A stretch of 64,000 bases of DNA from Pseudogemmobacter lacusdianii (lineage in GTDB: Bacteria; Pseudomonadota; Alphaproteobacteria; Rhodobacterales; Rhodobacteraceae): positions 124,001-188,000 of the forward strand of contig NZ_JAVDBT010000004.1 in the NCBI RefSeq assembly GCF_030848395.1, written 5' to 3'. The notes beneath the pieces are model-generated. The model ran no database searches and was not told the origin of the DNA. It saw only the letters and a program-made list of their open reading frames with translations. A program made the translations under genes and the position numbers. Positions 1-64,000 of the stretch are shown here, piece after piece (the stretch's first letter is position 1; every line of letters begins with the position of its first letter).

Positions 1-136
1 AGCCCAGCACCCGGCGGCGGTCGCGCGAGAGCGAAGCGAAGAAGCGCAGCACCTCTTCCATACGCGAAGGGGCCAGCGCAAGCGCCAGCCCCTCCACCAC
101 TAAGACCAGCCCAAAGGCCAGGATGACCCAAGTCAC
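1..136 (-). CDS. DUF2065-like small membrane protein, 3' part cut by window edge
   Basis: A GTG start at 136 overlaps the hflC stop codon as GTGA, so the two are translationally coupled. The 45 visible residues begin VTWVILAFGLVLVVEGLALA, one hydrophobic helix, followed by a basic stretch with SRDRRR. This is the layout of the short DUF2065 (YjeT-type) proteins that often follow hflKC. Function is unknown; a role with the HflKC complex is only suggested by position. The gene continues beyond base 1. Confidence 0.7.
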   Translation of the reverse strand, partial: MTWVILAFGLVLVVEGLALALAPSRMEEVLRFFASLSRDRRRVLG

Positions 137-1026
137 GGCGCGGTTGCCGGGGCAGGGGCGGCGCGGCCGCTTTCGCTGTTCAGATAGTCAAAGAACTCGC
201 TGTCGGGCTGCATGACCATCGTCGAATTGCTGCCATTCAGCGACCGGCGATAAGCGTCGAGCGAGCGCATGAAGGCAAAGAACTCAGGGTCTTGGCCAAA
301 GGCTTCCGCCAGCACCCGGTTGCGCTCTGCATCCGCCTCACCGCGCACCACTTCCGCGGTCCGACGGGCTTTCGAGGTTTCTTCCACCACGGTCCGGTCT
401 GCCGCAGCGCGGACACGTTGCGCCGCTTCGCCACCGCGCGCCACTTCGTCTGCGGCTTCGCGTTCACGCTCGGCGCGCATCCGTGCATAGGTCGCGTTCA
501 AGTTCTGCTCGGGCAAATCGGTGCGGGTCAGGCGCACGTCGATCACCGTCACACCCAGAGCCTCGGCCTCGCGGCGGGCGATGTCGCGGATCTGGTTGGT
601 GAGGCCGGCACGGTCTTGGCTCAGCACGCGGTCTTGCGTGGTGTTGCCCAAAACCTCGGGGATGGCCTGCTGCAAGATGTTGCCCAAAAGCGTCTGCGCG
701 CGTTCTTCGCCGCCCGAGCCGGTGGCCTGACGGAAGGCCTTCAGATCGGTGATGCGCCAGCGCGCAAAAGCGTCAACCACCAAGCGACGCTCACCCAGAA
801 GAGTAACCTCGATCGGCGCGGTTTGCAGGCCCAAGATGCGGTCTTCGTAATAGACAACCTCTTGGATGAACGGGATTTTCCACCCCAGACCGGGGGTTTC
901 TTTCTCCTGCACAATCTCACCGAATTGCAGCACGAGGCCCTTTTTCCGCTCATCCACGATGAAGACGGAGGACAGGAACAGCACCAAGACCACGAAGAGG
1001 GCCGGAAGAATATAGAACGCGCGCAT
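133..1026 (-). CDS. hflC: HflC, membrane protease modulator (SPFH/band 7 family)
   Basis: 297 residues. An N-terminal membrane helix (about 4-24) is followed by FIVDERKKGLVLQFGEIV, the usual opening of HflC, then an SPFH domain and an Ala/Glu/Arg-rich coiled coil (about 180-245). HflC forms a membrane cage with HflK that surrounds and restrains the AAA protease FtsH, so it influences turnover of membrane proteins. The ATG at 1026 overlaps the hflK stop as ATGA, the standard arrangement for this pair. The C-terminus is short and Ala/Pro-rich. Identification is firm. Confidence 0.95.
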   Translation of the reverse strand: MRAFYILPALFVVLVLFLSSVFIVDERKKGLVLQFGEIVQEKETPGLGWKIPFIQEVVYYEDRILGLQTAPIEVTLLGERRLVVDAFARWRITDLKAFRQATGSGGEERAQTLLGNILQQAIPEVLGNTTQDRVLSQDRAGLTNQIRDIARREAEALGVTVIDVRLTRTDLPEQNLNATYARMRAEREREAADEVARGGEAAQRVRAAADRTVVEETSKARRTAEVVRGEADAERNRVLAEAFGQDPEFFAFMRSLDAYRRSLNGSNSTMVMQPDSEFFDYLNSESGRAAPAPATAP

Positions 1027-2195
1027 CAGTTGCCCCCTTCGCTGGCCGAGCCACTGCCGCGGTTGCCCAGACGGTCAAGCGGCAGATAGGGCAGCACGCC
1101 GCCTTCGCCGGTCACCCCGTCCAAAATCACCTTGTCGACGCCGCTCAGCACCGTCTCCATCGCCTCAAGATACAGCCGCTTGCGGGTGATCTCGGGGGCT
1201 TTGACATATTCGGCATAGACCGAGTTGAAGCGGGCCGCTTCACCCTCGGCCGAGTTGATGGCTTGGGCGCGATAGGCTTCAGCCTCTTCCACCAGACGCG
1301 CGGCTTCACCGCGGGCGCCTGCGGTCACACGGTTGGCATAGCCATCCGCTTCTTTCTCAAGCCGGTCGCGCTCTTGCTGCGCATCTTGCACGGCGCGGAA
1401 GGCGGCGGCCACATCGGCCGGGGGCTGCGCACGGCGCAAGTTGACCCGGATCACTTGGATGCCAGCATTATACTGGTCCAAAGTGGTCTGCACTTGGGCG
1501 CGCAGATCGGCGGCAATCGTGCCGCGGTCCCGGTTCAAAATCGGCGAAAGCTCCGAGCGCGCGATGATGTCGCGCATCGCGCTTTCGCTGACCGCGCGGA
1601 TGGTTTCCTCGGGGTCGGCGATGTTGAAGAGATAGGCTTCAGGATCGGCCACGTTCCAGACCACTTGGAAGCCGATATCCACGATGTTTTGATCGCGGGT
1701 CAGCATCAAAGCGCCGGTATTGCCATCGGCCGAGCCGATGTCGGTGGTCCGCTCGCCGGTGACTTGCACCTTTTCATAAGACACAACCGGCCAAGGCGCG
1801 AAGTTCAGACCCGGCTCACCCATGCCCGAGGCGCGGCCAAGCGTCAGCTCAACGCTGCGCTCTTCCGGGCGGACCGAGTAGAAGGACATGAACGCCCAAC
1901 CGGCGATCAAAGCCAGCGCTGCCAGACCAAGGCCTTGCTTGGTGAACATCGGCCCCGGAGCCGGGCCGCGCCCGCCACCATTGCCACCGCCGTTGCGGTC
2001 GCGTCCGCCCATCAGCACGCGCAGCTGCTCTTGGCCCTTGCGCACCAGCTGATCGATCTCGGGGATCTGCGGATTGTCGCCCGGACGCCGAGTGCCATTG
2101 CGTCGATCGGCATCGTCGCGCCGACCTGTCTCATCACGCCGGTCATCGTCGCCGGGCCCTTGCCCGCCGCCGCTTCCCCAGGGACCTCCTGCCAT
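1026..2195 (-). CDS. hflK: HflK, membrane protease modulator (SPFH/band 7 family)
   Basis: 389 residues. Residues 1-85 are Gly/Asp/Arg-rich and disordered-looking, typical of the cytoplasmic N-terminus of HflK. A single membrane helix follows at about 88-106 (LGLAALALIAGW), then the SPFH domain starting YSVRPEERSVELTLGR. A coiled coil (about 270-330) pairs with HflC, and the tail is Gly/Ser-rich. HflK and HflC together form the cage that regulates FtsH. It is the first gene of hflK-hflC-DUF2065; an AGAGGA ribosome-binding site lies about 9 bases upstream of the ATG. Confidence 0.95.
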   Translation of the reverse strand: MAGGPWGSGGGQGPGDDDRRDETGRRDDADRRNGTRRPGDNPQIPEIDQLVRKGQEQLRVLMGGRDRNGGGNGGGRGPAPGPMFTKQGLGLAALALIAGWAFMSFYSVRPEERSVELTLGRASGMGEPGLNFAPWPVVSYEKVQVTGERTTDIGSADGNTGALMLTRDQNIVDIGFQVVWNVADPEAYLFNIADPEETIRAVSESAMRDIIARSELSPILNRDRGTIAADLRAQVQTTLDQYNAGIQVIRVNLRRAQPPADVAAAFRAVQDAQQERDRLEKEADGYANRVTAGARGEAARLVEEAEAYRAQAINSAEGEAARFNSVYAEYVKAPEITRKRLYLEAMETVLSGVDKVILDGVTGEGGVLPYLPLDRLGNRGSGSASEGGN

Positions 2196-2419
2196 GTGGC
2201 CAATTCCTCTCTGACTTTGGTTGCGTCTAACCTGTGCATCTGCACGGCAAATTCAAGCGCAACGCCGCCGAAACCTGCGCGATTGCGGGCGGCGAGCGGC
2301 TTTGTCGCAGCTTATTCTTCCTTAAGGTGGTTCCGGCGGTCCCGCAACCTTGGCAAAGCCCAAGCGCGGGCATGAAAACCCGCTCCTATAGGCCAAACCG
2401 ATGACACCGCCGTGAGGTC

Positions 2420-3772
2420 TTAGCGCACCGGCTTGCGCATCGTCACCAATTCCTCGGCGGCGGTGGGGTGGACGGCGACGGTGCGGTCGAAATCCTCCTT
2501 GGTCGCGCCCATCTTAATGGCGATCGCGGCCAACTGGATCATCTCGCCCGCGCCTTCGCCAACGATATGGCAACCCAAGACTTTGCGGCTTTCCTTCGCC
2601 ACCACCAGCTTCATCAGCATCCGGTCTTGCCGGCCGGCAAAGAGCGTCTTCATGGGCCGGAAGCTGGCGCTGTAGATCTCGATCTCACCGGCCTTGCGGG
2701 CCTCTTCCTCGGTCTGCCCAATCGCTGCAAGCTCGGGCTGGGTGAAGACGGCACTGGCCACCAGCTCGTGATCGGCCTTGCTGGGACGGGCGTTAAAGAT
2801 CGTATCGGCGAAAGCATGGCCCTCGCGGATGGCCACCGGCGTCAGATTGATCCGGTCGGTCACATCGCCCACCGCAAAGATCGAGGGCACAGCCGTCTGG
2901 CTGTAGTCATCGACCTTGATTTCGCCCTTGGCTCCGATCTCAACGCCCAAAGCCTCAAGCCCAAGCCCTTCGCTATTGGGCAGCCGGCCGGTGGCGAAAA
3001 GCACCAGATCGACATCCTCAAATGCGCCCGAGGTGTCATAGGCGCGAATGCCTTGGGCGGTCTTTTCCAACCGGGCCACGTCTTTATGGCAGCGCACGTC
3101 GACGCCATTGGCCTGCATGGCCGAGGCCACATGGCTCCGCGCCTCATCATCAAAGCCGCGCAAGATCTGCTCGCCGCGGTAATACTGCGCAACCTCGACA
3201 CCCAAATTGTTCAGAAGGCACGCAAATTCTGATGCGATATAACCGCCGCCGACCACCAAAGCGCGCTGGGGCAGGGCGTCCAACTTGAACATCTCATTCG
3301 AGGTGACACCCAGATTTGCGCCGGGGATATCCGGCACAAAGGCCCGCCCGCCGGTTGCGATCAGGATATGCTTTGCGCGGATCACCTCGCCGGTCGACAG
3401 CTCCACCCTATGCGCATCTTTCACCACGGCGCGGGCGTCATAGATCGTGACGCCGGCATTGGTCAGCGTGCCGCGATAGGCCGCTTCCAACCGGTTCAGC
3501 TCTACATCCAAAGTGGCGCGGAAATGCGACCAGTCAAAGCCGTGATGGTGCACATTCCAGCCATAAGCCTGCGCATCCGCCAAGATCGGCGCAAAAGCCG
3601 AGGCATTGACCATCAGCTTTTTCGGCACGCAGCCGCGGATCACGCAGGTGCCGCCCATCCGGTATTCCTCGGCCAGGGCGACTTTTGCCCCGCCTTCGGC
3701 CGAGGCAATCCGTGCCGCCCGAACCCCGCCCGAGCCGCCACCGATGACAAAAAGATCAACGTCGAATGCCAT
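2420..3772 (-). CDS. gor: Glutathione-disulfide reductase
   Basis: 450 residues. The FAD-binding motif GGGSGG lies at about 11-16 and the redox-active disulfide motif GGTCVIRGCVPKK has Cys43 and Cys48. A second Rossmann motif (VVGGGYIASEFA) binds NADPH, and the C-terminal dimer-interface motif is HPTAAEE. The enzyme reduces oxidised glutathione with NADPH in the cytoplasm. The start is placed at 3772 because AGGAG sits six bases upstream of that ATG; an upstream in-frame ATG at 3796 has no such site. It lies between a small membrane gene and hflK on the same strand. Confidence 0.93.
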   Translation of the reverse strand: MAFDVDLFVIGGGSGGVRAARIASAEGGAKVALAEEYRMGGTCVIRGCVPKKLMVNASAFAPILADAQAYGWNVHHHGFDWSHFRATLDVELNRLEAAYRGTLTNAGVTIYDARAVVKDAHRVELSTGEVIRAKHILIATGGRAFVPDIPGANLGVTSNEMFKLDALPQRALVVGGGYIASEFACLLNNLGVEVAQYYRGEQILRGFDDEARSHVASAMQANGVDVRCHKDVARLEKTAQGIRAYDTSGAFEDVDLVLFATGRLPNSEGLGLEALGVEIGAKGEIKVDDYSQTAVPSIFAVGDVTDRINLTPVAIREGHAFADTIFNARPSKADHELVASAVFTQPELAAIGQTEEEARKAGEIEIYSASFRPMKTLFAGRQDRMLMKLVVAKESRKVLGCHIVGEGAGEMIQLAAIAIKMGATKEDFDRTVAVHPTAAEELVTMRKPVR

Positions 3773-3844
3773 GCGCAGCTCCTGGGAAAAGATCAAAAAA
3801 GATATTCCACAGAGCCAAGCGAAAGGCCAGAGGCCGAGCGGTCA

Positions 3845-3869
3845 GCCTGCCCCCAAAGCAGGGGCAGGC
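3845..3869 (-). terminator. Stem-loop after the small membrane protein gene
   Basis: GCCTGCCCC and GGGGCAGGC form a perfect 9-bp stem with a 7-base loop, a few bases downstream of the stop of the gene at 3878-4129. There is no clear U-run, so it may be a weak terminator or an mRNA 3'-end stabiliser. Confidence 0.5.
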
Positions 3870-3877
3870 CGCTTACA

Positions 3878-4129
3878 TCACTTGCGCAAGATCTGCTCCA
3901 AAAGCACGTTGGTTTGCTGGGTGTTGCGGTAGATGCCGAAGAACAGATACAGCATCCCGCCCATGATCACGGCATAGATCAAGCCGCCGACCAACACCAA
4001 GAGCCCCTGAAAGAAGCCGCCTTGCGGGGCGAACATCATGCCAAAGCCAGCGATCACCACGGCCAAAACCATCAGCCCGACAAAAACGCCAATCAGCTTC
4101 TCGGACCAGTTGATAAAGAAATCACGCAT
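3878..4129 (-). CDS. Small membrane protein of unknown function
   Basis: 83 residues with two predicted membrane helices: LIGVFVGLMVLAVVIAGFGM (about 12-31) and a second from GLLVLVGGLIYAVIMGGMLY (about 42-61). The C-terminal tail is polar and ends NVLLEQILRK. A GGAG motif lies about 10 bases before the ATG. I do not recognise a named family. It sits between an outer-membrane protein gene and gor on the same strand, but flanking stem-loops suggest it may be its own transcript. Confidence 0.75.
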   Translation of the reverse strand: MRDFFINWSEKLIGVFVGLMVLAVVIAGFGMMFAPQGGFFQGLLVLVGGLIYAVIMGGMLYLFFGIYRNTQQTNVLLEQILRK

Positions 4130-4232
4130 TTATTTTAACTCCGTTGAAAAGAACCGGTCATTTAGCTGGACCGTAAAACCGCCCGGCAAGCAAGCGTGAA
4201 CATGGCCGGCGGATCCCGCTGGCTTTCGTCCC

Positions 4233-4260
4233 TCGGGCCAAATGCAGAGTTTTGGCCCGA
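4233..4260 (-). terminator. Stem-loop after the outer-membrane protein gene
   Basis: TCGGGCCAAA and TTTGGCCCGA form a perfect 10-bp inverted repeat with an 8-base loop, 18 bases past the stop of the gene ending at 4278. There is no long U-run. A transcription terminator or 3'-end structure is likely. Confidence 0.5.
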
Positions 4261-4277
4261 AGACGGCGTGGCAGAGC

Positions 4278-4973
4278 TTAGAAGCGGATGTTCATCCCCA
4301 TCGCGATCTCGCTGTAATCATGATCGAAATCATAGGTCCATTGCGTCGTCTCTGAGGGCGGCGGGTAATGGAAGGTTGCGCTGCCGGTAACAAAACGGGT
4401 CATGTTGACCTCGGTGAAGGCCGAAAGACGCTCGGTCAGCCGATATTCCGCGCCAAGGCCCAGCGTCACCCCGACGCGATTGGCTTTCTCGCTGAAATCC
4501 ACCTGATCCCATTCGAAATCGACGCTGCAATAGTCAAACCGGCCGTATGTGGCACCGGCGTTGGCGTAGACCATCAGTTTCGGCTGCACCGCATAGCCAA
4601 TGGTCGCCGAAAGCGAGGTGACCGAGGTCATCTTAGTCGACAGGGTCTCATCGGTTTGCAGGTAGCTGTCGCCCGCCGAGCCGGTCTTCTGGTGGCGCAA
4701 GCGCAGGCCCAGAACCCGTGCGCCCGATTGTTGGCGCAGCTCGGTTTGGATGAAGCCATGGCGATGGCCGCCACCATAAATCCCGGACAGATAGAAGGGG
4801 GCAGCGCCTTGGGCCAGCGAGTATTGCGTCGTCTCAAGATCAAGATAGCTCGCCCCAAGGCCCAGATACATGCCGGACCAATCGCTCTCTTCGGCAAAGG
4901 CGGCAGTGGGGGATAGGGCAGGCGAGAGGGCGCAAACCGTCACGAGCGCCAAGCGAAGGCAGGGGTTGGGCAC
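4278..4973 (-). CDS. Outer-membrane beta-barrel protein
   Basis: 231 residues from a GTG start at 4973, supported by AGGA eight bases upstream. A signal peptide with likely cleavage after TAAFA precedes EESDWSGMYLGLGASYLDLE. The rest alternates polar and hydrophobic residues and ends in Phe (GMNIRF), the hallmark of an outer-membrane barrel of the small OmpA/OmpW/opacity-like type. The aromatic final strand and repeated Gly-Tyr-Ala segments fit an 8-10-stranded barrel. The specific function cannot be told from sequence. Confidence 0.75.
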   Translation of the reverse strand: MPNPCLRLALVTVCALSPALSPTAAFAEESDWSGMYLGLGASYLDLETTQYSLAQGAAPFYLSGIYGGGHRHGFIQTELRQQSGARVLGLRLRHQKTGSAGDSYLQTDETLSTKMTSVTSLSATIGYAVQPKLMVYANAGATYGRFDYCSVDFEWDQVDFSEKANRVGVTLGLGAEYRLTERLSAFTEVNMTRFVTGSATFHYPPPSETTQWTYDFDHDYSEIAMGMNIRF

Positions 4974-5117
4974 GGCGAAATCCTGTTAAGCTAAAGCTTG
5001 CAAATAAGATGCTGTGCAAAAGCGTTAACAAGTTAAGAGGGGCGCAATCAGCCAAGGATTGCGCGGGCCTGCATTTTTCGCGCGTGCATGTCGCGTGCCT
5101 GTCATGGGCCGCCGGGG

Positions 5118-5157
5118 TTCTGCCTGCATTTAAGGCAGAAAGGGGCGCTTTGGCCCC
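5118..5157 (-). terminator. Two tandem stem-loops downstream of rpiA
   Basis: One stem is GGGGC/GCCCC (5142-5157) and the next is TTCTGCCT/AGGCAGAA (5118-5140, 7-base loop). Read on the minus strand, the first stem is followed by TTTCTG, about 50 bases after the rpiA stop. They probably end the rpiA transcript before the outer-membrane protein gene. Confidence 0.5.
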
Positions 5158-5209
5158 GTCCTTTCGGATCAATCGCGCCGCGGGCCTTCACCCGCAGCGC
5201 CCGCCGCAC

Positions 5210-5995
5210 TTAGTCCAGATCGGTGAAGATATTGTCCGAGGGGGCGAATTCTACCCGATCCTCTTCCACAGTGCGGGTGTTAATATCGCGCACCACAGCG
5301 CGGCCATCAGCATGGCCAATGATGACGATATCGCAGATGTCGATGAAAAGCCCGTTCTCCACCACACCCGGGATCTGGTTCAAAACCAGCGCCAATTGGC
5401 GCGGATTGCCAATACGGTTCAGGTGCAAATCAAGGATGTAATTCGACTCGTCCGTGACCAAAGGCCGATCGCCCGTCATCCGCAAGGTGACATCGCGGCC
5501 CAGCACATCCATCGAGACCAAGGTCTCTTCCACCAAAGCCTTGGTGGTCTGCCAGCCAAAGGGGATCACCTCGACCGGCAGCGGGAAGGCGCCCAGCTGC
5601 ACCACCTCTTTGGCGGCATCGGTGATCACGATCATCTGATCCGAAGCGGTGGCGACGATCTTCTCTTGCAGCAAAGCCGCACCGCCGCCCTTGATCAAGT
5701 TCAGGCTCGGGTCAAACTCATCCGCGCCGTCGATGGTCAGATCGAGCCATTTCACCTCATCCAACGTCGACAAAGGCACGCCAAGGCTGACCGCCAGCTC
5801 TGCGGTGCGGGTTGAGGTTGGCACGCCCACGACGCGCAAACCCTCTTCGCGGATCCGCTCGGCCAAGCAGCGCACCATCCATGCGGCGGTGGAGCCGGTG
5901 CCAAGGCCCAGCTTCATCCCATCTTGCACAAATCCAACCGCACGTTTCGCGGCAATGAATTTGGCTTTGTCGATAGGGTTAAGATCGGCGGGCAT
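5210..5995 (-). CDS. rpiA: Ribose-5-phosphate isomerase A
   Basis: 261 residues. The family motifs GLGTGSTAAW (phosphate loop), LTIDGADEFDP (catalytic Asp) and IKGGGAALLQEKIVA (catalytic Glu and Lys) are all present in order. The enzyme interconverts ribose 5-phosphate and ribulose 5-phosphate in the pentose phosphate pathway. The start at 5995 is chosen because AAGGAAG lies just upstream and MPADLNPIDKAKFIAA is the normal N-terminus; the frame stays open to 6151 but that extension is not protein-like. It is divergent from the neighbouring glutathione S-transferase gene. Confidence 0.95.
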   Translation of the reverse strand: MPADLNPIDKAKFIAAKRAVGFVQDGMKLGLGTGSTAAWMVRCLAERIREEGLRVVGVPTSTRTAELAVSLGVPLSTLDEVKWLDLTIDGADEFDPSLNLIKGGGAALLQEKIVATASDQMIVITDAAKEVVQLGAFPLPVEVIPFGWQTTKALVEETLVSMDVLGRDVTLRMTGDRPLVTDESNYILDLHLNRIGNPRQLALVLNQIPGVVENGLFIDICDIVIIGHADGRAVVRDINTRTVEEDRVEFAPSDNIFTDLD

Positions 5996-6243
5996 CGGCG
6001 CTTCCTTTCCGGCCTTGGACGGGTATGGCTCTCGATTAGCGCAAAGCCCGGCAGGGTGAAAGTTGCAATCGGTCCGTTGAGGGCATCGGCGCGCAACGAC
6101 ACAAAGCGCCACAGTCACGCATCGCCGGCCTGCGCGCGTCAGTCTCGACACCGCTTATGTCGGTTTCCACCTGTTTTGCCGCTGCGAGAGGGGCCATATA
6201 CGCAGCATGGACCTGCGCATGCGGGCTCAGGGAAGGAGGCCGG

Positions 6244-6912
6244 ATGCTGACGTTGCACTATACGCCCGACACTGCGGCTTTGCCGGTGCATATCATGCTC
6301 GAGGCGCTGGGCCTGGCCTACAAGCTGCGCCTGATCGACCGCGAGGGCGGTGAGCTGGCCAGCCCCAGTTACCGCGCGCTGCACCCCCTGGGCAAAGTGC
6401 CGCTCCTCGAGACCCCTGACGGCCCGCTCTTCGAGACCGCCGCCATCCTTTTGTGGTTGGCCGATCGCCATGCCCCCGGCACCTATGCCCCTGCGCCCGA
6501 TGACATAGGGCGCGGTGACTTCCTCAAATGGCTCTTCTTCACCAGCTCAAACCTGCATCCGGCGGTGATGGAGCTTTTCTACCCCGAACGCATCGCCGGT
6601 GCGGCGGCGGTGGACGCTCTGCTGCCCCTTGCCAGCGCAAGGGCCAAAGCCGCGCTAAAGGCGCTTGAACAGGCCGCCCGCGCTGAGCCTGCGCTTTTCC
6701 CGCAGGACCGTCTGGCGCTCTTGCCGCTTTATGCCGGCACGCTGATGCGCTGGCTTGGCCAATTGCCACCAGACCACCCGGCACGGCTGCAAATCCAAGA
6801 CTATCCCGCTTTGCGCGCCAGCCTTGCGGCCAGCGAGAGCAGCGCTGCCGCCCTCACAGTGGCCAAGGAGCAAGACCTTGGCGCGACACTCTTCACCCAT
6901 CCCGACTGCTGA
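6244..6912 (+). CDS. Glutathione S-transferase family protein
   Basis: 222 residues. The N-terminal thioredoxin-fold domain (about 1-80) starts LTLHYTPDTAALPVHIMLEA and contains GKVPLLETPDGPLFETAAIL, the cis-Pro and Glu-Thr/Ser glutathione-binding segment. An all-helical C-terminal domain follows. A strong AAGGAGG site precedes the ATG at 6244, so the longer frame from 6157 is rejected. The residue in the usual catalytic Ser/Cys position is in the PDTAALP loop and is not clearly defined. Substrate unknown. sdaA starts 13 bases downstream, suggesting co-transcription. Confidence 0.85.
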   Translation: MLTLHYTPDTAALPVHIMLEALGLAYKLRLIDREGGELASPSYRALHPLGKVPLLETPDGPLFETAAILLWLADRHAPGTYAPAPDDIGRGDFLKWLFFTSSNLHPAVMELFYPERIAGAAAVDALLPLASARAKAALKALEQAARAEPALFPQDRLALLPLYAGTLMRWLGQLPPDHPARLQIQDYPALRASLAASESSAAALTVAKEQDLGATLFTHPDC

Positions 6913-6925
6913 AAGTTTTAGCCAA

Positions 6926-8305
6926 ATGTTCCTTTCCGTCTTCGATATGTTCAAAGTGGGGATCGGCCCCTCTTCCTCGCATACGATGGGTCCGATGGTG
7001 GCCGCCGCGCGGTTCTTGGACCAGCTGCGCGCCAGCCCGTTCCATCCCAAAGGGCTGAAGGCGTCTTTGCATGGCTCCTTGGCCTTCACCGGGGTCGGCC
7101 ATGCCACCGACCGCGCCACCATCCTCGGCCTCGCCGGTTTCGCGCCCGAGACCTATGATGCGACCAAGGCCGATGCCGCGCTGGCCCGCATCCATGAGAC
7201 GCAAACCATCGAAGTCGAAGGCCTGCCGCCGTTGCATTTCGACCCCAAGGCCGATCTGCTCTTCGACTACGGCCCCGCTTTGCCCGGCCATGCCAATGGC
7301 ATGATCCTGAAGGCGACCGACGGCGAAGGCGATGTGATCTTCCAAGAGACCTATTACTCGATCGGCGGCGGCTTCGTGCTGACCGCAGCCGAGATGGCCG
7401 AGGCTGGTGGCACCAAGACGCGCGTCAAAGCCGATGTGCCTTATCCTTTCTCCACCGCCAATGAGATGATGGAAATGGCCCGCGCCTCGGGCCTTAGCGT
7501 TGCGGCGATGAAACGCGCCAATGAGTTGAAATTCCGCACTGCGGCCGAGCTGGACCAAGGCATGGCGCGGATTTGGGAGGTGATGAACGCCTGCATCTCG
7601 CGCGGGATGGAAGGCACTGGGATCCTGCCCGGAGGCCTCAAAGTCCGCCGCCGCGCCAAGGGCATCCATGATGCGCTGATGGCCGAACGCGGTCTGAACC
7701 TTGTCGCGCCGCATACGATCAATGACTGGATGAGCCTTTATGCCATGGCGGTGAATGAAGAAAACGCCGCCGGGGGCCAAGTGGTCACCGCGCCCACCAA
7801 TGGCGCCGCTGGGGTGGTTCCGGCGGTGATCCGCTATTGGCTTGACCATGTGCCGGGGGCCTCGCCCTCGCGGGTGGGGGAGTTTCTTCTGACCGCCGCT
7901 GCCATCGGGGGCTTGTGCAAATACAATGCCTCGATCTCGGGCGCCGAATGCGGCTGTCAGGCCGAGGTCGGCTCGGCCTCTGCCATGGCCTCGGCGGGTC
8001 TTGCGGCGGTGCTGGGGGGCACGGTGGAGCAGGTGGAAAACGCCGCCGAGATCGCGCTGGAGCATCACCTTGGGATGACCTGCGATCCGATCAAGGGCCT
8101 CGTGCAGGTGCCCTGCATCGAGCGCAACGGTTTGGGTGCGATCAAGGCGGTCTCCGCCGCCTCGCTTTCCTTGCGCGGCGATGGTCAGCATCTCGTCAGC
8201 CTTGATGCTTGCATCGAGACCATGCGCCAGACCGGCCATGACATGCATGAGAAGTATAAAGAAACCAGCCTTGGTGGCTTGGCCGTCAACGTGCCGAACT
8301 GCTGA
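6926..8305 (+). CDS. sdaA: L-serine ammonia-lyase (single-chain, iron-sulfur type)
   Basis: 459 residues. It begins [20 protein letters not shown], the conserved opening with the phosphate-like [10 protein letters not shown] motif. The C-terminal half carries the cysteines expected to hold the 4Fe-4S cluster ([27 protein letters not shown]). The enzyme deaminates L-serine to pyruvate and ammonia. The start at 6926 is set by family alignment; the ribosome-binding site is weak and translation may depend on the upstream gene. Full length for the alpha-beta fused form. Confidence 0.94.
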
Positions 8306-8314
8306 TCCAAATGC

Positions 8315-8338
8315 GCGCCTTTCAGGCGCAAGCTTTTG
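8315..8338 (+). terminator. Rho-independent terminator after sdaA
   Basis: GCGCC-TTTCA-GGCGC stem-loop followed by AAGCTTTT, ten bases past the sdaA stop. A closely similar structure follows the rluD-like gene at 34298. Confidence 0.65.
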
Positions 8339-8392
8339 TCTCGCCTCTGGCGCGTCCGCGCCAACCGGCTCGTCTCGCCTTCGGCTCGGTTT

Positions 8393-8465
8393 GCCTCCGG
8401 CGGGGATATTTAAGGTCTGAAAGAGAGCGGACTGCTGCCTCTTTCAGAATGAAAATATCCTCGGG
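8393..8465. repeat. Paired inverted copies of a CCTCCGGCGGGGATATTT-type repeat
   Basis: A left arm at 8393-8425 (CCTCCGGCGGGGATATTT then CTGAAAGAG) and an inverted right arm at 8439-8465 form nested perfect stems: GGATATTT/AAATATCC and CTGAAAGAG/CTCTTTCAG, with a 13-base loop. The element lies between the convergent ends of sdaA and the DUF1178 gene. It resembles dispersed GC-rich intergenic repeats common in Rhodobacteraceae; related copies occur at 21587 and 34360. Confidence 0.7.
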
Positions 8466-8497
8466 AGGGGCGGCGAAAGCCGCGGCCAAGCGCCGCC

Positions 8498-8950
8498 TTA
8501 ATTGGTTTTGCGCCGCGGCAGGAAGGGCAGGGGCGTGACCGCAATGCCGTCATCGAGCAGCTTGCGGGCCTCTTCGGGTTTGGCCTCGCCATAGATCGAG
8601 CGGCCGGGGGTCTCGCCCTCATGCATCGCGCGAGCTTCGGATACGAAATTGCCGCCGACATATTCGGAATTGGTCTCGATATGGCGGCGCATCTCGGCCA
8701 GCGCCTTTTCCAGTTCAGATTGCGCGGCCAAGGGGGCAGCTTCGCTGGGCGCCTCGGCCCGCGCTTTGGCGGCCTCTGCCCGGCGCGAGGGAGAGACGGC
8801 AGGCGCCATCAGCCCTTTGCTGACCTTGGCATCGCCGCAGATCGGGCAAGAAAGTTGGCCCGCGCGCAACAGCGCATCAAAGGCATCTGCGTTTTGAAAC
8901 CAGCTTTCAAAGCTGTGGTCTTGCGCGCAGGAGAGGGCGTAGCGGATCAT
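8498..8950 (-). CDS. DUF1178 family protein
   Basis: 150 residues. It opens MIRYALSCAQDHSFESWFQN and has a second metal-binding-like pair in LSCPICGDAKVSKGLMAPAV, the pattern of DUF1178 proteins. The middle is Ala/Glu-rich and the C-terminal part carries the conserved VGGNFVSEARAMHEGE segment. The paired Cys residues suggest zinc binding, which is an inference. Function is unknown. A GGGGAAAG site lies upstream of the ATG. It shares a strand with the Nudix gene that lies upstream. Confidence 0.85.
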   Translation of the reverse strand: MIRYALSCAQDHSFESWFQNADAFDALLRAGQLSCPICGDAKVSKGLMAPAVSPSRRAEAAKARAEAPSEAAPLAAQSELEKALAEMRRHIETNSEYVGGNFVSEARAMHEGETPGRSIYGEAKPEEARKLLDDGIAVTPLPFLPRRKTN

Positions 8951-9076
8951 CTGGTCTTTCCCCCCAAGGCGAAAAGGTCGGGGTCAAGAGAATCTAGTCG
9001 ATGGCGCGGCAGGTGCAAGGGTGTGATCACGCGAGCGTCGGTCACCTTCACGGCGCGGCTCTTTGGGCAAGTGGCA

Positions 9077-9577
9077 TTAGCCCTCTGCCGCGTCGTCCTG
9101 CGGCATGAAGGAGAGGATCAACTGCCGCAGATCCGGCTCATCCACCTTTTTGGCGGCCTTTTCTGGCGCAAACCATTTGCGGCGGCGCTGGCCCTTTTCG
9201 GGATAGGCGCTGGCCAAGCGGTCCACCTTCAGCGGGAAGACCTTGACCACGCAAGGCACGCTTTTGCCGCCGTCGAGCACTTTGCGATAGGCAAAGAAGC
9301 CCACCGCATCGTCATTGGGCTCGCCCTTGATGCCCGCCTCTTCCCAAGCTTCTTGCGCAGCAGCACGGGAATCGGTCAGGCCCTGCATCCGCCAGCCTTT
9401 GGGGATCACCCAGCGCCCAGTGTCGCGGCTGGTGATCAGCAAAACCTCATGCCCCTTACCCTGAGGGCGCCAGCACAAGGCGCCGATCTGGTCACGGGTG
9501 GACATCGCGCAGGGGCCCTCGGCGGCTGCCGCGCGCATAATCTGTTTTTGAAGCTTTCCCACGTTTCTGCCTGCCAC
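9077..9577 (-). CDS. Nudix hydrolase (diphosphoinositol/diadenosine polyphosphate type)
   Basis: 166 residues from a GTG at 9577; a shorter form from ATG at 9505 (MSTRDQIGALCWRP) is possible. WVIPKGWRMQGLTDSRAAA followed by QEAWEEAGI is the Nudix helix, with the metal-binding EEAG core intact. The canonical first Glu and the Arg of the REUXEE core are Leu and Gln here, as seen in the DIPP-like branch. It should hydrolyse a nucleoside- or inositol-linked diphosphate with Mg2+. Substrate cannot be assigned. Confidence 0.85.
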   Translation of the reverse strand: MAGRNVGKLQKQIMRAAAAEGPCAMSTRDQIGALCWRPQGKGHEVLLITSRDTGRWVIPKGWRMQGLTDSRAAAQEAWEEAGIKGEPNDDAVGFFAYRKVLDGGKSVPCVVKVFPLKVDRLASAYPEKGQRRRKWFAPEKAAKKVDEPDLRQLILSFMPQDDAAEG

Positions 9578-9766
9578 ATTTGGCCCCTGCTGACGGGGGC
9601 TTCTTCATTGCGCCCAGCTAAGCATGATTAAATGTGAAGCAACAGCGCTCTTGGCGGATTTTCGCCAAATGTCGCATTTCGGCGACGTATTTTGCCGGTT
9701 TTTGCGGCGCAACCCGCAGTGACAGCCCCGCCAAGGCCGCTCCCAAGCGCTGCCCCGTCCGCTTTC

Positions 9767-9795
9767 TTGACAAGGCCCCCCGCCTTTGCGACCAC
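9767..9795 (+). promoter_or_regulatory. Possible sigma70-type promoter for neuB
   Basis: A perfect TTGACA -35 box lies at 9767-9772, 45 bases before the neuB start. The -10 position 17 bases on (GACCAC) is poor. GGCCCCC (9774-9780) and GGGGGCC (9796-9802) form an inverted repeat over the spacer, so the site could be regulated or the box could be fortuitous. Confidence 0.35.
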
Positions 9796-9817
9796 GGGGG
9801 CCGAAGGAGCCCCATCC

Positions 9818-10858
9818 ATGTCCAATGAAATCACCATCGCCGGCCGTAAAATCGGCGCCGCTCATCCGCCCTTGGTGATTGCCGAGATTGGCATCAATCA
9901 CGGCGGTGATCTGAACGTTGCCAAAGAGATGGTGCGCCTCGCCGCCGCTGCGGGCTGCGAGATGATCAAGCATCAGACCCATATCTTGGAAGATGAGATG
10001 ACGGATGAGGCGAAGTCGATCTTCCCGCCCAATGCCGATGTCTCGATCTGGCATGTGATGGAGCGTTGCGCGCTGAGCTTGGACGAAGAGGCAGAGCTGA
10101 AGCGCTATTCCGAAGAGCTTGGCATGATCTGGATCTCGACGCCCTTCAGCCGGGCGGCGGCGGATTACCTCGAAAGCTTGGATGTGCCGGCCTATAAGAT
10201 CGGCTCGGGTGAGGCAGACAATCTGCCGCTCATTCGCCACATCGCCCGCAAGGGCAAGCCGGTGATCCTGTCCACGGGCATGCAAACCATTGAAACCCTT
10301 CGCGCCTCGGTCGAGATCCTTGAGGCATCGGGCGTGCCTTACGCGCTTTTGGAATGCACCAACCTTTATCCCAGCCCGGCTGAGATCGTGTCCTTGCGCG
10401 GCGTGACCGACCTCAAAGAAGCCTTCCCGAACGCGGTTGTCGGCTTTTCAGACCATTCGATCGGGCCGGAGATGGCCTTGGCCTCGGTGGCTCTGGGGGC
10501 CTCGATCCTTGAGCGGCACTATACCGACACGCGCTATCGCAAGGGCCCTGATATCATCAATTCGATGGACCCGGCCGAGTTGCGCCTTTTGATCGACCGC
10601 TCGAAAGAGATCTGGATCGCGGCCAATAACCCCAAAGAGCGCTCGGCCCCGGAAGAAGACGTCTACCGCTTCGCCCGCGGCTCGGTCGTGGCCGATGCCG
10701 ATCTGCCCGAGGGCCATGTCATCACCGAAGCCGACATCTGGGCCCGCCGCCCCGGCTCGGGCGAGATCGCGGCCTATGACTTCGACAAAGTGGTCGGCAA
10801 ACGCCTGAACCGCGCGGTGACGCGGAATACGCAGTTGAAGTGGGAGTATCTTGGGTGA
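9818..10858 (+). CDS. neuB: N-acetylneuraminate (nonulosonate) synthase, NeuB family
   Basis: 346 residues. The TIM-barrel domain carries VIAEIGINHGGDLNVAKEMV near the N-terminus, KIGSGEADNLPLI in the middle, and GFSDHSIG and HYTDTRYRKGPD further on, all typical of NeuB/LegI/PseI enzymes. A C-terminal antifreeze-like SAF domain (about 285-346, ARRPGSGEIAAYDFDKVVG) completes it. The enzyme condenses phosphoenolpyruvate with ManNAc or a related sugar to make a nine-carbon acid. AAGGAG precedes the ATG. neuC and neuA homologues lie downstream in the window, giving a complete route to a CMP-activated sugar. The exact sugar is not determinable. Confidence 0.9.
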   Translation: MSNEITIAGRKIGAAHPPLVIAEIGINHGGDLNVAKEMVRLAAAAGCEMIKHQTHILEDEMTDEAKSIFPPNADVSIWHVMERCALSLDEEAELKRYSEELGMIWISTPFSRAAADYLESLDVPAYKIGSGEADNLPLIRHIARKGKPVILSTGMQTIETLRASVEILEASGVPYALLECTNLYPSPAEIVSLRGVTDLKEAFPNAVVGFSDHSIGPEMALASVALGASILERHYTDTRYRKGPDIINSMDPAELRLLIDRSKEIWIAANNPKERSAPEEDVYRFARGSVVADADLPEGHVITEADIWARRPGSGEIAAYDFDKVVGKRLNRAVTRNTQLKWEYLG

Positions 10859-10879
10859 TGACTGCTCCGTTCGATAGCG

Positions 10880-10901
10880 AGGCCGTTTCGTTTCACGGCC
10901 T
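10880..10901 (+). terminator. Stem-loop just after neuB
   Basis: AGGCCGT and ACGGCCT form a 7-bp stem with an 8-base loop, about 20 bases after the neuB stop. There is no U-run. It may act as a weak terminator at the edge of the low-GC cassette. Confidence 0.4.
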
Positions 10902-10905
10902 TGAT

Positions 10906-10919
10906 CCGGTGAGGAAAAG
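10906..10919. repeat. Left 14-bp inverted repeat of the low-GC cassette
   Basis: CCGGTGAGGAAAAG. Its exact reverse complement is found at 12012-12025. The two copies bracket the lower-GC interval that holds the two reading frames at 10965 and 11225. Confidence 0.6.
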
Positions 10920-10964
10920 GCGAACAAACGTGGAGCTGCTGCTCAATCGACTGGGAGTGGTAAC

Positions 10965-11228
10965 TTGGTAGGGGACGTCTTCCTTGTACCCATTACAAGT
11001 GGTGGGGGAGGGGATTTTACATCAACGCGGCGACTTCAATTGAACCTTTACTTCACAAGGACACTCAATGTTCTGGGTCATAAGATGAAGCGAAGATCGG
11101 TGACGGCTTGCTCGGTGTCGAAATATGAGAGCGACATCCGCAGAAATCTGAATGAAGATCGAACTGCATTAAATTTTTTGGAGAGGCTTCCATTATATAT
11201 CTCAAATGGTTCTAGGGATTCACAATGA
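10965..11228 (+). CDS. Unrecognised 87-residue protein or gene fragment
   Basis: The frame opens with a TTG codon (VGDVFLVPITSGGGGDFTST) and has no good ribosome-binding site; it stays open upstream only to 10905. It ends in an ATGA overlap with the pyruvyltransferase-like gene, which suggests real coupling. The sequence is Arg/Lys/Asn-rich with few high-GC codons, unlike neighbouring genes. I do not recognise a family. It could be a small accessory protein or the tail of a truncated glycosyltransferase or pyruvyltransferase. Confidence 0.4.
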   Translation: MVGDVFLVPITSGGGGDFTSTRRLQLNLYFTRTLNVLGHKMKRRSVTACSVSKYESDIRRNLNEDRTALNFLERLPLYISNGSRDSQ

Positions 11229-11998
11229 AGCTGGTTTTTCAACACTTGCGAGAGACTCGCAATATTGGCGATCGTTGGTGTAGCCCATTCGACTACTTTA
11301 ATTGGCCGGGGGCTGAAGCTCGAGATCTAAGGAAGGCTGGCGCCGCCTACGACATCGGAATTTATGGTGGGGGGAAGATCTTCGGATCTTTAAGTAAAGA
11401 GGCGGGAGTGATCCGTGGGCAAACCACCCGACATATCGCATGGGGTGTAAGTACCGTTCAGACTTTTCCGATTTCTTTCAGATATAGCGCGTCACGACGT
11501 CTTTGCGAATTGATTGGTAGTCGTGATTTTGGAGATAAACGATATGATTTTGCGCCATGCGTGAGCTGCATGTCGCCACTGTTCGATATTGTAAAGCCTC
11601 CGGAGCATGATGTGGTGTTTTACTATCATGCCGGAAAGACCGCTGGTCAGGGCATTAATATTCCAAGCTGGATGCCTTCGCTCTCCAATAATTGCTCTAG
11701 CCTTGAGGAGGCGCTGGCCTTCATCGCAAGTGGACGAACGGTCGTTTCAAACTCGTATCACGGTGTCTATTGGTCTTTGTTAATGGGGCGGCGTGTAATT
11801 TGTATTCCGTTCTCTGGAAAGTTTTCGTCCTACAGATATCCGCCGTTTTACAGTTCAGCGAAGCGGTGGGCAGATGATTTGAGGAAGGGGCTCGCGCAGC
11901 CTCAGATGCTCCAAGTTTGCCGAGAGGCTACATTGAGATTTAAGTACCGGGTCGATGCAGTTATAGATGAGGTTAACGCTGCGCATAGTAGACTATGA
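11225..11998 (+). CDS. Polysaccharide pyruvyltransferase-like protein
   Basis: 257 residues. Features seen in the polysaccharide pyruvyltransferase family are an N-terminal RNIGDRWCSPFDYFNWPG segment, a GIYGGGKIFG loop, and SNSYHGVYWSLLMGRRVICIPF, which has the conserved Ser-Tyr-His and Gly-Arg-Val pattern, followed by FSSYRYPP. Such enzymes add a pyruvate ketal to surface sugars, though many relatives have other roles. Codon use is clearly more A/T-rich than in flanking genes, a sign of recent acquisition. It lies in the sugar region after neuB. Confidence 0.65.
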   Translation: MKLVFQHLRETRNIGDRWCSPFDYFNWPGAEARDLRKAGAAYDIGIYGGGKIFGSLSKEAGVIRGQTTRHIAWGVSTVQTFPISFRYSASRRLCELIGSRDFGDKRYDFAPCVSCMSPLFDIVKPPEHDVVFYYHAGKTAGQGINIPSWMPSLSNNCSSLEEALAFIASGRTVVSNSYHGVYWSLLMGRRVICIPFSGKFSSYRYPPFYSSAKRWADDLRKGLAQPQMLQVCREATLRFKYRVDAVIDEVNAAHSRL

Positions 11999-12262
11999 TG
12001 ATCTGTTCAGTCTTTTCCTCACCGGGACCATGGCCAAGTTCGCTGAGGCGAGCTGCTGAGTAATAATGACGCCAGCTCGACCAGCCAAGTCCAAGCGCTC
12101 TATGAGCCCAACTTCGTGCCTGCTGGCCTTAGCCTCGATCTGCCAAAGGCTTGATTCACTTTTCCTGCGAAAACGTTATGCCGCGAAGCCTATGCGATTG
12201 CGCGGCCGCAATAGTTTTTTTGCGCAGTGCCTTTTCTCGCCCTCTGCGCTCGGGCACCAGCG
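11999..12262. other. Intergenic stretch with a possible gene relic
   Basis: Apart from the repeat at 12012-12025, the only coherent feature is an open frame at 12047-12154 on the plus strand: 35 codons in high-GC codon style ending LYEPNFVPAGLSLDLPKA and a stop. It has no start codon and an in-frame stop just upstream. It looks like the tail of a lost gene, but this is uncertain. Nothing else was recognised. Confidence 0.3.
12012..12025. repeat. Right 14-bp inverted repeat of the low-GC cassette
   Basis: CTTTTCCTCACCGG, the exact reverse complement of 10906-10919, located 14 bases after the stop of the pyruvyltransferase-like gene. Confidence 0.6.
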
Positions 12263-13915
12263 CTAGCGCGGGGTCCAGACGCTGCGTCGGATTTCTTGGT
12301 TGCCAAAGAGCGCGCGGTCCAAGACATTCAATCCTAACGTCTCGGCCAAGGTCGCCTCGTTTGAGAAAAGCGACCGGCCCAGATTGGCAGCGCCGTCTTT
12401 CAGCTGAAAGCCCAAAGCCTCAAGTAAGGTTGGATAGATATCCAGCATGGTGGCGGGGCGATCGACCACCACCGGCTCTGACGCGCGAGGGCTGTTCAGG
12501 ATGGTAAAGTAATTGCGCCGCGCCTCGCCAACAGCATTCAACTCTTTCACCATCGTGTTGGGCATCGCCAGATGGTCGCTCATCACCGCAACCACGGTGT
12601 TGTCTGCCAAGCCGCGCTCTTCCAAATCGTCCAAGAACCCTTCGATCAGCTTTCCAGTACAATGGATCGTCGCCGGCATAAGACTGTCGGACCGCCGCGG
12701 TTTGATCGGGGGCACATAGTCACAACCGGGGTCCAGATAGCCCGCTGGCCCGTGGGTCGAGGCGGTAAAGATCATCAGATAGAAAGGTTTATCGCCTGCG
12801 GCCAGCCGGTCCAACTCTTCGCGCCCGGCCTCAAACAAAGTTGTATCCGGTACGCCCCAGGTGTTGGTGCCGGGGATATTGGCATAGGCGGGCTCATTCT
12901 TCAGCCCACGCACCCGGCCGACACCATGACCCTTCAAGAAATCGGCAATCGCAAAAATCTCGGTGTCCGAGCCGTTCACATAGGCCCCTTCATAGCCCTG
13001 TGCCTGCAACACATCGCTCAGGCAATCGACCCCCGGCAGAAACTGCGCCATGCCATGTGTCGCCACATCATCCGCCGATTTCAACTCCTTGGGGTCTGTC
13101 AAGCCGCGCGGCAGCAGCGGGATGCCACATTGCGAGGCGACAAGGCCTGCCGCGCTGAAATGCGTGCCTTTGACCTGACCAAGATTGCGGGCCGAAAATC
13201 CCCGATCCTCCATTGCTGCCAATGCTTTAAACGCATCGGCCGAAGCCGGGATGTCGCGGTAACTGCGCTCAAGCGATTCCAGATAGATGATCACCAGATT
13301 GGGCTTTTGCGCCGGGACCGAAGTCACCACCGGCGGGCGCAGATCGTCCAATCCCACCATGTTCAGCGCCGGATCAGGAAAAGCCTGCCGCCAGAGATAG
13401 GCAACCGGATGGCTGACGGCGATGCCAAATATCGAAAGTGCCAGCAGGAGCGGCGCAAAATAGGGCAGGCTTCGCAGCAGATACCAACCGCAGAATAGCA
13501 AAAGCGCGGTGATTACAGCGGATTCCAACAATGGCTTGGCAAAGTCTTTCATCGCGACGTTCATCATATCGACCGGATTGTTGTCCGCGATCGCAATCAA
13601 AACTGTCTCAAGGTCAACATAGCCAAAATTGGTGGCAAGGAAGGTGAAGGGCACTGTCAGTGCCAAAGCCAGCAGTCCCGCCGCCCCGGCCAGACGTGTA
13701 AGACGATCCGGTTGCCGCCAGATCAGCGGTAAAATCAAAGAGATAGCGCTAATGACTAAGACGGTTACCGTAAGCGATGTCGTCACAGGCGATAGCGAAA
13801 AACCCATCAGCCGGGTCGAGAGGTCAAATCTCTCGATCGCGTGCTGAATTAAACCAGCGCCGAATAGCATTGAGACGAATGCGCGAAAAACGCGCAAGGC
13901 AAGACTTTTAGCCAA
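12263..13915 (-). CDS. OpgB-like phosphoglycerol transferase (sulfatase/alkaline-phosphatase fold)
   Basis: 550 residues from a TTG at 13915 with GGAG ten bases upstream. The N-terminal third (about 1-180) has roughly four or five membrane helices. The periplasmic catalytic domain starts KPNLVIIYLESLERSYRD, then KGTHFSAAGLVASQCGIPL, which holds the likely Thr nucleophile and metal-site region, and later VAVMSDHLAMPN. This is the pattern of phosphoglycerol transferase I and relatives that decorate periplasmic glucans or other envelope glycans. Its position among surface-sugar genes fits envelope modification. It is transcribed away from neuC. The acceptor is unknown. Confidence 0.75.
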   Translation of the reverse strand: MAKSLALRVFRAFVSMLFGAGLIQHAIERFDLSTRLMGFSLSPVTTSLTVTVLVISAISLILPLIWRQPDRLTRLAGAAGLLALALTVPFTFLATNFGYVDLETVLIAIADNNPVDMMNVAMKDFAKPLLESAVITALLLFCGWYLLRSLPYFAPLLLALSIFGIAVSHPVAYLWRQAFPDPALNMVGLDDLRPPVVTSVPAQKPNLVIIYLESLERSYRDIPASADAFKALAAMEDRGFSARNLGQVKGTHFSAAGLVASQCGIPLLPRGLTDPKELKSADDVATHGMAQFLPGVDCLSDVLQAQGYEGAYVNGSDTEIFAIADFLKGHGVGRVRGLKNEPAYANIPGTNTWGVPDTTLFEAGREELDRLAAGDKPFYLMIFTASTHGPAGYLDPGCDYVPPIKPRRSDSLMPATIHCTGKLIEGFLDDLEERGLADNTVVAVMSDHLAMPNTMVKELNAVGEARRNYFTILNSPRASEPVVVDRPATMLDIYPTLLEALGFQLKDGAANLGRSLFSNEATLAETLGLNVLDRALFGNQEIRRSVWTPR

Positions 13916-14042
13916 AGCTTATACTCCGCAACACGGGCGGCAGGGTTTCGCTAAACTGCGGGCCTGTCAACTGCTCTCGCTCGGCAAGGCTTACCCGCCC
14001 GCTTCCCTAGACGCGCGGCCGATTTCGCGCCATACACTCGGG

Positions 14043-15164
14043 ATGACCCGTTCGATCCTCTTCCTCACCGGCACCCGCGCCGATTTCGGCAAGCTTGAAC
14101 CGCTCGCGGCTGCTGCGCGGGATGCGGGGCATCGCGTCGGCTTTTTCGTCACCGGCATGCATATGCTGGACCGCTATGGGCTCACCAAGCTTGAAGTGTC
14201 GCGCATGCCCGGCGTCGCGGTGCATGATTTCGTCAACCAGCGCCCCGGCGATCCGCAAGACATCGTGCTGGCCAAAACCGTGACCGGCTTTTCCGATTAT
14301 GTCGCCGAGCATCGCCCCGATCTCATCGTGCTGCACGGCGATCGGGTTGAGGCTCTGGCCGGCGCTTTGGTTTCGGCGATGAACTATGTCCGCTCGGCGC
14401 ATGTTGAGGGGGGAGAGGTCTCTGGCACCATTGATGAGGTGTTCCGCCACTGCAACACCAAGCTCTGCACGCATCACTTCGTCTCCTCCGAGGCGGCGGC
14501 GACTCGCGTCAAAGCCTTGGGAGAGCCGGCGCAGAACATCCATGTCATCGGCTCGCCCGAGCTTGATTTTCACGCCCGGCCCTCGGGCGTCAGCCTGGAA
14601 GAGGTGAAGGCCCGCTATGCCATCCCCTTCGACGATTACGGCATCGCCACTTTCCATCCGGTGACCTCGGAACAAGCGACGATGGGCCAGCAGGCGGCCG
14701 ATCTTTTCGCTGGCCTTGAAGCCTCGGGCCGCAATTTTGTGGTGATCGCGCCCAACAATGACCCCGGCTCCGAGGCGATCTTCGCCGTGCTCGACCAACT
14801 GCCGAATGACCGTTTCCGCGTGCTGCCCTCGATGCGTTTCGCGCATTTCTCTGAACTGATGAAAAGCGCGGCCTGCATGGTCGGCAATTCCTCTGCAGGT
14901 GTTCGCGAAGCACCCTTCATCGGCTTGGCCTCGCTCGACATCGGCACCAGACAAGCCAACCGCTCGGACGCGAACTCTGTCACCGCCTGCGAGGCCGCTG
15001 ACAGCGCCTGCATCGCCCGCTTCTTGGCCGAGGAATGGGGCCGTCGCCACGCCCCCGATGCGGGATTCGGGCAGGGTGGAGCGGCAGGACGCTTCGTGCA
15101 AACCCTTGCAGATCCAGCCTTTTGGGAACGGCCGCTGCAAAAGGCCTTTCAGGACGCCGAGTGA
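14043..15164 (+). CDS. neuC: UDP-N-acetylglucosamine 2-epimerase (hydrolysing), NeuC family
   Basis: 373 residues. Motifs in order are LFLTGTRADFGKLEPL at the N-terminus, LIVLHGDRVEALAGA, VEGGEVSGTIDE, and CMVGNSSAGVREAPF near the C-terminus, all characteristic of the hydrolysing NeuC/LegG/PseG-neighbour epimerases of the GT-B fold. The enzyme would release ManNAc (or an analogue) from a UDP-sugar, giving the substrate for the NeuB at 9818. Its stop overlaps the start of the next gene (TGATG), so it heads a neuC-GT30-GT30 operon. Confidence 0.88.
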   Translation: MTRSILFLTGTRADFGKLEPLAAAARDAGHRVGFFVTGMHMLDRYGLTKLEVSRMPGVAVHDFVNQRPGDPQDIVLAKTVTGFSDYVAEHRPDLIVLHGDRVEALAGALVSAMNYVRSAHVEGGEVSGTIDEVFRHCNTKLCTHHFVSSEAAATRVKALGEPAQNIHVIGSPELDFHARPSGVSLEEVKARYAIPFDDYGIATFHPVTSEQATMGQQAADLFAGLEASGRNFVVIAPNNDPGSEAIFAVLDQLPNDRFRVLPSMRFAHFSELMKSAACMVGNSSAGVREAPFIGLASLDIGTRQANRSDANSVTACEAADSACIARFLAEEWGRRHAPDAGFGQGGAAGRFVQTLADPAFWERPLQKAFQDAE

Positions 15165-16420
15165 TGGCGGCCAAGGGCTCGGGCCAACTTGCCTTCTACC
15201 TCGGCCTTGTGCGGGCTTTGCCGCTGATCGCCCCCGCGGTGCTGCGCCGTCGGGTGAAACGCGGCAAGGAAGACCCCAAACGCTGGCGCGAAAAGCTGGG
15301 TGAGGCCTCGGTCCCGCGCCCCGAAGGCCGGCTCATCTGGCTTCACGCCGTTGGTTTGGGCGAGGTGCTGGCCCTGCGCGGCCTTATTGGCGCGCTTGCG
15401 GCTGAAGCGCCCGACCTCAGCTTCCTTGTCACCTCAACCGCGCGCTCCTCGGGGCAGGTGATGGGCGCCAACCTGCCGCCCCGCACCACGCATCAATTCC
15501 TGCCCCTCGACGCGCCGCGCTACCTGCGCCGCTTCCTTGCCCATTGGCGCCCCGATCTCTCAATCTGGGCCGAGCAAGACCTCTGGCCCGCCGCCGTGGT
15601 CGAGGCCGACCGCGCCGGCATCCCGTTGGCATTGGTCAACGCAAGGATGAACGACCGCGCCTTTGCCAGCCGCGCCCGCGCCAAATCGCTTTATGGCAAT
15701 CTTTTCCGCCGCTTCCGCTTGATCGCGGCGCAAGATGCCACCACCGCGCGCAACCTCACCGCCCTTGGGGCAAAGGATCCTCAGGTGACTGGCTCGCTCA
15801 AAGCCGCCGCCCCCGCGCTTGGCGTCGACCCCGCCGCCCTTGCGGCGATGACCAAGGCGCTTGCGGGCCGCCCGCTTTGGCTCTTGGCCTCCTCCCACCC
15901 CGAGGATGAGGCCGTGGCCCTTGCGGCCCATCGCAACCATCTGAAAACCCAAGCCAATGCGCTGCTGGTGATCGTCCCCCGCGATCCCCCGCGCGGCCCC
16001 CAAATCGCTGAGACTGGCGGCAGTTTAGGCCTCAGCACCACCCTGCAAAGCCAAACCCCAAAACCCTCCGCCTCAACTCAAGTCCATATCGCCGACGCCT
16101 TTGGCCAGCTCGGCCTTTGGTATCGCCTCGCGCCAACTGCCCTTATCGGCGGCAGCTTCAGCGCGATCGAGGGCCACAACCCGTGGGAGGCTGCCGCTTT
16201 GAACACAGCCATCCTGCACGGTCCGCACACCGCCAATTTCTCCGCCGATTACAGCAGCTTAGACGGGGCAGGGGCCGCGCTTGCGGTCAGCGCAGAAAGC
16301 CTCCCCGCCGCCCTTGCCGCCGATCACTCCAACATGGTCGCCAAAGCCCGCGCGCTTTCCGATGCCGCCAAAGGCAGCCTCGCGCCCTTGGCCTCCGATC
16401 TCCTTAGGCTCATGAAATGA
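15164..16420 (+). CDS. GT30-family glycosyltransferase (Kdo-transferase-like), first copy
   Basis: 418 residues. The order matches WaaA: an N-terminal hydrophobic segment, WLHAVGLGEVLALRGL (contains the catalytic-position Glu), SIWAEQDLWPAAV in place of the usual ETE(I/L)WPN motif, and a C-terminal GGSFSAIEGHNPWEAAAL for donor binding. Classical members transfer Kdo from CMP-Kdo to lipid A. Because it sits directly behind neuC and is followed by a second GT30 gene, the donor could instead be a CMP-nonulosonate; that is inference. The E-to-Q change in the WPN motif sets it apart from the second copy. Confidence 0.8.
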   Translation: MAAKGSGQLAFYLGLVRALPLIAPAVLRRRVKRGKEDPKRWREKLGEASVPRPEGRLIWLHAVGLGEVLALRGLIGALAAEAPDLSFLVTSTARSSGQVMGANLPPRTTHQFLPLDAPRYLRRFLAHWRPDLSIWAEQDLWPAAVVEADRAGIPLALVNARMNDRAFASRARAKSLYGNLFRRFRLIAAQDATTARNLTALGAKDPQVTGSLKAAAPALGVDPAALAAMTKALAGRPLWLLASSHPEDEAVALAAHRNHLKTQANALLVIVPRDPPRGPQIAETGGSLGLSTTLQSQTPKPSASTQVHIADAFGQLGLWYRLAPTALIGGSFSAIEGHNPWEAAALNTAILHGPHTANFSADYSSLDGAGAALAVSAESLPAALAADHSNMVAKARALSDAAKGSLAPLASDLLRLMK

Positions 16421-17712
16421 GGCTCTTTCTCGCCCTATGGTCCGCGCTTTGGAGCCTCGCCCTCCCGGCGATCCTGCTCTACCTGCGCCGGCGCGGCCGC
16501 AAAGACCCGCTCTACGCCCAGCACCTTGGTGAGCGCTTTGGCCGCTACGCCATGCCCATGCCCGGCGCGGTCTGGGTCCATGCCGTCAGCCTTGGCGAAT
16601 TGCGCTCTGCCGTCCCGCTCATCCGCGCGCTCCTGAACCGGGGCGAGCGCGTCGTCATCACCCATTTCACCCCCGCCGGACGGCGCGAAGCCGCCCGCGT
16701 TTTCGCCACCGAGATCAAAGCAGGCCAACTGCAACCCGTCTGGATCCCGCTTGAATTAAACTGGTGTTTCAAAGGCTTCTTCCGCAGCTTCCGCCCGAAA
16801 CTGGGGTTGGTGATGGAGGTGGAAATCTGGCCCCGCCTTACCTTCGCCGCCCGCGACGCCGGCGTGCCACTCTATATGTGCAACGCGGGCTACCCGTCGA
16901 AATCGGTTGCCCGCGACGCCAAATTCCCGCTGCGCCCCGCCGTGATGCGCGGCTTTGCGGGCGCCTTGGTCAAATCCCAGATGCAGGCCGAGCGTTTTGC
17001 CGCCGTGGGCGTGCAAAACATCCATGTCACCGGCGAGCTGCGCTTTGACCAGCCGATCCCCGAGGCCCTTTTAGAAGCCGCACCCGCCGCCCGCGCCGCC
17101 CTTGCGCAAAGCCGCCCCGTTATCACCTTCGCCTCGGTGGTCGAGGGCGAGGATGACACCTATCTCACCGCAATCGAGGCTGCCCTAAAAGCCCCGAACC
17201 CGCCCTTCATCATCTATGTCCCGCGCAAGCCCGAACGCTTTGATGAGACTGCAGAAATCATCGCCGCAAGGGGCCTCAAAGCGATCCGACGGAGCCAGAT
17301 CTTCACCGAAAGCCTGACCCTACGCCCTGAAGCCGCGCCCGCGCTGCAAGGTCCCGACATCCTGATCGGCGACTCTCTGGGCGAGATGTATTTCTACCTT
17401 GCCATGGCCGATCGCACCGTCACCGGCGGCGGTTTCACCCCGCATGGCGCGCATAATATCATCGAGCCTTTGGCGCTTGGCCGCCCCGTGATCGTCGGTC
17501 CCGCGATCCATACGATCGAATATCCGGCGGTTGAGGCGATCGCGGCGGGCGTCTGTTTCCACGCAAAAGGCGCGGAGGATCTCCCCCGCGCCCTTGATCC
17601 GACCCTCTGGCCGGGGCCGTCATCGGCTGAAATTGAGGCCTTCTTGCAGGCCCATTCCGGCGCCACCGCCCGCAGTCTGGCGGTGCTGGAGCCGCTTCTT
17701 ACCAGCCGCTGA
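16417..17712 (+). CDS. GT30-family glycosyltransferase (Kdo-transferase-like, WaaA), second copy
   Basis: 431 residues, overlapping the first copy by ATGA. Motifs: WVHAVSLGELRSAVPL (catalytic Glu), VMEVEIWPRLTFAARDAGVPLYMCNAG, and GGGFTPHGAHNIIEPLALG near the C-terminus. It keeps the WaaA pattern more faithfully than its neighbour and would be the better candidate for the canonical Kdo transferase of lipid A assembly. The N-terminus has a hydrophobic membrane-associating helix. Its 3' end overlaps the convergent SDR gene by 14 bases. Which copy uses which donor is unresolved. Confidence 0.82.
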   Translation: MRLFLALWSALWSLALPAILLYLRRRGRKDPLYAQHLGERFGRYAMPMPGAVWVHAVSLGELRSAVPLIRALLNRGERVVITHFTPAGRREAARVFATEIKAGQLQPVWIPLELNWCFKGFFRSFRPKLGLVMEVEIWPRLTFAARDAGVPLYMCNAGYPSKSVARDAKFPLRPAVMRGFAGALVKSQMQAERFAAVGVQNIHVTGELRFDQPIPEALLEAAPAARAALAQSRPVITFASVVEGEDDTYLTAIEAALKAPNPPFIIYVPRKPERFDETAEIIAARGLKAIRRSQIFTESLTLRPEAAPALQGPDILIGDSLGEMYFYLAMADRTVTGGGFTPHGAHNIIEPLALGRPVIVGPAIHTIEYPAVEAIAAGVCFHAKGAEDLPRALDPTLWPGPSSAEIEAFLQAHSGATARSLAVLEPLLTSR

Positions 17713-18490
17713 ACCCGCCATCGACGTTCAGCAATTGCCCGGTCATATAGCCCGCCGCAGAAGATGCCAAAAACAGCATCGCATCGGCGATCTCATCGGG
17801 TTTGGCCATGCGGTCCAGCATGATCAACTCACCGACCCGGCGCTGGAACTCCTCGGAATGATTGTTGAAAACCGCACCGGGGGCGATGGTGTTGACCGTC
17901 GCACCGCGCTTGGCCCAATAGCCCGCCAGCCAAACCGTCAGCCCGTGAATCCCCGCTTTTGACACGCCGTAAGCCGAGAAATTCTTGAAGGGCATGCCCT
18001 CATAAATCCGGTGATGCGCGCCGTTTAGCGCATACATCGAGGCCACGTTGATCAGCGTGCAGGGATATTTGCCCACGATATCGCGGTCCATCTGCCGCGC
18101 GACCATGAAGGGCGCGGTCAGGTTCGTGCGCATGGTCTTTTCCCAATCTGAGACCTCAAGGTCGCAGAAATCCGGAAAACCCTTGCCGGCCCCCATCAAC
18201 AACTCGCCGGTGATGGCGGCATTGTTAAGGACCACATTCGGCTCCCAGCCGTCTTTCAGGATGCGCGTAAAGATCTGGGTGACCTCATCTTCATTCGCAA
18301 CATCAAGGGGATAGAAGCGGAAGTTCGGGTTCTTGCCATGCGCTTCCACCAAAGCATCGGCGCGATGTCCCGGCAGATCCGAGCCAATGACTCGCGCGCC
18401 CTGCGCCAGCATCCGCCGCACATAGGTAGAGCCCAAAACCCCGCCCGAGCCGGTGATGAAAATGGTGCGGTCTTTCAACTGTTCAGTCAT
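17699..18490 (-). CDS. Short-chain dehydrogenase/reductase in nonulosonate operon (PtmA-like)
   Basis: 263 residues. The NAD(P)-binding TIFITGSGGVLGSTYVRRM lies at the N-terminus, NNAAI in the middle, the catalytic Ser is in INVASMYALNG, and the Tyr-Lys pair is in YGVSKAGIHG. This is a classical SDR and resembles those (PtmA-type) that sit beside CMP-nonulosonate synthetase genes. The start at 18490 has GAGG upstream and overlaps the neuA stop by 8 bases. It may oxidise or reduce a sugar precursor; the substrate is unknown. Confidence 0.82.
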   Translation of the reverse strand: MTEQLKDRTIFITGSGGVLGSTYVRRMLAQGARVIGSDLPGHRADALVEAHGKNPNFRFYPLDVANEDEVTQIFTRILKDGWEPNVVLNNAAITGELLMGAGKGFPDFCDLEVSDWEKTMRTNLTAPFMVARQMDRDIVGKYPCTLINVASMYALNGAHHRIYEGMPFKNFSAYGVSKAGIHGLTVWLAGYWAKRGATVNTIAPGAVFNNHSEEFQRRVGELIMLDRMAKPDEIADAMLFLASSAAGYMTGQLLNVDGGFSGW

Positions 18491-19190
18491 TGCGGGCCTC
18501 ATTCAGGGCATCGTTAAGCAGGAATTCGACAAGGCGGAAGTCAAACGGGCTGTCGATATCAACGCAGCGCTCGGCGGGCATCAGGAAGGGGATTACACGC
18601 CCCTCCCATAGCCCCTTAGAGCGCTTCAGATAATCGGGCGAGACCACATAGGTGGAAGCCGCATGCTCATAGACCACCGGTGCTTGTTGGCGCGCAACCA
18701 CACCGCCGGGCAGGGGTTTTGAGACATGCAGCGCGCCCGAGGCATCAGGCTCAACAAGGTTGAAATATGGATTCTTTCGGGCCTCGCAGCAGCTCATCAC
18801 AAGGTCAGGATGTTCGATATTGTAAAGTTGTAGCGCACCGGTGATGTCTTCCGGCAGCCGCAAAGGCGAGGTGCAGTCAAGGTCCAAGAAGGCATCCACC
18901 TTGCCAATCAGCGCCTCGGAGGCCTCCAGCGCATGTTGCCAAACGCCAAACTTGCCCGCCGCATCGGTGGCCAAATGCGCCGGCCGCAGGCCGATCTTCA
19001 GCGCGCCCTTTGCCACCGCATGCTCATAGATTTCTTCGTCATCGGTCGAGACCACCACGGCATCGACCTGCGGATGTGCGAACAACTGATCCAGCGACCA
19101 GTCGATCAGCGGCTTACCGCAGATCGGGCGAAAGTTCTTGCGCGGCACGCCCTTGCTGCCCTTGCGGGCGCCGATATGACCCAAGATCAT
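18483..19190 (-). CDS. neuA: Acylneuraminate (CMP-nonulosonate) cytidylyltransferase
   Basis: 235 residues. The N-terminal nucleotide-binding loop reads HIGARKGSKGVPRKNFRPI, a close match to the family ARxGSKGxPxKN motif, and LDLDCTSPLRLPEDI carries the following conserved substrate loop. The C-terminal CVDIDSPFDFRLVEFLL holds the Asp residues used for metal binding. It would activate the NeuB product to its CMP form. The ATG overlaps the stop of the upstream dehydrogenase as ATGA, so the three genes form one operon. Confidence 0.88.
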   Translation of the reverse strand: MILGHIGARKGSKGVPRKNFRPICGKPLIDWSLDQLFAHPQVDAVVVSTDDEEIYEHAVAKGALKIGLRPAHLATDAAGKFGVWQHALEASEALIGKVDAFLDLDCTSPLRLPEDITGALQLYNIEHPDLVMSCCEARKNPYFNLVEPDASGALHVSKPLPGGVVARQQAPVVYEHAASTYVVSPDYLKRSKGLWEGRVIPFLMPAERCVDIDSPFDFRLVEFLLNDALNEARND

Positions 19191-20122
19191 GGGATCTCCT
19201 TCGTGATCTCACCGATAAATTGCCGCGCGCCCCAGGCCTGCGCCACGATCCGCGCCGAGCCCAGCGCCTGATCCAAGCGTGGCATCAAGGGGTTAACGGA
19301 TACCTCACCGCCAAAGGCCAGCCCAAGGAAATCGCGCGCGGCCTCCATAAACATCGCATTGCGCTCCAGCGGCAGATCCAACAGCCGCGAGCCCGCGCCA
19401 TCCGTCACCCGATAGATCTGCTGGGCAAAATCGAAGTCCAGCATCTGCTCAGAACCGCGCAGAAGGGTGCGGCGGTGCAAGCCCGGCGTCAGATAATCCA
19501 TCGAAACCTCGCCCACCAAGCGCCCCGCTTGCAGCGAAATTCGGCTGGCGAAATCCACCCCCTCAAACCGAGGATGCCCCAGCGACTGCACCCCCGTGAC
19601 CTGCAAATCGGGGAAGAGACACAAGGCCAAATCCAGCTCATGGCAAAGATCCAAGAGCACGCCGCCGCCCTCAGCCCGCGCGGCATAACTTTCACTAAAC
19701 AGCCAATTTTGCCGCCATTGAGTGACATCATGCCCGATGGATATGGAGAATTGGAACATATCGGCCAAATCCATCGCAGCCATAGCCCGCAAGGCCGGAT
19801 GGTAGCGCATCATATACCCGAGCATCGAGCGATCGGCGACCGGGGCCGCCGCCGCAGCAATCGCTTCAACCTCCGAAGGCGCGAAAGCCAAGGGTTTTTC
19901 GATATACAAAGGTAGACCGCGCAACGCCGCCGCCTCGATCAAAGGCAGCCGCACATCGGTGGCGGTCGCCACCACCACCGCATCCGCGCCATCCATCGCC
20001 GCCAAAGCGCCGTCCAGACCCGCCTCGCGCCATGACAGCAGATGCGCCTCGGCCCCCAAAGCGTTGAAATTGTCATGATGCCGGCGTCCAATCGACCCGG
20101 CCCCGATCACCAGAACCCGCAT
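19187..20122 (-). CDS. Gfo/Idh/MocA-family oxidoreductase in nonulosonate operon
   Basis: 311 residues. It begins MRVLVIGAGSIGRRHHDNF, the Rossmann GxGxxG motif, and has the family marker LYIEKPLAFAPSEVEAIA with the Glu-Lys-Pro motif. A C-terminal alpha/beta substrate domain follows. AAAGGGGGC precedes the ATG at 20122, so the longer frame to 20293 is rejected. It is the first gene of the operon with neuA and the SDR. Together these two dehydrogenases suggest the final sugar is modified beyond plain Neu5Ac, but no reaction can be assigned. Confidence 0.83.
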   Translation of the reverse strand: MRVLVIGAGSIGRRHHDNFNALGAEAHLLSWREAGLDGALAAMDGADAVVVATATDVRLPLIEAAALRGLPLYIEKPLAFAPSEVEAIAAAAAPVADRSMLGYMMRYHPALRAMAAMDLADMFQFSISIGHDVTQWRQNWLFSESYAARAEGGGVLLDLCHELDLALCLFPDLQVTGVQSLGHPRFEGVDFASRISLQAGRLVGEVSMDYLTPGLHRRTLLRGSEQMLDFDFAQQIYRVTDGAGSRLLDLPLERNAMFMEAARDFLGLAFGGEVSVNPLMPRLDQALGSARIVAQAWGARQFIGEITKEIP

Positions 20123-20144
20123 GTGGCCCCCTTTTCGGCTATGG

Positions 20145-21581
20145 CTAGCGCGAAACGGCCCCCGCCGCCAGAGCCGGCTGGCGCTGCGGCCAAAGCGTTG
20201 CGCGGTGATAGGCCTGCCCGATCGCCAAAACCCCGGCATCATCGCCCGAACGGCCAATGATCTGCATCCCCGAAGGCAGGCCCTGCGGCCCAAAGCCCAA
20301 AGGCACCGACAGAGCTGGCAGTCCGATCAGGCTTGCCGGCACCACCACCTCCATCCAGCGGTGATACGTGTCCATCCGCACACCCGCGATCTCCTCGGGC
20401 CAACGCCATTCCGCCGGGAAGGGCCAAACCTGGGCCGAGGGCAGCACCACCGCATCGAACCGGTCAAACATCCGCGCGGCGTCGCGATACCAGCGGCTGC
20501 GGATCTCACTCGCGGCATAGACCTCCGCCGCCGTCAGCCCGGCCCCGCGTTCAATCTCCCAGATCGTCTCGGCCTTGGTCAGCGCCCGTTTCGCCGGATC
20601 CCGCGCCAGATCACTCTTGCCTCCCGCATTCAGCATCGCCCGAAGCGCAATCCAAGCTTGCCACAACTCCTGGGCAGGGAAGGGCGGCGGCAGGGTCTCC
20701 ACCTCAGCCCCCAAATCCTCCAGCACCCGCAAGCCCGCCTCGCAGGCCGCCAGAATTCCCGGCTCCATCGGATAGGCGCCACCCCAATCGCCCAGCCAGC
20801 CGATCTTTTTGCCCTTCACCCCCGCCTCAAGCCCCGACAACAGGTCCGGCAAAGCCCGAGGGAAGGGCGTCTCCCGGTTCTCCCCGGCCATCACGCCCAA
20901 GAACCGCGCCAGATCCTCAACCGTCCGCGCCATCGGCCCTTCGGTTGCCAAAGTCGCCAGATGCGTCTCGCCGCCAGCATCCCCCGGCACCAGCCCCCAT
21001 GTCGGCCGCAGCCCGTAAACGTTGCAAAACCCTGCCGGATTGCGCAACGACCCCATCATATCCGAGCCATCCGCGACCCAAGCCATCCCGCTTGCCAAAG
21101 CCGCCGCCGCCCCGCCCGAAGACCCGCCCGCCGAGCGCGCCAGATCATAAGGGTTCCGCGTCACCCCATGCACCGGGTTGAACGAATGCGAGCCTTGCCC
21201 CCATTCCGGCGTATTGGTCTTGCCCGCAATCACCGCGCCCGAGGTCCGGATCCGCGCCACCACAAGGTCATCCGCCTCCGGCAAAAAATCGGCGTAAAGC
21301 GGAGAGCCATAGGTGGTCCGCAACCCCTTCGTCGCCAGCAAATCTTTGATCGCTAAGGGAATCCCATGCAGCCACCCCACAGGCGCCACATCATCCAATG
21401 CCCGCGCCTCGGCCATCAAGTCATCCGGATCGCGCAGGCTCACAATGGCATTCACCGCGCCATTGACCGAAGCCACCCGCTCCAGCCAAGCCGCCATCAC
21501 CTCCGAAGGCGCCACTTTCCGCGCATGGATCAACCGCGACAATTCCGTTGCCGACAGCCCAAGAAGCTCTGCTGATTTCAT
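20145..21581 (-). CDS. Amidase-signature family enzyme (first of two)
   Basis: 478 residues. The amidase-signature core is complete: catalytic Lys in GIPLAIKDLLATKG, the Gly/Ser-rich [19 protein letters not shown], and GSDMMGSLRNPAGFCNVYG with the cis-Ser and nucleophilic Ser. It should hydrolyse a carboxamide bond; the natural substrate is unknown. The start at 21581 (MKSAELLGLSATEL) lies right at the end of a dispersed repeat and has no close Shine-Dalgarno, so it is less certain. A second amidase lies on the other side of the polyamine-type ABC genes. Confidence 0.87.
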   Translation of the reverse strand: MKSAELLGLSATELSRLIHARKVAPSEVMAAWLERVASVNGAVNAIVSLRDPDDLMAEARALDDVAPVGWLHGIPLAIKDLLATKGLRTTYGSPLYADFLPEADDLVVARIRTSGAVIAGKTNTPEWGQGSHSFNPVHGVTRNPYDLARSAGGSSGGAAAALASGMAWVADGSDMMGSLRNPAGFCNVYGLRPTWGLVPGDAGGETHLATLATEGPMARTVEDLARFLGVMAGENRETPFPRALPDLLSGLEAGVKGKKIGWLGDWGGAYPMEPGILAACEAGLRVLEDLGAEVETLPPPFPAQELWQAWIALRAMLNAGGKSDLARDPAKRALTKAETIWEIERGAGLTAAEVYAASEIRSRWYRDAARMFDRFDAVVLPSAQVWPFPAEWRWPEEIAGVRMDTYHRWMEVVVPASLIGLPALSVPLGFGPQGLPSGMQIIGRSGDDAGVLAIGQAYHRATLWPQRQPALAAGAVSR

Positions 21582-21586
21582 CTTGA

Positions 21587-21627
21587 CCCAAATACTCCAG
21601 GGGGGCCCGGGGGGAGGATCCCCCCGG
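21587..21627. repeat. GC-rich dispersed repeat with perfect hairpin, upstream of amidase
   Basis: CCGGGGGGA and TCCCCCCGG (21607-21627) form a perfect 9-bp stem with a 3-base loop. It is followed on the minus strand by CCTGGAGTATTTGGGTCAAG leading straight into the amidase ATG. The GGAGTATTT part matches the family of Rhodobacteraceae intergenic repeats also seen at 8393 and 34360. Confidence 0.6.
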
Positions 21628-21634
21628 CGGCCGG

Positions 21635-21669
21635 CCAAAAGAAATGCCGGGGCCCTTTCAGACCCCGGC
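21635..21669 (-). terminator. Terminator after the ABC binding-protein gene
   Basis: GCCGGGG and CCCCGGC form a 7-bp stem (21646-21669) 21 bases beyond the stop at 21690. On the minus strand the stem is followed by ATTTCTTTT, a usable U-tract. Confidence 0.75.
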
Positions 21670-21689
21670 ACAAGCTCAGCCCAAAGGGC

Positions 21690-22715
21690 TTACTTCATCA
21701 ACTCGGTCCAGATCGCAGTGATATATTCCTGCGATTTCGGCGAGCAGGTCTCCAAGAAGATCCCGGCCGCTTTATGCTCTTCGGGGATCTCCACCTCAGG
21801 CGCACCCTTCATGTCCTCGGGCATGAACTCAGACGAGCCTGCAATGCCATTGGCATAGCGCGCATAGGCCGAGATCAGCGCGGCATTCTCCGGCAACATG
21901 ATGAAATCGAGGAACTTATAGGCTTCCTCGACATTCTTGGCATCTTTCAAGATCGCCACCGAATCCATGAACAGCGGATAGCCTTCTTTCGGATAGCCAT
22001 AGGCCACCGGCGGGTTGTTGATGCGCGAGCGCAAAGCCGCACCGTTCCAATAGACCGAAGCCGCCCATTCATTGTTCGACATGCGCTCAGTCATGCCATA
22101 ATCCATCGCGATCCAGTCGGGCTTGGCCGCAATCAGTGCATCGCGGGCCTTTTTCAGCACTTCAGGATCTTCCGAGCAGGTCTCGCCGCCGAAATACCAA
22201 ACCGTCATATTGACGATATCGTTCATCTCGGGCGTGACGTTGATCTTACCCTTCAGCTCTTCCGGCACGTCCAAGAAGATCGCCGAGGTGTTGATGTCGC
22301 CCTTATAAACATCGGTGTTCACAACCATACCGGTCGAACCCCATTGCCACGGAACCGAGTGTTTGCGGCCCTCATCCCAGCTCACATTCACCCATTGCGG
22401 GTCGATGTTGCCGATATTGGCCAGCTTGGAGTGGTCAAGCTCTTGCAGCAGACCCTCTTCCACGAAGACCGGCATATAGTTGGCCGAAGGCACCACAAGG
22501 TCAAAGCCATGCCCGCCAGCGCGGATCTTGGCCAAGGCGGTGTCATTGCTGTCGTAATCGGTGACGGTGACTTTGATGCCGGTCTCGGCCTCAAACTTGG
22601 TCAAAAGCTCGGGGTTGGTGTAATCGCCCCAGTTGAAAAGCTGCAATGTGCCCTCGGCCGAAGCCAGCGAGGTGCTCGCGCAGAGTAGCGCCGCAGCGCT
22701 CAGCATTTTCTTCAT
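21690..22715 (-). CDS. Polyamine-type ABC transporter, periplasmic binding protein (PotD/PotF-like)
   Basis: 341 residues. A signal peptide (MKKMLSAAALLCASTSLASA) precedes EGTLQLFNWGDYTNPELLTKF, the standard opening of PotD/PotF proteins. Later segments such as ERMSNNEWAASVYWNG and EGYPLFMDSVAILKDAKN also fit. It would capture putrescine, spermidine or a related amine in the periplasm and deliver it to the two permeases upstream in the operon. AGGGAG precedes the ATG at 22715. It is the last gene of the ABC operon and is followed by a terminator. Confidence 0.88.
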   Translation of the reverse strand: MKKMLSAAALLCASTSLASAEGTLQLFNWGDYTNPELLTKFEAETGIKVTVTDYDSNDTALAKIRAGGHGFDLVVPSANYMPVFVEEGLLQELDHSKLANIGNIDPQWVNVSWDEGRKHSVPWQWGSTGMVVNTDVYKGDINTSAIFLDVPEELKGKINVTPEMNDIVNMTVWYFGGETCSEDPEVLKKARDALIAAKPDWIAMDYGMTERMSNNEWAASVYWNGAALRSRINNPPVAYGYPKEGYPLFMDSVAILKDAKNVEEAYKFLDFIMLPENAALISAYARYANGIAGSSEFMPEDMKGAPEVEIPEEHKAAGIFLETCSPKSQEYITAIWTELMK

Positions 22716-22763
22716 CTCATACTCCCTATTGTCTATTGCGCGGGCTGTTGTGCCCATCGTGGT

Positions 22764-23567
22764 TTAGGATTTCTTCCGATTGACCAGTGAAAAGGCGATC
22801 AACAACAACACCGTAACCGCCAGAAGCCCGGTCGAGATGGCATTAACCTCGGGCGTCATCTCGCGCCGCAATTGGCCCAGCATATAGGTGGGTAGGGTCT
22901 CTTGCCCGGCGGTTTTCACAAATTCCGTGATCACCACATCGTCGAGTGAGATTACGAAGGCCAGCATTGCCCCCGCCGCAATGCCCGGTCCCAACAGCGG
23001 CAAGGTCACCCGGCGGAAGGTCTGCCAAGGCGTTGCGTAAAGATCCGCCGCCGCGGTCTCCAGCGACAGATCCATGCCTTCAAGCCGCGCCCGGATCGGC
23101 AGATAGGCAAAGGGGATGCAAAAGGCCGAGTGCGCCAAGATCAAATAGCCCATGCCCTGATAGCCGGTCCAAGATTTCAGCACGCCAAAGAAGATCAAAA
23201 GCGCCACCGCCGTCACGATCTCGGGCACCATCAAGGGCTGGTTGATCGCCACAAAGATCACCGATTGCCCCTTGAACGCCCGCCGCCGCGTCGTCGCCAG
23301 CGCCGCCATCGTCGCGACCGAGGTCGAGATCACCGCCGCCGCCGAGGCCAGCACCAACGATCGCACCGCCGCCTCTTTGATCGCCACATTGGCCCAAGCG
23401 TCGTAATACCATTTCACCGACCAGCCCTGCCAATGGGTGATCGTGGTGCCTGCGTTGAAGCTATAGATCACCAGCGTGAAGATCGGCACATAAAGCACCA
23501 AGAACACCACCACCGCGATCGCGCCAAAGCCCGGCAGGCGCGAGACCTCAAAGCTTTTGTCAGCCAT
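22764..23567 (-). CDS. Polyamine-type ABC transporter permease (PotC/PotI-like)
   Basis: 267 residues with about six membrane helices. The cytoplasmic EAA loop reads ETAAADLYATPWQTFRRVTLPLLGPG, the contact site for the ATPase. The N-terminus (LPGFGAIAVVVFLVLYVPIF) is typical of the PotC/PotI half. The ATG at 23567 is preceded by AGGGGAG and overlaps the stop of the other permease gene by 8 bases. It forms the inner-membrane channel with that permease. Confidence 0.88.
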   Translation of the reverse strand: MADKSFEVSRLPGFGAIAVVVFLVLYVPIFTLVIYSFNAGTTITHWQGWSVKWYYDAWANVAIKEAAVRSLVLASAAAVISTSVATMAALATTRRRAFKGQSVIFVAINQPLMVPEIVTAVALLIFFGVLKSWTGYQGMGYLILAHSAFCIPFAYLPIRARLEGMDLSLETAAADLYATPWQTFRRVTLPLLGPGIAAGAMLAFVISLDDVVITEFVKTAGQETLPTYMLGQLRREMTPEVNAISTGLLAVTVLLLIAFSLVNRKKS

Positions 23568-24474
23568 GCGGATTGCTCCCCTTGCCAGCCACCCGGACAT
23601 AGAAGAGCAGCGCCACCATCACCAAGAGCAAGAGCGCCACCGAGAGCGAAGCCCCCAAAGGCCAGTTCCGCCCTTGGCCAAATTGCAGCTCAATGAAGTT
23701 GCCGATCATCATATTCTTGCCGCCGCCCAAGATGCGCGGCGTGACGTAAGCCCCCAGCGAGGGCACGAAAACAAGGATCGAGCCTGCAATGATCCCCGGC
23801 TTCACAATCGGCAAGATCACCCGACGCAAGACCTGCATCCGGCTGGCGTAAAGGTCATAGCCCGCCTCCAAAAGCCGCATGTCAAAGCGGTCAATCGCGG
23901 CGAAAAGCGGCAAAACCATCAGCGGCAGATAGACATAGGCCATGCCAATCAGCACCGCGGTATCGGTGTTCATCATCCGGATCGGCTCGGAGATCAGCCC
24001 CAGCCCCATCAAAGCCGTATTCATCAACCCTTCGGCCCGGATCACCTCGGTGATCGCAAAGGTGCGGATCAACAGGTTGGTCCAGAACGGGATGGTGATG
24101 AGGAAAAGCCAAAACGCCCGCGCTTTGGCGGGTCTTGTGGCGATGAACCACGCCGTCGGAAAGCCCACCGCAAAGGTGATCAGCGTCGTTAGGATCGAGA
24201 TTTTCAGCGAGCGCCAGAAAATCGTCAAATGCGCATCGGCCAGCTTCAGCGTGTCATCAAAAATGTCGCGCGTATAAAGCAGGCTCACCCAAGCATCGGT
24301 GGAAAACTCCCATTTCACCCCGCCGGTGGCCCCTTTGGTCAGGAAGGAATAGACCACCACGATCAGCAAAGGCCCACAGGCGCCGATCAGCAAAAGGAAC
24401 AGGGCAGGGGCGGAAAGCGCCCAAGCATTGCGGGCAGAGGCGCGGATCTGCCGGTCTTCAGCGGCGCTGGACAT
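23560..24474 (-). CDS. Polyamine-type ABC transporter permease (PotB/PotH-like)
   Basis: 304 residues with about six membrane helices. The N-terminal helix is ALSAPALFLLLIGACGPLLI and the EAA loop reads EAGYDLYASRMQVLRRVILP. The segment PFWTNLLIRTFA is characteristic of PotB/PotH proteins. The ATG at 24474 lies one base beyond the stop of the ATPase gene, so translation is coupled; the long upstream extension of the frame is antisense noise. It pairs with the permease at 22764. Confidence 0.88.
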   Translation of the reverse strand: MSSAAEDRQIRASARNAWALSAPALFLLLIGACGPLLIVVVYSFLTKGATGGVKWEFSTDAWVSLLYTRDIFDDTLKLADAHLTIFWRSLKISILTTLITFAVGFPTAWFIATRPAKARAFWLFLITIPFWTNLLIRTFAITEVIRAEGLMNTALMGLGLISEPIRMMNTDTAVLIGMAYVYLPLMVLPLFAAIDRFDMRLLEAGYDLYASRMQVLRRVILPIVKPGIIAGSILVFVPSLGAYVTPRILGGGKNMMIGNFIELQFGQGRNWPLGASLSVALLLLVMVALLFYVRVAGKGSNPHG

Positions 24475-24475
24475 G

Positions 24476-25543
24476 TCAGTCCTCCACCCGTTGCACGGCC
24501 CCATCGGCAAAGCGGATGCCCACGGCGTCACCGGCCCGCAGCCCCGCCTCGCCATTGGCCGGGCTTTGCAGCCGCGCCACCACTTCGGTGCCGTCCGACA
24601 GCGCCAGATGGCAATGGGTGTCGGTGCCGAAATAGACGAGGCTCTTGACCACCGCCGACAGCCCACCCGCCTCAGCCGCCCCAAGCCGCAACTGCTCGGG
24701 CCGCACCGAAACCGTGGTGGTGCCCGAGGCCGCGCGCAAGCCCGCCACCTCAATCCGCTCACCCGTGCCCAGCCGCAAAGCACCATCTTCCGCGGTGCCG
24801 GTCAGGAAATTGGTCTCGCCAATAAAGCTTGCGACAAAGCGGTTGCGCGGCGAGATATAGATCTCCCGCGCCGAGCCCACCTGCTGGATCTTGCCCGCCG
24901 ACATCACCGCAATGCGGTCTGACATCGTCAGCGCTTCTTCTTGGTCATGGGTGACAAAGACAAAGGTGATCCCGGTCTCGGTCTGCAACCGCTTCAGCTC
25001 GATCTGCATCTCTTTGCGCAGCTTCAGATCCAAAGCCGACAAAGGCTCATCCAACAAGAGAACCTTCGGCTGCGGTGCCAAAGCCCGCGCCAAAGCCACC
25101 CTTTGCTGCTGCCCCCCCGAAAGCTGCGAGGTTTTGCGCTCGGCCATCGCCTCAAGCTTCACCAAAGCCAGCATCTCGGCGACCCGCGCCTGCACTTCGG
25201 CTTTCGGCTTGCCCAGCATCTCCAGCCCGAAGGCGATATTCTCGGCCACGGTCAGATGCGGGAACAAAGCATAGCTTTGAAACACCGTGTTCACCGGCCG
25301 CTTATTGGGCGGCAAAGTGGTGATATCCGTGCCATCGAGCAGGATCGTCCCGCCCGAGGGCATCTCAAACCCTGCGATCAGCCGCAACAGCGTGGTCTTG
25401 CCGCAGCCCGAGGGGCCAAGCAGCGTGAAAAACTCGCCCCGGCGGATATCCACCGAGACATCATCCAGCGCCCGCACCGCGACAGCGCCCTGTCCAAAAG
25501 CCTTGATCACGCCTTTGGCCGAGATCGTTACGTCATCGGTCAA
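24476..25543 (-). CDS. Polyamine-type ABC transporter ATPase (PotA-like)
   Basis: 355 residues from a TTG start at 25543 with GGGGAG eight bases upstream. Walker [11 protein letters not shown]-loop [11 protein letters not shown], signature [15 protein letters not shown], Walker [13 protein letters not shown] and the switch His (VTHDQEEAL) are all present. A TOBE domain forms the C-terminal third. It powers uptake through the two permeases. It is the first gene of the four-gene operon; a cluster of TATCGTT repeats lies just upstream and may be regulatory. Confidence 0.9.
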
Positions 25544-25573
25544 TCCGCGTTCTCCCCGAAGTTGGTCGTTTAT

Positions 25574-25595
25574 TATCGTTATCGTTCTTATCGTT
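25574..25595. promoter_or_regulatory. Three TATCGTT repeats upstream of the ABC operon
   Basis: TATCGTT occurs at 25574-25580, 25580-25586 and 25589-25595, read as AACGATA toward the potA-like gene. The tract is strikingly A/T-rich for this genome and lies 31-52 bases before the start codon, a normal place for operator or promoter elements. The binding factor is unknown. Confidence 0.45.
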
Positions 25596-25638
25596 TGATC
25601 ATATTGGGCAGCCGCTCTCCGGTCTGACAAGCGATTCC

Positions 25639-27147
25639 TTAGCCAAGCCCCGCCAAAGCCGCTCGGCGCTGGGCCCAAGGTGCGGCCTGCTCAATCTCTG
25701 CACAAAGCGATATCAAAAGCTCATCTTTGCCAAAGGCCGCCGCGAGGTGGACACCAATCGGCAGCCCCGACTGTGACCATCCAAGCGGCAGATTGGCCGC
25801 AGGTTGCCCGCTGGCATTGAAGACCGCACAGAAGGGCGAATAGGCGAAAATCCCTTGCGGACCCGTGCGATAGGCGACGTAATCTTCCGTCTCATGCGCA
25901 AAGCGCCCCACCTTGGCGGGCGGCTCGGCCAAAGTGGCCGACAGGATGATATCCGGGCCGGATGCCCTTGCCGCAAGGCTCACGGGTTCGGCCCCTGAAG
26001 GCCCGCCCATCCGCCCGCCGGGGCTTGGGCCGAAAACCGCCGCCATCTCGCGGCCAAAGGCATGGATTTGCCCAACCGCTTCCAGATAACGCGCCGGATG
26101 CAGGCTTTCGGCATGGGCCACAGCACCGCGCCCGACGCCTTCGACCAGATCCGGCGTGAGCGCACGCCCTTTCAGCGCGCGGCGAATGCCCAATGCCGTG
26201 CCCACCGCGACAATATCCGTCCAAGCCCGCATCATCCCCGCCACATCAGCCTTCAGCGTCAGCGGCTCGACATGATGCCCAAGGCTCTCCAACAGCCGCC
26301 CGGTCGCCCGCACCGCCTCGGCCACCTCCGGGTCAATCGGCGCGCCGGTAAAGGTGCCTTCCACAATGCCGATCCGCAGCCGGGCAGGGGGGCGCGAGAT
26401 CGCGTCGCTATGGCCCCGCTCCAAGGGCGGCGCCCAATAGGGCGCGCCCAAGTCAGCCCCTTCGCAAGCATCCAGCATCACAGCCGTGTCACGGACCGAT
26501 CGGGTCAGGAACCCATCAATCGCCATCCCCGCCCAGCCTTCGCCAACGAAAGGACCATCCGGCAGCCGCGCCCGCGTTGGCTTGAACCCAAAAAGCCCGC
26601 AAGAGGCCGCCGGGATCCGGACCGAGCCGCCCCCGTCCGAGCCATGCGCGATTGAGACAATTCCCGCCGCCACAGCCGCCGCCGCGCCGCCCGAAGAACC
26701 GCCGGACGTATGCTCCAAATGCCAAGGGTTGCGCGTCGGCCCGCCGTAAACCGCTGCCTCGGTCGCAGCGCCGATCCCGCCCTCGGGGCTGGTGGTGCGG
26801 CCAAAGCAAACCACCCCCGTTGCGCGAATCCGCTGCCAAATCGCCGAATCTTTGCTCCAGACCGTATCGCGCAGCAGCCGACTGCCATTGTGGCTGGGGT
26901 AATCCACCGCCTCGGTGCCCAGATCCTTCAGCAAAAACGGCACGCCCCGGAACGGCCCTTCAGGCAAGCCCTTGGCAATCGCCCGCCGCGCCGCGCCCTC
27001 TTGGATTTGCACCACGGCATTCACGCTTGGATTGCGCAGCTCCACCGCCGCCAAAGCCGCATCCAAAAGCTCCTCCGGGCTCACCTCGCGCCGCGCCACC
27101 ATCGCGGCCAAAGCCGTCGCATCCAGCGCCCCCAAATCCCCGATCAT
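25639..27147 (-). CDS. Amidase-signature family enzyme (second of two)
   Basis: 502 residues. Catalytic Lys in [13 protein letters not shown], Ser-rich [25 protein letters not shown], and [23 protein letters not shown] with the Ser-cis-Ser-Lys triad context. It belongs to the same superfamily as the enzyme at 20145 but the two differ widely in sequence. The ATG at 27147 has AGAGGGA upstream; the open frame beyond it runs antisense through the riboswitch and is rejected. It ends 95 bases before the ABC operon on the same strand. Substrate unknown; an amide of an amine is an attractive guess. Confidence 0.87.
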
Positions 27148-27285
27148 CGCCGTATCCCTCTCCCCCAACTCCCCCGATGCTGCCCGCAGCGCCGCCCTCC
27201 TGTCCAGCGCCGCGACAATTCCCGCCCCGCCTTTTCGGTTTGCGACAGATCCCGCCATGGCCGCGACATCCGCCTTTCGAAAGGC

Positions 27286-27314
27286 TTGACAGCTTGCTTT
27301 CCCCGCATCATGCA
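27286..27314 (+). promoter_or_regulatory. Likely promoter of the btuB operon
   Basis: A perfect TTGACA -35 box at 27286-27291 is followed 15-17 bases later by ATCATGCA as the -10 region. This would start transcription near 27320, just before the cobalamin riboswitch. Confidence 0.55.
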
Positions 27315-27324
27315 GAGCCCACCT

Positions 27325-27480
27325 TAGGTTCTGGGCGTCACACCCCGGATGAAAAGGGAATGCGGTGCAATTCCGCAGCTGCCCCCGCAACTGTAAGCGG
27401 CGAGCTTGGATGGACAAAAGCCACTGGGAAACCGGGAAGGCCCATCCGCGCCCCGACCCGCAAGCCAGGAGACCTGCCAG
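27325..27480 (+). promoter_or_regulatory. Cobalamin (adenosylcobalamin) riboswitch
   Basis: The conserved blocks are present in order: AGGTTCTGGGCGTC at the 5' end, GAAAAGGGAATGCGGTGCAA, GCTGCCCCCGCAACTGTAAG, AGCCACTGGGAAACCGGGAAGG, and the B12 box region CAAGCCAGGAGACCTGCC at the 3' end. Binding of a cobalamin coenzyme is expected to shut off the btuB operon that follows. The distance to btuB leaves a 3' region with alternative hairpins. Confidence 0.93.
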
Positions 27481-27554
27481 GGTGATCACCCTTACTTCCG
27501 TGCGAGGGGCGCGGAGGCAGGCGGATACCGCCAGTGGTGACGTTCACCCCGGGC

Positions 27555-27619
27555 GGAAAGTCACCTTTCCCACGGATATTGTTGACGTTTGGGCTGAAGA
27601 AGGCCCAATGAGGGAAAGG
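27555..27619 (+). promoter_or_regulatory. Candidate riboswitch expression platform hiding the btuB ribosome-binding site
   Basis: CCTTTCCC (27564-27571) is exactly complementary to GGGAAAGG (27612-27619), the ribosome-binding region of btuB. The same segment can instead pair locally as CTTTCC (27565-27570) with GGAAAG (27555-27560) across a 4-base loop. These two pairings exclude each other, as expected for translational control by the riboswitch. Confidence 0.5.
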
Positions 27620-27628
27620 GAAAACCCG

Positions 27629-29494
27629 ATGCAGGGCATTTCCAAACTGGCCATCCTGGCCGCAAGCACGGCGCTTTTGGCACCCGTGACGGCTTTCGCG
27701 CAAGAGACCGACGAGAACACCTATCTGGGTAAAATCTCCCTCACCGCCTCGTCTGAGGCGGTGGATGTCAGCCGCACAGGCGCCTCCGTCACCGTGGTGA
27801 CCGAGGAAGAACTCGACACCGCTCCACTGCCCTTCGCTACCTATCTCGCCACCCTGCCGGGCGTCTCGACCAATGCCAATGGCGGCCTTGGCGCCACCAC
27901 CTCGGTGCGCCTGCGCGGTCTGCCCGCCTATTACATCGGCACCAAGATCGACGGCATCGATGTGACCGATCCGGCGGGCCCGCAGCTCTACTTCGACTTC
28001 GCTGGCCTCACCACCGGGGGCCTGTCGCGGATCGAAGTGCTGCGCGGTGCCCAATCGGCGCTTTACGGCTCCGAGGCCGCTGCTGGCGTGATCGACATCA
28101 GCTCATGGCGACCCGAGAAAGATGGTCTTTCGGGCCAGATCGGCACCGAGGCCGGCTCCAATCAAACCTATGTCGGCACCGCCTCCGTCGGCTACCGCGA
28201 CGACCGGACCGAGCTTGCCTTCACCCTCAACCGGACCATCACCGATGGCATCTCGGCCCATATCAACGGCACCGAGAAGGACGGCTACCAAGGCACCAAC
28301 CTCTCGGCCTATGCCAGCCATGATGTGACCGAGAGCCTCACCTTGGGCGCCAGCCTCCTCATCCGCGACAATTACACCGAGTTCGATGCCTCCGGAGGCG
28401 ATGCAGACAACACCTCTGACGGCATCCTGCGCGGCGGCCGGGTCTTTGCCCAAATCAACACCGGCGCGGTCGAACATGAGCTGTCCTTCTCGCGCATGAC
28501 CATGCGCCGGGAAGTCATCGAATTCGCCACCCCGACCGATTTCTTCGGCGACCGCGACCAGATCGGCTATACCGGGGCTTGGGATGCCAATGACCAGCTC
28601 TCGATCAACTGGGGGCTTGAGCGCCGGGCCGAGGATTTCGTCCTTCTCAACCCCTACGGCGATAGCGCTGGCAAGCAATGGACCGCTTCGGCCTATGCCG
28701 AGCTGCTCTATGCGCCGAATGATCAGCTCGATCTCTCCTTCGCGCTGCGCCAAGATGAGCACAGCCGCTTCGGCGGTTACACTTCGGGCCGCGCCGCTGT
28801 CGCTTACCGGCCAACCGAGGATTGGATCATCCGCGCCGTCGCCGCCACCGGCTTCCGCGCGCCTTCGCCCTATGAGCTTTGGAGCAGCTACGGCAATCCG
28901 GCCTTCCAACCGGAAGAAAGCCGCAGCTTTGAACTTGGCCTCGAGCGGCTCTTGGCGGAAGGCTCGCTCAAAGCCACGCTCTTCGACATCAAGGTAGACA
29001 ATCAGATCATCTATGATCCCAACATGGGCTGGGGTGCCTATACCCAAGTCGATGGCGAGGCCACGACCCGCGGGGTTGAGCTGGAAGCCAGCCAACAGCT
29101 CTCGGCCAATTGGAAGCTGACCGGCAGCTACACCTATAACGATGTCACCGTTGAAGAGGGCGGCAGCAGCCGTCGCGGCGCCCGCGCGCCGCGCCACAGC
29201 CTTGCCATCGGGCTTGATGGTCACATCTCCGACCGTCTGGCGGCCAATCTCACCGTGACCCATGTTGCCGGGGTGCTGGATGAAAGCGTCGACTATTCGA
29301 CCACGCCCTATGTGGTCAGCCAAGTCGCGCTGGAAGATTACACCTTGGCCAATCTCGCTTTGGCCTATGATGTGAACGATCAGACCACCGCTTACATCCG
29401 GGTGGAAAACCTCTTTGATGAGACCTACCAAACCGTCAGCAATTTCGGTCAGCCGGGGCGGCAGGTCTATCTCGGCCTGCAAGCCAAATTCTGA
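27629..29494 (+). CDS. btuB: TonB-dependent outer-membrane receptor for corrinoids (BtuB)
   Basis: 621 residues. A signal peptide (LAILAASTALLAPVTAFAQ) is followed by a plug domain: SVTVVTEEELDTAPLPFATYLATLPGV starts in the usual way and ISRIEVLRGAQSALYGSEAAAGVI-like residues close it. The beta-barrel ends with VYLGLQAKF, with the terminal Phe. AGGGAAAGGG precedes the ATG at 27629; an ATG at 27608 is a less likely start. The cobalamin riboswitch upstream and the btuFCD-cbiZ genes downstream identify the substrate as cobalamin or other corrinoids. Confidence 0.92.
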   Translation: MQGISKLAILAASTALLAPVTAFAQETDENTYLGKISLTASSEAVDVSRTGASVTVVTEEELDTAPLPFATYLATLPGVSTNANGGLGATTSVRLRGLPAYYIGTKIDGIDVTDPAGPQLYFDFAGLTTGGLSRIEVLRGAQSALYGSEAAAGVIDISSWRPEKDGLSGQIGTEAGSNQTYVGTASVGYRDDRTELAFTLNRTITDGISAHINGTEKDGYQGTNLSAYASHDVTESLTLGASLLIRDNYTEFDASGGDADNTSDGILRGGRVFAQINTGAVEHELSFSRMTMRREVIEFATPTDFFGDRDQIGYTGAWDANDQLSINWGLERRAEDFVLLNPYGDSAGKQWTASAYAELLYAPNDQLDLSFALRQDEHSRFGGYTSGRAAVAYRPTEDWIIRAVAATGFRAPSPYELWSSYGNPAFQPEESRSFELGLERLLAEGSLKATLFDIKVDNQIIYDPNMGWGAYTQVDGEATTRGVELEASQQLSANWKLTGSYTYNDVTVEEGGSSRRGARAPRHSLAIGLDGHISDRLAANLTVTHVAGVLDESVDYSTTPYVVSQVALEDYTLANLALAYDVNDQTTAYIRVENLFDETYQTVSNFGQPGRQVYLGLQAKF

Positions 29495-29503
29495 TCTGGT
29501 GCT

Positions 29504-29527
29504 GGGCCGGGGCAACTGCCTCGGCCC
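29504..29527 (+). other. Stem-loop between btuB and btuF
   Basis: GGGCCG and CGGCCC bracket a further GGC/GCC pairing to make a strong hairpin ten bases after the btuB stop. It lacks a U-run, so it more likely stabilises or partly attenuates the transcript than ends it. Confidence 0.45.
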
Positions 29528-29573
29528 GTCACCCACGGCCATTTGACGATCCAATTTCAACGAAAGTTCGGGC

Positions 29574-30473
29574 ATGGCGCAGAGAAACGGAGGTCATGAC
29601 GTAAGCCAGACGTTTTCCATACGTCTGCCATACGTTTTCCATAGGCTGATTTCGGCGTTGCGGCGCGGTGCGCTGACCGCTTTGGCGCTGGGCGTCGCAC
29701 TGCCCGCCGCCGCCGAGCCGCCGGCCCGTGTCGTCTCGATGAACCTCTGCACCGATCAGATCGCGCTGATGCTTGCCGCCCCCGGCCAGCTCATCTCTGT
29801 CAGCCGTTTGGCGGTCGATCCCCTGTCTTCCTCGATGGCCGCCGAGGCCGCCGCTTATCCGCCCAATCGCGGTCAGGCTGAGCAGATTTTCCTTATGAAA
29901 CCAGACCTTGTGTTGGCCAGCACCTATAGCTCGATCTCCTCGGTTGCGCTGCTGCGCGACCTTGGCGTCACCGTGGTGCAGGTCGAGCCGGTCAATGCCC
30001 TCTCCCAAGTCGAGGCGCAAATTCTGACGATCGGCCAAGCCCTTGGCCGTGAAACCCAAGCCGAGGCCCTAGCGGCCGAGTTCCGCGAAGGGCTGAAGGG
30101 CCTGACATGGCAGGGCGAGTTGGCCACCGCCGCAATGTATTACCCAAATGGCTATACATCGGGCGCTGGATCTTTGGCAGATGATGTGCTCCGCACCGCA
30201 GGGTTCCACAACATCGGGGCCGAGTTGGGCCTCACCGGCGGCGGCACCTTGCCTTTGGAACGGCTGGTGATGGCCCAGCCCGATGTCATCGTGACCTCCA
30301 CCCCCTATCCCGGCGGCTCCCGGTCCGAGGAGCTGCTGAACCACCCCGCCTTGGCCGAATTGCGCCAAGAAGCCGGGCTGGCCACCACCACAGATGCCGA
30401 TTGGGTCTGCGGAACCCCCCATATCTTGCGTGCCTTGCGCAGCATGCGCGACGCGCGGGAGGCGCTGGAATGA
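29574..30473 (+). CDS. btuF: Corrinoid ABC transporter, periplasmic binding protein (BtuF-like)
   Basis: 299 residues. After a signal-like hydrophobic stretch (ALTALALGVALPAAA) the mature part begins EPPARVVSMNLCTDQIALML, the typical opening of BtuF-type helical-backbone binding proteins; QAEQIFLMKPDLVLAS follows. It would bind cobalamin in the periplasm. The start is uncertain: ATG 29574 gives an unusually long N-region of about 30 residues that contains three 11-bp repeats, and a TTG near 29656 is an alternative. The stop overlaps btuC as ATGA. Confidence 0.82.
   Translation: MAQRNGGHDVSQTFSIRLPYVFHRLISALRRGALTALALGVALPAAAEPPARVVSMNLCTDQIALMLAAPGQLISVSRLAVDPLSSSMAAEAAAYPPNRGQAEQIFLMKPDLVLASTYSSISSVALLRDLGVTVVQVEPVNALSQVEAQILTIGQALGRETQAEALAAEFREGLKGLTWQGELATAAMYYPNGYTSGAGSLADDVLRTAGFHNIGAELGLTGGGTLPLERLVMAQPDVIVTSTPYPGGSRSEELLNHPALAELRQEAGLATTTDADWVCGTPHILRALRSMRDAREALE
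29610..29642 (+). repeat. Three tandem 11-bp repeats at the 5' end of btuF
   Basis: ACGTTTTCCAT, ACGTCTGCCAT and ACGTTTTCCAT stand head to tail. The 11-bp period is one helical turn, and the tract lies near the translation start, so it may be a protein-binding site rather than coding sequence. Confidence 0.55.
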
Positions 30474-31453
30474 AATATACCCTGCCAGTTTTGGCGCTTT
30501 TGGTGGCGCTTCTCTTCGCCGCCTCCCTGTTGATCGGCCCCGCCGGTCTTGGCCTTGGCGAAAGCCTGCATGCGCTTATCACCGGCCAAGGCGGCCCGGT
30601 CGTTCTCGTCATGCAAGAGATCCGTCTGCCCCGTGCCATCTTGGGCCTCCTGGCCGGCGCCGCCTTTGGTTTGGCGGGGGCGGCGATGCAGGGTTACCTC
30701 AGAAATCCGCTTGCAGAACCGGGGCTTATCGGCGTCTCCTCGGCTGCGGCGCTGGGCGCAGTGCTCTCCTTGCAGACCGGACTTGCCGCCGCTTTCGCCC
30801 TTGCCTTGCCGCTTTCGGCACTGGCCGGGGCGGGGCTTTCGGTCCTGTTGATCCTTCTTCTGGCCGGTCCCCGAGGTGGTGCCTTGGCCCTGATCCTCGC
30901 CGGTATCGCCATCTCGGCCTTGGCGGCGGCGCTGACCTCACTGGCGCTCAACCTTTCGTCTAACCCCTTCGCCGCAATGGAAATTGTCTATTGGATGATG
31001 GGTTCGCTTGCTGATCGCTCGATGACCCATGTCTGGCTTGCCGCCCCCTTCATCGCCCTCGGCCTTGCCGCGCTTCTCTCCATCGGACGCGGTCTGGACG
31101 CCCTTACCCTCGGGGAAGATGCGGCGCAAAGCATGGGCATCAACATGGCCCGGCTGCGCTGGACGCTGATCCTTGGCACCGCCGCCGCCATTGGCGCCTC
31201 GGTCGCCGTGGCGGGCGCGGTCGGTTTCGTCGGCCTTGTCGTGCCGCATATCCTGCGCCCCCTCGTCGCCGCCCGCCCTTCGCATCTTCTGCCCGCCGCC
31301 GCCTTGGGCGGGGCCGCCATGCTTCTTGCCGCCGATATCGCGACCCGGCTGATCGCCCCCGATCAGGACCTGAAACTGGGCGTTCTGACCGCCATTGTCG
31401 GCGCGCCATTCTTCCTTCATCTCATTTGGCGGATGCGGAGGGTCGAGGCATGA
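30470..31453 (+). CDS. btuC: Corrinoid ABC transporter permease (BtuC, FecCD family)
   Basis: 327 residues with about nine or ten membrane helices. EIRLPRAILGLLAGAAFGLAGA and GYLRNPLAEPGLIGVSSAAALG are the diagnostic N-terminal motifs of the FecCD permease family; GFVGLVVPHILRPLVAARPSH is the C-terminal ATPase-contact region. It forms the inner-membrane channel for cobalamin. It overlaps btuF and btuD by ATGA at both ends. Confidence 0.92.
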   Translation: MKYTLPVLALLVALLFAASLLIGPAGLGLGESLHALITGQGGPVVLVMQEIRLPRAILGLLAGAAFGLAGAAMQGYLRNPLAEPGLIGVSSAAALGAVLSLQTGLAAAFALALPLSALAGAGLSVLLILLLAGPRGGALALILAGIAISALAAALTSLALNLSSNPFAAMEIVYWMMGSLADRSMTHVWLAAPFIALGLAALLSIGRGLDALTLGEDAAQSMGINMARLRWTLILGTAAAIGASVAVAGAVGFVGLVVPHILRPLVAARPSHLLPAAALGGAAMLLAADIATRLIAPDQDLKLGVLTAIVGAPFFLHLIWRMRRVEA

Positions 31454-32184
31454 GCTTGCTTTCCTTGGACAAATTGACGGTGCGCCGAGGCGTCTGCCCG
31501 GTGGTGGATGGGGTCTCCTTTACCGTCCAGCCGGGCGAATTTGTCGGTTTGATCGGCCCCAACGGCGCCGGAAAGACCAGCCTTTTGCGCGGCGCTTTGG
31601 GGCTTTTGCCGCATGAGGGGCGCTCGTCGCTCAGCGCATTGCCTGCCGCCGCCCGCGCCCGCGCGGCCGCTTTCATGCCGCAAGGGCGCGAGATCGCTTG
31701 GCCGGTGACGGTGGAAACCTTGGTCGCTCTGGGCCGCTCTGGCCAGCCCGAGGACGGTACGGCGGTGGAAGAGGCCCTGCGCCGCATGGCCCTGCAAGGC
31801 TACCGAGGCCGCAAAGCCACGGCCCTTTCGGGGGGCGAGCAAGCCCGTGTGCTCATCGCCCGTGTGCTGGCCCAAGAGACCCCGCTGGTGCTGGCCGATG
31901 AGCCGGTCGCGGGCCTCGACCCCGAGGCGCAGATCCGCACCATGCAGGTCTTTGCGGGTCTTGCCGCCGAGGGCCGCAGCGTGATCGCCTCGATCCATGA
32001 CCTTGGCCTTGCCGCCCGCCATTGCTCGCGGCTTTTGCTCTTGCACCGGGGCCAGCTGATTGCCGATGGCACGCCGGCTGAGGTGCTGACCGATCAACTC
32101 CTTGCTGATGCCTTTGGGATCAAAGGCTTCCATGCCATGACCCCCGAAGGCCCCGTCTTCCAACCGACCGAGGTTTTGCGGTGA
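31450..32184 (+). CDS. btuD: Corrinoid ABC transporter ATPase (BtuD)
   Basis: 244 residues. Walker A GLIGPNGAGKTSLLRG, signature ATALSGGEQARVLIARVLAQ, Walker B LVLADEPVAGLD and switch His in IASIHDLGLAARHC are intact. It energises BtuC. The start is the ATG overlapping the btuC stop; its own stop overlaps the GTG of cbiZ. The whole set is therefore a single translationally coupled unit behind the riboswitch. Confidence 0.92.
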   Translation: MSLLSLDKLTVRRGVCPVVDGVSFTVQPGEFVGLIGPNGAGKTSLLRGALGLLPHEGRSSLSALPAAARARAAAFMPQGREIAWPVTVETLVALGRSGQPEDGTAVEEALRRMALQGYRGRKATALSGGEQARVLIARVLAQETPLVLADEPVAGLDPEAQIRTMQVFAGLAAEGRSVIASIHDLGLAARHCSRLLLLHRGQLIADGTPAEVLTDQLLADAFGIKGFHAMTPEGPVFQPTEVLR

Positions 32185-32837
32185 TCCACGTCTCGCTTGA
32201 GCGGCCTTGGCTGCGGGCCACGCTCTCTCAGCCGATGCGCCTGCTGTCGCATGCCCCGCATAACGCGGGCTATTGCACCACGGATGAGGTGCTTTGGCGC
32301 GAGGTGCGCAATGCCGATCTGACGCCGGATTTCCCGGTCGAAGACTGGTTCGCCGCCGAGATGCGCCGCGCGCCGCAAGCGGTGGGGATGATCACCTCGC
32401 GCGATGTTGGCAGCTATAATGAGGCCCGCGCGACGGTTGAGGGGATCACTGCGCAATGCGTGATCACTTTGGGGCTTTCCAATGCCGAAGCCGTGGGCAA
32501 GCGGTTGCCGTGGCACCCGGCCGATTTCGGCACGATCAACATTCTCGTCGCCACCGACGCCGCTTTGACCGAAACTGCGCAGCTTGAGGCGCTGACCATC
32601 GCCGTGCAGGCCCGCACTGCGGGGCTCATGAGCGCTGGACTTATGCTTGAGACGGGCCTTGCCACTGGCACCGGCACCGATTGCATCGCACTCGCCTGTC
32701 ATCCGGGTCAGACGCGATATGCCGGGCTGCACACGGCGGTGGGAGAGGCGATTGGCGCTTGCGTGCGTGAGGGGATTGAGACCGCCGCGCAGGCTTGGAT
32801 CGCTTGGCGTGATGCCAAGCGCGCGGGGCGGATCTGA
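32181..32837 (+). CDS. cbiZ: Adenosylcobinamide amidohydrolase (CbiZ)
   Basis: 218 residues from a GTG that overlaps the btuD stop. Markers of CbiZ are RLLSHAPHNAGYCTTDEVLW near the N-terminus, AQCVITLGLSNAEAVG, GTINILVATDAALTETA and TGTGTDCIALACHPGQ. The enzyme removes the aminopropanol tail or nucleotide loop from cobinamide or pseudocobalamin to give cobyric acid, so scavenged corrinoids can be rebuilt with the proper lower ligand. Its place behind btuBFCD matches the known arrangement in Rhodobacter sphaeroides. Confidence 0.88.
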   Translation: MIHVSLERPWLRATLSQPMRLLSHAPHNAGYCTTDEVLWREVRNADLTPDFPVEDWFAAEMRRAPQAVGMITSRDVGSYNEARATVEGITAQCVITLGLSNAEAVGKRLPWHPADFGTINILVATDAALTETAQLEALTIAVQARTAGLMSAGLMLETGLATGTGTDCIALACHPGQTRYAGLHTAVGEAIGACVREGIETAAQAWIAWRDAKRAGRI

Positions 32838-32862
32838 GGGAAACCCTTGCGGTCTTAGCGCC

Positions 32863-33216
32863 TTAGGGCGCTGAACTGGCCTCTGGCAGCGGGGCGAGTT
32901 GCAGCTCTTGTTGCAGCGCGCCGTCTTCGGTGAAGACCAAGATCCGATCGTCTTGCGTCACCACCGCGATCCAGCCTTTGCCAAAGGTCACCGCCTCGGG
33001 CTGCGCGCCCTGAGGCATCTGCAAGGCCGCAGGCAGCGCGGAGAGGCCCGCATGGGCCGCTGGCGGGGCATCCTCCTTTGCCGCCGGCAGGCGGGTGACA
33101 ATCAGCCCGACGATGGTTATGACACCGCCAATCATCACCAGCATCAGCACGATGACCAAAAGTTTCAACAGACGCAGTGAGGGCGGTAGGCCTTCCCCCG
33201 ACGGAGCATCAGTCAT
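32863..33216 (-). CDS. DUF6476-like single-helix membrane protein
   Basis: 117 residues. An N-terminal GEGLPPSLRLLKLLVIVLML segment leads into one membrane helix (about 18-42, ending VTRLPAAKE). The C-terminal periplasmic-like part contains EAVTFGKGWIAVVTQDDRILVF, resembling a short beta-propeller blade, which matches the DUF6476 proteins I recall from Rhodobacteraceae. Function unknown. Its ATG and the ATG of the divergent rluD-like gene share the same CATG, so no intergenic space exists. Confidence 0.75.
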   Translation of the reverse strand: MTDAPSGEGLPPSLRLLKLLVIVLMLVMIGGVITIVGLIVTRLPAAKEDAPPAAHAGLSALPAALQMPQGAQPEAVTFGKGWIAVVTQDDRILVFTEDGALQQELQLAPLPEASSAP

Positions 33217-34297
33217 GCAAGAGCCTTTCTTGGACGGGGACGAAGGCGAGGAATCCTTGGCCGGCGCGGAAGTGCTGCGCGTCACCTATGAGGGCGAGGC
33301 AGTTGAGCGCCTTGATAAGGCTCTTGCGGCTTCAGTGCCAGAGGAGGCGTCGCTGTCGCGCTCACGCCTGATGCGGATGATCGGCGATGGGGCGGTGCGT
33401 CGCGGCGGCGTTGCGCTGACCAACCCCAAGGAAAAGGTCCAGCCGGGCGAGGTGTTTGAGATCGAGATTGTGGCTTCGGTCACTGCAGATCTTCTGGCCG
33501 AGGATATCCCGCTTGAGGTGATCTATGAGGATGCCGAGCTGATCGTGGTGAACAAACCCGCGGGCATGGTGGTGCATCCGGCACCCGGCAGCCCGCGCGG
33601 CACGCTTGCCAACGCCTTGATGCACCACTGCGGTGACAGCCTGTCAGGCATCGGTGGCGAGCGGCGGCCGGGGATCGTGCACCGGATCGATAAGGACACC
33701 ACCGGGCTTTTGGTGGCGGCCAAAACCGACCGCGCGCATCAGGGGCTTGCGGCGCAATTTGCCGCCCATACGGTGACGCGGCGCTATATTGCGCTGGTCA
33801 ATGGCGTGCCCGAAGGGGCCGATCCGCGCTTGCGCGGCCATCGCGGGGTGAGCTTTGAGCCGGGTGGGGTGATCCGCATCGCCACGGGGCTGGCGCGGCA
33901 CAAGACTGACCGTCAGCGTCAGGCTGTGGTTTGGGATGGTGAAGGCCGTCCGGCGGTGACGCGCACGCGGGTGATTGAGACCTTTGCCGAGCAAGCCGCG
34001 CTGGTGGAATGCTGGCTTGAGACCGGGCGCACGCATCAGATCCGGGTGCATATGACCTATGTGGGGCATGGGCTCTTGGGCGACCAAACCTATGGCGGCA
34101 AACGCAAAATCTCGGAGAAAGCTTTGGGAGAGGGCGCGGTGGCGGGCAATGCCTTCCCGCGTCAAGCGTTGCATGCCGCCACTTTGGGCTTTGAGCATCC
34201 GGTCACGGGTGAGCGGATGGAGTTTGCCGCCGATCTGCCGGCGGATCTTGCCGCTTTGCTCGAGGCTTTGCGCCAAGGCGCGTCCGGATCCCATTGA
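33215..34297 (+). CDS. rluD: RluA/RluD-family 23S rRNA pseudouridine synthase
   Basis: 360 residues. An N-terminal S4 RNA-binding domain (about 25-90, SRSRLMRMIGDGAVRRGG) is followed by the catalytic domain with IVVNKPAGMVVHPAPGS, the active-site Asp in GIVHRIDKDTTGLLV, and LETGRTHQIRVHMTYVGH. It isomerises uridines in 23S rRNA; RluD is the best guess within the family. GGAG lies 12 bases before the ATG at 33215, inside the divergent gene. The exact start could also lie further downstream. Confidence 0.85.
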   Translation: MQEPFLDGDEGEESLAGAEVLRVTYEGEAVERLDKALAASVPEEASLSRSRLMRMIGDGAVRRGGVALTNPKEKVQPGEVFEIEIVASVTADLLAEDIPLEVIYEDAELIVVNKPAGMVVHPAPGSPRGTLANALMHHCGDSLSGIGGERRPGIVHRIDKDTTGLLVAAKTDRAHQGLAAQFAAHTVTRRYIALVNGVPEGADPRLRGHRGVSFEPGGVIRIATGLARHKTDRQRQAVVWDGEGRPAVTRTRVIETFAEQAALVECWLETGRTHQIRVHMTYVGHGLLGDQTYGGKRKISEKALGEGAVAGNAFPRQALHAATLGFEHPVTGERMEFAADLPADLAALLEALRQGASGSH

Positions 34298-34320
34298 GCG
34301 CCTTGCGGCGCAAGTTTTTT
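34298..34320 (+). terminator. Rho-independent terminator after rluD-like gene
   Basis: GCGCC-TTGC-GGCGC stem followed by AAGTTTTTT, starting at the base after the stop codon. Confidence 0.8.
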
Positions 34321-34659
34321 GAGCTGCCCCACCGCGCAGGGCGCGGAGGGCCAGCGCGTGCCTCCGGCGGGGATGTTCTGTTTTAAAAGAGCGGCAGGCT
34401 CGGCGCTTTTTGGCCGCTTGTTGCGCGTTCGGGTGATCGTGCAGTTGCAGCATATTGTGCAGTTCGTGTCTCGGGTGTAGCGTTCAGCTTCAGCCGGCGA
34501 TGCCGGTGTGGCTTTGGAGCTATGCTCAGCCCGCCTGCCAGGCGGGATTTCTCGGCGGAATGCGGGCGCGGATCTATGCGCTTGCCCTTGGTTGGCCGCC
34601 TCGCGCAATCCTGACTCTTATCCCCTTTTCTCATATGGCGCTGAGCGCCCGGTGTCGTG
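34321..34659. other. Intergenic region before kup
   Basis: It holds a copy of the CCTCCGGCGGGGAT repeat (34360-34374, with AAAAGAG following at 34385) and a 17-bp near-perfect palindrome CCCGCCTG-C-CAGGCGGG at 34530-34546. GTGCAGTT occurs twice within 25 bases near 34440-34462. No protein-coding or RNA gene was recognised. The kup promoter is expected here but no clear -35/-10 pair was seen. Confidence 0.55.
34360..34374 (+). repeat. Copy of the CCTCCGGCGGGGAT dispersed repeat
   Basis: GTGCCTCCGGCGGGGAT matches the left arm of the element at 8393. In both places the repeat follows a GCGCC/GGCGC terminator by about 50-65 bases, so the two form a composite 3' element. Confidence 0.6.
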
Positions 34660-36639
34660 ATGACCGACGAATCCGCCCTATTCTTAGGGCCAAAGCCTGT
34701 GGCGCATCTCAGTGAAGATGCCCTTGATATTGCAGACTATTTGCGGGCTGAGGCGGATGCTGATGCCGATATCCACAACCATACCCTGCATCGGCAGGGC
34801 ATCGGCGCCTTGGCGCTTGGCGCTTTGGGGGTGGTTTACGGCGATATCGGCACCTCGCCCCTCTATGCCTTCCGCGAGGCTTTGCGGGCCACCGGCGTGG
34901 CCCAGCCTGCGGCGCCTGAGGTTTTGGGGCTCTTGTCCTTGCTGATCTGGACGCTGCTGCTGATCGTGACGGTGAAATATGTCTTCGTGCTGTTGCGCGC
35001 CGACAACCGGGGCGAGGGCGGGATCCTGTCGCTTTACACGCTTGTGCGCTTGGCGATTGGCCGCCGCTCGATCCCGATCTTGCTTTTGGCGATGGCGGGG
35101 GCAGCGCTTTTTGCTGGGGATGCGGCGATCACCCCGGCGATCTCGGTCTTGTCTGCGGTCGAGGGCATGGGGCTGATCTTGCCGCAGCTTGAGGCCTATG
35201 TCTTGCCGGTGACTTTGGGCATCTTGGTGGCGCTTTTTATGGTGCAGCGCCAAGGCACCGCGCGGGTGGCGCAATTCTTTGGCCCGGTGATGCTCTTGTG
35301 GTTTGCGGTGCTGGCGGGCATGGGGCTTTGGCACCTTGCCGAGGCGCCGATGGTGCTGTGGGCCGTCAATCCGGCCTGGGGAATTTCCTTCCTGATCGGC
35401 CATCCGGGCGTGGCCTTTGTGGTACTCGGCGCGATCTTTCTGGCCGTCACGGGCGGCGAGGCGCTTTACGCCGATCTGGGGCATTTTGGCCGTAAACCAA
35501 TCAGCTGGGCTTGGTTTGGTCTGGTGCTGCCGGCTTTGGTGCTGAATTACCTTGGGCAAGGTGCTTTGGTGCTGAGCCACCCCGAGACCGCCGAGAATCC
35601 GTTCTACAGCCTTGCCTCGGCGGCGTTTTTACCGGTGTTGGTGGGGCTGGCCACCGCCGCCACCGTGATCGCTGCGCAGGCCGTGATCACCGGGGCTTTT
35701 TCGATGGCGCGGGCGGCGGTGCAGTTGGGCTTTTTGCCGCGACTGCGCATCGTTCACACCGCCGAGGGGCAAAGCGGGCAAATCTACATTGGTGCGGTGA
35801 ACTGGCTTTTGTTGGCAGGCGTGATCTGGCTGGTGGTGGGCTTTGGCACATCCACTGCGCTGGCCTCGGCTTATGGGATCGCGGTCACCGGCACGATGGT
35901 GCTGACCACGGTTTTGGGGCTGTTCTATCTGACCCGCGTGCGCGGGATGCCGCTGGCTTTTGCCGTTCTGCTGACAAGTCCTATCCTTTTGATCGAGATG
36001 GTTTTCCTTGCCTCCAACCTGACCAAAATTCACGAGGGTGGCTATGTTCCGGTGCTGGTGGCGCTGGTCATTTGTGGGCTGATGTGGATCTGGTGGCGCG
36101 GCACGCAGGCGGTGAAGATGCGGGTGCATCGGTTGGCGGTGACGGTGCCATCCTTTGTGCAGATCATGCGACGCAGTTCGGTGCATCGGATTCCGGGCAC
36201 AGCCTTCTTCCTGACCGGCGATCCGGAGATCGTGCCCTCGGCGCTGTTGCATAACATGAAGCACAATCGTGTCTTGCATGAGCAGACCGTGTTCTTGACG
36301 GTTGAAACCCTGCGCGTGCCCTATGCCACCGCTGAAGAACGCGCCTTTGTCGAGGATTTGGGTGGGGCTTTCACACGGGTCATCTTGCGCTTTGGCTTTA
36401 TGGAGACGCCCAATATCAGCCGGGCGATGGCGCATGCGCGGCGGGCGGGGCTGAGGTTCGATGTGATGACCTCGACCTTCTTCTTGGGGCGGCGTCGCGC
36501 GGTGGCCACAGGGCAGGGGCTCGAGCTGAGTTTGGACCGGGCTTATGTGGCGATGAGCCGATTTGCCGCCGATCCCAGTGATTTTTATCACCTGCCGCGC
36601 GATCGGGTGGTGGAATTGGGGGAACGGGTTGCGATCTGA
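34660..36639 (+). CDS. kup: Kup-type potassium uptake transporter
   Basis: 659 residues. GALGVVYGDIGTSPLYAFREA is the diagnostic Kup/HAK/KT N-terminal motif. About twelve membrane helices run to about residue 470 (including AGAALFAGDAAITPAISVLSA), and a C-terminal cytoplasmic domain follows (VHRIPGTAFFLTGDPEIVPSALLHN). It imports K+ by proton symport. A GTG codon immediately precedes the ATG at 34660; either could start translation and the ribosome-binding site is weak. Confidence 0.92.
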   Translation: MTDESALFLGPKPVAHLSEDALDIADYLRAEADADADIHNHTLHRQGIGALALGALGVVYGDIGTSPLYAFREALRATGVAQPAAPEVLGLLSLLIWTLLLIVTVKYVFVLLRADNRGEGGILSLYTLVRLAIGRRSIPILLLAMAGAALFAGDAAITPAISVLSAVEGMGLILPQLEAYVLPVTLGILVALFMVQRQGTARVAQFFGPVMLLWFAVLAGMGLWHLAEAPMVLWAVNPAWGISFLIGHPGVAFVVLGAIFLAVTGGEALYADLGHFGRKPISWAWFGLVLPALVLNYLGQGALVLSHPETAENPFYSLASAAFLPVLVGLATAATVIAAQAVITGAFSMARAAVQLGFLPRLRIVHTAEGQSGQIYIGAVNWLLLAGVIWLVVGFGTSTALASAYGIAVTGTMVLTTVLGLFYLTRVRGMPLAFAVLLTSPILLIEMVFLASNLTKIHEGGYVPVLVALVICGLMWIWWRGTQAVKMRVHRLAVTVPSFVQIMRRSSVHRIPGTAFFLTGDPEIVPSALLHNMKHNRVLHEQTVFLTVETLRVPYATAEERAFVEDLGGAFTRVILRFGFMETPNISRAMAHARRAGLRFDVMTSTFFLGRRRAVATGQGLELSLDRAYVAMSRFAADPSDFYHLPRDRVVELGERVAI

Positions 36640-36695
36640 TGCGTTGGCGCGGGCAGAGATAGGAAACGGCTTTGCAAATGCCATCCTCTCTCTGC

Positions 36696-36720
36696 TGACA
36701 TTCCCGTGACTGGAATGTCA
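36696..36720. promoter_or_regulatory. Perfect 9-bp inverted repeat upstream of rpoH
   Basis: TGACATTCC and GGAATGTCA are separated by CGTGACT. It lies 57 bases after the kup stop and 150 bases before rpoH. There is no U-run after it, so an operator is as likely as a terminator. Confidence 0.5.
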
Positions 36721-36794
36721 CAAATCTGGCAGAGCGACGGAACCCGACACATATTTCGTTAACCTAAGGATGATAGTCGGCGCGGCGCGGGTTC

Positions 36795-36823
36795 TTGAAA
36801 CCCAAGAGCGCGCTCCTTAGATA
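36795..36823 (+). promoter_or_regulatory. Possible promoter of rpoH
   Basis: TTGAAA (36795-36800) and TAGATA (36818-36823) are 17 bases apart. Extended to CTTGAAA and CCTTAGATA it also resembles an alphaproteobacterial heat-shock promoter, which would allow autoregulation. It stands 49 bases before the start codon. Confidence 0.4.
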
Positions 36824-36871
36824 ACGCGATCCCCGGGGGCTGATGGCACCGGGTAACAATAGGGGGCAGAC

Positions 36872-37765
36872 ATGAGCACCTACGCAAATCTTCCGGCACC
36901 CAGCCCCGAGCAGGGTCTGAACCGGTATCTGCAAGAAATTCGCAAATTCCCGCTCTTGGAGCCGGAAGAAGAATATATGTTGGCCAAGGCTTGGGTCGAC
37001 CGGCAAGACAGTGAAGCGGCGCACCGGATGGTTACCTCGCATCTGCGTTTGGCGGCCAAGATCGCTATGGGCTACCGCGGCTACGGCCTGCCGCAGGCCG
37101 AGGTGATCTCGGAAGCGAACGTTGGCCTGATGCAGGCGGTGAAGCGGTTTGACCCCGAAAAGGGCTTCCGTTTGGCCACTTATGCGATGTGGTGGATCCG
37201 CGCCTCGATCCAGGAATACATCCTGCGGTCGTGGAGCTTGGTGAAGCTGGGCACCACCTCTGCGCAGAAAAAGCTGTTCTTCAATCTGCGCAAAGCCAAG
37301 GCCAAGGTCGGTGCTTTGGAAGAGGGCGATTTGCGGCCTGAGAACCTTGCCAAGATCGCGCAGGATCTGTCGGTCTCGGAAGCCGAAGTGATCTCGATGA
37401 ACCGGCGTTTGTCGGGCGGCGACGCTTCGTTGAATGCGATGGTCGGCTCGGAAGAGGGCGGGGCGCAGTGGCAAGATTGGCTGGAAGACGAAGACAGCGA
37501 TCAGGCCGGCGCTTATGCCGAGCAAGACGAACTTGACACCCGTCGCGCACTTTTGGCCGAGGCGATGTCGGTGCTGAACGACCGCGAAAAGGACGTCTTG
37601 GTGCAGCGCCGTCTGGCGGATGAGCCGAAAACGCTTGAGGAGCTGTCGGAGAACTACGGCGTCAGCCGTGAACGGATCCGTCAGATCGAAGTGCGGGCCT
37701 TTGAAAAGCTGCAAGCCCGGATGCGGGATCTTGCGCGCGGCAAGGGCTTGGCTGTTCCGGCCTGA
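36872..37765 (+). CDS. rpoH: RNA polymerase heat-shock sigma factor (RpoH, sigma32)
   Basis: 297 residues. Region 1.2 begins GLNRYLQEIRKFPLLEPEEE, region 2 has SHLRLAAKIAMGYRGYGLP and the -10-binding FRLATYAMWWIRASIQEYIL, and the RpoH box is present as TSAQKKLFFNLRK. Region 4.2 ends YGVSRERIRQIEVRAFEKLQ. The box marks it as RpoH and not another group 2 sigma. It directs the heat-shock and possibly the singlet-oxygen response; Rhodobacteraceae often carry two rpoH paralogues and I cannot tell which this is. Confidence 0.94.
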   Translation: MSTYANLPAPSPEQGLNRYLQEIRKFPLLEPEEEYMLAKAWVDRQDSEAAHRMVTSHLRLAAKIAMGYRGYGLPQAEVISEANVGLMQAVKRFDPEKGFRLATYAMWWIRASIQEYILRSWSLVKLGTTSAQKKLFFNLRKAKAKVGALEEGDLRPENLAKIAQDLSVSEAEVISMNRRLSGGDASLNAMVGSEEGGAQWQDWLEDEDSDQAGAYAEQDELDTRRALLAEAMSVLNDREKDVLVQRRLADEPKTLEELSENYGVSRERIRQIEVRAFEKLQARMRDLARGKGLAVPA

Positions 37766-37807
37766 TCCGCGTGATGGGCCAAAGCGCTTGGCGCAAAGGG
37801 CTGCGTT

Positions 37808-37835
37808 GGCCGGGCTTGGAAAGGCCCGGCCTTTT
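37808..37835 (+). terminator. Rho-independent terminator after rpoH
   Basis: GGCCGGGC and GCCCGGCC form an 8-bp stem with an 8-base loop followed by TTTT. Confidence 0.8.
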
Positions 37836-37934
37836 GCCATTCCAACGGGGCAAAGCGGCTTTGCCTGAAGCGTTGCCGCGCCGCTCCCACCGTTTTTATT
37901 TGCTCCTAAGAGCCGGTAAGGGTAGAGCCAGCGC

Positions 37935-38627
37935 ATGAAAATGACCGATACATTCTTGAAGCCGATGCACCCCGAGGGGTGGAAATTCGTTCCCGTATTC
38001 GCGCTGGTGACGCTGGCGCTGTTCTGGCTCTGGCAGCCTTTGGGCTGGATCGGGCTGGGGTTGACGGTTTGGTGCTATTATTTCTTCCGCGACCCCAAGC
38101 GCGCGGTGCCGCAAAACCGTGGTCTGCTTGTCAGCCCCGCCGATGGCGTGGTCAGCCTGATGGGCCCGGCCGTGCCGCCGCCTGAACTGGGGCTTGGCCC
38201 TGCACCGATGATGCGTGTTTCGGTCTTCATGTCGGTCTTCAACTGCCATGTGAACCGCGCGCCGATCGCCGGTGAGGTGACGGCCGTCTCCTATCGCTCG
38301 GGCAAGTTCTTGAACGCTTCGCTCGATAAAGCCTCGGTCGATAATGAGCGCAACGCTGTGGCAATCCGGATGGATGATGGCCGCCAGATCGCGGTGGTGC
38401 AGATCGCTGGATTGGTGGCACGGCGCATCCTGTGCTGGACCGCGCCGGGGCAGAGCCTGCGCACCGGCGAGCGTTTCGGCCTGATCCGTTTTGGCAGCCG
38501 CTTGGATGTCTATCTGCCCGAAGGTGTTGAGCCGCAGGTGGCCCTTGGCCAAACGATGGTCGCGGGTGAGACGGTGATCGCCTATGTCGGTCAGGATATG
38601 CCGGCCCTTGCGGCAAGGATTGAGTGA
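37935..38627 (+). CDS. psd: Phosphatidylserine decarboxylase (short form)
   Basis: 230 residues. An N-terminal membrane-associating stretch ([18 protein letters not shown]) is followed by [24 protein letters not shown] and [20 protein letters not shown]. The self-cleavage site is [10 protein letters not shown], where Gly-Ser gives the pyruvoyl cofactor. It converts phosphatidylserine to phosphatidylethanolamine. Its stop overlaps pssA, which makes the substrate, so the two consecutive pathway steps are coupled. Confidence 0.93.
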
Positions 38628-39406
38628 TGGCACCGCAGCCCGAGGATCCCCAAGCTGACGCTTGGCTGCCACAAAAGAAAGGGGCCAAGGAGCCTCAGCT
38701 GCATTTGCTGAAACTGCTGCCGAACCTTGTGTCGATTCTGGCGCTTTGTGCCGGTCTGACTGCGATCCGTTTTGCCATTTCTGGCAGGATCTCTGAGGCG
38801 GTGTTCCTGATCGCCCTAGCGGCGGCTTTGGATGGGCTGGACGGTCGGCTGGCCCGGATGCTGAAAAGCGAAAGCGACATTGGTGCCGAACTCGACAGTC
38901 TGTGTGACTTTGTCAATTTCGGCGTCGTTCCGGGCATTGTGCTTTACCTTTGGGGGTTGAGCAGTGAAATCCAGATCGGCTGGATCGCCGTTCTGGTCTA
39001 TGCCGTTTGCTGCATGCTGCGCTTGGCGCGGTTCAACGTGGGCAACCGCCTTGCGGCCCCGGCCGAGACCTCAGCTTTCATCGGCGTGCCCTCACCGGCG
39101 GGGGCGATGCTGGCCTTGCTGCCGATTTATCTGAGCCATGTGACCGATTACCGCCTGCCGGCTTTGTTCGTTGCGGCATGGATGGTGGCGATTGGCGCGC
39201 TGATGATCAGCCGCTTGCCCACGCCAAGCATGAAACGCGCCACAGTGGCGGCCTCTTGGGCGCGCTATGTGCTGGTCTTCGGTGTGGTGGTGATCGCATC
39301 GCTCTTCACCTATCCTTGGGTCACCTTGCTGGTGCTGTCGCTGTGCTATCTGGGCGCGATCCTTTCGCTGGCTTTGGCCGGGCTGCGCAGGAAGCGGCGG
39401 AACTGA
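38627..39406 (+). CDS. pssA: CDP-diacylglycerol-serine O-phosphatidyltransferase
   Basis: 259 residues. The CDP-alcohol phosphotransferase signature D-G-x2-A-R-x8-G-x3-D-x3-D is met by DGRLARMLKSESDIGAELD plus SLCD at about 68-90. About eight hydrophobic helices follow. It joins serine to CDP-diacylglycerol to make phosphatidylserine. The ATG at 38627 overlaps the psd stop; a GTG three bases earlier is also possible. Confidence 0.92.
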   Translation: MAPQPEDPQADAWLPQKKGAKEPQLHLLKLLPNLVSILALCAGLTAIRFAISGRISEAVFLIALAAALDGLDGRLARMLKSESDIGAELDSLCDFVNFGVVPGIVLYLWGLSSEIQIGWIAVLVYAVCCMLRLARFNVGNRLAAPAETSAFIGVPSPAGAMLALLPIYLSHVTDYRLPALFVAAWMVAIGALMISRLPTPSMKRATVAASWARYVLVFGVVVIASLFTYPWVTLLVLSLCYLGAILSLALAGLRRKRRN

Positions 39407-39468
39407 ATGGCTTGCGGCGGGCTGCCCCGCCGCCTAGCCTCTCCCTTTGAGCGATGGGGGGGGGTAGA

Positions 39469-40455
39469 ATGAAGACAATCCGTTGGGGAATTCTGGGCGC
39501 CGCAAGGTTTGCGCAGAACCATATGGCTCCGGCGATCCATGCCGCACATGGCGCCGAACTGGTGGCGCTGGCCACCTCGGATCCCGGCAAGGCTGCCGGA
39601 TTTCAGGCCTTCTGCCCATCTTTGCGCCTGCATGAAAGCTACGAGGCATTGCTGGCCGACCCCGAGATCGACGCGGTCTATGTGCCCTTGCCCAACCATC
39701 TGCATGTCGCATGGACGCTAAAGGCGTTGCGGGCGGGCAAACATGTGCTGACCGAAAAGCCGATTGCGCTGCACGCGGGTGAGATTGACGAACTCATTGC
39801 CGAGCGCGACCGCAGCGGATTGCTGGCGGCCGAGGCCTTTATGGTCGTGCATCACCCGCAATGGCAGCGGGCCAAGGAATGGCTTGCGGCGGGCGAGATT
39901 GGCACCCTGCGCCATGTCGATGCGGTCTTCAGCTTCAACCTGACCGACGCCGGCAATATCCGGAACCGCCCCGAGACTGGTGGCGGCTCGCTGCGCGACA
40001 TTGGCGTTTATACCTTTGGCGCGGCACGCTTTGTGACGGGTGCCGAGCCGGTGGCACTAGAGGCGCGGGTGCAGCGCGAGAATGGCATCGACGCTTTGGC
40101 GCATGTCTTTGGCCGGATGGAGGGGGGCGGCCACGCCTTCACCTACCATTCGACCACCGGCATGCGGCTTTACAACCGCCAATGCGTGACCTTCCAAGGC
40201 GATAAGGGCATGATCCGGCTGGAGGGCGGCTGTTTCAACGCCAATGTCAACGATATGGCCGAAGTTGAACTGCATCAGCAGGGCAATCGGGTGATCTCCG
40301 AGCGCTTCCCGGCAGCGCCTCAGTATAAGTTGCAAGTTGAGGCCTTTGGCCGCGCGATCCGCGAAGGGGGGGCCTATCCCTGGCCGCTGGAAGCCGCGCA
40401 AGGCACGCAAAGGATGATGGACCGCGCCTATGCGGCGGCGGTGGAGTTCCCCTGA
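39469..40455 (+). CDS. Gfo/Idh/MocA-family oxidoreductase
   Basis: 328 residues. N-terminal Rossmann motif IRWGILGAARFAQNHMAPAI, the family Glu-Lys-Pro in HVLTEKPIALHAGEIDEL, and a C-terminal substrate domain with GGSLRDIGVYTFGAARFVTG, where the Asp is often catalytic. The dinucleotide loop reads GAARFA instead of GxGxxG, common in the dimeric dihydrodiol/glucose-fructose branch. It probably oxidises a sugar or cyclic alcohol. It is distinct from the one at 19187. A terminator follows. Confidence 0.83.
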   Translation: MKTIRWGILGAARFAQNHMAPAIHAAHGAELVALATSDPGKAAGFQAFCPSLRLHESYEALLADPEIDAVYVPLPNHLHVAWTLKALRAGKHVLTEKPIALHAGEIDELIAERDRSGLLAAEAFMVVHHPQWQRAKEWLAAGEIGTLRHVDAVFSFNLTDAGNIRNRPETGGGSLRDIGVYTFGAARFVTGAEPVALEARVQRENGIDALAHVFGRMEGGGHAFTYHSTTGMRLYNRQCVTFQGDKGMIRLEGGCFNANVNDMAEVELHQQGNRVISERFPAAPQYKLQVEAFGRAIREGGAYPWPLEAAQGTQRMMDRAYAAAVEFP

Positions 40456-40477
40456 ACTGACGACATCATCCAACGGA

Positions 40478-40515
40478 AAAGCCCTGCTCAGATGAGCAGG
40501 GCTTTGTTGTTTTTG
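40478..40515 (+). terminator. Strong bidirectional terminator between oxidoreductase and pepF
   Basis: AAAGCCCTGCTC and GAGCAGGGCTTT make a 12-bp stem with a 4-base loop, followed by GTTGTTTTT. The leading A tract also gives a U-run for the convergent pepF transcript. Confidence 0.9.
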
Positions 40516-40531
40516 CTGAGAGAGGAAAGGC

Positions 40532-42364
40532 TTAGTCCTCCATCGCCTCCAGCTCATCGATGAAGCCCGAGATCATGTTCAGACCCTTGTCCCAGAAGGC
40601 CGGATCCGACAAATCAAGGCCGAAGGGGGCCAGCAGCTCTTTGTGGTGTTTGGAGCCGCCAGCTTTCAGCAGATCGAAATACTTCGCCTCAAAGTCGGGC
40701 AAACCACCCTCATAGGCGGCATAAAGCGCGTTCACCAAACCATCGCCGAAAGCATAGGCATAGACGTAGAAGGGCGAGTGCACGAAATGCGGGATATAGG
40801 CCCAGAAGGTCTCATATCCGTCCATGAAGTCAAAGGCATCGCCAAGGCTTTGCGCCTGCACCGACATCCACAAAGCGTTGATGTCATCGGGCGTCAGCTC
40901 GCCTTCCGCGCGGGCGGCGTGCAGCTTGCATTCGAAGTCGTAGAAGGCGATCTGGCGGACCACCGTGTTGATCATATCCTCAACCTTGCCCGCCAGCAGC
41001 GTCTTACGCTCGGCCGGGGTTTTGACCTGCGACAGCAGTTGGCGGAAGGTCAGCATCTCACCGAAAACCGAAGCGGTCTCGGCCAAGGTCAAAGGCGTGG
41101 CCGAGAGCAATTCGCCCTGACCGGCCGCCAGAACTTGGTGCACACCGTGGCCCAGCTCATGCGCCAAGGTCATGACATCGCGGGGTTTTCCAAGGTAGTT
41201 CAGCATCACATAGGGATGCACCGTGGTCACCGTCGGATGGGCAAAGGCGCCCGGAGCCTTGCCGGCTTTGACGCCCGCATCGATCCAGCCCTTGTCGAAG
41301 AAGGGCTTGGCCAAAGCTGCCATCTCAGGCGAGAAGGCGCCGTAAGCTTCCATCACCGTCTTCTCGGCGGTGGCCCAATCGACGGTCTTCGGCTGCTCGA
41401 TCGGCAAGGGCGCGTTGCGGTCCCAGACTTGCAGCGTCTCAAGCCCCAGCCATTTCGCCTTCAGCCGGTAATAGCGGTGCGACAGCTTGGGGTAGGCCGC
41501 GACCACGGCATTGCGCAGGGCTTCCACCACCTCAGGCTCGACATGGTTCGACAGATGCCGGCCATGCTGCGGCGAGGGCATCTTGCGCCAGCGGTCATGG
41601 ATCTCTTTTTCCTTGGCCAGCGTGTTGTGGACGCGGGAGAAGAGCTTGATCTGCTTGCCAAACCCTTCCGCCAAGGCGCGCGCGGCGGCCTCACGGCGGG
41701 GGCGGGCGGTATCGGTCAAAAGGTTCAGCGTCGCCTCAAGGTTCAGCGACTCATCCTCACCTGCTACGGCGAACATCATCCCGGCGAGCGTCTCATCAAA
41801 GAGCTTGTTCCAAGCCGAGGCACCGACAACGGATTCGTCATGCAAGAAGCGCTCCAACTCATCCGAGAGCTGGTGTGGGCGCATGGCGCGCAGACGCTCA
41901 AACACCGGTTTGTAGCGCGCAAGGTCGGCATTCTCGGCCAGAAGACGATCCAGATGGGCATCTTCCAAGCGGTTGAATTCAAGGCTCCAAAACACCAAAG
42001 GCGTGGTCGCATCGGTGACGCGGCCCTCGGCATCGGCCATGAATTTGGCGCGCTCGGAATCCATGGTGTTTTGGTAGTAGCGCAGGCCCGCATAGGACAT
42101 CAGACGCCCGGCGGTGATGTCGATCTGCTCATAGGCCTGCACGGCGGCTAGAAGGCCCACTGCATCCAAACCGGCCAGCTTGCCCTCATAGGAGGCGGAA
42201 AAATCGGCGCAAGCTTGGTCAAGCCAATCCATATCGCGGGCAAATTCCGGCGCATCTGGCGAGGCGTAGAGATCGGTCAGATCCCATTCCGGCAGACGAC
42301 CGAACTCATCGCCCTTGGCAAAGGCTGAGGCGCCGAAAGTCCGGCGGGGCAGGGGCAGGGTCAT
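40532..42364 (-). CDS. pepF: M3-family oligoendopeptidase F
   Basis: 610 residues. The zinc site HExxH is in MTLAHELGHGVHQVLA, with the downstream Glu in LTLAETASVFGEMLTF. The N-terminal WDLTDLYASPDAPEF is typical of PepF/M3 enzymes. It degrades oligopeptides in the cytoplasm. It has AAAGGATG before the ATG and is divergent from the ATP-grasp/Anbu operon, whose 345-base spacer carries both promoters. A functional link to that operon is possible but not shown. Confidence 0.92.
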   Translation of the reverse strand: MTLPLPRRTFGASAFAKGDEFGRLPEWDLTDLYASPDAPEFARDMDWLDQACADFSASYEGKLAGLDAVGLLAAVQAYEQIDITAGRLMSYAGLRYYQNTMDSERAKFMADAEGRVTDATTPLVFWSLEFNRLEDAHLDRLLAENADLARYKPVFERLRAMRPHQLSDELERFLHDESVVGASAWNKLFDETLAGMMFAVAGEDESLNLEATLNLLTDTARPRREAAARALAEGFGKQIKLFSRVHNTLAKEKEIHDRWRKMPSPQHGRHLSNHVEPEVVEALRNAVVAAYPKLSHRYYRLKAKWLGLETLQVWDRNAPLPIEQPKTVDWATAEKTVMEAYGAFSPEMAALAKPFFDKGWIDAGVKAGKAPGAFAHPTVTTVHPYVMLNYLGKPRDVMTLAHELGHGVHQVLAAGQGELLSATPLTLAETASVFGEMLTFRQLLSQVKTPAERKTLLAGKVEDMINTVVRQIAFYDFECKLHAARAEGELTPDDINALWMSVQAQSLGDAFDFMDGYETFWAYIPHFVHSPFYVYAYAFGDGLVNALYAAYEGGLPDFEAKYFDLLKAGGSKHHKELLAPFGLDLSDPAFWDKGLNMISGFIDELEAMED

Positions 42365-42709
42365 GATGCATCCTTTGCTATGGGGCCGTGAGATCGGCCT
42401 TGCCCGGTGTCATCTGGGCTTATGGCCCATCTAGGCGCGGCCGGGGGGGCGCTTCAACCCCAGCTGCCGCGTCAAAAGCGTCAAATCCATCCCAGATGGA
42501 GCCAGATGGCCGCGGCGGCGTTACGGATAGGCATTTGGCGTGCCTGCGCCCATCCGCGCGGGTTTTGCTTGCCGGATCGGTGGATTTGCCGAAAAACTGT
42601 GCAAGTGGTTGCATGTTAGACGGGGATTTCGACGGTTTTCTGCGCGCGGGGGCTTTACCGGGGCTGGGCAGAGACGTTGGATGGAGCTTAGCGTAAAGGG
42701 AGTGGCAGA
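42365..42709. other. Divergent spacer between pepF and the ATP-grasp/Anbu operon
   Basis: 345 bases with no gene recognised. GATGG motifs recur near 42490-42515 and a poly-G tract lies at about 42443. Promoters for both directions must lie here, but no strong -35/-10 pair was seen; TGCATGTTAGAC near 42611 is the best -10-like element toward the operon. Confidence 0.4.
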
Positions 42710-44179
42710 GTGGCAGCACAGAGCAGCGGCATTCGATCAGTCGGTCCATTGCAAGGCGGCGCAGGGCCAAACATCTTTGACGAGATGACTGGCACCGGCA
42801 GTGAGCTGCGCCCGCCCTATGCGCGGTTGCAAGACTGGGTCCAATCGATGCCGCGCGAGTTGCGCAACCTCAAACAGGCCGAGGCGGAGGAGTTGTTTCG
42901 TCGCATCGGGATCACCTTTGCGGTTTACGGCGAGGGCGGCGATCCCGATCGGCTGATCCCGTTCGACATGTTCCCTCGGGTGTTCTCGGCGCTTGAATGG
43001 TCGAAACTGTCACGCGGAATCAAGCAGCGCGCGCGGGCGCTGAACGCGTTTTTGGTCGATGTCTACGGGCGCGGTGAGATCATTCGAGCGGGTCGCATTC
43101 CGGGCCGCTTGGTCTATCACAATGCGGCCTATGAGAAGGAAGTGGCGGGCTTCGTGCCGCCAAAAGGCATTTATTCTCATGTCGTTGGCATTGATATTGT
43201 CCGCACCGGGCCGGACCAATTCTATGTGCTTGAGGACAATTGCCGCACGCCCTCGGGGGTGAGCTATATGCTGGAATCCCGCGAGATTATGATGCGGATG
43301 TTCCCCGAGCTTTTCCGCGGCAATCGGATTGAGCCGGTCGATAATTATTCCGAAGTGTTGCGCCGCACCTTGGCCTCGGTCGCGCCCGCGAAATGCAAGG
43401 GCGAGCCGAATATCGTTATTCTCACCCCCGGCCATTTCAACTCGGCCTATTACGAACATTCGCTTTTGGCCGATTTGATGGGGGTGGATCTGGTCGAGGG
43501 GCAAGATCTCTTCGTTGATGGCGAGTTTGTCTATGCCCGCACCACCCAAGGTCCAAAGCGCGTTGATGTGATCTATCGGCGCATCGATGACAGCTTTTTG
43601 GACCCTTTGTGCTTCCGCCCCGACAGTATGGTGGGCGTGGCGGGGCTGATGGATGTTTACCGCGCGGGCGGGGTTTCGATCTGTTCGGCTCCCGGTGCGG
43701 GCGTGGCGGATGACAAAGCCGTTTATACCTATGTGCCGGAAATGGTACGATTTTATCTGGGTGAAGAGCCGCTTTTGGACAATGTGCCCACTTGGCAATG
43801 CGGCAAGGCCGACGATCTGGCCTATGTGTTGGATAAGCTGCCAGAACTGGTGGTGAAAGAGGTGCATGGCTCGGGCGGCTATGGGATGTTGGTGGGCCCG
43901 AAAGCCTCGAAAGCTGAGATCGAGGTGTTTCGCAACCTGATCCAAGCCAAGCCGCATAATTACATCGCCCAGCCGACGCTGGCTCTGTCGACGGTGCCGA
44001 CCTTTGTTGAAGAGGGCGTGGCGCCGCGCCATGTGGACCTGCGCCCCTATTGCTTGGTGGGCGAGAGGATTGAGCTGGTGCCGGGCGGGCTGACCCGTGT
44101 GGCGCTGAAAGAGGGCTCATTGGTGGTGAACTCAAGCCAAGGCGGCGGGGTCAAAGACACGTGGGTGCTGGCCGAATGA
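42710..44179 (+). CDS. Circularly permuted type 2 ATP-grasp protein (amidoligase-like)
   Basis: 489 residues from a GTG with GGGAG about ten bases upstream. It contains FFVYGEGG-like residues (FAVYGEGGDPDRLIPFD), DQFYVLEDNCRTPSGVSYMLE, IVILTPGHFNSAYYEHSLLA and LVVKEVHGSGGYGMLVGP, a set characteristic of the DUF404/DUF407 circularly permuted ATP-grasp family. Such proteins are thought to form amide or peptide bonds with ATP. It heads the operon with the alpha-E, transglutaminase and Anbu genes. Substrate unknown. Confidence 0.88.
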   Translation: MAAQSSGIRSVGPLQGGAGPNIFDEMTGTGSELRPPYARLQDWVQSMPRELRNLKQAEAEELFRRIGITFAVYGEGGDPDRLIPFDMFPRVFSALEWSKLSRGIKQRARALNAFLVDVYGRGEIIRAGRIPGRLVYHNAAYEKEVAGFVPPKGIYSHVVGIDIVRTGPDQFYVLEDNCRTPSGVSYMLESREIMMRMFPELFRGNRIEPVDNYSEVLRRTLASVAPAKCKGEPNIVILTPGHFNSAYYEHSLLADLMGVDLVEGQDLFVDGEFVYARTTQGPKRVDVIYRRIDDSFLDPLCFRPDSMVGVAGLMDVYRAGGVSICSAPGAGVADDKAVYTYVPEMVRFYLGEEPLLDNVPTWQCGKADDLAYVLDKLPELVVKEVHGSGGYGMLVGPKASKAEIEVFRNLIQAKPHNYIAQPTLALSTVPTFVEEGVAPRHVDLRPYCLVGERIELVPGGLTRVALKEGSLVVNSSQGGGVKDTWVLAE

Positions 44180-44255
44180 TCCAAGCCCCTCGTTTCTCCG
44201 CCATGGCCGTTTTGCGGGCCAAAGGCGCCACCCTGTCTGCAGCTAAGGGGGATGC

Positions 44256-45206
44256 ATGCTAAGCCGCACCGCCGAAAATCTTTACTGGATCGCCCGCTAT
44301 ATGGAGCGCGCCGATACCTCGGCCCGACTTTTGGAAGTCGGCAGCCGGATCAGCCTTTTGCCCTCGGCGCATGGCTATCGCAGCGAATGGGACAGCCTCT
44401 TGCAGGCCTGCGGCATGGCGCCCGGCTTTGCCGCGAAATACGGCGATCCGGTGCAGCGCAACTTGGAAAGTTGGCTGTTCTTTGACCGCGACAACCCCTC
44501 ATCGGTGGCAAGCTGCATCACGGCGGCGCGCGAGAACGGGCGGATCGTACGCACGGCTTTGACCTCACAGGTTTGGGATGCGCTCAACACCGCTTTCCAA
44601 GAGCTGAAACGGCTGGAGAGAGAAGAACGTTCCTCGCTGGAACTGTCGCAGATGACCGATTGGGTGATGCGCCATGCCGCCATGCTGCGCGGCGCGATCG
44701 ATGCCACGCTTTTGCGCGACGATGGGTTCAACTTCTTGAATATCGGCTATTATCTGGAGCGTTGCGACAACACCGCCCGGCTGATGGATGTGAAATATTA
44801 CGTCCTGCTGCCGCGGGTGGATTTCGTCGGCTCTGGCCTTGATAACTATCAATGGACCACGCTTTTGCGCGCGATGGGGGCGCATCGGGCCTTTCATTGG
44901 GCTTACGGCGGCGAGGTGACGGCCAGCAAGATCGCGCATTTTCTGATCCTGAACCCGCAAAGCCCGCGCGCGCTGATCACCTGCATTGCGGGCACCGCCA
45001 ACCATTTGAACCGGCTGAGCAAAGCCTATGGCCGCGCGTCGCAATCCCAAGCCATGGCGGCGGAAATGCTGGCGCGGCTGGAAGAGGAAACCGTGGACCG
45101 GATCATGGATGAGGGCTTGCATGAATATCTGACCGGCTGCATCCGCGAGACCGCCGCTTTGGGGCAGGCGGTGCATGAGGACTTTTTCAGCGGGGAGGCG
45201 CGGTGA
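44256..45206 (+). CDS. Alpha-E domain protein (DUF403)
   Basis: 316 residues, nearly all helical. It opens MLSRTAENLYWIARYMERAD, the conserved start of the alpha-E family, and carries a second such repeat, FLNIGYYLERCDNTARLMDV, halfway through. AAGGGGGA precedes the ATG. The family is found almost only beside circularly permuted ATP-grasp genes and is presumed to be its partner, possibly binding the substrate or product. It overlaps the transglutaminase start by one base. Confidence 0.9.
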   Translation: MLSRTAENLYWIARYMERADTSARLLEVGSRISLLPSAHGYRSEWDSLLQACGMAPGFAAKYGDPVQRNLESWLFFDRDNPSSVASCITAARENGRIVRTALTSQVWDALNTAFQELKRLEREERSSLELSQMTDWVMRHAAMLRGAIDATLLRDDGFNFLNIGYYLERCDNTARLMDVKYYVLLPRVDFVGSGLDNYQWTTLLRAMGAHRAFHWAYGGEVTASKIAHFLILNPQSPRALITCIAGTANHLNRLSKAYGRASQSQAMAAEMLARLEEETVDRIMDEGLHEYLTGCIRETAALGQAVHEDFFSGEAR

Positions 45207-46015
45207 TGCTTTTGGATGTCGATCATCTGTCGCTCTACCGCTACGCGGCCCCGGTGCGCTCGGTGGTGCAGAGCCATCGGCTGACACCCTCGCGTTGCGC
45301 GTCCCAAAAGGTCGTGCAATGGGAGGTGCAGGTCTCTGGCGCGACCAAAGGTGCCGGGTTCACTGATGGTGCGGGCGATGCCATTCAAGCTTGGACCGTC
45401 TCGGGCCCGGTGACCGAGGTGGCGGTGACGGTACGCGGGCGGGTTGAAACCAGCGACACAGCTGGTGTGCTGCGCAGCCACCGCGAAAGCGCGCCGCCCG
45501 AGGTTTATCTGCGCGATACACCGGCCACGGCCTTGGATGGGGCCTTGCGCGACTTGGCGGCCGGGGTTCCCGGTGGCGAGACGCTGTCGATGTGCCATGA
45601 TTTGTCGCATGCGGTGGCCGAGGCGATCGCCTATCGCCCCGGCACCACCACCGGGCGGACCACGGCCGCCGAAGCTTTGGCGCAAGGCATGGGGGTTTGT
45701 CAGGACCACGCCCATGCTTTGATCGCCTGTGCGCGCGTGCATGAGGTCCCGGCGCGCTATGTCTCGGGTTATCTCTTTGCTGATGCCTCGGGTGCGGCGC
45801 ATGAGGCAGCGCATGCTTGGGCCGAGCTTTTCGTGCCGGGCCTTGGCTGGGTGGGCTTTGACCCGGCCAATCGCTGCTGCCCGGATGATCGCTATATCAG
45901 GCTTGGCTCGGGCTTTGATGCCAGCGCCGCCGCACCCATCCGCGGCATCGCGCGCGGCATGGCGGGCGATGGCGCATTGGATGTGCGGCTGTCCGTCGTG
46001 GCCGCGCAGCAGTAA
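45206..46015 (+). CDS. Transglutaminase-like cysteine protease family protein
   Basis: 269 residues. The N-terminal part (about 1-80) has an immunoglobulin-like beta domain with LYRYAAPVRSVVQSHRLTPS. The catalytic triad is visible: Cys in GMGVCQDHAHALIACAR, His in EAAHAWAELFVPGLGW and Asp in GFDPANRC. It could cleave or form a peptide or isopeptide bond, which is the expected counterpart to the ATP-grasp ligase. The ATG at 45206 is part of TGATG at the alpha-E stop with GGGGAGG upstream. Confidence 0.9.
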   Translation: MLLDVDHLSLYRYAAPVRSVVQSHRLTPSRCASQKVVQWEVQVSGATKGAGFTDGAGDAIQAWTVSGPVTEVAVTVRGRVETSDTAGVLRSHRESAPPEVYLRDTPATALDGALRDLAAGVPGGETLSMCHDLSHAVAEAIAYRPGTTTGRTTAAEALAQGMGVCQDHAHALIACARVHEVPARYVSGYLFADASGAAHEAAHAWAELFVPGLGWVGFDPANRCCPDDRYIRLGSGFDASAAAPIRGIARGMAGDGALDVRLSVVAAQQ

Positions 46016-46182
46016 GAGCGCGGACGGACAGGGCGGCGTCATTGGCCCGTGCACTGCGAAATGCTGTGGTGCGGCGACCCTACGTCGGACCCCTTGTCAC
46101 GCAGCGGCAGTTGGGGTTTTCTCGGGCCGGGCAAGGCGCTAGCTAAAACGCTTGGTGCAGTATCAAGCAGGCTGAGGGTGAG

Positions 46183-46905
46183 ATGACGTATTGTGTGGGA
46201 CTATTGTTGAACGAGGGTATCGTCTGCCTGTCGGACACGCGCACCAATGCTGGGCTCGACAATATCTCGACCTATCGCAAGATGTTCACCTTTGAAGAAC
46301 CGGGCGAGCGGGTGATTGTGATCATGACCGCCGGCAGCCTTTCGGTCAGCCAAACCACTTTGGCTTTGCTGCGCGAGGCGATTGATGCGCCCGATGCGAC
46401 GCCTGAGACCAGCATCATGCTGGCACCCACCATGTTGCAAGTGGCCGGAATTGTTGGCGACGCTCTCGCCGGGGTGCGCGAAGAGATCGACCACAAGCTC
46501 TCGGCCAGCCAGGGGGCGAGTGCGAGTATGATTGTGGCGGGGCAGCGCAAAGGGGGCGCCATGCGGCTCTTCTTGATCTATCCCGAGGGCAATTTCATCG
46601 AAGCCACCGAGGACACGCCCTTCCTCCAAATTGGCGAGCATAAATACGGCAAGCCGATCCTGGACCGGATTGTGCGGCCCGACAGCTCTTTGGCCGATGC
46701 GCAAAAGGCAGTGCTTTTGAGTATGGATTCGACCCTGCGCTCGAACCTCTCGGTGGGGATGCCGCTGGATCTTTGCGTGATTGAGCGCGACCGCTGTGTC
46801 ATCACCGAACGCCGCCGGATTGAGGCGGGGGATCCGCAATTCCGTGCGATGTCCGAAGCTTGGTCCAACGCATTGCGCGAAGGCTTCCAACGTATCCTCC
46901 TTTAA
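46183..46905 (+). CDS. anbu: Anbu, proteasome-related N-terminal nucleophile peptidase
   Basis: 240 residues beginning MTYCVGLLLNEGIVCLSDTRTNAG. After removal of Met, Thr2 would be the N-terminal nucleophile, as in proteasome beta subunits, and the Asp and Lys (YRKMFTF) that support it are in place. There is no propeptide. The family assembles into ring or helical oligomers, unlike the 20S barrel. Its association with ATP-grasp, alpha-E and transglutaminase genes is known from comparative genomics. A 167-base gap separates it from the transglutaminase gene, so it may also have its own promoter. Substrates are unknown. Confidence 0.9.
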   Translation: MTYCVGLLLNEGIVCLSDTRTNAGLDNISTYRKMFTFEEPGERVIVIMTAGSLSVSQTTLALLREAIDAPDATPETSIMLAPTMLQVAGIVGDALAGVREEIDHKLSASQGASASMIVAGQRKGGAMRLFLIYPEGNFIEATEDTPFLQIGEHKYGKPILDRIVRPDSSLADAQKAVLLSMDSTLRSNLSVGMPLDLCVIERDRCVITERRRIEAGDPQFRAMSEAWSNALREGFQRILL

Positions 46906-46929
46906 ACACGTGGCTGCGCGCCGCCCGAT

Positions 46930-46950
46930 CTAAGCCCTAAGCCCTAAGCC
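46930..46950. repeat. Three tandem CTAAGCC heptamers
   Basis: CTAAGCC occurs three times head to tail, 25 bases after the Anbu stop. Likely a slippage repeat with no clear role. Confidence 0.7.
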
Positions 46951-47102
46951 AGCGAAGACCTGCCGATCACAGAGTGTTGTGAGGGCATACGGGAACCTTG
47001 CCGCCATCTCAGCGTTTCCAGCCGAGCATTGCTCTGCCGGTTGCCTGTCCTTTTGGCCCCCGAGGCAATGCCATTGATATTCTTTGGTGTTTTGGGTGGT
47101 TC

Positions 47103-48059
47103 ATGGATCTGCAGCTTCTGAAAACCTTTCTGGAAGTGGCCGCGACGGGCTCTTTCGGGGCGGCCGCGGGTCGGCTTTTCGTCACGCAATCCGCGGTGTC
47201 CTTGCGCGTGCAGCGGCTGGAGGATGAGCTTGGCCGCGCCTTGTTTGAGCGTGGCAATGGCGGGGTTGCCTTAACCGCAGCCGGCCGCGAATTCCGCAGC
47301 TCTGCCGCGATGATCCTGACCAATTGGGAGCAAGCCCGGCAACGGGTAAGCGCGCTTGATGATATGCCGGCCTCGATGGTGATCGGCGCACAAGGCTCGC
47401 TTTGGCCCCGCTTTGGCTTTGGCTGGCTTGACCGGCTGCGCGCAGCATTGCCGCAGGTGCAGATCCGCGCCGAAATGGGCCGCAATGAGGCGTTGAACGA
47501 GACGCTGCTCTCGGGGGCGGCGCAAGCGATGCTGTGCTTTGAGCCGATGAACCGGCCCGGTCTGGTCAATGAGCGGCTGATGGAGGATCGGCTGGTCATG
47601 GTCAGCTCTTGCCCCGATGCCACGATAGAAAGCGTCGGCGACAGTTATGTCATGGTCGATTGGGGCCCTGAATTTTGCCGCTTCCACCATGAGGCCCTGC
47701 CGCAGCTTTCCGAGCCGCGATTGGTTTTGGCCTTGGGGGCCGTGTCGGCCTGGTATCTCGCCAGCAGGTCTTTGGCTGCTTACTTACCTGAGCGTTATTT
47801 GCGCGCGCCTTTGGGGCAAATGGACAGCGATGAGGCCGCGCAATCTGGGGCTTTGCTGCGGGGGGAGCCGCGCGAATTGGCTCAATTCGGGCCGCGCCAG
47901 CTTTATCCCGTGCAAGGCGCGCCCAGTTTTACCCAGACGGCATGGGTGGTTTGGCGCGAAGATATGGCGCAGCAATTGCGCAATGTTGCGGCCAAGACAC
48001 TGTTCGACACGGTGAAATGCAGCGAAAAAGCCGCTTTTAACCAGTTCGAAATGCACTGA
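47103..48059 (+). CDS. LysR-family transcriptional regulator
   Basis: 318 residues. The N-terminal winged helix-turn-helix reads LLKTFLEVAATGSFGAAAGR then TQSAVSLRVQRLEDELG, the classical LysR pattern, followed by ALFERGNGGVALTAAG. The C-terminal co-inducer domain is less conserved. The start at 47103 is set by family alignment; the open frame extends upstream to 46998. There is no divergent partner gene, so its target is not suggested by position. The next gene downstream encodes an outer-membrane protein. Confidence 0.9.
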   Translation: MDLQLLKTFLEVAATGSFGAAAGRLFVTQSAVSLRVQRLEDELGRALFERGNGGVALTAAGREFRSSAAMILTNWEQARQRVSALDDMPASMVIGAQGSLWPRFGFGWLDRLRAALPQVQIRAEMGRNEALNETLLSGAAQAMLCFEPMNRPGLVNERLMEDRLVMVSSCPDATIESVGDSYVMVDWGPEFCRFHHEALPQLSEPRLVLALGAVSAWYLASRSLAAYLPERYLRAPLGQMDSDEAAQSGALLRGEPRELAQFGPRQLYPVQGAPSFTQTAWVVWREDMAQQLRNVAAKTLFDTVKCSEKAAFNQFEMH

Positions 48060-48183
48060 AACAGTCCGTAACACGCTGTTATTGGCCGCAACGTCCTGAA
48101 TTCACTGCATACATATCTGTTATCGCCGCTCAAAACCGGCGACGGCGACATTGCCAAAAGATTCAAGAGAGGGGGTCACGAGA

Positions 48184-48209
48184 AATACTTGGAGGGGGTG
48201 TCAAGTATT
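48184..48209. promoter_or_regulatory. Inverted repeat upstream of the DUF481 gene
   Basis: AATACTTG and CAAGTATT, perfect 8-bp arms with a 10-base G-rich spacer (GAGGGGGTGT), about 95 bases before the start codon. A possible operator or leader hairpin. Confidence 0.45.
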
Positions 48210-48303
48210 CCAAAAGTTTCCATTCATCCACCCCTGACATACCTCAGTGTCACACAAGTGCAGTGCCCGATTGGTTCTGCGTTCCGAGTGAAAGGATTAC
48301 GTT

Positions 48304-49155
48304 ATGAAAGCTATCAAGCTTGTTTCCGCATCGGTTCTGGCACTGGCCATTGCCTCGCCGACTTTCGCCCAATCGATCCTGGTTGGTGCAGACTCGGTGG
48401 ATGACCGCATCGACGACATCGAGCGCGATGTTTCTGAAGATATGGCGCGCGCCAATGACAGCTACCGCTATGGCCAGCCCGAAGGCCAAGACGGTCTGAC
48501 CGGCAGCGTCTCTTTGGGCTTCTCGGGTAAAACCGGCAACAACGAAAGCCAAGACCTCGCGGTCGGCTTCCGTATCCGCCACGTTGGTGGCCCGCTGGTT
48601 CAAACCATCGGCGCAGTTCTGGACTTCCAAGAGTCTGACGTCGCTGGTGTAACCACCAAGACCAAAGAAGACATCTTCGTGGTCTATGATGCGAACTACT
48701 ACGTCAACGACCGCTTCTACATCTTCGGTCTGGCTCGTTTGGACCAAGACGGTCTGGCTCAGGACGCTCTTGTCCCCGCTGACGCTGTTTACCGCGAAGG
48801 CTTCATTGGCGTTGGCCCGGGCTACCGGATCATCAACACCCCGGACATGACCTGGCGTGTGCAAGCGGGTGTGGGCATCAGCTACACCGCCTATGGTGAC
48901 GACACTTCGGTGACCGAATCCGCTGGTATCCTGGGTTCGCGTTTCTACTCGAAGATCAACGAGAACGTCTTCTTGACCAACGACACCGACATCATTGACT
49001 CGGACGTTGGCCTGCGCGCCAACAACGACTTCGGTGTGAACGTCAAGCTGTCGGATACCTTCTCGACCCGGATCAGCTACCTGACCGAATATAACGAAAG
49101 CCGCGCGATCCGCACCGACAACCGTCTGGGCGTGTCGCTGGTGATGGGCTTCTAA
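48304..49155 (+). CDS. DUF481 (YdiY-like) outer-membrane protein
   Basis: 283 residues. Signal peptide MKAIKLVSASVLALAIASPTFAQ, then a short acidic segment (DDRIDDIERDVSEDM) and a beta-barrel that begins GLTGSVSLGFSGKTGNNESQDL and ends RLGVSLVMGF with terminal Phe. The GFSGKTGNN pattern and length match DUF481, sometimes called salt-induced outer-membrane proteins. Codon use (GGT, GTT, CGT, GCT, AAC) is more biased than in neighbours, a sign of strong expression. It has a good GAAAGGA site and its own strong terminator. Confidence 0.82.
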   Translation: MKAIKLVSASVLALAIASPTFAQSILVGADSVDDRIDDIERDVSEDMARANDSYRYGQPEGQDGLTGSVSLGFSGKTGNNESQDLAVGFRIRHVGGPLVQTIGAVLDFQESDVAGVTTKTKEDIFVVYDANYYVNDRFYIFGLARLDQDGLAQDALVPADAVYREGFIGVGPGYRIINTPDMTWRVQAGVGISYTAYGDDTSVTESAGILGSRFYSKINENVFLTNDTDIIDSDVGLRANNDFGVNVKLSDTFSTRISYLTEYNESRAIRTDNRLGVSLVMGF

Positions 49156-49200
49156 GCCCAAGCCCATTCGACGCCTAACGTTGATTCAAGGCTAAACTTA

Positions 49201-49226
49201 GGGGCAGGGAAACCTGCCCCTTTTTT
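49201..49226 (+). terminator. Rho-independent terminator after DUF481 gene
   Basis: GGGGCAGG-GAAA-CCTGCCCC followed by six T residues. Confidence 0.93.
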
Positions 49227-49539
49227 CATGGGCTACGAAGAGGGAGGGGAGAATTAGGATCGGAAGCTGTCTGTGGACAACATCTTGCCTTTAAAAGCGG
49301 GATAAGGTGGCGGGCCCGCAGCGGCCGTGAGGGCCGGGGTTTCCCGAGAGCCAGAGGTCTCAGGTGGGCGCCAGATACCCGGACCAGGATCCGGGCAGAG
49401 CCAGCCCCCATTCGGTTGCTTATCGGCCACTGGAAATTGGGCCCGAACACGAGAAGAGCAGCACCCGCCGTTCGTGAATGTAAGCACCGCAACCGCCCGC
49501 CGCAAGGCGCGATGCAAAGGCCACACGATCTGGACAAAA
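49227..49539. other. Spacer upstream of mmcB
   Basis: 313 bases with no recognisable gene or RNA. Several short GC-rich inverted repeats are present (for example around 49310-49340) without a clear pattern. Its right-hand end leads into the SOS box. Confidence 0.5.
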
Positions 49540-49554
49540 GTTCTCTTTTCGTTC
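49540..49554 (+). promoter_or_regulatory. LexA (SOS) box of mmcB
   Basis: GTTC-TCTTTTC-GTTC is an exact GTTC-N7-GTTC, the alphaproteobacterial LexA operator. TGGACA at 49531-49536 is a near-consensus -35 box, so LexA would sit between -35 and -10. The mmcB ATG at 49566 is only 12 bases downstream. Confidence 0.8.
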
Positions 49555-49565
49555 ATGTATTTTTT

Positions 49566-50159
49566 ATGCGCAATCCGACACTCTCTTCGCATCTGACCAA
49601 CGAACCAGCCTTGAGCGAGGCCCAGGCCGGGGCACCCAAAGGGGCCGAGGGGCTTGGCGGTGCAGATCCGGTGCTTGAGGCCGCTCTGCCATTGCTGCCG
49701 GGGCAACGGTTGGCGCGAGGGGTGGCGCGGGGCCTGCGCGATCTGGGCTTTGCTTGCGTGGACGAGCTGGTCTTGGCCACCGGTCTTCGGGTCGATCTGA
49801 TGGCGCTTGGCCCCAAGGGTGAGCTGTGGATCATCGAATGCAAATCCTCACGCGCGGATTTTCGGTCAGATCGGAAGTGGCAGGGGTATCTGGACTATTG
49901 TGACCGCTACTTCTGGGCGGTCGACAGTGCCTTTCCGCAAGAGCTTTTGCCAGCAGAGACCGGTCTGATCTTTGCCGATGCCTATGGGGCCGAGGTGATG
50001 CGGATGGGCAGCTTGACCCCTTTGGCTGGGGCGCGTCGCAAGGCCGTGACCCAGCGCTTTGCAAGGGTGGCGGCCTTGCGCTTGCAAGGTTTGCGAGATC
50101 CCGGTCTGCCCGATCCGGGGGCGCTGGATTTGGCCGCCGCAGCGGCCAAACCGGCTTAG
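49566..50159 (+). CDS. mmcB: MmcB-family DNA repair protein
   Basis: 197 residues. The core reads LPGQRLARGVARGLRDLGF, then ATGLRVDLMALGPKGELWIIE, CKSSRADFRSDRKWQGYLDY and RYFWAVDSAFPQELLP. The EVK-like Asp/Glu-x-Lys pattern (RVDLMAL, WIIECKSS) is that of a PD-(D/E)XK nuclease fold, which this family has. It is linked to mitomycin C resistance in Caulobacter. The first 30 or so residues are not conserved-looking and the ATG has no ribosome-binding site, so the transcript may be leaderless or start further in. An SOS box lies upstream. Confidence 0.85.
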   Translation: MRNPTLSSHLTNEPALSEAQAGAPKGAEGLGGADPVLEAALPLLPGQRLARGVARGLRDLGFACVDELVLATGLRVDLMALGPKGELWIIECKSSRADFRSDRKWQGYLDYCDRYFWAVDSAFPQELLPAETGLIFADAYGAEVMRMGSLTPLAGARRKAVTQRFARVAALRLQGLRDPGLPDPGALDLAAAAAKPA

Positions 50160-50365
50160 CGGCGCTTGCCGCGGGTTGCTGCCATCTCGCGGGCTGCTTC
50201 GGCTGCGATTCGCAATTCTTCTGCGATTTCCTCGGCTTCGTCCGGATCGAAGTCCAGCGGCAGCTCGATTCCACCATCAGCTTCGATATAGATTCGCACC
50301 ATGCCCTGATCGGTCGGGCCGATCTGGATATCAGCCGAAATATTGCTTTGTTTGTTGATGCTCAT
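50156..50365 (-). CDS. Short conserved acidic protein (DUF6324-like)
   Basis: 69 residues: SADIQIGPTDQGMVRIYIEA, then an ELPLDFDPDEAEEIAEELRI helix and a basic tail. I recall similar proteins in many Rhodobacteraceae, probably the family named DUF6324, but this was not checked. Function unknown. Its stop codon overlaps the mmcB stop by two bases on the opposite strand (TTAG), so the two genes are convergent with no spacer. Confidence 0.75.
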   Translation of the reverse strand: MSINKQSNISADIQIGPTDQGMVRIYIEADGGIELPLDFDPDEAEEIAEELRIAAEAAREMAATRGKRR

Positions 50366-50473
50366 GTCGGCCTCCAGGCTGATCTGACCGGCATTCCGGC
50401 CTTTAAAATGGGGCTAACGTGGCTCTGATCGGGGTGCAAGCAAAAATGCCTGCAATGTTCTGTCGAGACGCTC

Positions 50474-50502
50474 TTGCAATCCCCGCACGAGGGGGCTAAA
50501 TC
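50474..50502 (+). promoter_or_regulatory. Possible promoter of tRNA-His
   Basis: TTGCAA (50474-50479) and TAAATC (50497-50502) are 17 bases apart, placing the start point within a few bases of the tRNA 5' end. An inverted repeat CACGAGG/CCTCGTG (50486-50492 and 50505-50511) spans the same interval. Confidence 0.4.
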
Positions 50503-50512
50503 CGCCTCGTGT

Positions 50513-50589
50513 GCAGCTTTAGCTCAGTTGGTTAGAGCGCTAGATTGTGGATCTAGAGGTCCCCCGTTCAAGCCGGGGAAGCTGTACCA
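50513..50589 (+). tRNA. tRNA-His (GTG anticodon)
   Basis: 77 bases including an encoded CCA. D-stem GCTC/GAGC, anticodon stem CTAGA/TCTAG with loop TTGTGGA (anticodon GTG), T-stem CCCCG/CGGGG with loop TTCAAGC. The acceptor stem GCAGCTT pairs with AAGCTGT, giving a G1:U72 wobble pair and discriminator A73. The base before G1 is T, so the near-universal G-1:C73 of tRNA-His is absent; this is the unusual alphaproteobacterial form. Confidence 0.96.
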
Positions 50590-50804
50590 CCTCCCTCCCC
50601 ACTATTGGTGTGAACATAGCGCATTGCGCAGTAGCCAATGCTGGTGCGCGCATTTTTATGGGCCGCCGTTCAGACGAGTCTCGGCGCGATGCATGGGTTT
50701 ACACCTAGTAGTTGAAAATTACTCGCAGCGCTCTCCCTGAGATATTGCAGCGTTACGTTAGGGAAATTAATCTCAGAAGCCATCTAACACGATGGATTCG
50801 CTTG

Positions 50805-51641
50805 ATGAAACTTACCTCTACATTTCTCAGTTCTTTGGTGGTTTTCGGTGCAGCCTCCTCGGTCCAAGCCCAAGACTGGGCTTCGTCCGTCGAGACCGGC
50901 TTCTTTGCAACTGATCGCTTCAGTGATGATACCGATATCGGAGAAGCACCCTTCTATGGGGTCTATATCGCTGCTGACACGACCCGCGACTTTGGCGCTT
51001 TGAAGTTCAGCTTGGATGCCCGTCTTGAACTTATGTCTGACAAAGGCATCGATGACGTTTACCAAACCGGCCCGCTGCACACCGGTGTGATCGGCGCGCA
51101 TTTGGGTCGTCAGTTGGGTGCCACCTATCTTGGCGGCTATGCGGCCTTTGGCCTCTTCGACGGTTATGACAGTGAAGATCCGATGAAGGGCTACACGATT
51201 GGCGTTGAGGCCGAGCATCAGCTTGTTTCTGGCATCAGCCTCTTTGGCCAGGTCGGCTATGCCGAGGCGATTGGCGATGAATACGACAATGAGTTCAAAG
51301 GCACCTCGGCCCGTATCGGTGTGGCGGGGGATCTGAATTCGGCTGTCAGCTACCAGCTGGCTGCGGAATATGCCTATTCCGCCGATTGCTTTGAAGACTG
51401 TGGCGACCAATGGGGCCGCTACACCGCGGTCTCGCTGGAAGTGTCTTATGACCTGAGCGAGAAGATGGAGCTCGTTGGCGTGGCACGTCACGCTAAGATC
51501 ACCGCCAATCGGGAAAACAAAGCCGAAGAGACCAACCTCTATGTCGGCGTCCGCATTCCCTTTGGCGCGACGAAGCGCAACAATCTGACCACCCCGATGG
51601 GGGCCTTCCAAGGCGCGGGCTGGATGCAGCCGCTCGATTGA
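50805..51641 (+). CDS. Outer-membrane barrel-type protein
   Basis: 278 residues. A signal peptide (MKLTSTFLSSLVVFGAASSVQAQ) precedes DWASSVETGFFATDRFSDDT. The body has amphipathic strands (FYGVYIAADTTRDFGALKFS, AHLGRQLGATYLGGYAAFG, LYVGVRIPFG), suggesting a beta-barrel. Two Cys (ADCFEDCGDQ) may form a disulfide. The last 20 residues, after VRIPFG, are an unusual polar extension not ending in an aromatic residue. Function unknown. The start at 50805 gives a proper signal peptide; the frame is open further upstream. Confidence 0.72.
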   Translation: MKLTSTFLSSLVVFGAASSVQAQDWASSVETGFFATDRFSDDTDIGEAPFYGVYIAADTTRDFGALKFSLDARLELMSDKGIDDVYQTGPLHTGVIGAHLGRQLGATYLGGYAAFGLFDGYDSEDPMKGYTIGVEAEHQLVSGISLFGQVGYAEAIGDEYDNEFKGTSARIGVAGDLNSAVSYQLAAEYAYSADCFEDCGDQWGRYTAVSLEVSYDLSEKMELVGVARHAKITANRENKAEETNLYVGVRIPFGATKRNNLTTPMGAFQGAGWMQPLD

Positions 51642-51666
51642 TCCTTATGATCTTAATCGCGGAGAA

Positions 51667-51690
51667 GGGGGCCAGTCGGCCCCCTTTTTC
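51667..51690 (+). terminator. Rho-independent terminator
   Basis: GGGGGCC-AGTC-GGCCCCC followed by TTTTTC, 26 bases after the stop of the outer-membrane protein gene. Confidence 0.93.
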
Positions 51691-51787
51691 TTAAGCTTCG
51701 GTCGGGGCGACAGTCCCTGCCCAAGATGTCGGGTTCAATCCGCGAGAGGCTGACGATATGTTCGCCCCCTGACCTTGGAGGATTCGA

Positions 51788-54109
51788 ATGACCAGTGCCG
51801 CCATGCCCCGCATTTCCCAGATCATCGCTGCCGAGATTGGCGCTGCCGCCTCGCAGGTGAATGCCGCGGTTGAGCTTTTGGATGGCGGCGCCACCGTGCC
51901 CTTCGTGGCCCGTTACCGCAAAGAGGTGACGGGGGGGCTGGACGATACCCAACTGCGCAAGTTGGAAGAGCGGCTGTCCTATTTGCGTGAATTGGAAAGC
52001 CGCCGCGCGGCGATCCTTGAGTCGATCAATGGTCAGGGCAAGATGACCGAAGCTTTGGCAGGTTCTATCGCCAAAGCCGTCACCAAGGCCGAGCTTGAGG
52101 ACATCTATCTGCCCTATAAGCCCAAGCGCCGCACCAAGGCGATGATCGCCCGCGAAGCCGGGTTGCAGGGCTTGGTCGATGCGATCTTGGCCGACCGCTC
52201 GGCGGATCCTTTGGCTTTGGCGGCAGGTTTCCTGACCGAGGGCTTTGCCGATGCCAAAGCCGCGACCGAGGGCGCGCGCGACATCTTGGCCGAAGGTCTG
52301 GCCGAAGATGCCGCCCTTCTGGGGCGGTTGCGCGATCATATGCGCAAGGTCGGCCGTCTGACCGCAAAAGTTGTGGCGGGTAAAGAGGCCGAGGGCGCGA
52401 AGTTCTCGGATTATTTCGCGCATGACGAAGCCTTTAGCGGCGCGCCGTCGCACCGAGTGTTGGCGATGTTGCGCGGCCGCAATGAAGAAATCCTTTCGGT
52501 GGATCTTGAGATCGACGCCGAGGCCAAGCGCGGCGAAAGCCCGGCCGAACGTGCTTGTGGCGCAGCCTTGGGCGCGGCGGGGCAGGGTGCTGGCGACCGT
52601 TGGCTGCGTGATGCGGCGGCTTGGGCGTGGCGGGTGAAGCTGAAAACCTCGCTCTCGCTTGATCTGATGGGCGAGCTGCGCGAGGCAGCCGAGGCCGAAG
52701 CGATTCGAGTTTTTGCGCGCAACTTGAAGGACTTGCTTCTGGCAGCTCCGGCTGGGGGCAAGGCCACGATGGGGCTTGATCCCGGCATCCGCACCGGGGT
52801 GAAGGTCGCAGTGGTCGATGCCACCGGCAAGCTTTTGGCGCATGACACGGTCTATCCGTTCCAGCCCAAGAACGATCCGCGCGGCGCGCAGGTGGCGATT
52901 GCCAAACTGATCGGCTCGCATGGCGTGAAGCTGATTGCGATCGGCAATGGCACTGCCAGCCGTGAGACCGAAAAGATGGTCTCGGACCTCTTGGATCTGC
53001 TGCCCGCGGGTGAGGCGAAACCGGTGAAAGTGGTGGTCTCTGAGGCCGGTGCTTCGGTCTATTCTGCCTCGGAATTGGCTGCGCGCGAGTTTCCTGAACT
53101 TGACGTTTCCATACGTGGCGCTGTCTCAATCGCCCGCAGATTGCAGGATCCGCTGGCAGAACTTGTCAAAATCGAACCTAAGAGCATTGGCGTCGGTCAG
53201 TATCAGCATGACGTGGACCAGCACCGTTTGGCGCGTCAGTTGGACGCCGTGGTCGAGGATGCGGTGAACGCAGTTGGGGTGGATTTGAACACCGCCTCGG
53301 CGCCGTTGTTGGCGCGGGTTTCCGGCGTGGGCTCGGGGCTTGCCGAAAGCATCGTGGCGCATCGCGATGCCAATGGCCCGTTCCAAACCCGGCGCGAGCT
53401 GTTGAAAGTCGCGCGGCTGGGGCCGAAGGCCTTTGAGCAAGCGGCGGGTTTCTTGCGGATCACGGGTGGCAAAGAGCCGCTCGATGCCTCCTCGGTTCAC
53501 CCCGAAGCCTATGATCTGGCGCGGAAAATCGTCTCGGCCTGCGGGCGCGATATCCGCAGCTTGATGGCCGATGGCGCGCCATTGAAGGCGCTGAACCCGG
53601 CCAGTTTTGTCGATGAAAAGTTCGGTCTGCCCACCGTGCGCGACATTTTGGGCGAGTTGGAAAAGCCCGGCCGCGACCCGCGCCCCAGCTTTAAAACCGC
53701 GACCTTCACCGAAGGTGTCAATGAAATCAAAGACCTGAAGCCCGGAATGGTGCTGGAAGGCACAGTGACCAACGTTGCCGCCTTTGGCGCTTTTGTGGAT
53801 GTGGGCGTGCATCAGGACGGGTTGGTGCATGTCAGCCAACTGGCCGACCGTTTTATCAAAGACCCGCATGAGGTGGTGAAGGCCGGCGATGTCGTGCAGG
53901 TCCGGGTGACCGAGGTTGACGTGCCGCGCAAACGCATTGCTTTGACGATGCGCAAAGATGGTGGCGCCTCGGCCGCATCGGCGCGGCAAGAGCGTGGAGC
54001 GGAACGCCCGAAAGGCCCGGCGCCCAAGGCGCGGATGGAGGCCGCCCCCAAAGTCGAAACCTCGTCCAACGCCTTCGCCGATGCGCTGAAAGCCAAGTTC
54101 GGCAGATAA
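51788..54109 (+). CDS. tex: Tex-family RNA-binding transcription accessory protein
   Basis: 773 residues. The N-terminal Tex/HtH region starts [20 protein letters not shown] and holds [20 protein letters not shown] YqgF/RNase H-like domain follows ([20 protein letters not shown]), then a helix-hairpin-helix region ([20 protein letters not shown]) and a C-terminal S1 domain ([19 protein letters not shown]). It binds nucleic acid and acts in transcription; it is conserved but not well understood. GGAGG lies upstream of the ATG. The last 45 residues are an Ala/Lys/Pro-rich tail. Confidence 0.95.
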
Positions 54110-54116
54110 ATTTGAA

Positions 54117-54150
54117 AAGGCGCGGGGGGTTAGCCTCCGCGCCTTATTCT
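54117..54150. terminator. Bidirectional terminator between tex and tldD
   Basis: AAGGCGCGG and CCGCGCCTT form a 9-bp stem. The minus-strand side runs into TTTTCAAATTT, a good U-tract for tldD; the plus side has TTATTCTT for tex. Confidence 0.75.
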
Positions 54151-55571
54151 TATAGTTTCGAGCCGCCCACCGTCAGCCCGCCAATCATCAGCGTCGGTTG
54201 CCCCACACCCACCGGCACCCATTGTCCGGCCTTGCCGCAATTGCCGATGCCGGGGTCCAGCTTCATATCATTGCCGATGCCGCGAATGCCCATCAGCGCG
54301 GTCGCGCCATCGCCGATCAGGGTTGCGCCAGTCAGGGCCTCGCAGACTTGTCCATTGCGGACGCGGTAGGCCTCGGTGCAGCTGAAGACGAACTTGCCCG
54401 AGGTGATATCGACCTGACCGCCGCCAAAGCCCACGGCGTAGATCCCGTCCTTCAGATCGGCCAAGATCGCTTCAGGCGCGTCCGAGCCGCCCAACATATA
54501 GGTGTTGGTCATCCGCGGCATCGGGATATGGGCAAAGCTTTCGCGCCGCCCGTTGCCGGTGGGGGCCACACCCATCAGCCGCGCGTTCTGGCGGTCTTGC
54601 ATGTAGCCGGTCAGAATTCCGTCCTCGATCAAGGTGTTACGGGCCGAAGCTGTACCTTCATCATCAAAGGTGATGCTGCCGCGACGATCGGGCAGGGTGC
54701 CATCATCCAGCACCGTCACACCTTTTGAGGCGATCTGTTTGCCCATCAGCCCGGCAAAAGCCGAGGTGCCCTTGCGGTTGAAATCGCCCTCCAGCCCGTG
54801 GCCAATCGCCTCGTGCAGCAAGATGCCCGGCCAGCCCGGCCCCAGGACCACATCCATCATCCCCGCAGGGGCGGGGACGGCGGAAAGGTTGACGCGGGCG
54901 ATGCGCAACGCCTCATCGACCATAGGTTTCCAATGGCTGGGCTCCAAGAGCCCCGCCAGCCCGTGCCGCCCACCCGCACCAGTGCCGGCAGATTCGCGGC
55001 GACCGTTTTCTTCCAAGATCACCGAGACATTCAGCCGCGCCATCGGGCGCATATCGCTGAAGCGCAGACCTTCGGGACGAAGGATTTCAATCTCTTGCAG
55101 GCTGGCCGAGAGGCTGGCGCTGACCTGCACCACGCGCGGATCGGCGGCGCGGGCATAGGCGTCAATCTCGCGCAGGATGTCGATCTTGGCGGCGAAGGTC
55201 GCATCGGCCAGCGGGTCGACCTCGGCGTAAAGGTGGCGATTGGTGCGGGTCGGCGCATCGGCCAAAGTGCCGCCGCCATCGCCCACGGCCAGACGGGCGG
55301 TGTCGGTGGCGCGCTTCAAAGCGGCTTCGCTGATTTCGGTCGAATGCGCATAGCCCGCGACTTCGCCTTTCACCGCGCGCAGGCCAAAGCCTTCCGAGGC
55401 ATCATAGCTGGCGGTGCGGATGCGGGCATCGTCCAAGACAAGGCTCTCGCCCCGGCGGCGCTCGAGGAACAATTCACCATCTTCGGCCCCGGCAGTGGCC
55501 TCACGCAGCCGCGCCAAAGCGGCGGCTTCGTCGAGATGGGTCTCGAAGGGGCGGAACGGAGCATCGGTCAT
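54150..55571 (-). CDS. tldD: TldD, metalloprotease subunit
   Basis: 473 residues. The zinc motif is LLHEAIGHGLEGDFNRKG at about 260, and downstream SFAHIPMPRMTNTYMLGGSD and FVFSCTEAYRVRNGQVCEA are conserved in the family. TldD works with TldE (PmbA) to degrade unfolded peptides and to process some peptide natural products. tldE is not in the window. It is convergent with tex. AAAGG lies upstream of the ATG. Confidence 0.94.
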   Translation of the reverse strand: MTDAPFRPFETHLDEAAALARLREATAGAEDGELFLERRRGESLVLDDARIRTASYDASEGFGLRAVKGEVAGYAHSTEISEAALKRATDTARLAVGDGGGTLADAPTRTNRHLYAEVDPLADATFAAKIDILREIDAYARAADPRVVQVSASLSASLQEIEILRPEGLRFSDMRPMARLNVSVILEENGRRESAGTGAGGRHGLAGLLEPSHWKPMVDEALRIARVNLSAVPAPAGMMDVVLGPGWPGILLHEAIGHGLEGDFNRKGTSAFAGLMGKQIASKGVTVLDDGTLPDRRGSITFDDEGTASARNTLIEDGILTGYMQDRQNARLMGVAPTGNGRRESFAHIPMPRMTNTYMLGGSDAPEAILADLKDGIYAVGFGGGQVDITSGKFVFSCTEAYRVRNGQVCEALTGATLIGDGATALMGIRGIGNDMKLDPGIGNCGKAGQWVPVGVGQPTLMIGGLTVGGSKL

Positions 55572-55648
55572 CTAAAGAGGCCTTTCAGGGAACCCAACCA
55601 ACCTAGGCGCGGCGGGCCTGACCCGCAAGGCGGGGCGGCGCATCGTCG

Positions 55649-56473
55649 TCACGGTCGTAAATAAGCCTGCCAGATAAAACCAATTTCCTGCTGCCAAGTG
55701 GCGGGATCGTAGATCGCCCCATGGCCGCGACCGGGGGCCGGGGACAGCTCTTTTGGCGCGGGAGCAGCTTCAAATAGGGCCAATCCCAACTCAAAGGGGA
55801 TCAGCTGGTCAGCCTCACCGTGGAAGACGAAAAGCGGGGTGTTGATCTCAGCAATCCGATCGATCGAGCGATATTGATCCCACATCAGCCAACGCACAGG
55901 CAGCCAAGGGTAAAGCCGCGCCGCAGCATCGGCGGTGGAGGTATAGGGGGCTTCAAGCACCAAAGCCGCAACCGGAGCATCAGTAGGTTGGTCAGCCGCC
56001 AGCCGCACCGCAACGCCGGTTCCCAGCGACTCGCCCACCAAGGCGATGTCACGGGGGGCCAAGCCTTGCTCGAGCAAGAAGCCGAAAGCGGCGGCGGCAT
56101 CTTGGTGAAATCCCTCCTCACTGGGAGAGCCTTCGCTGCTGCCATAGCCGCGATAATGCAAGAAGGCCGTGCCAAACCCTGCGTCGCGATAGGCGGTCCA
56201 GCGATCGCGCCGGTCTGCAATCTCTCCGCCATTGCCTTGAAAATAAAGCACAACAGGCGCGCCATCCGTGGGAGGCGCATACCAAAGCTGCAGTTTGGTA
56301 CCATCCTTTGCCGTCAGTTCATAATCTTGGGCATCCGCAAAGCCCGCCACCTCGGGCGAGGGGCCGCGTTGGCTTGGGAAATATTGAAACTGGCGTTGAA
56401 AGAGCAGCATGGCCAGAACCGCAGCAAGATAGGCGGCCGCCAAAACGGCAATGGCAATTACGGCGTAACGCAT
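55649..56473 (-). CDS. Alpha/beta hydrolase (BEM46/ABHD13-like), membrane-anchored
   Basis: 274 residues. An N-terminal membrane helix (about 4-24, [20 protein letters not shown]) is followed by the hydrolase domain: [17 protein letters not shown] (oxyanion region), [17 protein letters not shown], nucleophile Ser in [16 protein letters not shown], Asp in [11 protein letters not shown] and a likely His in GRGHGAIYD. Natural substrate unknown. GGAGGG precedes the ATG. It lies upstream of tldD on the same strand and is divergent from ctaC. Confidence 0.87.
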
Positions 56474-56806
56474 CTTAAACCCTCCGGCTTAAGGCCTTTG
56501 CTAACGGGGCAGGGCAGGGGGGCGCAAGGGCGGCTGACCTGCGCCAAAGGGTTTGGGTGCGAAATGCCAAGGCGGGCAAACTGCCTTGGATCACCGCTGG
56601 CACGCGCTACCCGGAGCCGCGCCTTGCTGCGACATCGGTGGCCCCGCCACGGCCTTGGCTGCCAGTGCCGATCTGTCGCAACGGTTTCTCTTGTCGTTCC
56701 CCGCCCGATATGGTTTTACAGGGGCTGGAAACTACGGGATTTCGGGGGATTCCCCCGACTACCCAGGGACAAGCGACACGGGTCGCTCCGGCAAACGGGA
56801 AGAGAT
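56474..56806. promoter_or_regulatory. Divergent spacer with palindrome upstream of ctaC
   Basis: 333 bases without a recognised gene. TCGGGGGA-T-TCCCCCGA at 56743-56759 is a perfect 17-bp palindrome about 50 bases before the ctaC start, a good place for an operator. Purine-rich and GC-skewed stretches near 56510-56540 are otherwise unremarkable. No confident -35/-10 pair was found. Confidence 0.45.
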
Positions 56807-57862
56807 ATGCGTCTTTCGACTTACCTCAAGGGAACAGGGGCTCTGGCCCTCGCGGCAACCACCTTTCCCGGAGCGATTCTGGCTCAGGGTCTGGAGATCG
56901 TCGGCCAGCCGATTGACAAGGAAATGCACTTCCAGCCCGCCGCAACCAGCCTCGCGGTTGAGCAGCAGTGGCTGGACAACATGACCCTTTATATCATCAC
57001 AGCTGTGGTGATCTTCGTCTGTGCGCTGCTTTTGTATGTGATCTTGCGCTTCAACCAAAAAGCCAATCCGACGCCGCGCAAATTCACCCATAATACGCCG
57101 CTTGAAGTGGCATGGACTTTGGTGCCGATCGTGGTGCTGATCTTCATCGGCTTCTTCTCGCTGCCCGCGCTGTTCAGCCAGCAAGAAATGCCCAAAGGCG
57201 ATGTGGTCATCAAAGTGACCGGTCACCAGTGGTATTGGAACTACGAATACCCCGGTGAAGACGTCAGCTTCGACAGCTACATGATCGGTGGCATTCCGCT
57301 GGACGGCAACAACACCCTGACCCCGAAGGTTGAAGAAGAGCTGGCTGCCGCTGGCTACAGCCGTGACCAATGGCTCTTGGCGACCGACACTGCGATGGTG
57401 GTTCCGGTTGGCAAAGATGTCTTGCTGCAGATCACCGCTGCGGACGTGATCCACAGCTGGAAGATCCCGGCCTTTGCCGTGATGCAAGACGCTGTGCCGG
57501 GCCGTCTGGCGCAAGCTTGGTTCCGTGCGGACCGTGAAGGCGTCTATTTCGGTCAGTGCTCGGAACTTTGCGGCAAGGACCACGCTTTCATGCCCATCAC
57601 CGTTAAGGTGGTTTCGGAAGCGGCTTATGCCGATTGGTTGGCCCAAGCCAAAGGTGGCAACGTGATCTTCGGCGCTGCTCCGGCTGTTGAAGCCGCTGCA
57701 GAAGCTCCGGCCGCTGAAGCTGCTGCTCCGGCTGCTGAGGTCGAAGCTCCGGCTGCTGAGGTCGAGGCCGCTGCGCCTGAAGCTGCAGCTCCTGCCGCTG
57801 AAGTTGAGGCCGCTGCGCCTGAAGCTGAAGCTCCGGCTGCTGAAGCCGAAGCTGCAAACTGA
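56807..57862 (+). CDS. ctaC: Cytochrome c oxidase subunit II
   Basis: 351 residues. A signal peptide ([14 protein letters not shown]) is followed by two membrane helices and a periplasmic CuA domain with [40 protein letters not shown] and the copper-binding [13 protein letters not shown]. It passes electrons from cytochrome c to subunit I, which is not in the window. The C-terminal 55 residues are a repetitive Ala/Glu/Pro/Val tail (APAAEVEA and similar) not needed for the core fold. The ATG at 56807 has GGAAGAG upstream. Confidence 0.95.
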
Positions 57863-57870
57863 CGTTCTCT

Positions 57871-57896
57871 GCCTTGGCTTTCTCTGAAGCCAAGGC
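57871..57896 (+). other. 10-bp stem-loop between ctaC and ctaB
   Basis: GCCTTGGCTT and AAGCCAAGGC, loop TCTCTG, eight bases past the ctaC stop. It lacks a U-run, so it probably protects the ctaC mRNA 3' end or attenuates, giving more subunit II than assembly factor. Confidence 0.6.
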
Positions 57897-57962
57897 AACA
57901 GGATCCAAGGCTGGCGACGGGGCGCGCCCAAGGGGCGTGGCCCGTTCAAACCGAGGTATAAG

Positions 57963-58907
57963 ATGACCGATATCAGCACATTCGAACAACCCAAAGGCCT
58001 GCCGCATGAGGCGGGCTTTGGTGACTATGTGCAGCTCTTGAAGCCGCGCGTGATGTCGCTGGTCGTCTTCACGGCCTTCGTGGGGCTTATGGTCGCGCCG
58101 GTGTCGCTGCACCCGGTTGAGGCATTTGCCGCGATCCTCTTCATCGCTCTTGGGGCAGGGGCCTCGGGCGCTTTGAACATGTGGTGGGACGCCGATATCG
58201 ACGCCATCATGAAACGCACCCAAAGCCGTCCGATCCCCTCGGGTCGCATTCCGGCGGGTGAGGCGGCGGCGATCGGCTTGACGCTTTCTTGCATCGCGGT
58301 TGTGATGCTGGCTTTGGCCACCAATATTCTGGCCGGCGCGCTTCTGGCCTTCACGATCTTCTTTTACGCCGTAATTTACTCGATGTGGCTGAAGCGCTGG
58401 ACGCCGCAGAACATCGTGATCGGCGGCGCGGCTGGCGCTTTCCCTCCGATGGTGGGTTGGGTTGCTGCCACCGGACATATCGGCATCGAGGCGGTGCTGA
58501 TGTTCGCCTTCATCTTCATGTGGACGCCGCCCCATTTCTGGGCTTTGGCGCTCTTTATGAAATCCGACTATAGCGCGGCGGGCGTGCCGATGTTGACGGT
58601 GACCCATGGTCGCAAAGTCACCCGCGCCCATATCCTGGGCTATACGCTTGCTCTGGTTCCGGTGCCGGTTGCCGCTGCTTTCACCTCGATCGGCGGCCCC
58701 TTGTCGCTGGCGGTGGCGATCGGTTTGAACATCTGGTTCGTGATCGGCGCCTTCCGCATCTGGTTCCGCCCTGAAGCTGCGGCCGAGGCCGATGGCTATA
58801 AGGTTGAAAAGCGCTTCTTTGCGTTCTCGATCCTCTATCTCTTCTTGCAGTTCGGTGCTTTCCTCGCGGATGTGCTGCTGCGTCCCTATGGTATTGGTGG
58901 TTGGTAA
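57963..58907 (+). CDS. ctaB: Protoheme IX farnesyltransferase (heme O synthase)
   Basis: 314 residues, about eight or nine membrane helices. The prenyltransferase motif is LNMWWDADIDAIMKRTQSRP with both Asp residues, and the second is MWTPPHFWALALF. It adds a farnesyl group to heme b, making heme O, the precursor of heme A for the aa3 oxidase. The TAA stop abuts the ATG of the next gene with no gap. Confidence 0.95.
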   Translation: MTDISTFEQPKGLPHEAGFGDYVQLLKPRVMSLVVFTAFVGLMVAPVSLHPVEAFAAILFIALGAGASGALNMWWDADIDAIMKRTQSRPIPSGRIPAGEAAAIGLTLSCIAVVMLALATNILAGALLAFTIFFYAVIYSMWLKRWTPQNIVIGGAAGAFPPMVGWVAATGHIGIEAVLMFAFIFMWTPPHFWALALFMKSDYSAAGVPMLTVTHGRKVTRAHILGYTLALVPVPVAAAFTSIGGPLSLAVAIGLNIWFVIGAFRIWFRPEAAAEADGYKVEKRFFAFSILYLFLQFGAFLADVLLRPYGIGGW

Positions 58908-59129
58908 ATGGCGATCCACGTCACTCATGAACTGCACAAGCGCCGCTTTAGCCGCAATCTTGGCCTTGGCCTTGTGCTGGCGGCCTTTGTGGTCTTGGTC
59001 TTCGCGTTGAGCGTGGTCAAAGTCACCCGGGGTGACCCGATGAAGGGCTATGACCACACGCCGTCGGCAGGCCATCTGCCGCGGGTTGATGCCGAGCCGG
59101 CGGCCGTCGATTCGGGAGTGCAGCCATGA
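58908..59129 (+). CDS. Small membrane protein in cytochrome aa3 operon
   Basis: 73 residues: [20 protein letters not shown] leads into one membrane helix ([13 protein letters not shown]) and a short periplasmic tail. It starts directly after ctaB and overlaps ctaG by ATGA. Short single-helix proteins in this position occur in the cta operons of Paracoccus and Rhodobacter (sometimes named CoxF-like) and are presumed assembly or accessory factors; function is not established. Confidence 0.8.
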
Positions 59130-59734
59130 AACGCCCGGCTTTTTGGCTGCGCATGTCGCCGCAAAATCGCACGATGACCGGCCTTTTGGGCGTCGCGGCT
59201 GTGATGACCTCGCTCTCCTTTGCCGCAGTGCCGTTCTACGACTGGTTCTGCCGCGTGACCGGCTATGCAGGTACCACCGCAGTGGCAACGTCGGAATCCG
59301 ATGTTGTGCTCGACCAGACGATGCTTGTGCGCTTTGATGCTTCGACCAGCGCGGGCATGCCGTGGGAATTCAAGCCGGTGCAGAAAGAGATGGAGGTGCA
59401 GATCGGCGCCACCAATCTGGCTTTCTATGAGGCCTATAACCCGACCGATCGGGTGATTGCGGGCACCGCTGGCTTCAACGTCGCCCCCGATACTGCGGGC
59501 GGCTACTTTGCTAAGATCGAATGCTTCTGCTTTACCGAGCAGGTGCTGCAACCCGGTGAACGGGTGTCGATGCCGGTCAGTTTCTATATTGACCCGGCGA
59601 TCGTTGACGACCGGGAAGGAAAGTTCGTCAAAGCGATCACCTTGAGCTATACATTCCATACCACCGCTTTGCCCGACCAGCAGGCCGCGCTGGATTTGGA
59701 CAACGTGGCGGCCCCAGCGGCCGTGCGCAACTGA
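59126..59734 (+). CDS. ctaG: Cytochrome c oxidase assembly protein CtaG (Cox11)
   Basis: 202 residues. One N-terminal membrane helix (about 17-38) anchors a periplasmic domain with [16 protein letters not shown], VGAFYxYNP-like YEAYNPTD, and the copper motif [15 protein letters not shown] near 130. It delivers copper to the CuB centre of subunit I. It is translationally coupled to the small protein before it by ATGA. Identification is firm. Confidence 0.95.
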
Positions 59735-59772
59735 GCTAGAATAAGACGGGAAACGAGGGAAGCTAACACGCC

Positions 59773-60603
59773 ATGGCCCACGAAAAGAATCACGACTACC
59801 ACGTCCTGCCGCCCTCGATATGGCCGTTCCTCGGCGCCCTTGGCGGTTTCATCATGCTGTTCGGAGCTGTGCTCTGGACCTCGCCGCAGGTGCCCTCGGA
59901 CAGCTTCTGGAGCCAGCCTTGGCTCTTCATGATGGGCGTTGCCTTGGTGCTTTACGTCATGTTCGGCTGGTGGAGCGATGTCACCCGTGAGGGCAACAAC
60001 GGCGTCGACCACACCCCGGTTGTGGGCATTGGCCTGCGCTATGGCATGCTGCTCTTCATCACCTCGGAAGTCATGTTCTTCGTGGCATGGTTCTGGGCCT
60101 TCTTCAAACAGCGCATGTATCCGATGGGGCCGGAAAGCCCGATGGTTGACGGCGTCTACCCGCCGGTTGGCATCGAGACCTTCGATCCTTGGCACCTGCC
60201 GTTCATCAACACGCTCATCCTGCTGCTTTCGGGCTGCGCTGTAACTTGGGCGCACCACGCTCTGGTGCATGAGAACAACCGCAAAGACCTGATCACCGGC
60301 CTCAGCATTGCTGTCGCTTTGGGGGTCATCTTCACCGGTCTGCAAGCTTACGAATACAGCCACGCGGCCTTTGACTTTGCGGGCAGCATGTATGCAGGCG
60401 CCTTCTACATGGCGACCGGCTTCCACGGCGCGCACGTCATTATCGGTACCGTCTTCTTGGCTGTTTGCTTGATCCGCGCGATCAAGGGCGACTTCACCCA
60501 GAAGAACCACCTCGGCTTTGAAGCTGCCGCTTGGTACTGGCACTTCGTGGACGTGGTCTGGCTCTTCCTCTTCTTCGCCGTCTACGTCTGGGGCCGCGGC
60601 TAA
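59773..60603 (+). CDS. ctaE: Cytochrome c oxidase subunit III
   Basis: 276 residues with seven membrane helices. It begins [20 protein letters not shown] and carries [19 protein letters not shown] and the C-terminal [20 protein letters not shown], all strongly conserved in subunit III. The protein stabilises subunit I and supports proton uptake. An unusual feature is none; the length is normal. Codon use is strongly biased, as in ctaC. Confidence 0.96.
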
Positions 60604-60627
60604 TCTCACTTCGCCTTTCGGGGCATG

Positions 60628-60652
60628 CGCGGGCCCTCGGGCCCGCGTTTTC
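60628..60652 (+). terminator. Terminator or attenuator between ctaE and surf1
   Basis: CGCGGGCC-CTCG-GGCCCGCG followed by TTTTC, 25 bases past the ctaE stop. As surf1 continues downstream on the same strand, it probably reduces surf1 transcription. Confidence 0.75.
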
Positions 60653-60672
60653 ATTTCAAGAGGCTGGTAAGC

Positions 60673-61344
60673 ATGTTTTGGCGGATGTTGTTTCCGTTCG
60701 TGATGGGGATCGTTGGCTGTGCGATCCTGATCAGCTTGGGGGTCTGGCAGCTGGGGCGAGCCGAATGGAAAGAGGGGGTGCTGGCCCAGATTGATGCCCG
60801 CATCGCCGCCGCACCCGCGACCCTCTCGGCTGAGTTGACCGAGGCCGAGCATGAATACCTTGCCGTCAGCGTGGCGGGCCGCTTCACCGGCGCGTTTGTT
60901 GAACTGCTGGCCGGCCAAAAGGGCACCGGTCCCGGCGTGCGGATCATCGAGGCCTTCGAGACCGACACCGGCCGCCGCATCCTGATCGACCGGGGCTTCC
61001 TTGAGGACGCAGCCCGCAAGACCCCGCGCACGGCCGCAGCCGCCACGGTGACCGGCAACCTTCTCTGGCCCGATGACGATGACAGCTACACCCCGCCGCC
61101 GGATGCCAAGACCGGGCTTTGGTTTGAACGCGATCTGCCGGCTATGGCGGCCAAACTTGGCAGCGAAGAGATCCTGATCGTCGCAAGCCAACCCACCGGC
61201 GATGCGATCACCCCGGTGCCGGTCGACAGTTCCTCGGTGCCTAATTCCCACATGGGCTATGCCATCCAATGGTTTTTATTGGCTTTGGTCTGGGGAGTAA
61301 TGACTCTCTACCTGCTCTGGCGTATCAGACAACGGACGGTTTGA
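60673..61344 (+). CDS. surf1: SURF1-family cytochrome oxidase assembly protein
   Basis: 223 residues with a membrane helix at each end. The N-terminal ISLGVWQLGRAEWKEGVLAQ and C-terminal NSHMGYAIQWFLLALVWGVM are the family signatures, with a periplasmic domain between. SURF1 supports insertion of heme A into subunit I. An AGAGGC site lies about nine bases upstream of the ATG. It follows the ctaE terminator and precedes thrC by 31 bases. Confidence 0.92.
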   Translation: MFWRMLFPFVMGIVGCAILISLGVWQLGRAEWKEGVLAQIDARIAAAPATLSAELTEAEHEYLAVSVAGRFTGAFVELLAGQKGTGPGVRIIEAFETDTGRRILIDRGFLEDAARKTPRTAAAATVTGNLLWPDDDDSYTPPPDAKTGLWFERDLPAMAAKLGSEEILIVASQPTGDAITPVPVDSSSVPNSHMGYAIQWFLLALVWGVMTLYLLWRIRQRTV

Positions 61345-61375
61345 AGGGGCGGGCCGGAGACGGCCGGGGAATGAT

Positions 61376-62770
61376 ATGAAGTATATCTCGACGCGGGGCC
61401 AAGCGCCCGAGCTGGGCTTTGGCGAAGCGATGATGACGGGGCTCGCGCGCGATGGCGGGCTTTATGTGCCGCAAAGCATCCCGACCATGACCAAGGCGGA
61501 GATCGCCGATCTGGCAGGGCTTTCCTACGAAGAGGTCGCCTTCCGCGTGATGCGCCCCTTTGTGGCCGGTTTCTTCTCGGATGATGAGCTGAAGGGCCTT
61601 TTGGCCAAAGCCTATGCTGGCTTCGGCCATGCGGCCCGCGCACCCTTGGTGCAACTGGCCCCGAACCATTTCCTCTTGGAGCTGTTCCACGGCCCGACCT
61701 TGGCCTTCAAAGACTTCGCCATGCAGATCATCGGTCAGATGATGCAGGCCGCTTTGGCCAAAACCGGCGAGCGGATCACCATCGTCGGTGCCACCTCGGG
61801 CGACACGGGCTCGGCCGCGATTGAGGCCTTCCGCGGCCTTTCCAACGTCGATGTCTTCATCCTCTTCCCGCATGGTCGGGTCTCCGAGGTGCAGCGCCGT
61901 CAGATGACGACGCCCTCCGAGGCGAACGTGCATGCCTTGGCGATGGATGGTGATTTTGACGATTGCCAAGCCCGTCTGAAAGACATGTTCAACGATTTCG
62001 ACTTCCGCGATGGGGTGCGGCTGGCTGGGGTCAACAGCATCAACTGGGCGCGGGTGTTGGCGCAGGTGGTCTATTACTTCACCTCCGCCGTCTCTTTGGG
62101 CGCGCCGGATCGTGACGTAAGTTTCACCGTGCCAACCGGCAATTTCGGTGACATTTTCGCCGGTTACATCGCCAAGCAAATGGGCCTGCCGATTGCCGAG
62201 CTGGTGATTGCCACCAACCAAAACGACATCCTCGACCGCACGCTGAAGGGTGGCGAGTATCGCACCAATGGCGTGAAGCCCTCGATCAGCCCCTCGATGG
62301 ACATTCAAGTCAGCTCGAACTTCGAGCGGGCCTTGTTCGATGCGCTTGGCCGTGACGGTGCTGCGGTGCAGGGGCTGATGAACAGCCTGCAGCAAGGCGG
62401 CGGCTTCGCGATCCCCGAATCCGCTTTGACGGCTTTGCGCGCCACCTTCGCCTCGGGCGCTTGCTCGGAAGAGGAAACCCGCGCCACCATCGCTAGCGCC
62501 TTGGCCGCAACCGGCGAGCTTCTTTGCCCGCATTCCGCCGTGGCGGTGAAAGTGGCCGAAGAGAACCTTGGTGACACACCGATGATCACGCTTGCCACGG
62601 CGCATCCGGCGAAATTCCCCGATGCGGTGGAAGCGGCTTCGGGCATCCGCCCCGGCCTGCCGAAGCGCATGGCCGATCTTTTCACCCGCGAAGAGCGCGT
62701 CACCCGCGTCGCCAACGACCTTGGCGCGCTGAAGGCGCTGATCCACGAGCGGCTTGCCGCGCGGGGCTGA
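61376..62770 (+). CDS. thrC: Threonine synthase
   Basis: 464 residues. It begins MKYISTRGQAPELGFGEAMM, typical of the proteobacterial class. The pyridoxal phosphate Lys is in LAFKDFAMQIIGQM and the phosphate-binding loop in ATSGDTGSAAIEAFRG. It converts O-phosphohomoserine to threonine. GGGGAATGAT lies upstream of the ATG. It follows surf1 on the same strand and is followed by a stem-loop and a peptidase gene. Confidence 0.95.
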   Translation: MKYISTRGQAPELGFGEAMMTGLARDGGLYVPQSIPTMTKAEIADLAGLSYEEVAFRVMRPFVAGFFSDDELKGLLAKAYAGFGHAARAPLVQLAPNHFLLELFHGPTLAFKDFAMQIIGQMMQAALAKTGERITIVGATSGDTGSAAIEAFRGLSNVDVFILFPHGRVSEVQRRQMTTPSEANVHALAMDGDFDDCQARLKDMFNDFDFRDGVRLAGVNSINWARVLAQVVYYFTSAVSLGAPDRDVSFTVPTGNFGDIFAGYIAKQMGLPIAELVIATNQNDILDRTLKGGEYRTNGVKPSISPSMDIQVSSNFERALFDALGRDGAAVQGLMNSLQQGGGFAIPESALTALRATFASGACSEEETRATIASALAATGELLCPHSAVAVKVAEENLGDTPMITLATAHPAKFPDAVEAASGIRPGLPKRMADLFTREERVTRVANDLGALKALIHERLAARG

Positions 62771-62777
62771 ACGATCA

Positions 62778-62806
62778 GCGGGCAGGGGCCTTTCGCCTTT
62801 GCCCGC
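62778..62806 (+). terminator. Stem-loop after thrC
   Basis: GCGGGCA and TGCCCGC close a longer imperfect stem of about 12 pairs with a short loop, seven bases past the thrC stop. It has no U-run, so termination is uncertain. Confidence 0.45.
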
Positions 62807-62909
62807 AATCCCTTGCGACCGACCGGCTTTAACCCCGCGTCGACCCTTCCGCAAAACCTGTCCTCATTGTAAGAGGCTGGGGTAACGCAACTTCCGAACG
62901 GATGATGAC

Positions 62910-64000
62910 TTGACGGTCAAACTGCACACTCTGCCCAATGGCTTGCGCATCGTAACCGAAGCGATGCCCGGTCTCAAATCCGCCTCGATCGGCCTTTGGG
63001 TCGGCGCGGGCGGCCGCCATGAGACAGCTCCCCAGAACGGCATTGCGCATTTCCTTGAGCATATGGCCTTCAAAGGCACCGCCAAGCGCTCGGCCTTGCA
63101 GATTGCCGAAGAGATTGAAGATGTGGGCGGCTATATCAACGCCTATACCTCGCGCGAGATGACGGCCTATTACGCCCGCTGCCTGACGGCGGATGTGCCG
63201 CGCGCGCTGGATGTGATCTGCGATATCGTGCTGAACCCGGTGTTCAATGCCGCCGATATCGAGACCGAGCGGCATGTGATCTTGCAAGAGATCGGCCAAG
63301 CGGCGGATACGCCGGACGATATCATCTTCGATTGGCTGCATGAGGTATCCTACCCCGATCAAGCCTTTGGCCGCACCATTCTCGGCCCGGAAGAGCGGGT
63401 CTCGAACTTCAATGCCGATGATCTGCGTGGCTTCACTGCGGCGCATTACGGCCCCGACCGGATGATCCTTTCCGCTGCGGGTGGGGTCGATCACGATGAG
63501 ATCGTGGCGCAAGCCGAGGCGATCTTTGGCGGGCTGAAAGCCGTGGGCGATCGCAGCGCCGATGCCGCCCGCTTCATCGGCGGCGAGCGGCGCGAGGTCA
63601 AAGACCTTGAGCAAGCGCATTTCGCCTTGTCCTTTGAATCTCCCGGCTATCGCAACGACGACATCTACACCGCGCAGATTTGGTCCACTGCGATGGGAGG
63701 CGGCATGTCGAGCCGTCTCTTCCAGAAGATCCGTGAAGAAAATGGCCTGTGCTACACGATCTATGCCCAAGCCGCCGCCTATGATGACACCGGCCAGATC
63801 ACCATCTACGCCGGCACCTCGGGCGAAGAGATCGATCAACTGACCCAGCTCACCGTTGCTGAGATCAAGCGCGCCGCGGATGATATGTCCGAGGCCGAGG
63901 TCAACCGCGCCAAGGCGCAGATGAAAGCCGGGCTCTTGATGGGCCTTGAAAGCCCGACCTCTCGGGCCGAGCGCAATGCTCGCCTGCTGGCCATCTGGGG
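62910..64000 (+). CDS. M16-family zinc peptidase (processing-peptidase-like), 3' end beyond window
   Basis: 363 codons are visible with no stop. It opens with a TTG codon (TVKLHTLPNGLRIVTEAMPG), and the inverted zinc motif HFLEH is in NGIAHFLEHMAFKGTAKRS with the third ligand Glu in the following helix (ETERHVILQEIGQA region). This is the single-chain mitochondrial-processing-peptidase-like type common next to thrC in Rhodobacteraceae. It degrades or processes peptides in the cytoplasm. The C-terminal part lies beyond 64000. Confidence 0.9.
   Translation, partial: MTVKLHTLPNGLRIVTEAMPGLKSASIGLWVGAGGRHETAPQNGIAHFLEHMAFKGTAKRSALQIAEEIEDVGGYINAYTSREMTAYYARCLTADVPRALDVICDIVLNPVFNAADIETERHVILQEIGQAADTPDDIIFDWLHEVSYPDQAFGRTILGPEERVSNFNADDLRGFTAAHYGPDRMILSAAGGVDHDEIVAQAEAIFGGLKAVGDRSADAARFIGGERREVKDLEQAHFALSFESPGYRNDDIYTAQIWSTAMGGGMSSRLFQKIREENGLCYTIYAQAAAYDDTGQITIYAGTSGEEIDQLTQLTVAEIKRAADDMSEAEVNRAKAQMKAGLLMGLESPTSRAERNARLLAIW

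Follow-up and report, generated by a model that had tools for sequence, protein, structure and literature searches.

Conservation of the Anbu operon in the Pseudogemmobacter lacusdianii genome and a tentative amide-bond cycle for nitrogen starvation

The window, the whole stretch of 64,000 nucleotides of P. lacusdianii DNA that was analyzed, contains an operon for Anbu, an early-branching relative of the proteasome with solved structures and, to our knowledge, with no known job. A circularly permuted ATP-grasp ligase, an Alpha-E protein, a transglutaminase-like protein (TG) and Anbu are encoded in this order on one strand, as the earlier note had read it, and the open reading frames and the Pfam domains agree on this (Table 1). 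A shared strand and a conserved order of these four genes mark an Anbu operon, and the set is the published, canonical one; the tagging idea and a nitrogen response of Anbu are also already in print. The start of the TG gene overlaps the stop of the Alpha-E gene, TG and Anbu are separated by 167 bases, a length confirmed from the ORF coordinates, and a LysR-type regulator lies downstream of Anbu on the same strand. The genome has one Alpha-E gene, one ATP-grasp gene and no fused ATP-grasp/Alpha-E copy. A pepF gene had been placed divergent to Anbu, but it is divergent to the ATP-grasp gene, at the operon's opposite end, and the argument built on it rests on a misplaced neighbor.

Table 1. Features of the Anbu locus, with positions in the window
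Feature	Position	Strand	Remark
M3 family oligoendopeptidase (pepF-like)	40532-42364	-	divergent neighbor of the ATP-grasp gene
Candidate operon promoter CTTTAC-N18-TTGGAT	42653-42682	+	27 nt before the ATP-grasp GTG start
Circularly permuted ATP-grasp ligase, split type, 489 aa	42710-44179	+	GTG start; TTG 42749 possible
Alpha-E protein, 316 aa	44256-45206	+	
Transglutaminase-like protein (TG), 270 aa	45203-46015	+	start GTG 45203 or ATG 45206
Candidate promoter element of Anbu's own, TTTTCT-N17-TAGCTA	46117-46145	+	inside the 167-base TG-Anbu gap
Anbu, 240 aa	46183-46905	+	

The ATP-grasp protein matches the Pfam family CP_ATPgrasp_2 (PF14403, E 2.2e-161) and, by sequence, PDB entry 3n6x (E 1.4e-195). 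After removal of duplicate records, which reduced the split homologues from 58 to 52 distinct sequences and the fused ones from 41 to 37, residues G389, G390, Y391, G392, D443, and N474 were found in 52 of 52 split homologues and M393 in 51 of 52. The window protein retains an intact Gly-rich loop and acidic/amide ligands, the roles of these positions being assigned by inference. In the fused copies G390, G392, M393, D443, and N474 occur in none of the 37 sequences, so that their ATP site looks degenerate. Alpha-E (PF04168, E 3.7e-89) is, as read from its sequence, an internal duplication, the two halves being homologous according to hhalign (probability 99.2, E 1.8e-19) and each carrying an ER motif (E17-R18 and E168-R169). 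Its AlphaFold2 model (mean pLDDT 86.4, pTM 0.88) gave no match at E ≤ 0.001 in a fold search against the PDB (best E 0.63), and the best hit of a profile search against the PDB, E 0.57, is taken as chance. ATP-grasp and Alpha-E occur in the same 84 of 150 Pseudomonadota genomes, neither one alone, and in further loci the two are fused in one ORF. The nearest PDB folds to a model of the fused protein are 3n6x, then glutathione and homoglutathione synthetases, YgiC and YjfC, and next trypanothione synthetase (E 1.7e-3 to 6.2e-3), a match made with another organism's fused, possibly degenerate copy and not with the window ATP-grasp. For the ATP-grasp protein of the Yersinia operon, phosphate release from ATP is reported in the excerpted text of PMC6376114.

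The TG has the Bact_transglu_N (PF08379) and Transglut_core (PF01841) domains, and its triad of C166, H204, and D220 is present in each of the 47 distinct small TGs encoded at the 54 Anbu loci that were fetched; the large TGs tested keep the catalytic residues as well. Anbu matches the Pfam family Proteasome (E 4e-07) and, by sequence, five PDB entries at E ≤ 0.001, of which three bear the name Anbu and two the name Peptidase (best E 4.2e-78), with no HslV or 20S chain at this threshold; one of the two named Peptidase, 5lox, is called Anbu in PMC8665760. By its sequence matches the protein is a member of the Anbu subfamily, not HslV or a 20S beta subunit. It starts with Met-Thr without a propeptide and keeps the active-site Asp and Lys. 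The predicted Thr nucleophile after Met removal fits the sequence, Thr being the second codon in 53 of the 54 loci, with Ser as the exception, and D18 and K33 are invariant across all 54 (the roles of positions T2, D18, and K33 follow the excerpted PMC6376114). With all of these active-site residues intact, the ATP-grasp protein could form amide bonds and TG and Anbu could cut them, as had been suggested.

In the co-occurrence profile of the 150 Pseudomonadota genomes, where Anbu was detected by a match to the window Anbu at E ≤ 0.001, the ligase pair of ATP-grasp and Alpha-E is present in 53 of 54 Anbu genomes. Ligase and peptidase are not always together, since Anbu was not detected by this match in 31 of the 84 genomes with the pair. 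ATP-grasp and Alpha-E are inseparable and Anbu is accessory, and there are closely related genomes with and without the module. The earlier note had named the lack of a conserved neighborhood as grounds for giving up its idea; the neighborhood is present, with the exact order ATP-grasp, Alpha-E, TG, and Anbu in 34 of the 54 loci. In 46 of the 54 a TG gene with the same orientation as Anbu lies next to it, and in 10 of these 46 the nearest TG is of at least 800 aa; the one such locus tested (L066) has a DUF2126 putative-amidoligase domain. Within a 4-kb limit, Anbu stands beside a large TG without ATP-grasp/Alpha-E on its own strand in only three loci; eight loci have a fused, opposite-strand gene in between.

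Apart from the four families, no specific gene of 90 aa or longer was found repeatedly around the 54 loci; the neighbors seen most often belong to ubiquitous families, namely a cluster of ABC-transporter ATPases (12 loci) and one of short-chain dehydrogenases (seven loci). The pepF-like protein scores above the cut-off of TIGR02290 and below that of TIGR00181 (pepF), and in 13 of 21 genus and near-family loci its gene is adjacent to Anbu or to the operon. It was rejected as a functional partner for two reasons: its place is next to the ATP-grasp gene, and none of the other 53 phylum-wide Anbu loci has it nearby. The LysR, DUF481, and GFO neighbors were likewise rejected, with no match at E ≤ 1e-10 in the other 53 loci and weak matches only for LysR in L033 (5e-10) and GFO in L080 (1e-6). 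Nor is there evidence for a tag gene in the 167-base gap, where frames of 31, 34, 45, and 39 aa are found, together with the tails of two longer ones overlapping the TG gene.

A link to nitrogen comes from the promoters of relatives and from published expression data. Sigma-54 boxes lie before 13 of 47 split ATP-grasp genes, from seven genera, as against seven of 368 control genes (P 4e-9, the genomes in the counts being related, so that Fisher P values overstate the strength), and in five of the 13 the box straddles the start of the longest ORF or falls just downstream of it. This comparison relied on control genes because the shuffle preserved base composition only. In Pseudomonas putida, PP_2685 (proteasome beta-like) and PP_2688 (ATP-grasp) show log2 changes of 4.44 and 3.99 on NaNO3 relative to NH4Cl, in a table that also lists urea and nitrate genes (PMC8050072, in excerpt), and a nutrient-limitation table gives PP2685-2687 values of 11.1, 6.6, and 7.1 in its first column (PMC3325844, in excerpt). 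Genes I35_5080-83 of Burkholderia cenocepacia are 6.0-9.4 fold down in an ntrC mutant, and in marine metagenomes the domains of the operon co-vary with urea metabolism (excerpts of PMC5491218 and PMC3597751). Together, the sigma-54 boxes in relatives and these expression sets tie the operon to nitrogen starvation.

Based on gene content and order, active-site residues, co-occurrence and the sigma-54 boxes of some relatives, we put forward a mechanism in which the Anbu operon would be an amide-bond cycle for nitrogen starvation; we regard it as tentative, its chance of being right falling somewhat below even. Specifically, we infer that ATP-grasp and Alpha-E form one ligase complex that would join a carboxylate and an amine with ATP, by chemistry of the glutathione-synthetase type, with Alpha-E as a subunit that holds the substrate or acts as a lid. 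In consecutive steps, TG (Cys-His-Asp) and Anbu (Thr) would then transfer or hydrolyze the amide bonds of the product. The direction of the reactions and a small-molecule substrate are part of the proposal, and the purpose would be to capture, shuttle or recover nitrogen, when it is scarce, in the form of small amide or peptide conjugates, rather than to run a ubiquitin-like tag system. Several points stand against this cycle. Nitrogen induction is carried over from papers on relatives, while the window operon, upstream of which no sigma-54 box scored at least 10 of 12, has a candidate promoter of another kind, and the B. cenocepacia cluster as listed in the excerpt names no Anbu. Published assays, as given in the excerpts of PMC6376114, found neither peptidase activity of Anbu nor a specific interaction with operon partners, and PMC5666114, in the part drawn on here, favors protein degradation, regards a role in peptide synthesis as less probable and refers to expression that did not change across various conditions. 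In two genomes, G157 and G094, Anbu persists although the ligase pair is missing.

The separate control of Anbu proposed in the earlier note is plausible in a sub-clade, though not for the family as a whole. Upstream of the ATP-grasp gene, the CTTTAC-type pattern occurs in 10 of 11 genus loci scanned and also in a twelfth, G158, as compared with 0.18 expected by shuffle among 19 loci scanned and with two of 163 control upstreams, in which a shorter stretch was scanned and one hit is the Anbu element itself. A similar element, TTTTCW-N17-TANNNA, stands before Anbu in exactly four of 21 genus and near-family loci, those of the window and its three closest relatives (L086, L087, and L088). It could be that the gap holds no promoter and that Anbu is the last gene of one transcript, which we think possible though not the better bet: no sigma-70 consensus was found in 42200-47200, no terminator-like site is listed in the gap, and over 34 canonical loci the TG-Anbu gap has a median of 60.5 bases and is at most 130 bases in 30, the window gap being the fourth largest. 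However, the element is common to four genomes, and for Anbu the synonymous divergence between the window and the other three is about 1; in one of these three, G158, it stays with Anbu while the other three genes are on another contig. Anbu probably has a promoter of its own as well in this sub-clade, and it may be gaining its own on-switch in the window bacterium and its closest relatives. In L086 the TTTTC block lies, as judged by eye, inside an apparent GC stem-loop, so that the block may be something other than a promoter; a terminator is a less likely reading, with no terminator-like site listed in the window gap.

A different view, close to a hypothesis in the excerpts of PMC6376114 and PMC5666114 and in our estimate unlikely, is that Anbu is a general ATP-independent peptidase for extra protein turnover during nitrogen shortage, linked only transcriptionally to an independent amide-synthesis module. 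The nitrogen induction in P. putida and the promoter-like element of the sub-clade agree with it, as do the six of 54 fetched loci without another family gene near Anbu and the genus member G157, which has lost ATP-grasp, Alpha-E, and TG and kept an Anbu with pairwise dN/dS of 0.14-0.20. Yet the ligase pair accompanies Anbu in nearly all genomes and the operon order recurs, and the G157 Anbu may be decaying, since its count of lineage-specific amino-acid changes exceeds that of its congeners (11 vs 3, 10 vs 8, and 11 vs 2). Equally improbable is that ATP-grasp/Alpha-E and TG tag proteins with a peptide or amino acid and that Anbu either breaks down such a protein or takes the tag off. In favor of this, Anbu is homologous to the proteasome, has conserved Thr, Asp, and Lys and binds epoxomicin and MG132 at Thr-1 (PMC5666114, in excerpt), and PMC6376114 lists tagging and deubiquitinase-like hypotheses, but the self-contained tag-and-degrade pathway of the earlier note is left unsupported by the 31 ligase-pair genomes in which Anbu was not detected, the lack of a specific neighbor, a congener that keeps Anbu alone and the assays cited above, and, in the excerpted text, PMC5666114 reports that a partner AAA ATPase is not apparent, and complexes of Anbu with operon partners were found in neither paper.

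Returning to the amide-bond cycle, a bolder form of it, which we hold to be rather doubtful, is that ATP-grasp and Alpha-E, the latter a duplicated all-helical fold for which no solved relative was found, make up, as two inseparable halves, a nitrogen-starvation ligase not described before, that TG and Anbu are the matched release enzymes and that Anbu is uncoupling from the operon in this genus, as suggested by the element in four species, the separation in one of them and the survival after loss of three genes in another. The Anbu operons of Pseudomonas and Yersinia bercovieri (PMC5666114 and PMC6376114, in excerpt) have the same four families, order and Met-Thr start, whereas the window locus has the 167-base gap with the sub-clade element and pepF, LysR, and DUF481 neighbors seen only in its genus and near family. 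Synthetases of the glutathione/glutathionylspermidine type resemble the window ATP-grasp by sequence (3n6x) and the fused homologue by fold (8fbz, 3kal, and YgiC, 7uk8), but the window ATP-grasp stands with Alpha-E and TG. The Rlo operon of Pseudomonas aeruginosa likewise combines an ATP-grasp protein, a transglutaminase-fold protein and a peptidase but differs in its aspartic peptidase and inactive membrane TG, the excerpt of PMC12239564 naming no Anbu or Alpha-E. The fused ATP-grasp/Alpha-E cluster of Magnetococcales, Hydrogenophilales, and Verrucomicrobiaceae, often with a TG-DUF2126 gene, shares the domain families of the window and differs in its degenerate-looking ATP site.

The four genes encoding a circularly permuted ATP-grasp, Alpha-E (DUF403), a transglutaminase-like protein (TG) and the proteasome-like peptidase Anbu clearly form a member of the Anbu operon family. 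Their order on one strand, as proposed in the earlier note, is borne out by the ORFs and by Pfam, and the 167 bases that it gave between TG and Anbu are correct as measured. The oligoendopeptidase gene pepF (M3 family), said there to be divergent to Anbu, in fact faces away from the ATP-grasp gene. The TG start codon, GTG 45203 or ATG 45206, overlaps with the Alpha-E stop, and a LysR gene and a DUF481 gene lie 3' of Anbu.

Features of the Anbu locus (window positions)
Feature	Positions	Strand	Basis or remark
ATP-grasp	42710-44179	+	Pfam and solved relatives
Alpha-E	44256-45206	+	Pfam, without solved relative
TG	45203-46015	+	Pfam and solved relatives
Anbu	46183-46905	+	Pfam and solved relatives
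pepF	40532-42364	-	divergent to ATP-grasp gene
CTTTAC-N18-TTGGAT, promoter-like pattern ahead of ATP-grasp	42653-42682	+	genus conservation

Presence of the four families was counted in a single draw of 150 Pseudomonadota genomes, reused for each. Anbu, scored as a match to the window's protein at E <= 0.001 in a single-sequence search that could miss distant Anbu, is present in 54 genomes, Bact_transglu_N in 83, Alpha-E in 84 and the CP-ATP-grasp profile above cut-off in 84, sub-cut-off matches in genomes G021 and G135 being excluded. The identical 84 genomes carry Alpha-E and ATP-grasp, and the pair accompanies Anbu in 53 of 54 genomes, the exception being G094; the co-occurrence P values of 3e-44 and 4e-17 are indicative only because the genomes are related. 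This identical genome set, together with natural fusions of the two genes, argues for ATP-grasp and Alpha-E acting as one ligase. By the same single-sequence search the Anbu match is missing from 31 of the 84 ligase genomes, an argument for the product of the ligase having a use of its own where Anbu is absent.

All 54 Anbu loci were retrieved, most as stretches of about 15 kb. The window's gene order recurs in 34, where the gap before Anbu is 18-662 bases (median 60.5) and that of the window is the fourth largest. TG lies on Anbu's strand within 700 bases in 46 of the 54 loci, which argues for TG and Anbu performing linked steps. In six loci Anbu is the only one of the four families within the fetched stretch; locus L068 has Alpha-E and ATP-grasp without TG, as does L081, with those two genes divergent. 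In ten loci the TG closest to Anbu measures at least 800 aa, and the sole one of these examined, in L066, combines TG with DUF2126 (annotated as a putative amidoligase); near-family locus L103 encodes a similar protein of this make-up. An opposite-strand fused ATP-grasp/Alpha-E gene stands on Anbu's other side in 8 of the 10 large-TG loci. No specific recurring extra neighbour (>= 90 aa) was found around the 54 loci, the largest clusters, each identified via one member, being an ABC-transporter ATPase (12/54) and a short-chain dehydrogenase (7/54). In L034, from a same-family genome, a second TG-core protein (11152-11991, -), with no Bact_transglu_N match, lies immediately upstream of ATP-grasp.

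The Anbu N-terminus is MTYC in 51 of 54 loci, with MSYC, MTYA and VTYC once each (the last would use GTG as start), and D18 and K33 are invariant. Residue 4 (window 46192-46194), two residues past the catalytic Thr, is a Cys kept in 53 of 54 loci. All 47 distinct small TGs keep the residues C166, H204 and D220; of 11 large ones, 11 have the Cys, 11 the His and 10 the Asp. Among distinct ATP-grasp sequences (52 split, 37 fused), the split form has G389, G390, Y391, G392, D443 and N474 in 52/52 and M393 in 51/52. In the fused form (among L107-L139) G390, G392, M393, D443 and N474 are found in 0/37, Y391 in 2/37 and G389 in 11/37, in a stretch where the alignment is gapped. These losses take out most of the Gly-rich loop for ATP, along with two probable ligand residues, and because split-type residues are missing at most positions the fused copy may be a degenerate ATP-grasp, suggesting a pseudo-enzyme or altered chemistry. 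The fused Magnetococcales homologue L107, as predicted (mean pLDDT 78.7, pTM 0.76), has 3n6x as its best fold match (E 1.9e-27), followed by glutathione and homoglutathione synthetases, YgiC and YjfC, with trypanothione synthetase weaker. The window's Alpha-E, predicted from 36 sequences (mean pLDDT 86.4, pTM 0.88), gave no PDB match at E <= 0.001 (best 0.63); residues 9-149 and 160-307 form two halves homologous to each other (hhalign probability 99.2, E 1.8e-19), and both contain an ER motif.

Upstream regions were scored against the sigma-54 -24/-12 consensus, at a threshold of at least 10 of 12. Boxes precede 13 of 47 split ATP-grasp genes, spread over seven genera, versus 7 of 368 control genes from the same loci; 0/8 fused ATP-grasp genes and 1/54 Anbu genes have one. 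Five of the 13 boxes lie across or within the start of the longest ORF, whose true start may be downstream, and the window has none at this threshold. Earlier papers link P. putida PP_2685-2688 to nitrogen (PMC3325844, PMC8050072), place a related cluster, in which Anbu goes unnamed, in the B. cenocepacia NtrC regulon (PMC5491218), and give a nitrogen link for these genes in marine metagenomes (PMC3597751); others already describe Anbu itself rising in nitrogen-limited P. putida (PMC5666114, PMC6376114). Our search of a limited set of literature turned up no solved function for the Anbu operon. On the strength of the pairing, the TG adjacency, the Anbu-free ligase genomes and the nitrogen regulation, we tentatively prefer a nitrogen-scavenging role, by way of an amide-bond cycle, to a ubiquitin-like tag; PMC6376114 already offers the related idea of nitrogen-starvation protein breakdown feeding the transglutaminase. 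We hold back from a firm claim on function because PMC5666114 prefers protein degradation as the role, and PMC6376114 found no peptidase activity of Anbu.

Within the genus, Anbu is present in 13/13 genomes. The gap ahead of it is 167 bases in the window, 124 in G151 and 337 in G152, and about 9-34 in the other eight genus loci of canonical order; in G158 Anbu lies amid unrelated sequence, on a different contig from the intact ATP-grasp/Alpha-E/TG run. Among 21 loci, only these four carry TTTTCW-N17-TANNNA 56-71 bases upstream of Anbu. They are also the closest set by Anbu identity (100, 92, 90 and 87%), and a synonymous divergence from the window of about 1 for the other three makes it unlikely that the element was kept merely by descent. 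In genome G157 no Alpha-E or ATP-grasp was found genome-wide, and TG is a decayed remnant of its last third (L098 6228-6563) just upstream of an intact Anbu that retains T2, D18 and K33. Pairwise dN/dS for this Anbu is 0.14-0.20, and slow decay is possible because amino-acid changes on its lineage exceed those of congeners (11 vs 3, 10 vs 8, 11 vs 2).

Of 11 genus loci scanned, 10 carry the CTTTAC-N18-TTGGAT-type pattern ahead of ATP-grasp, against an expectation of 0.18 of 19 loci; G158 also carries it, giving 11 of the 12 genus genomes possessing ATP-grasp, with G160 the one without. Control upstreams, scanned over 230 bases versus 426 for ATP-grasp, yielded 2/163, one being the Anbu element itself. 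An inverted repeat, TGCAA-N4-TTGCA (window 42600-42613), was spotted by eye upstream of the candidate operon promoter; the window has GGTTGCAT in common with four congeners at a similar offset, possibly an activator site. Elsewhere the window holds a cobalamin riboswitch (27309-27494, 128 bits) and, as the sole tRNA detected, tRNA-His (GTG) at 50513-50589.
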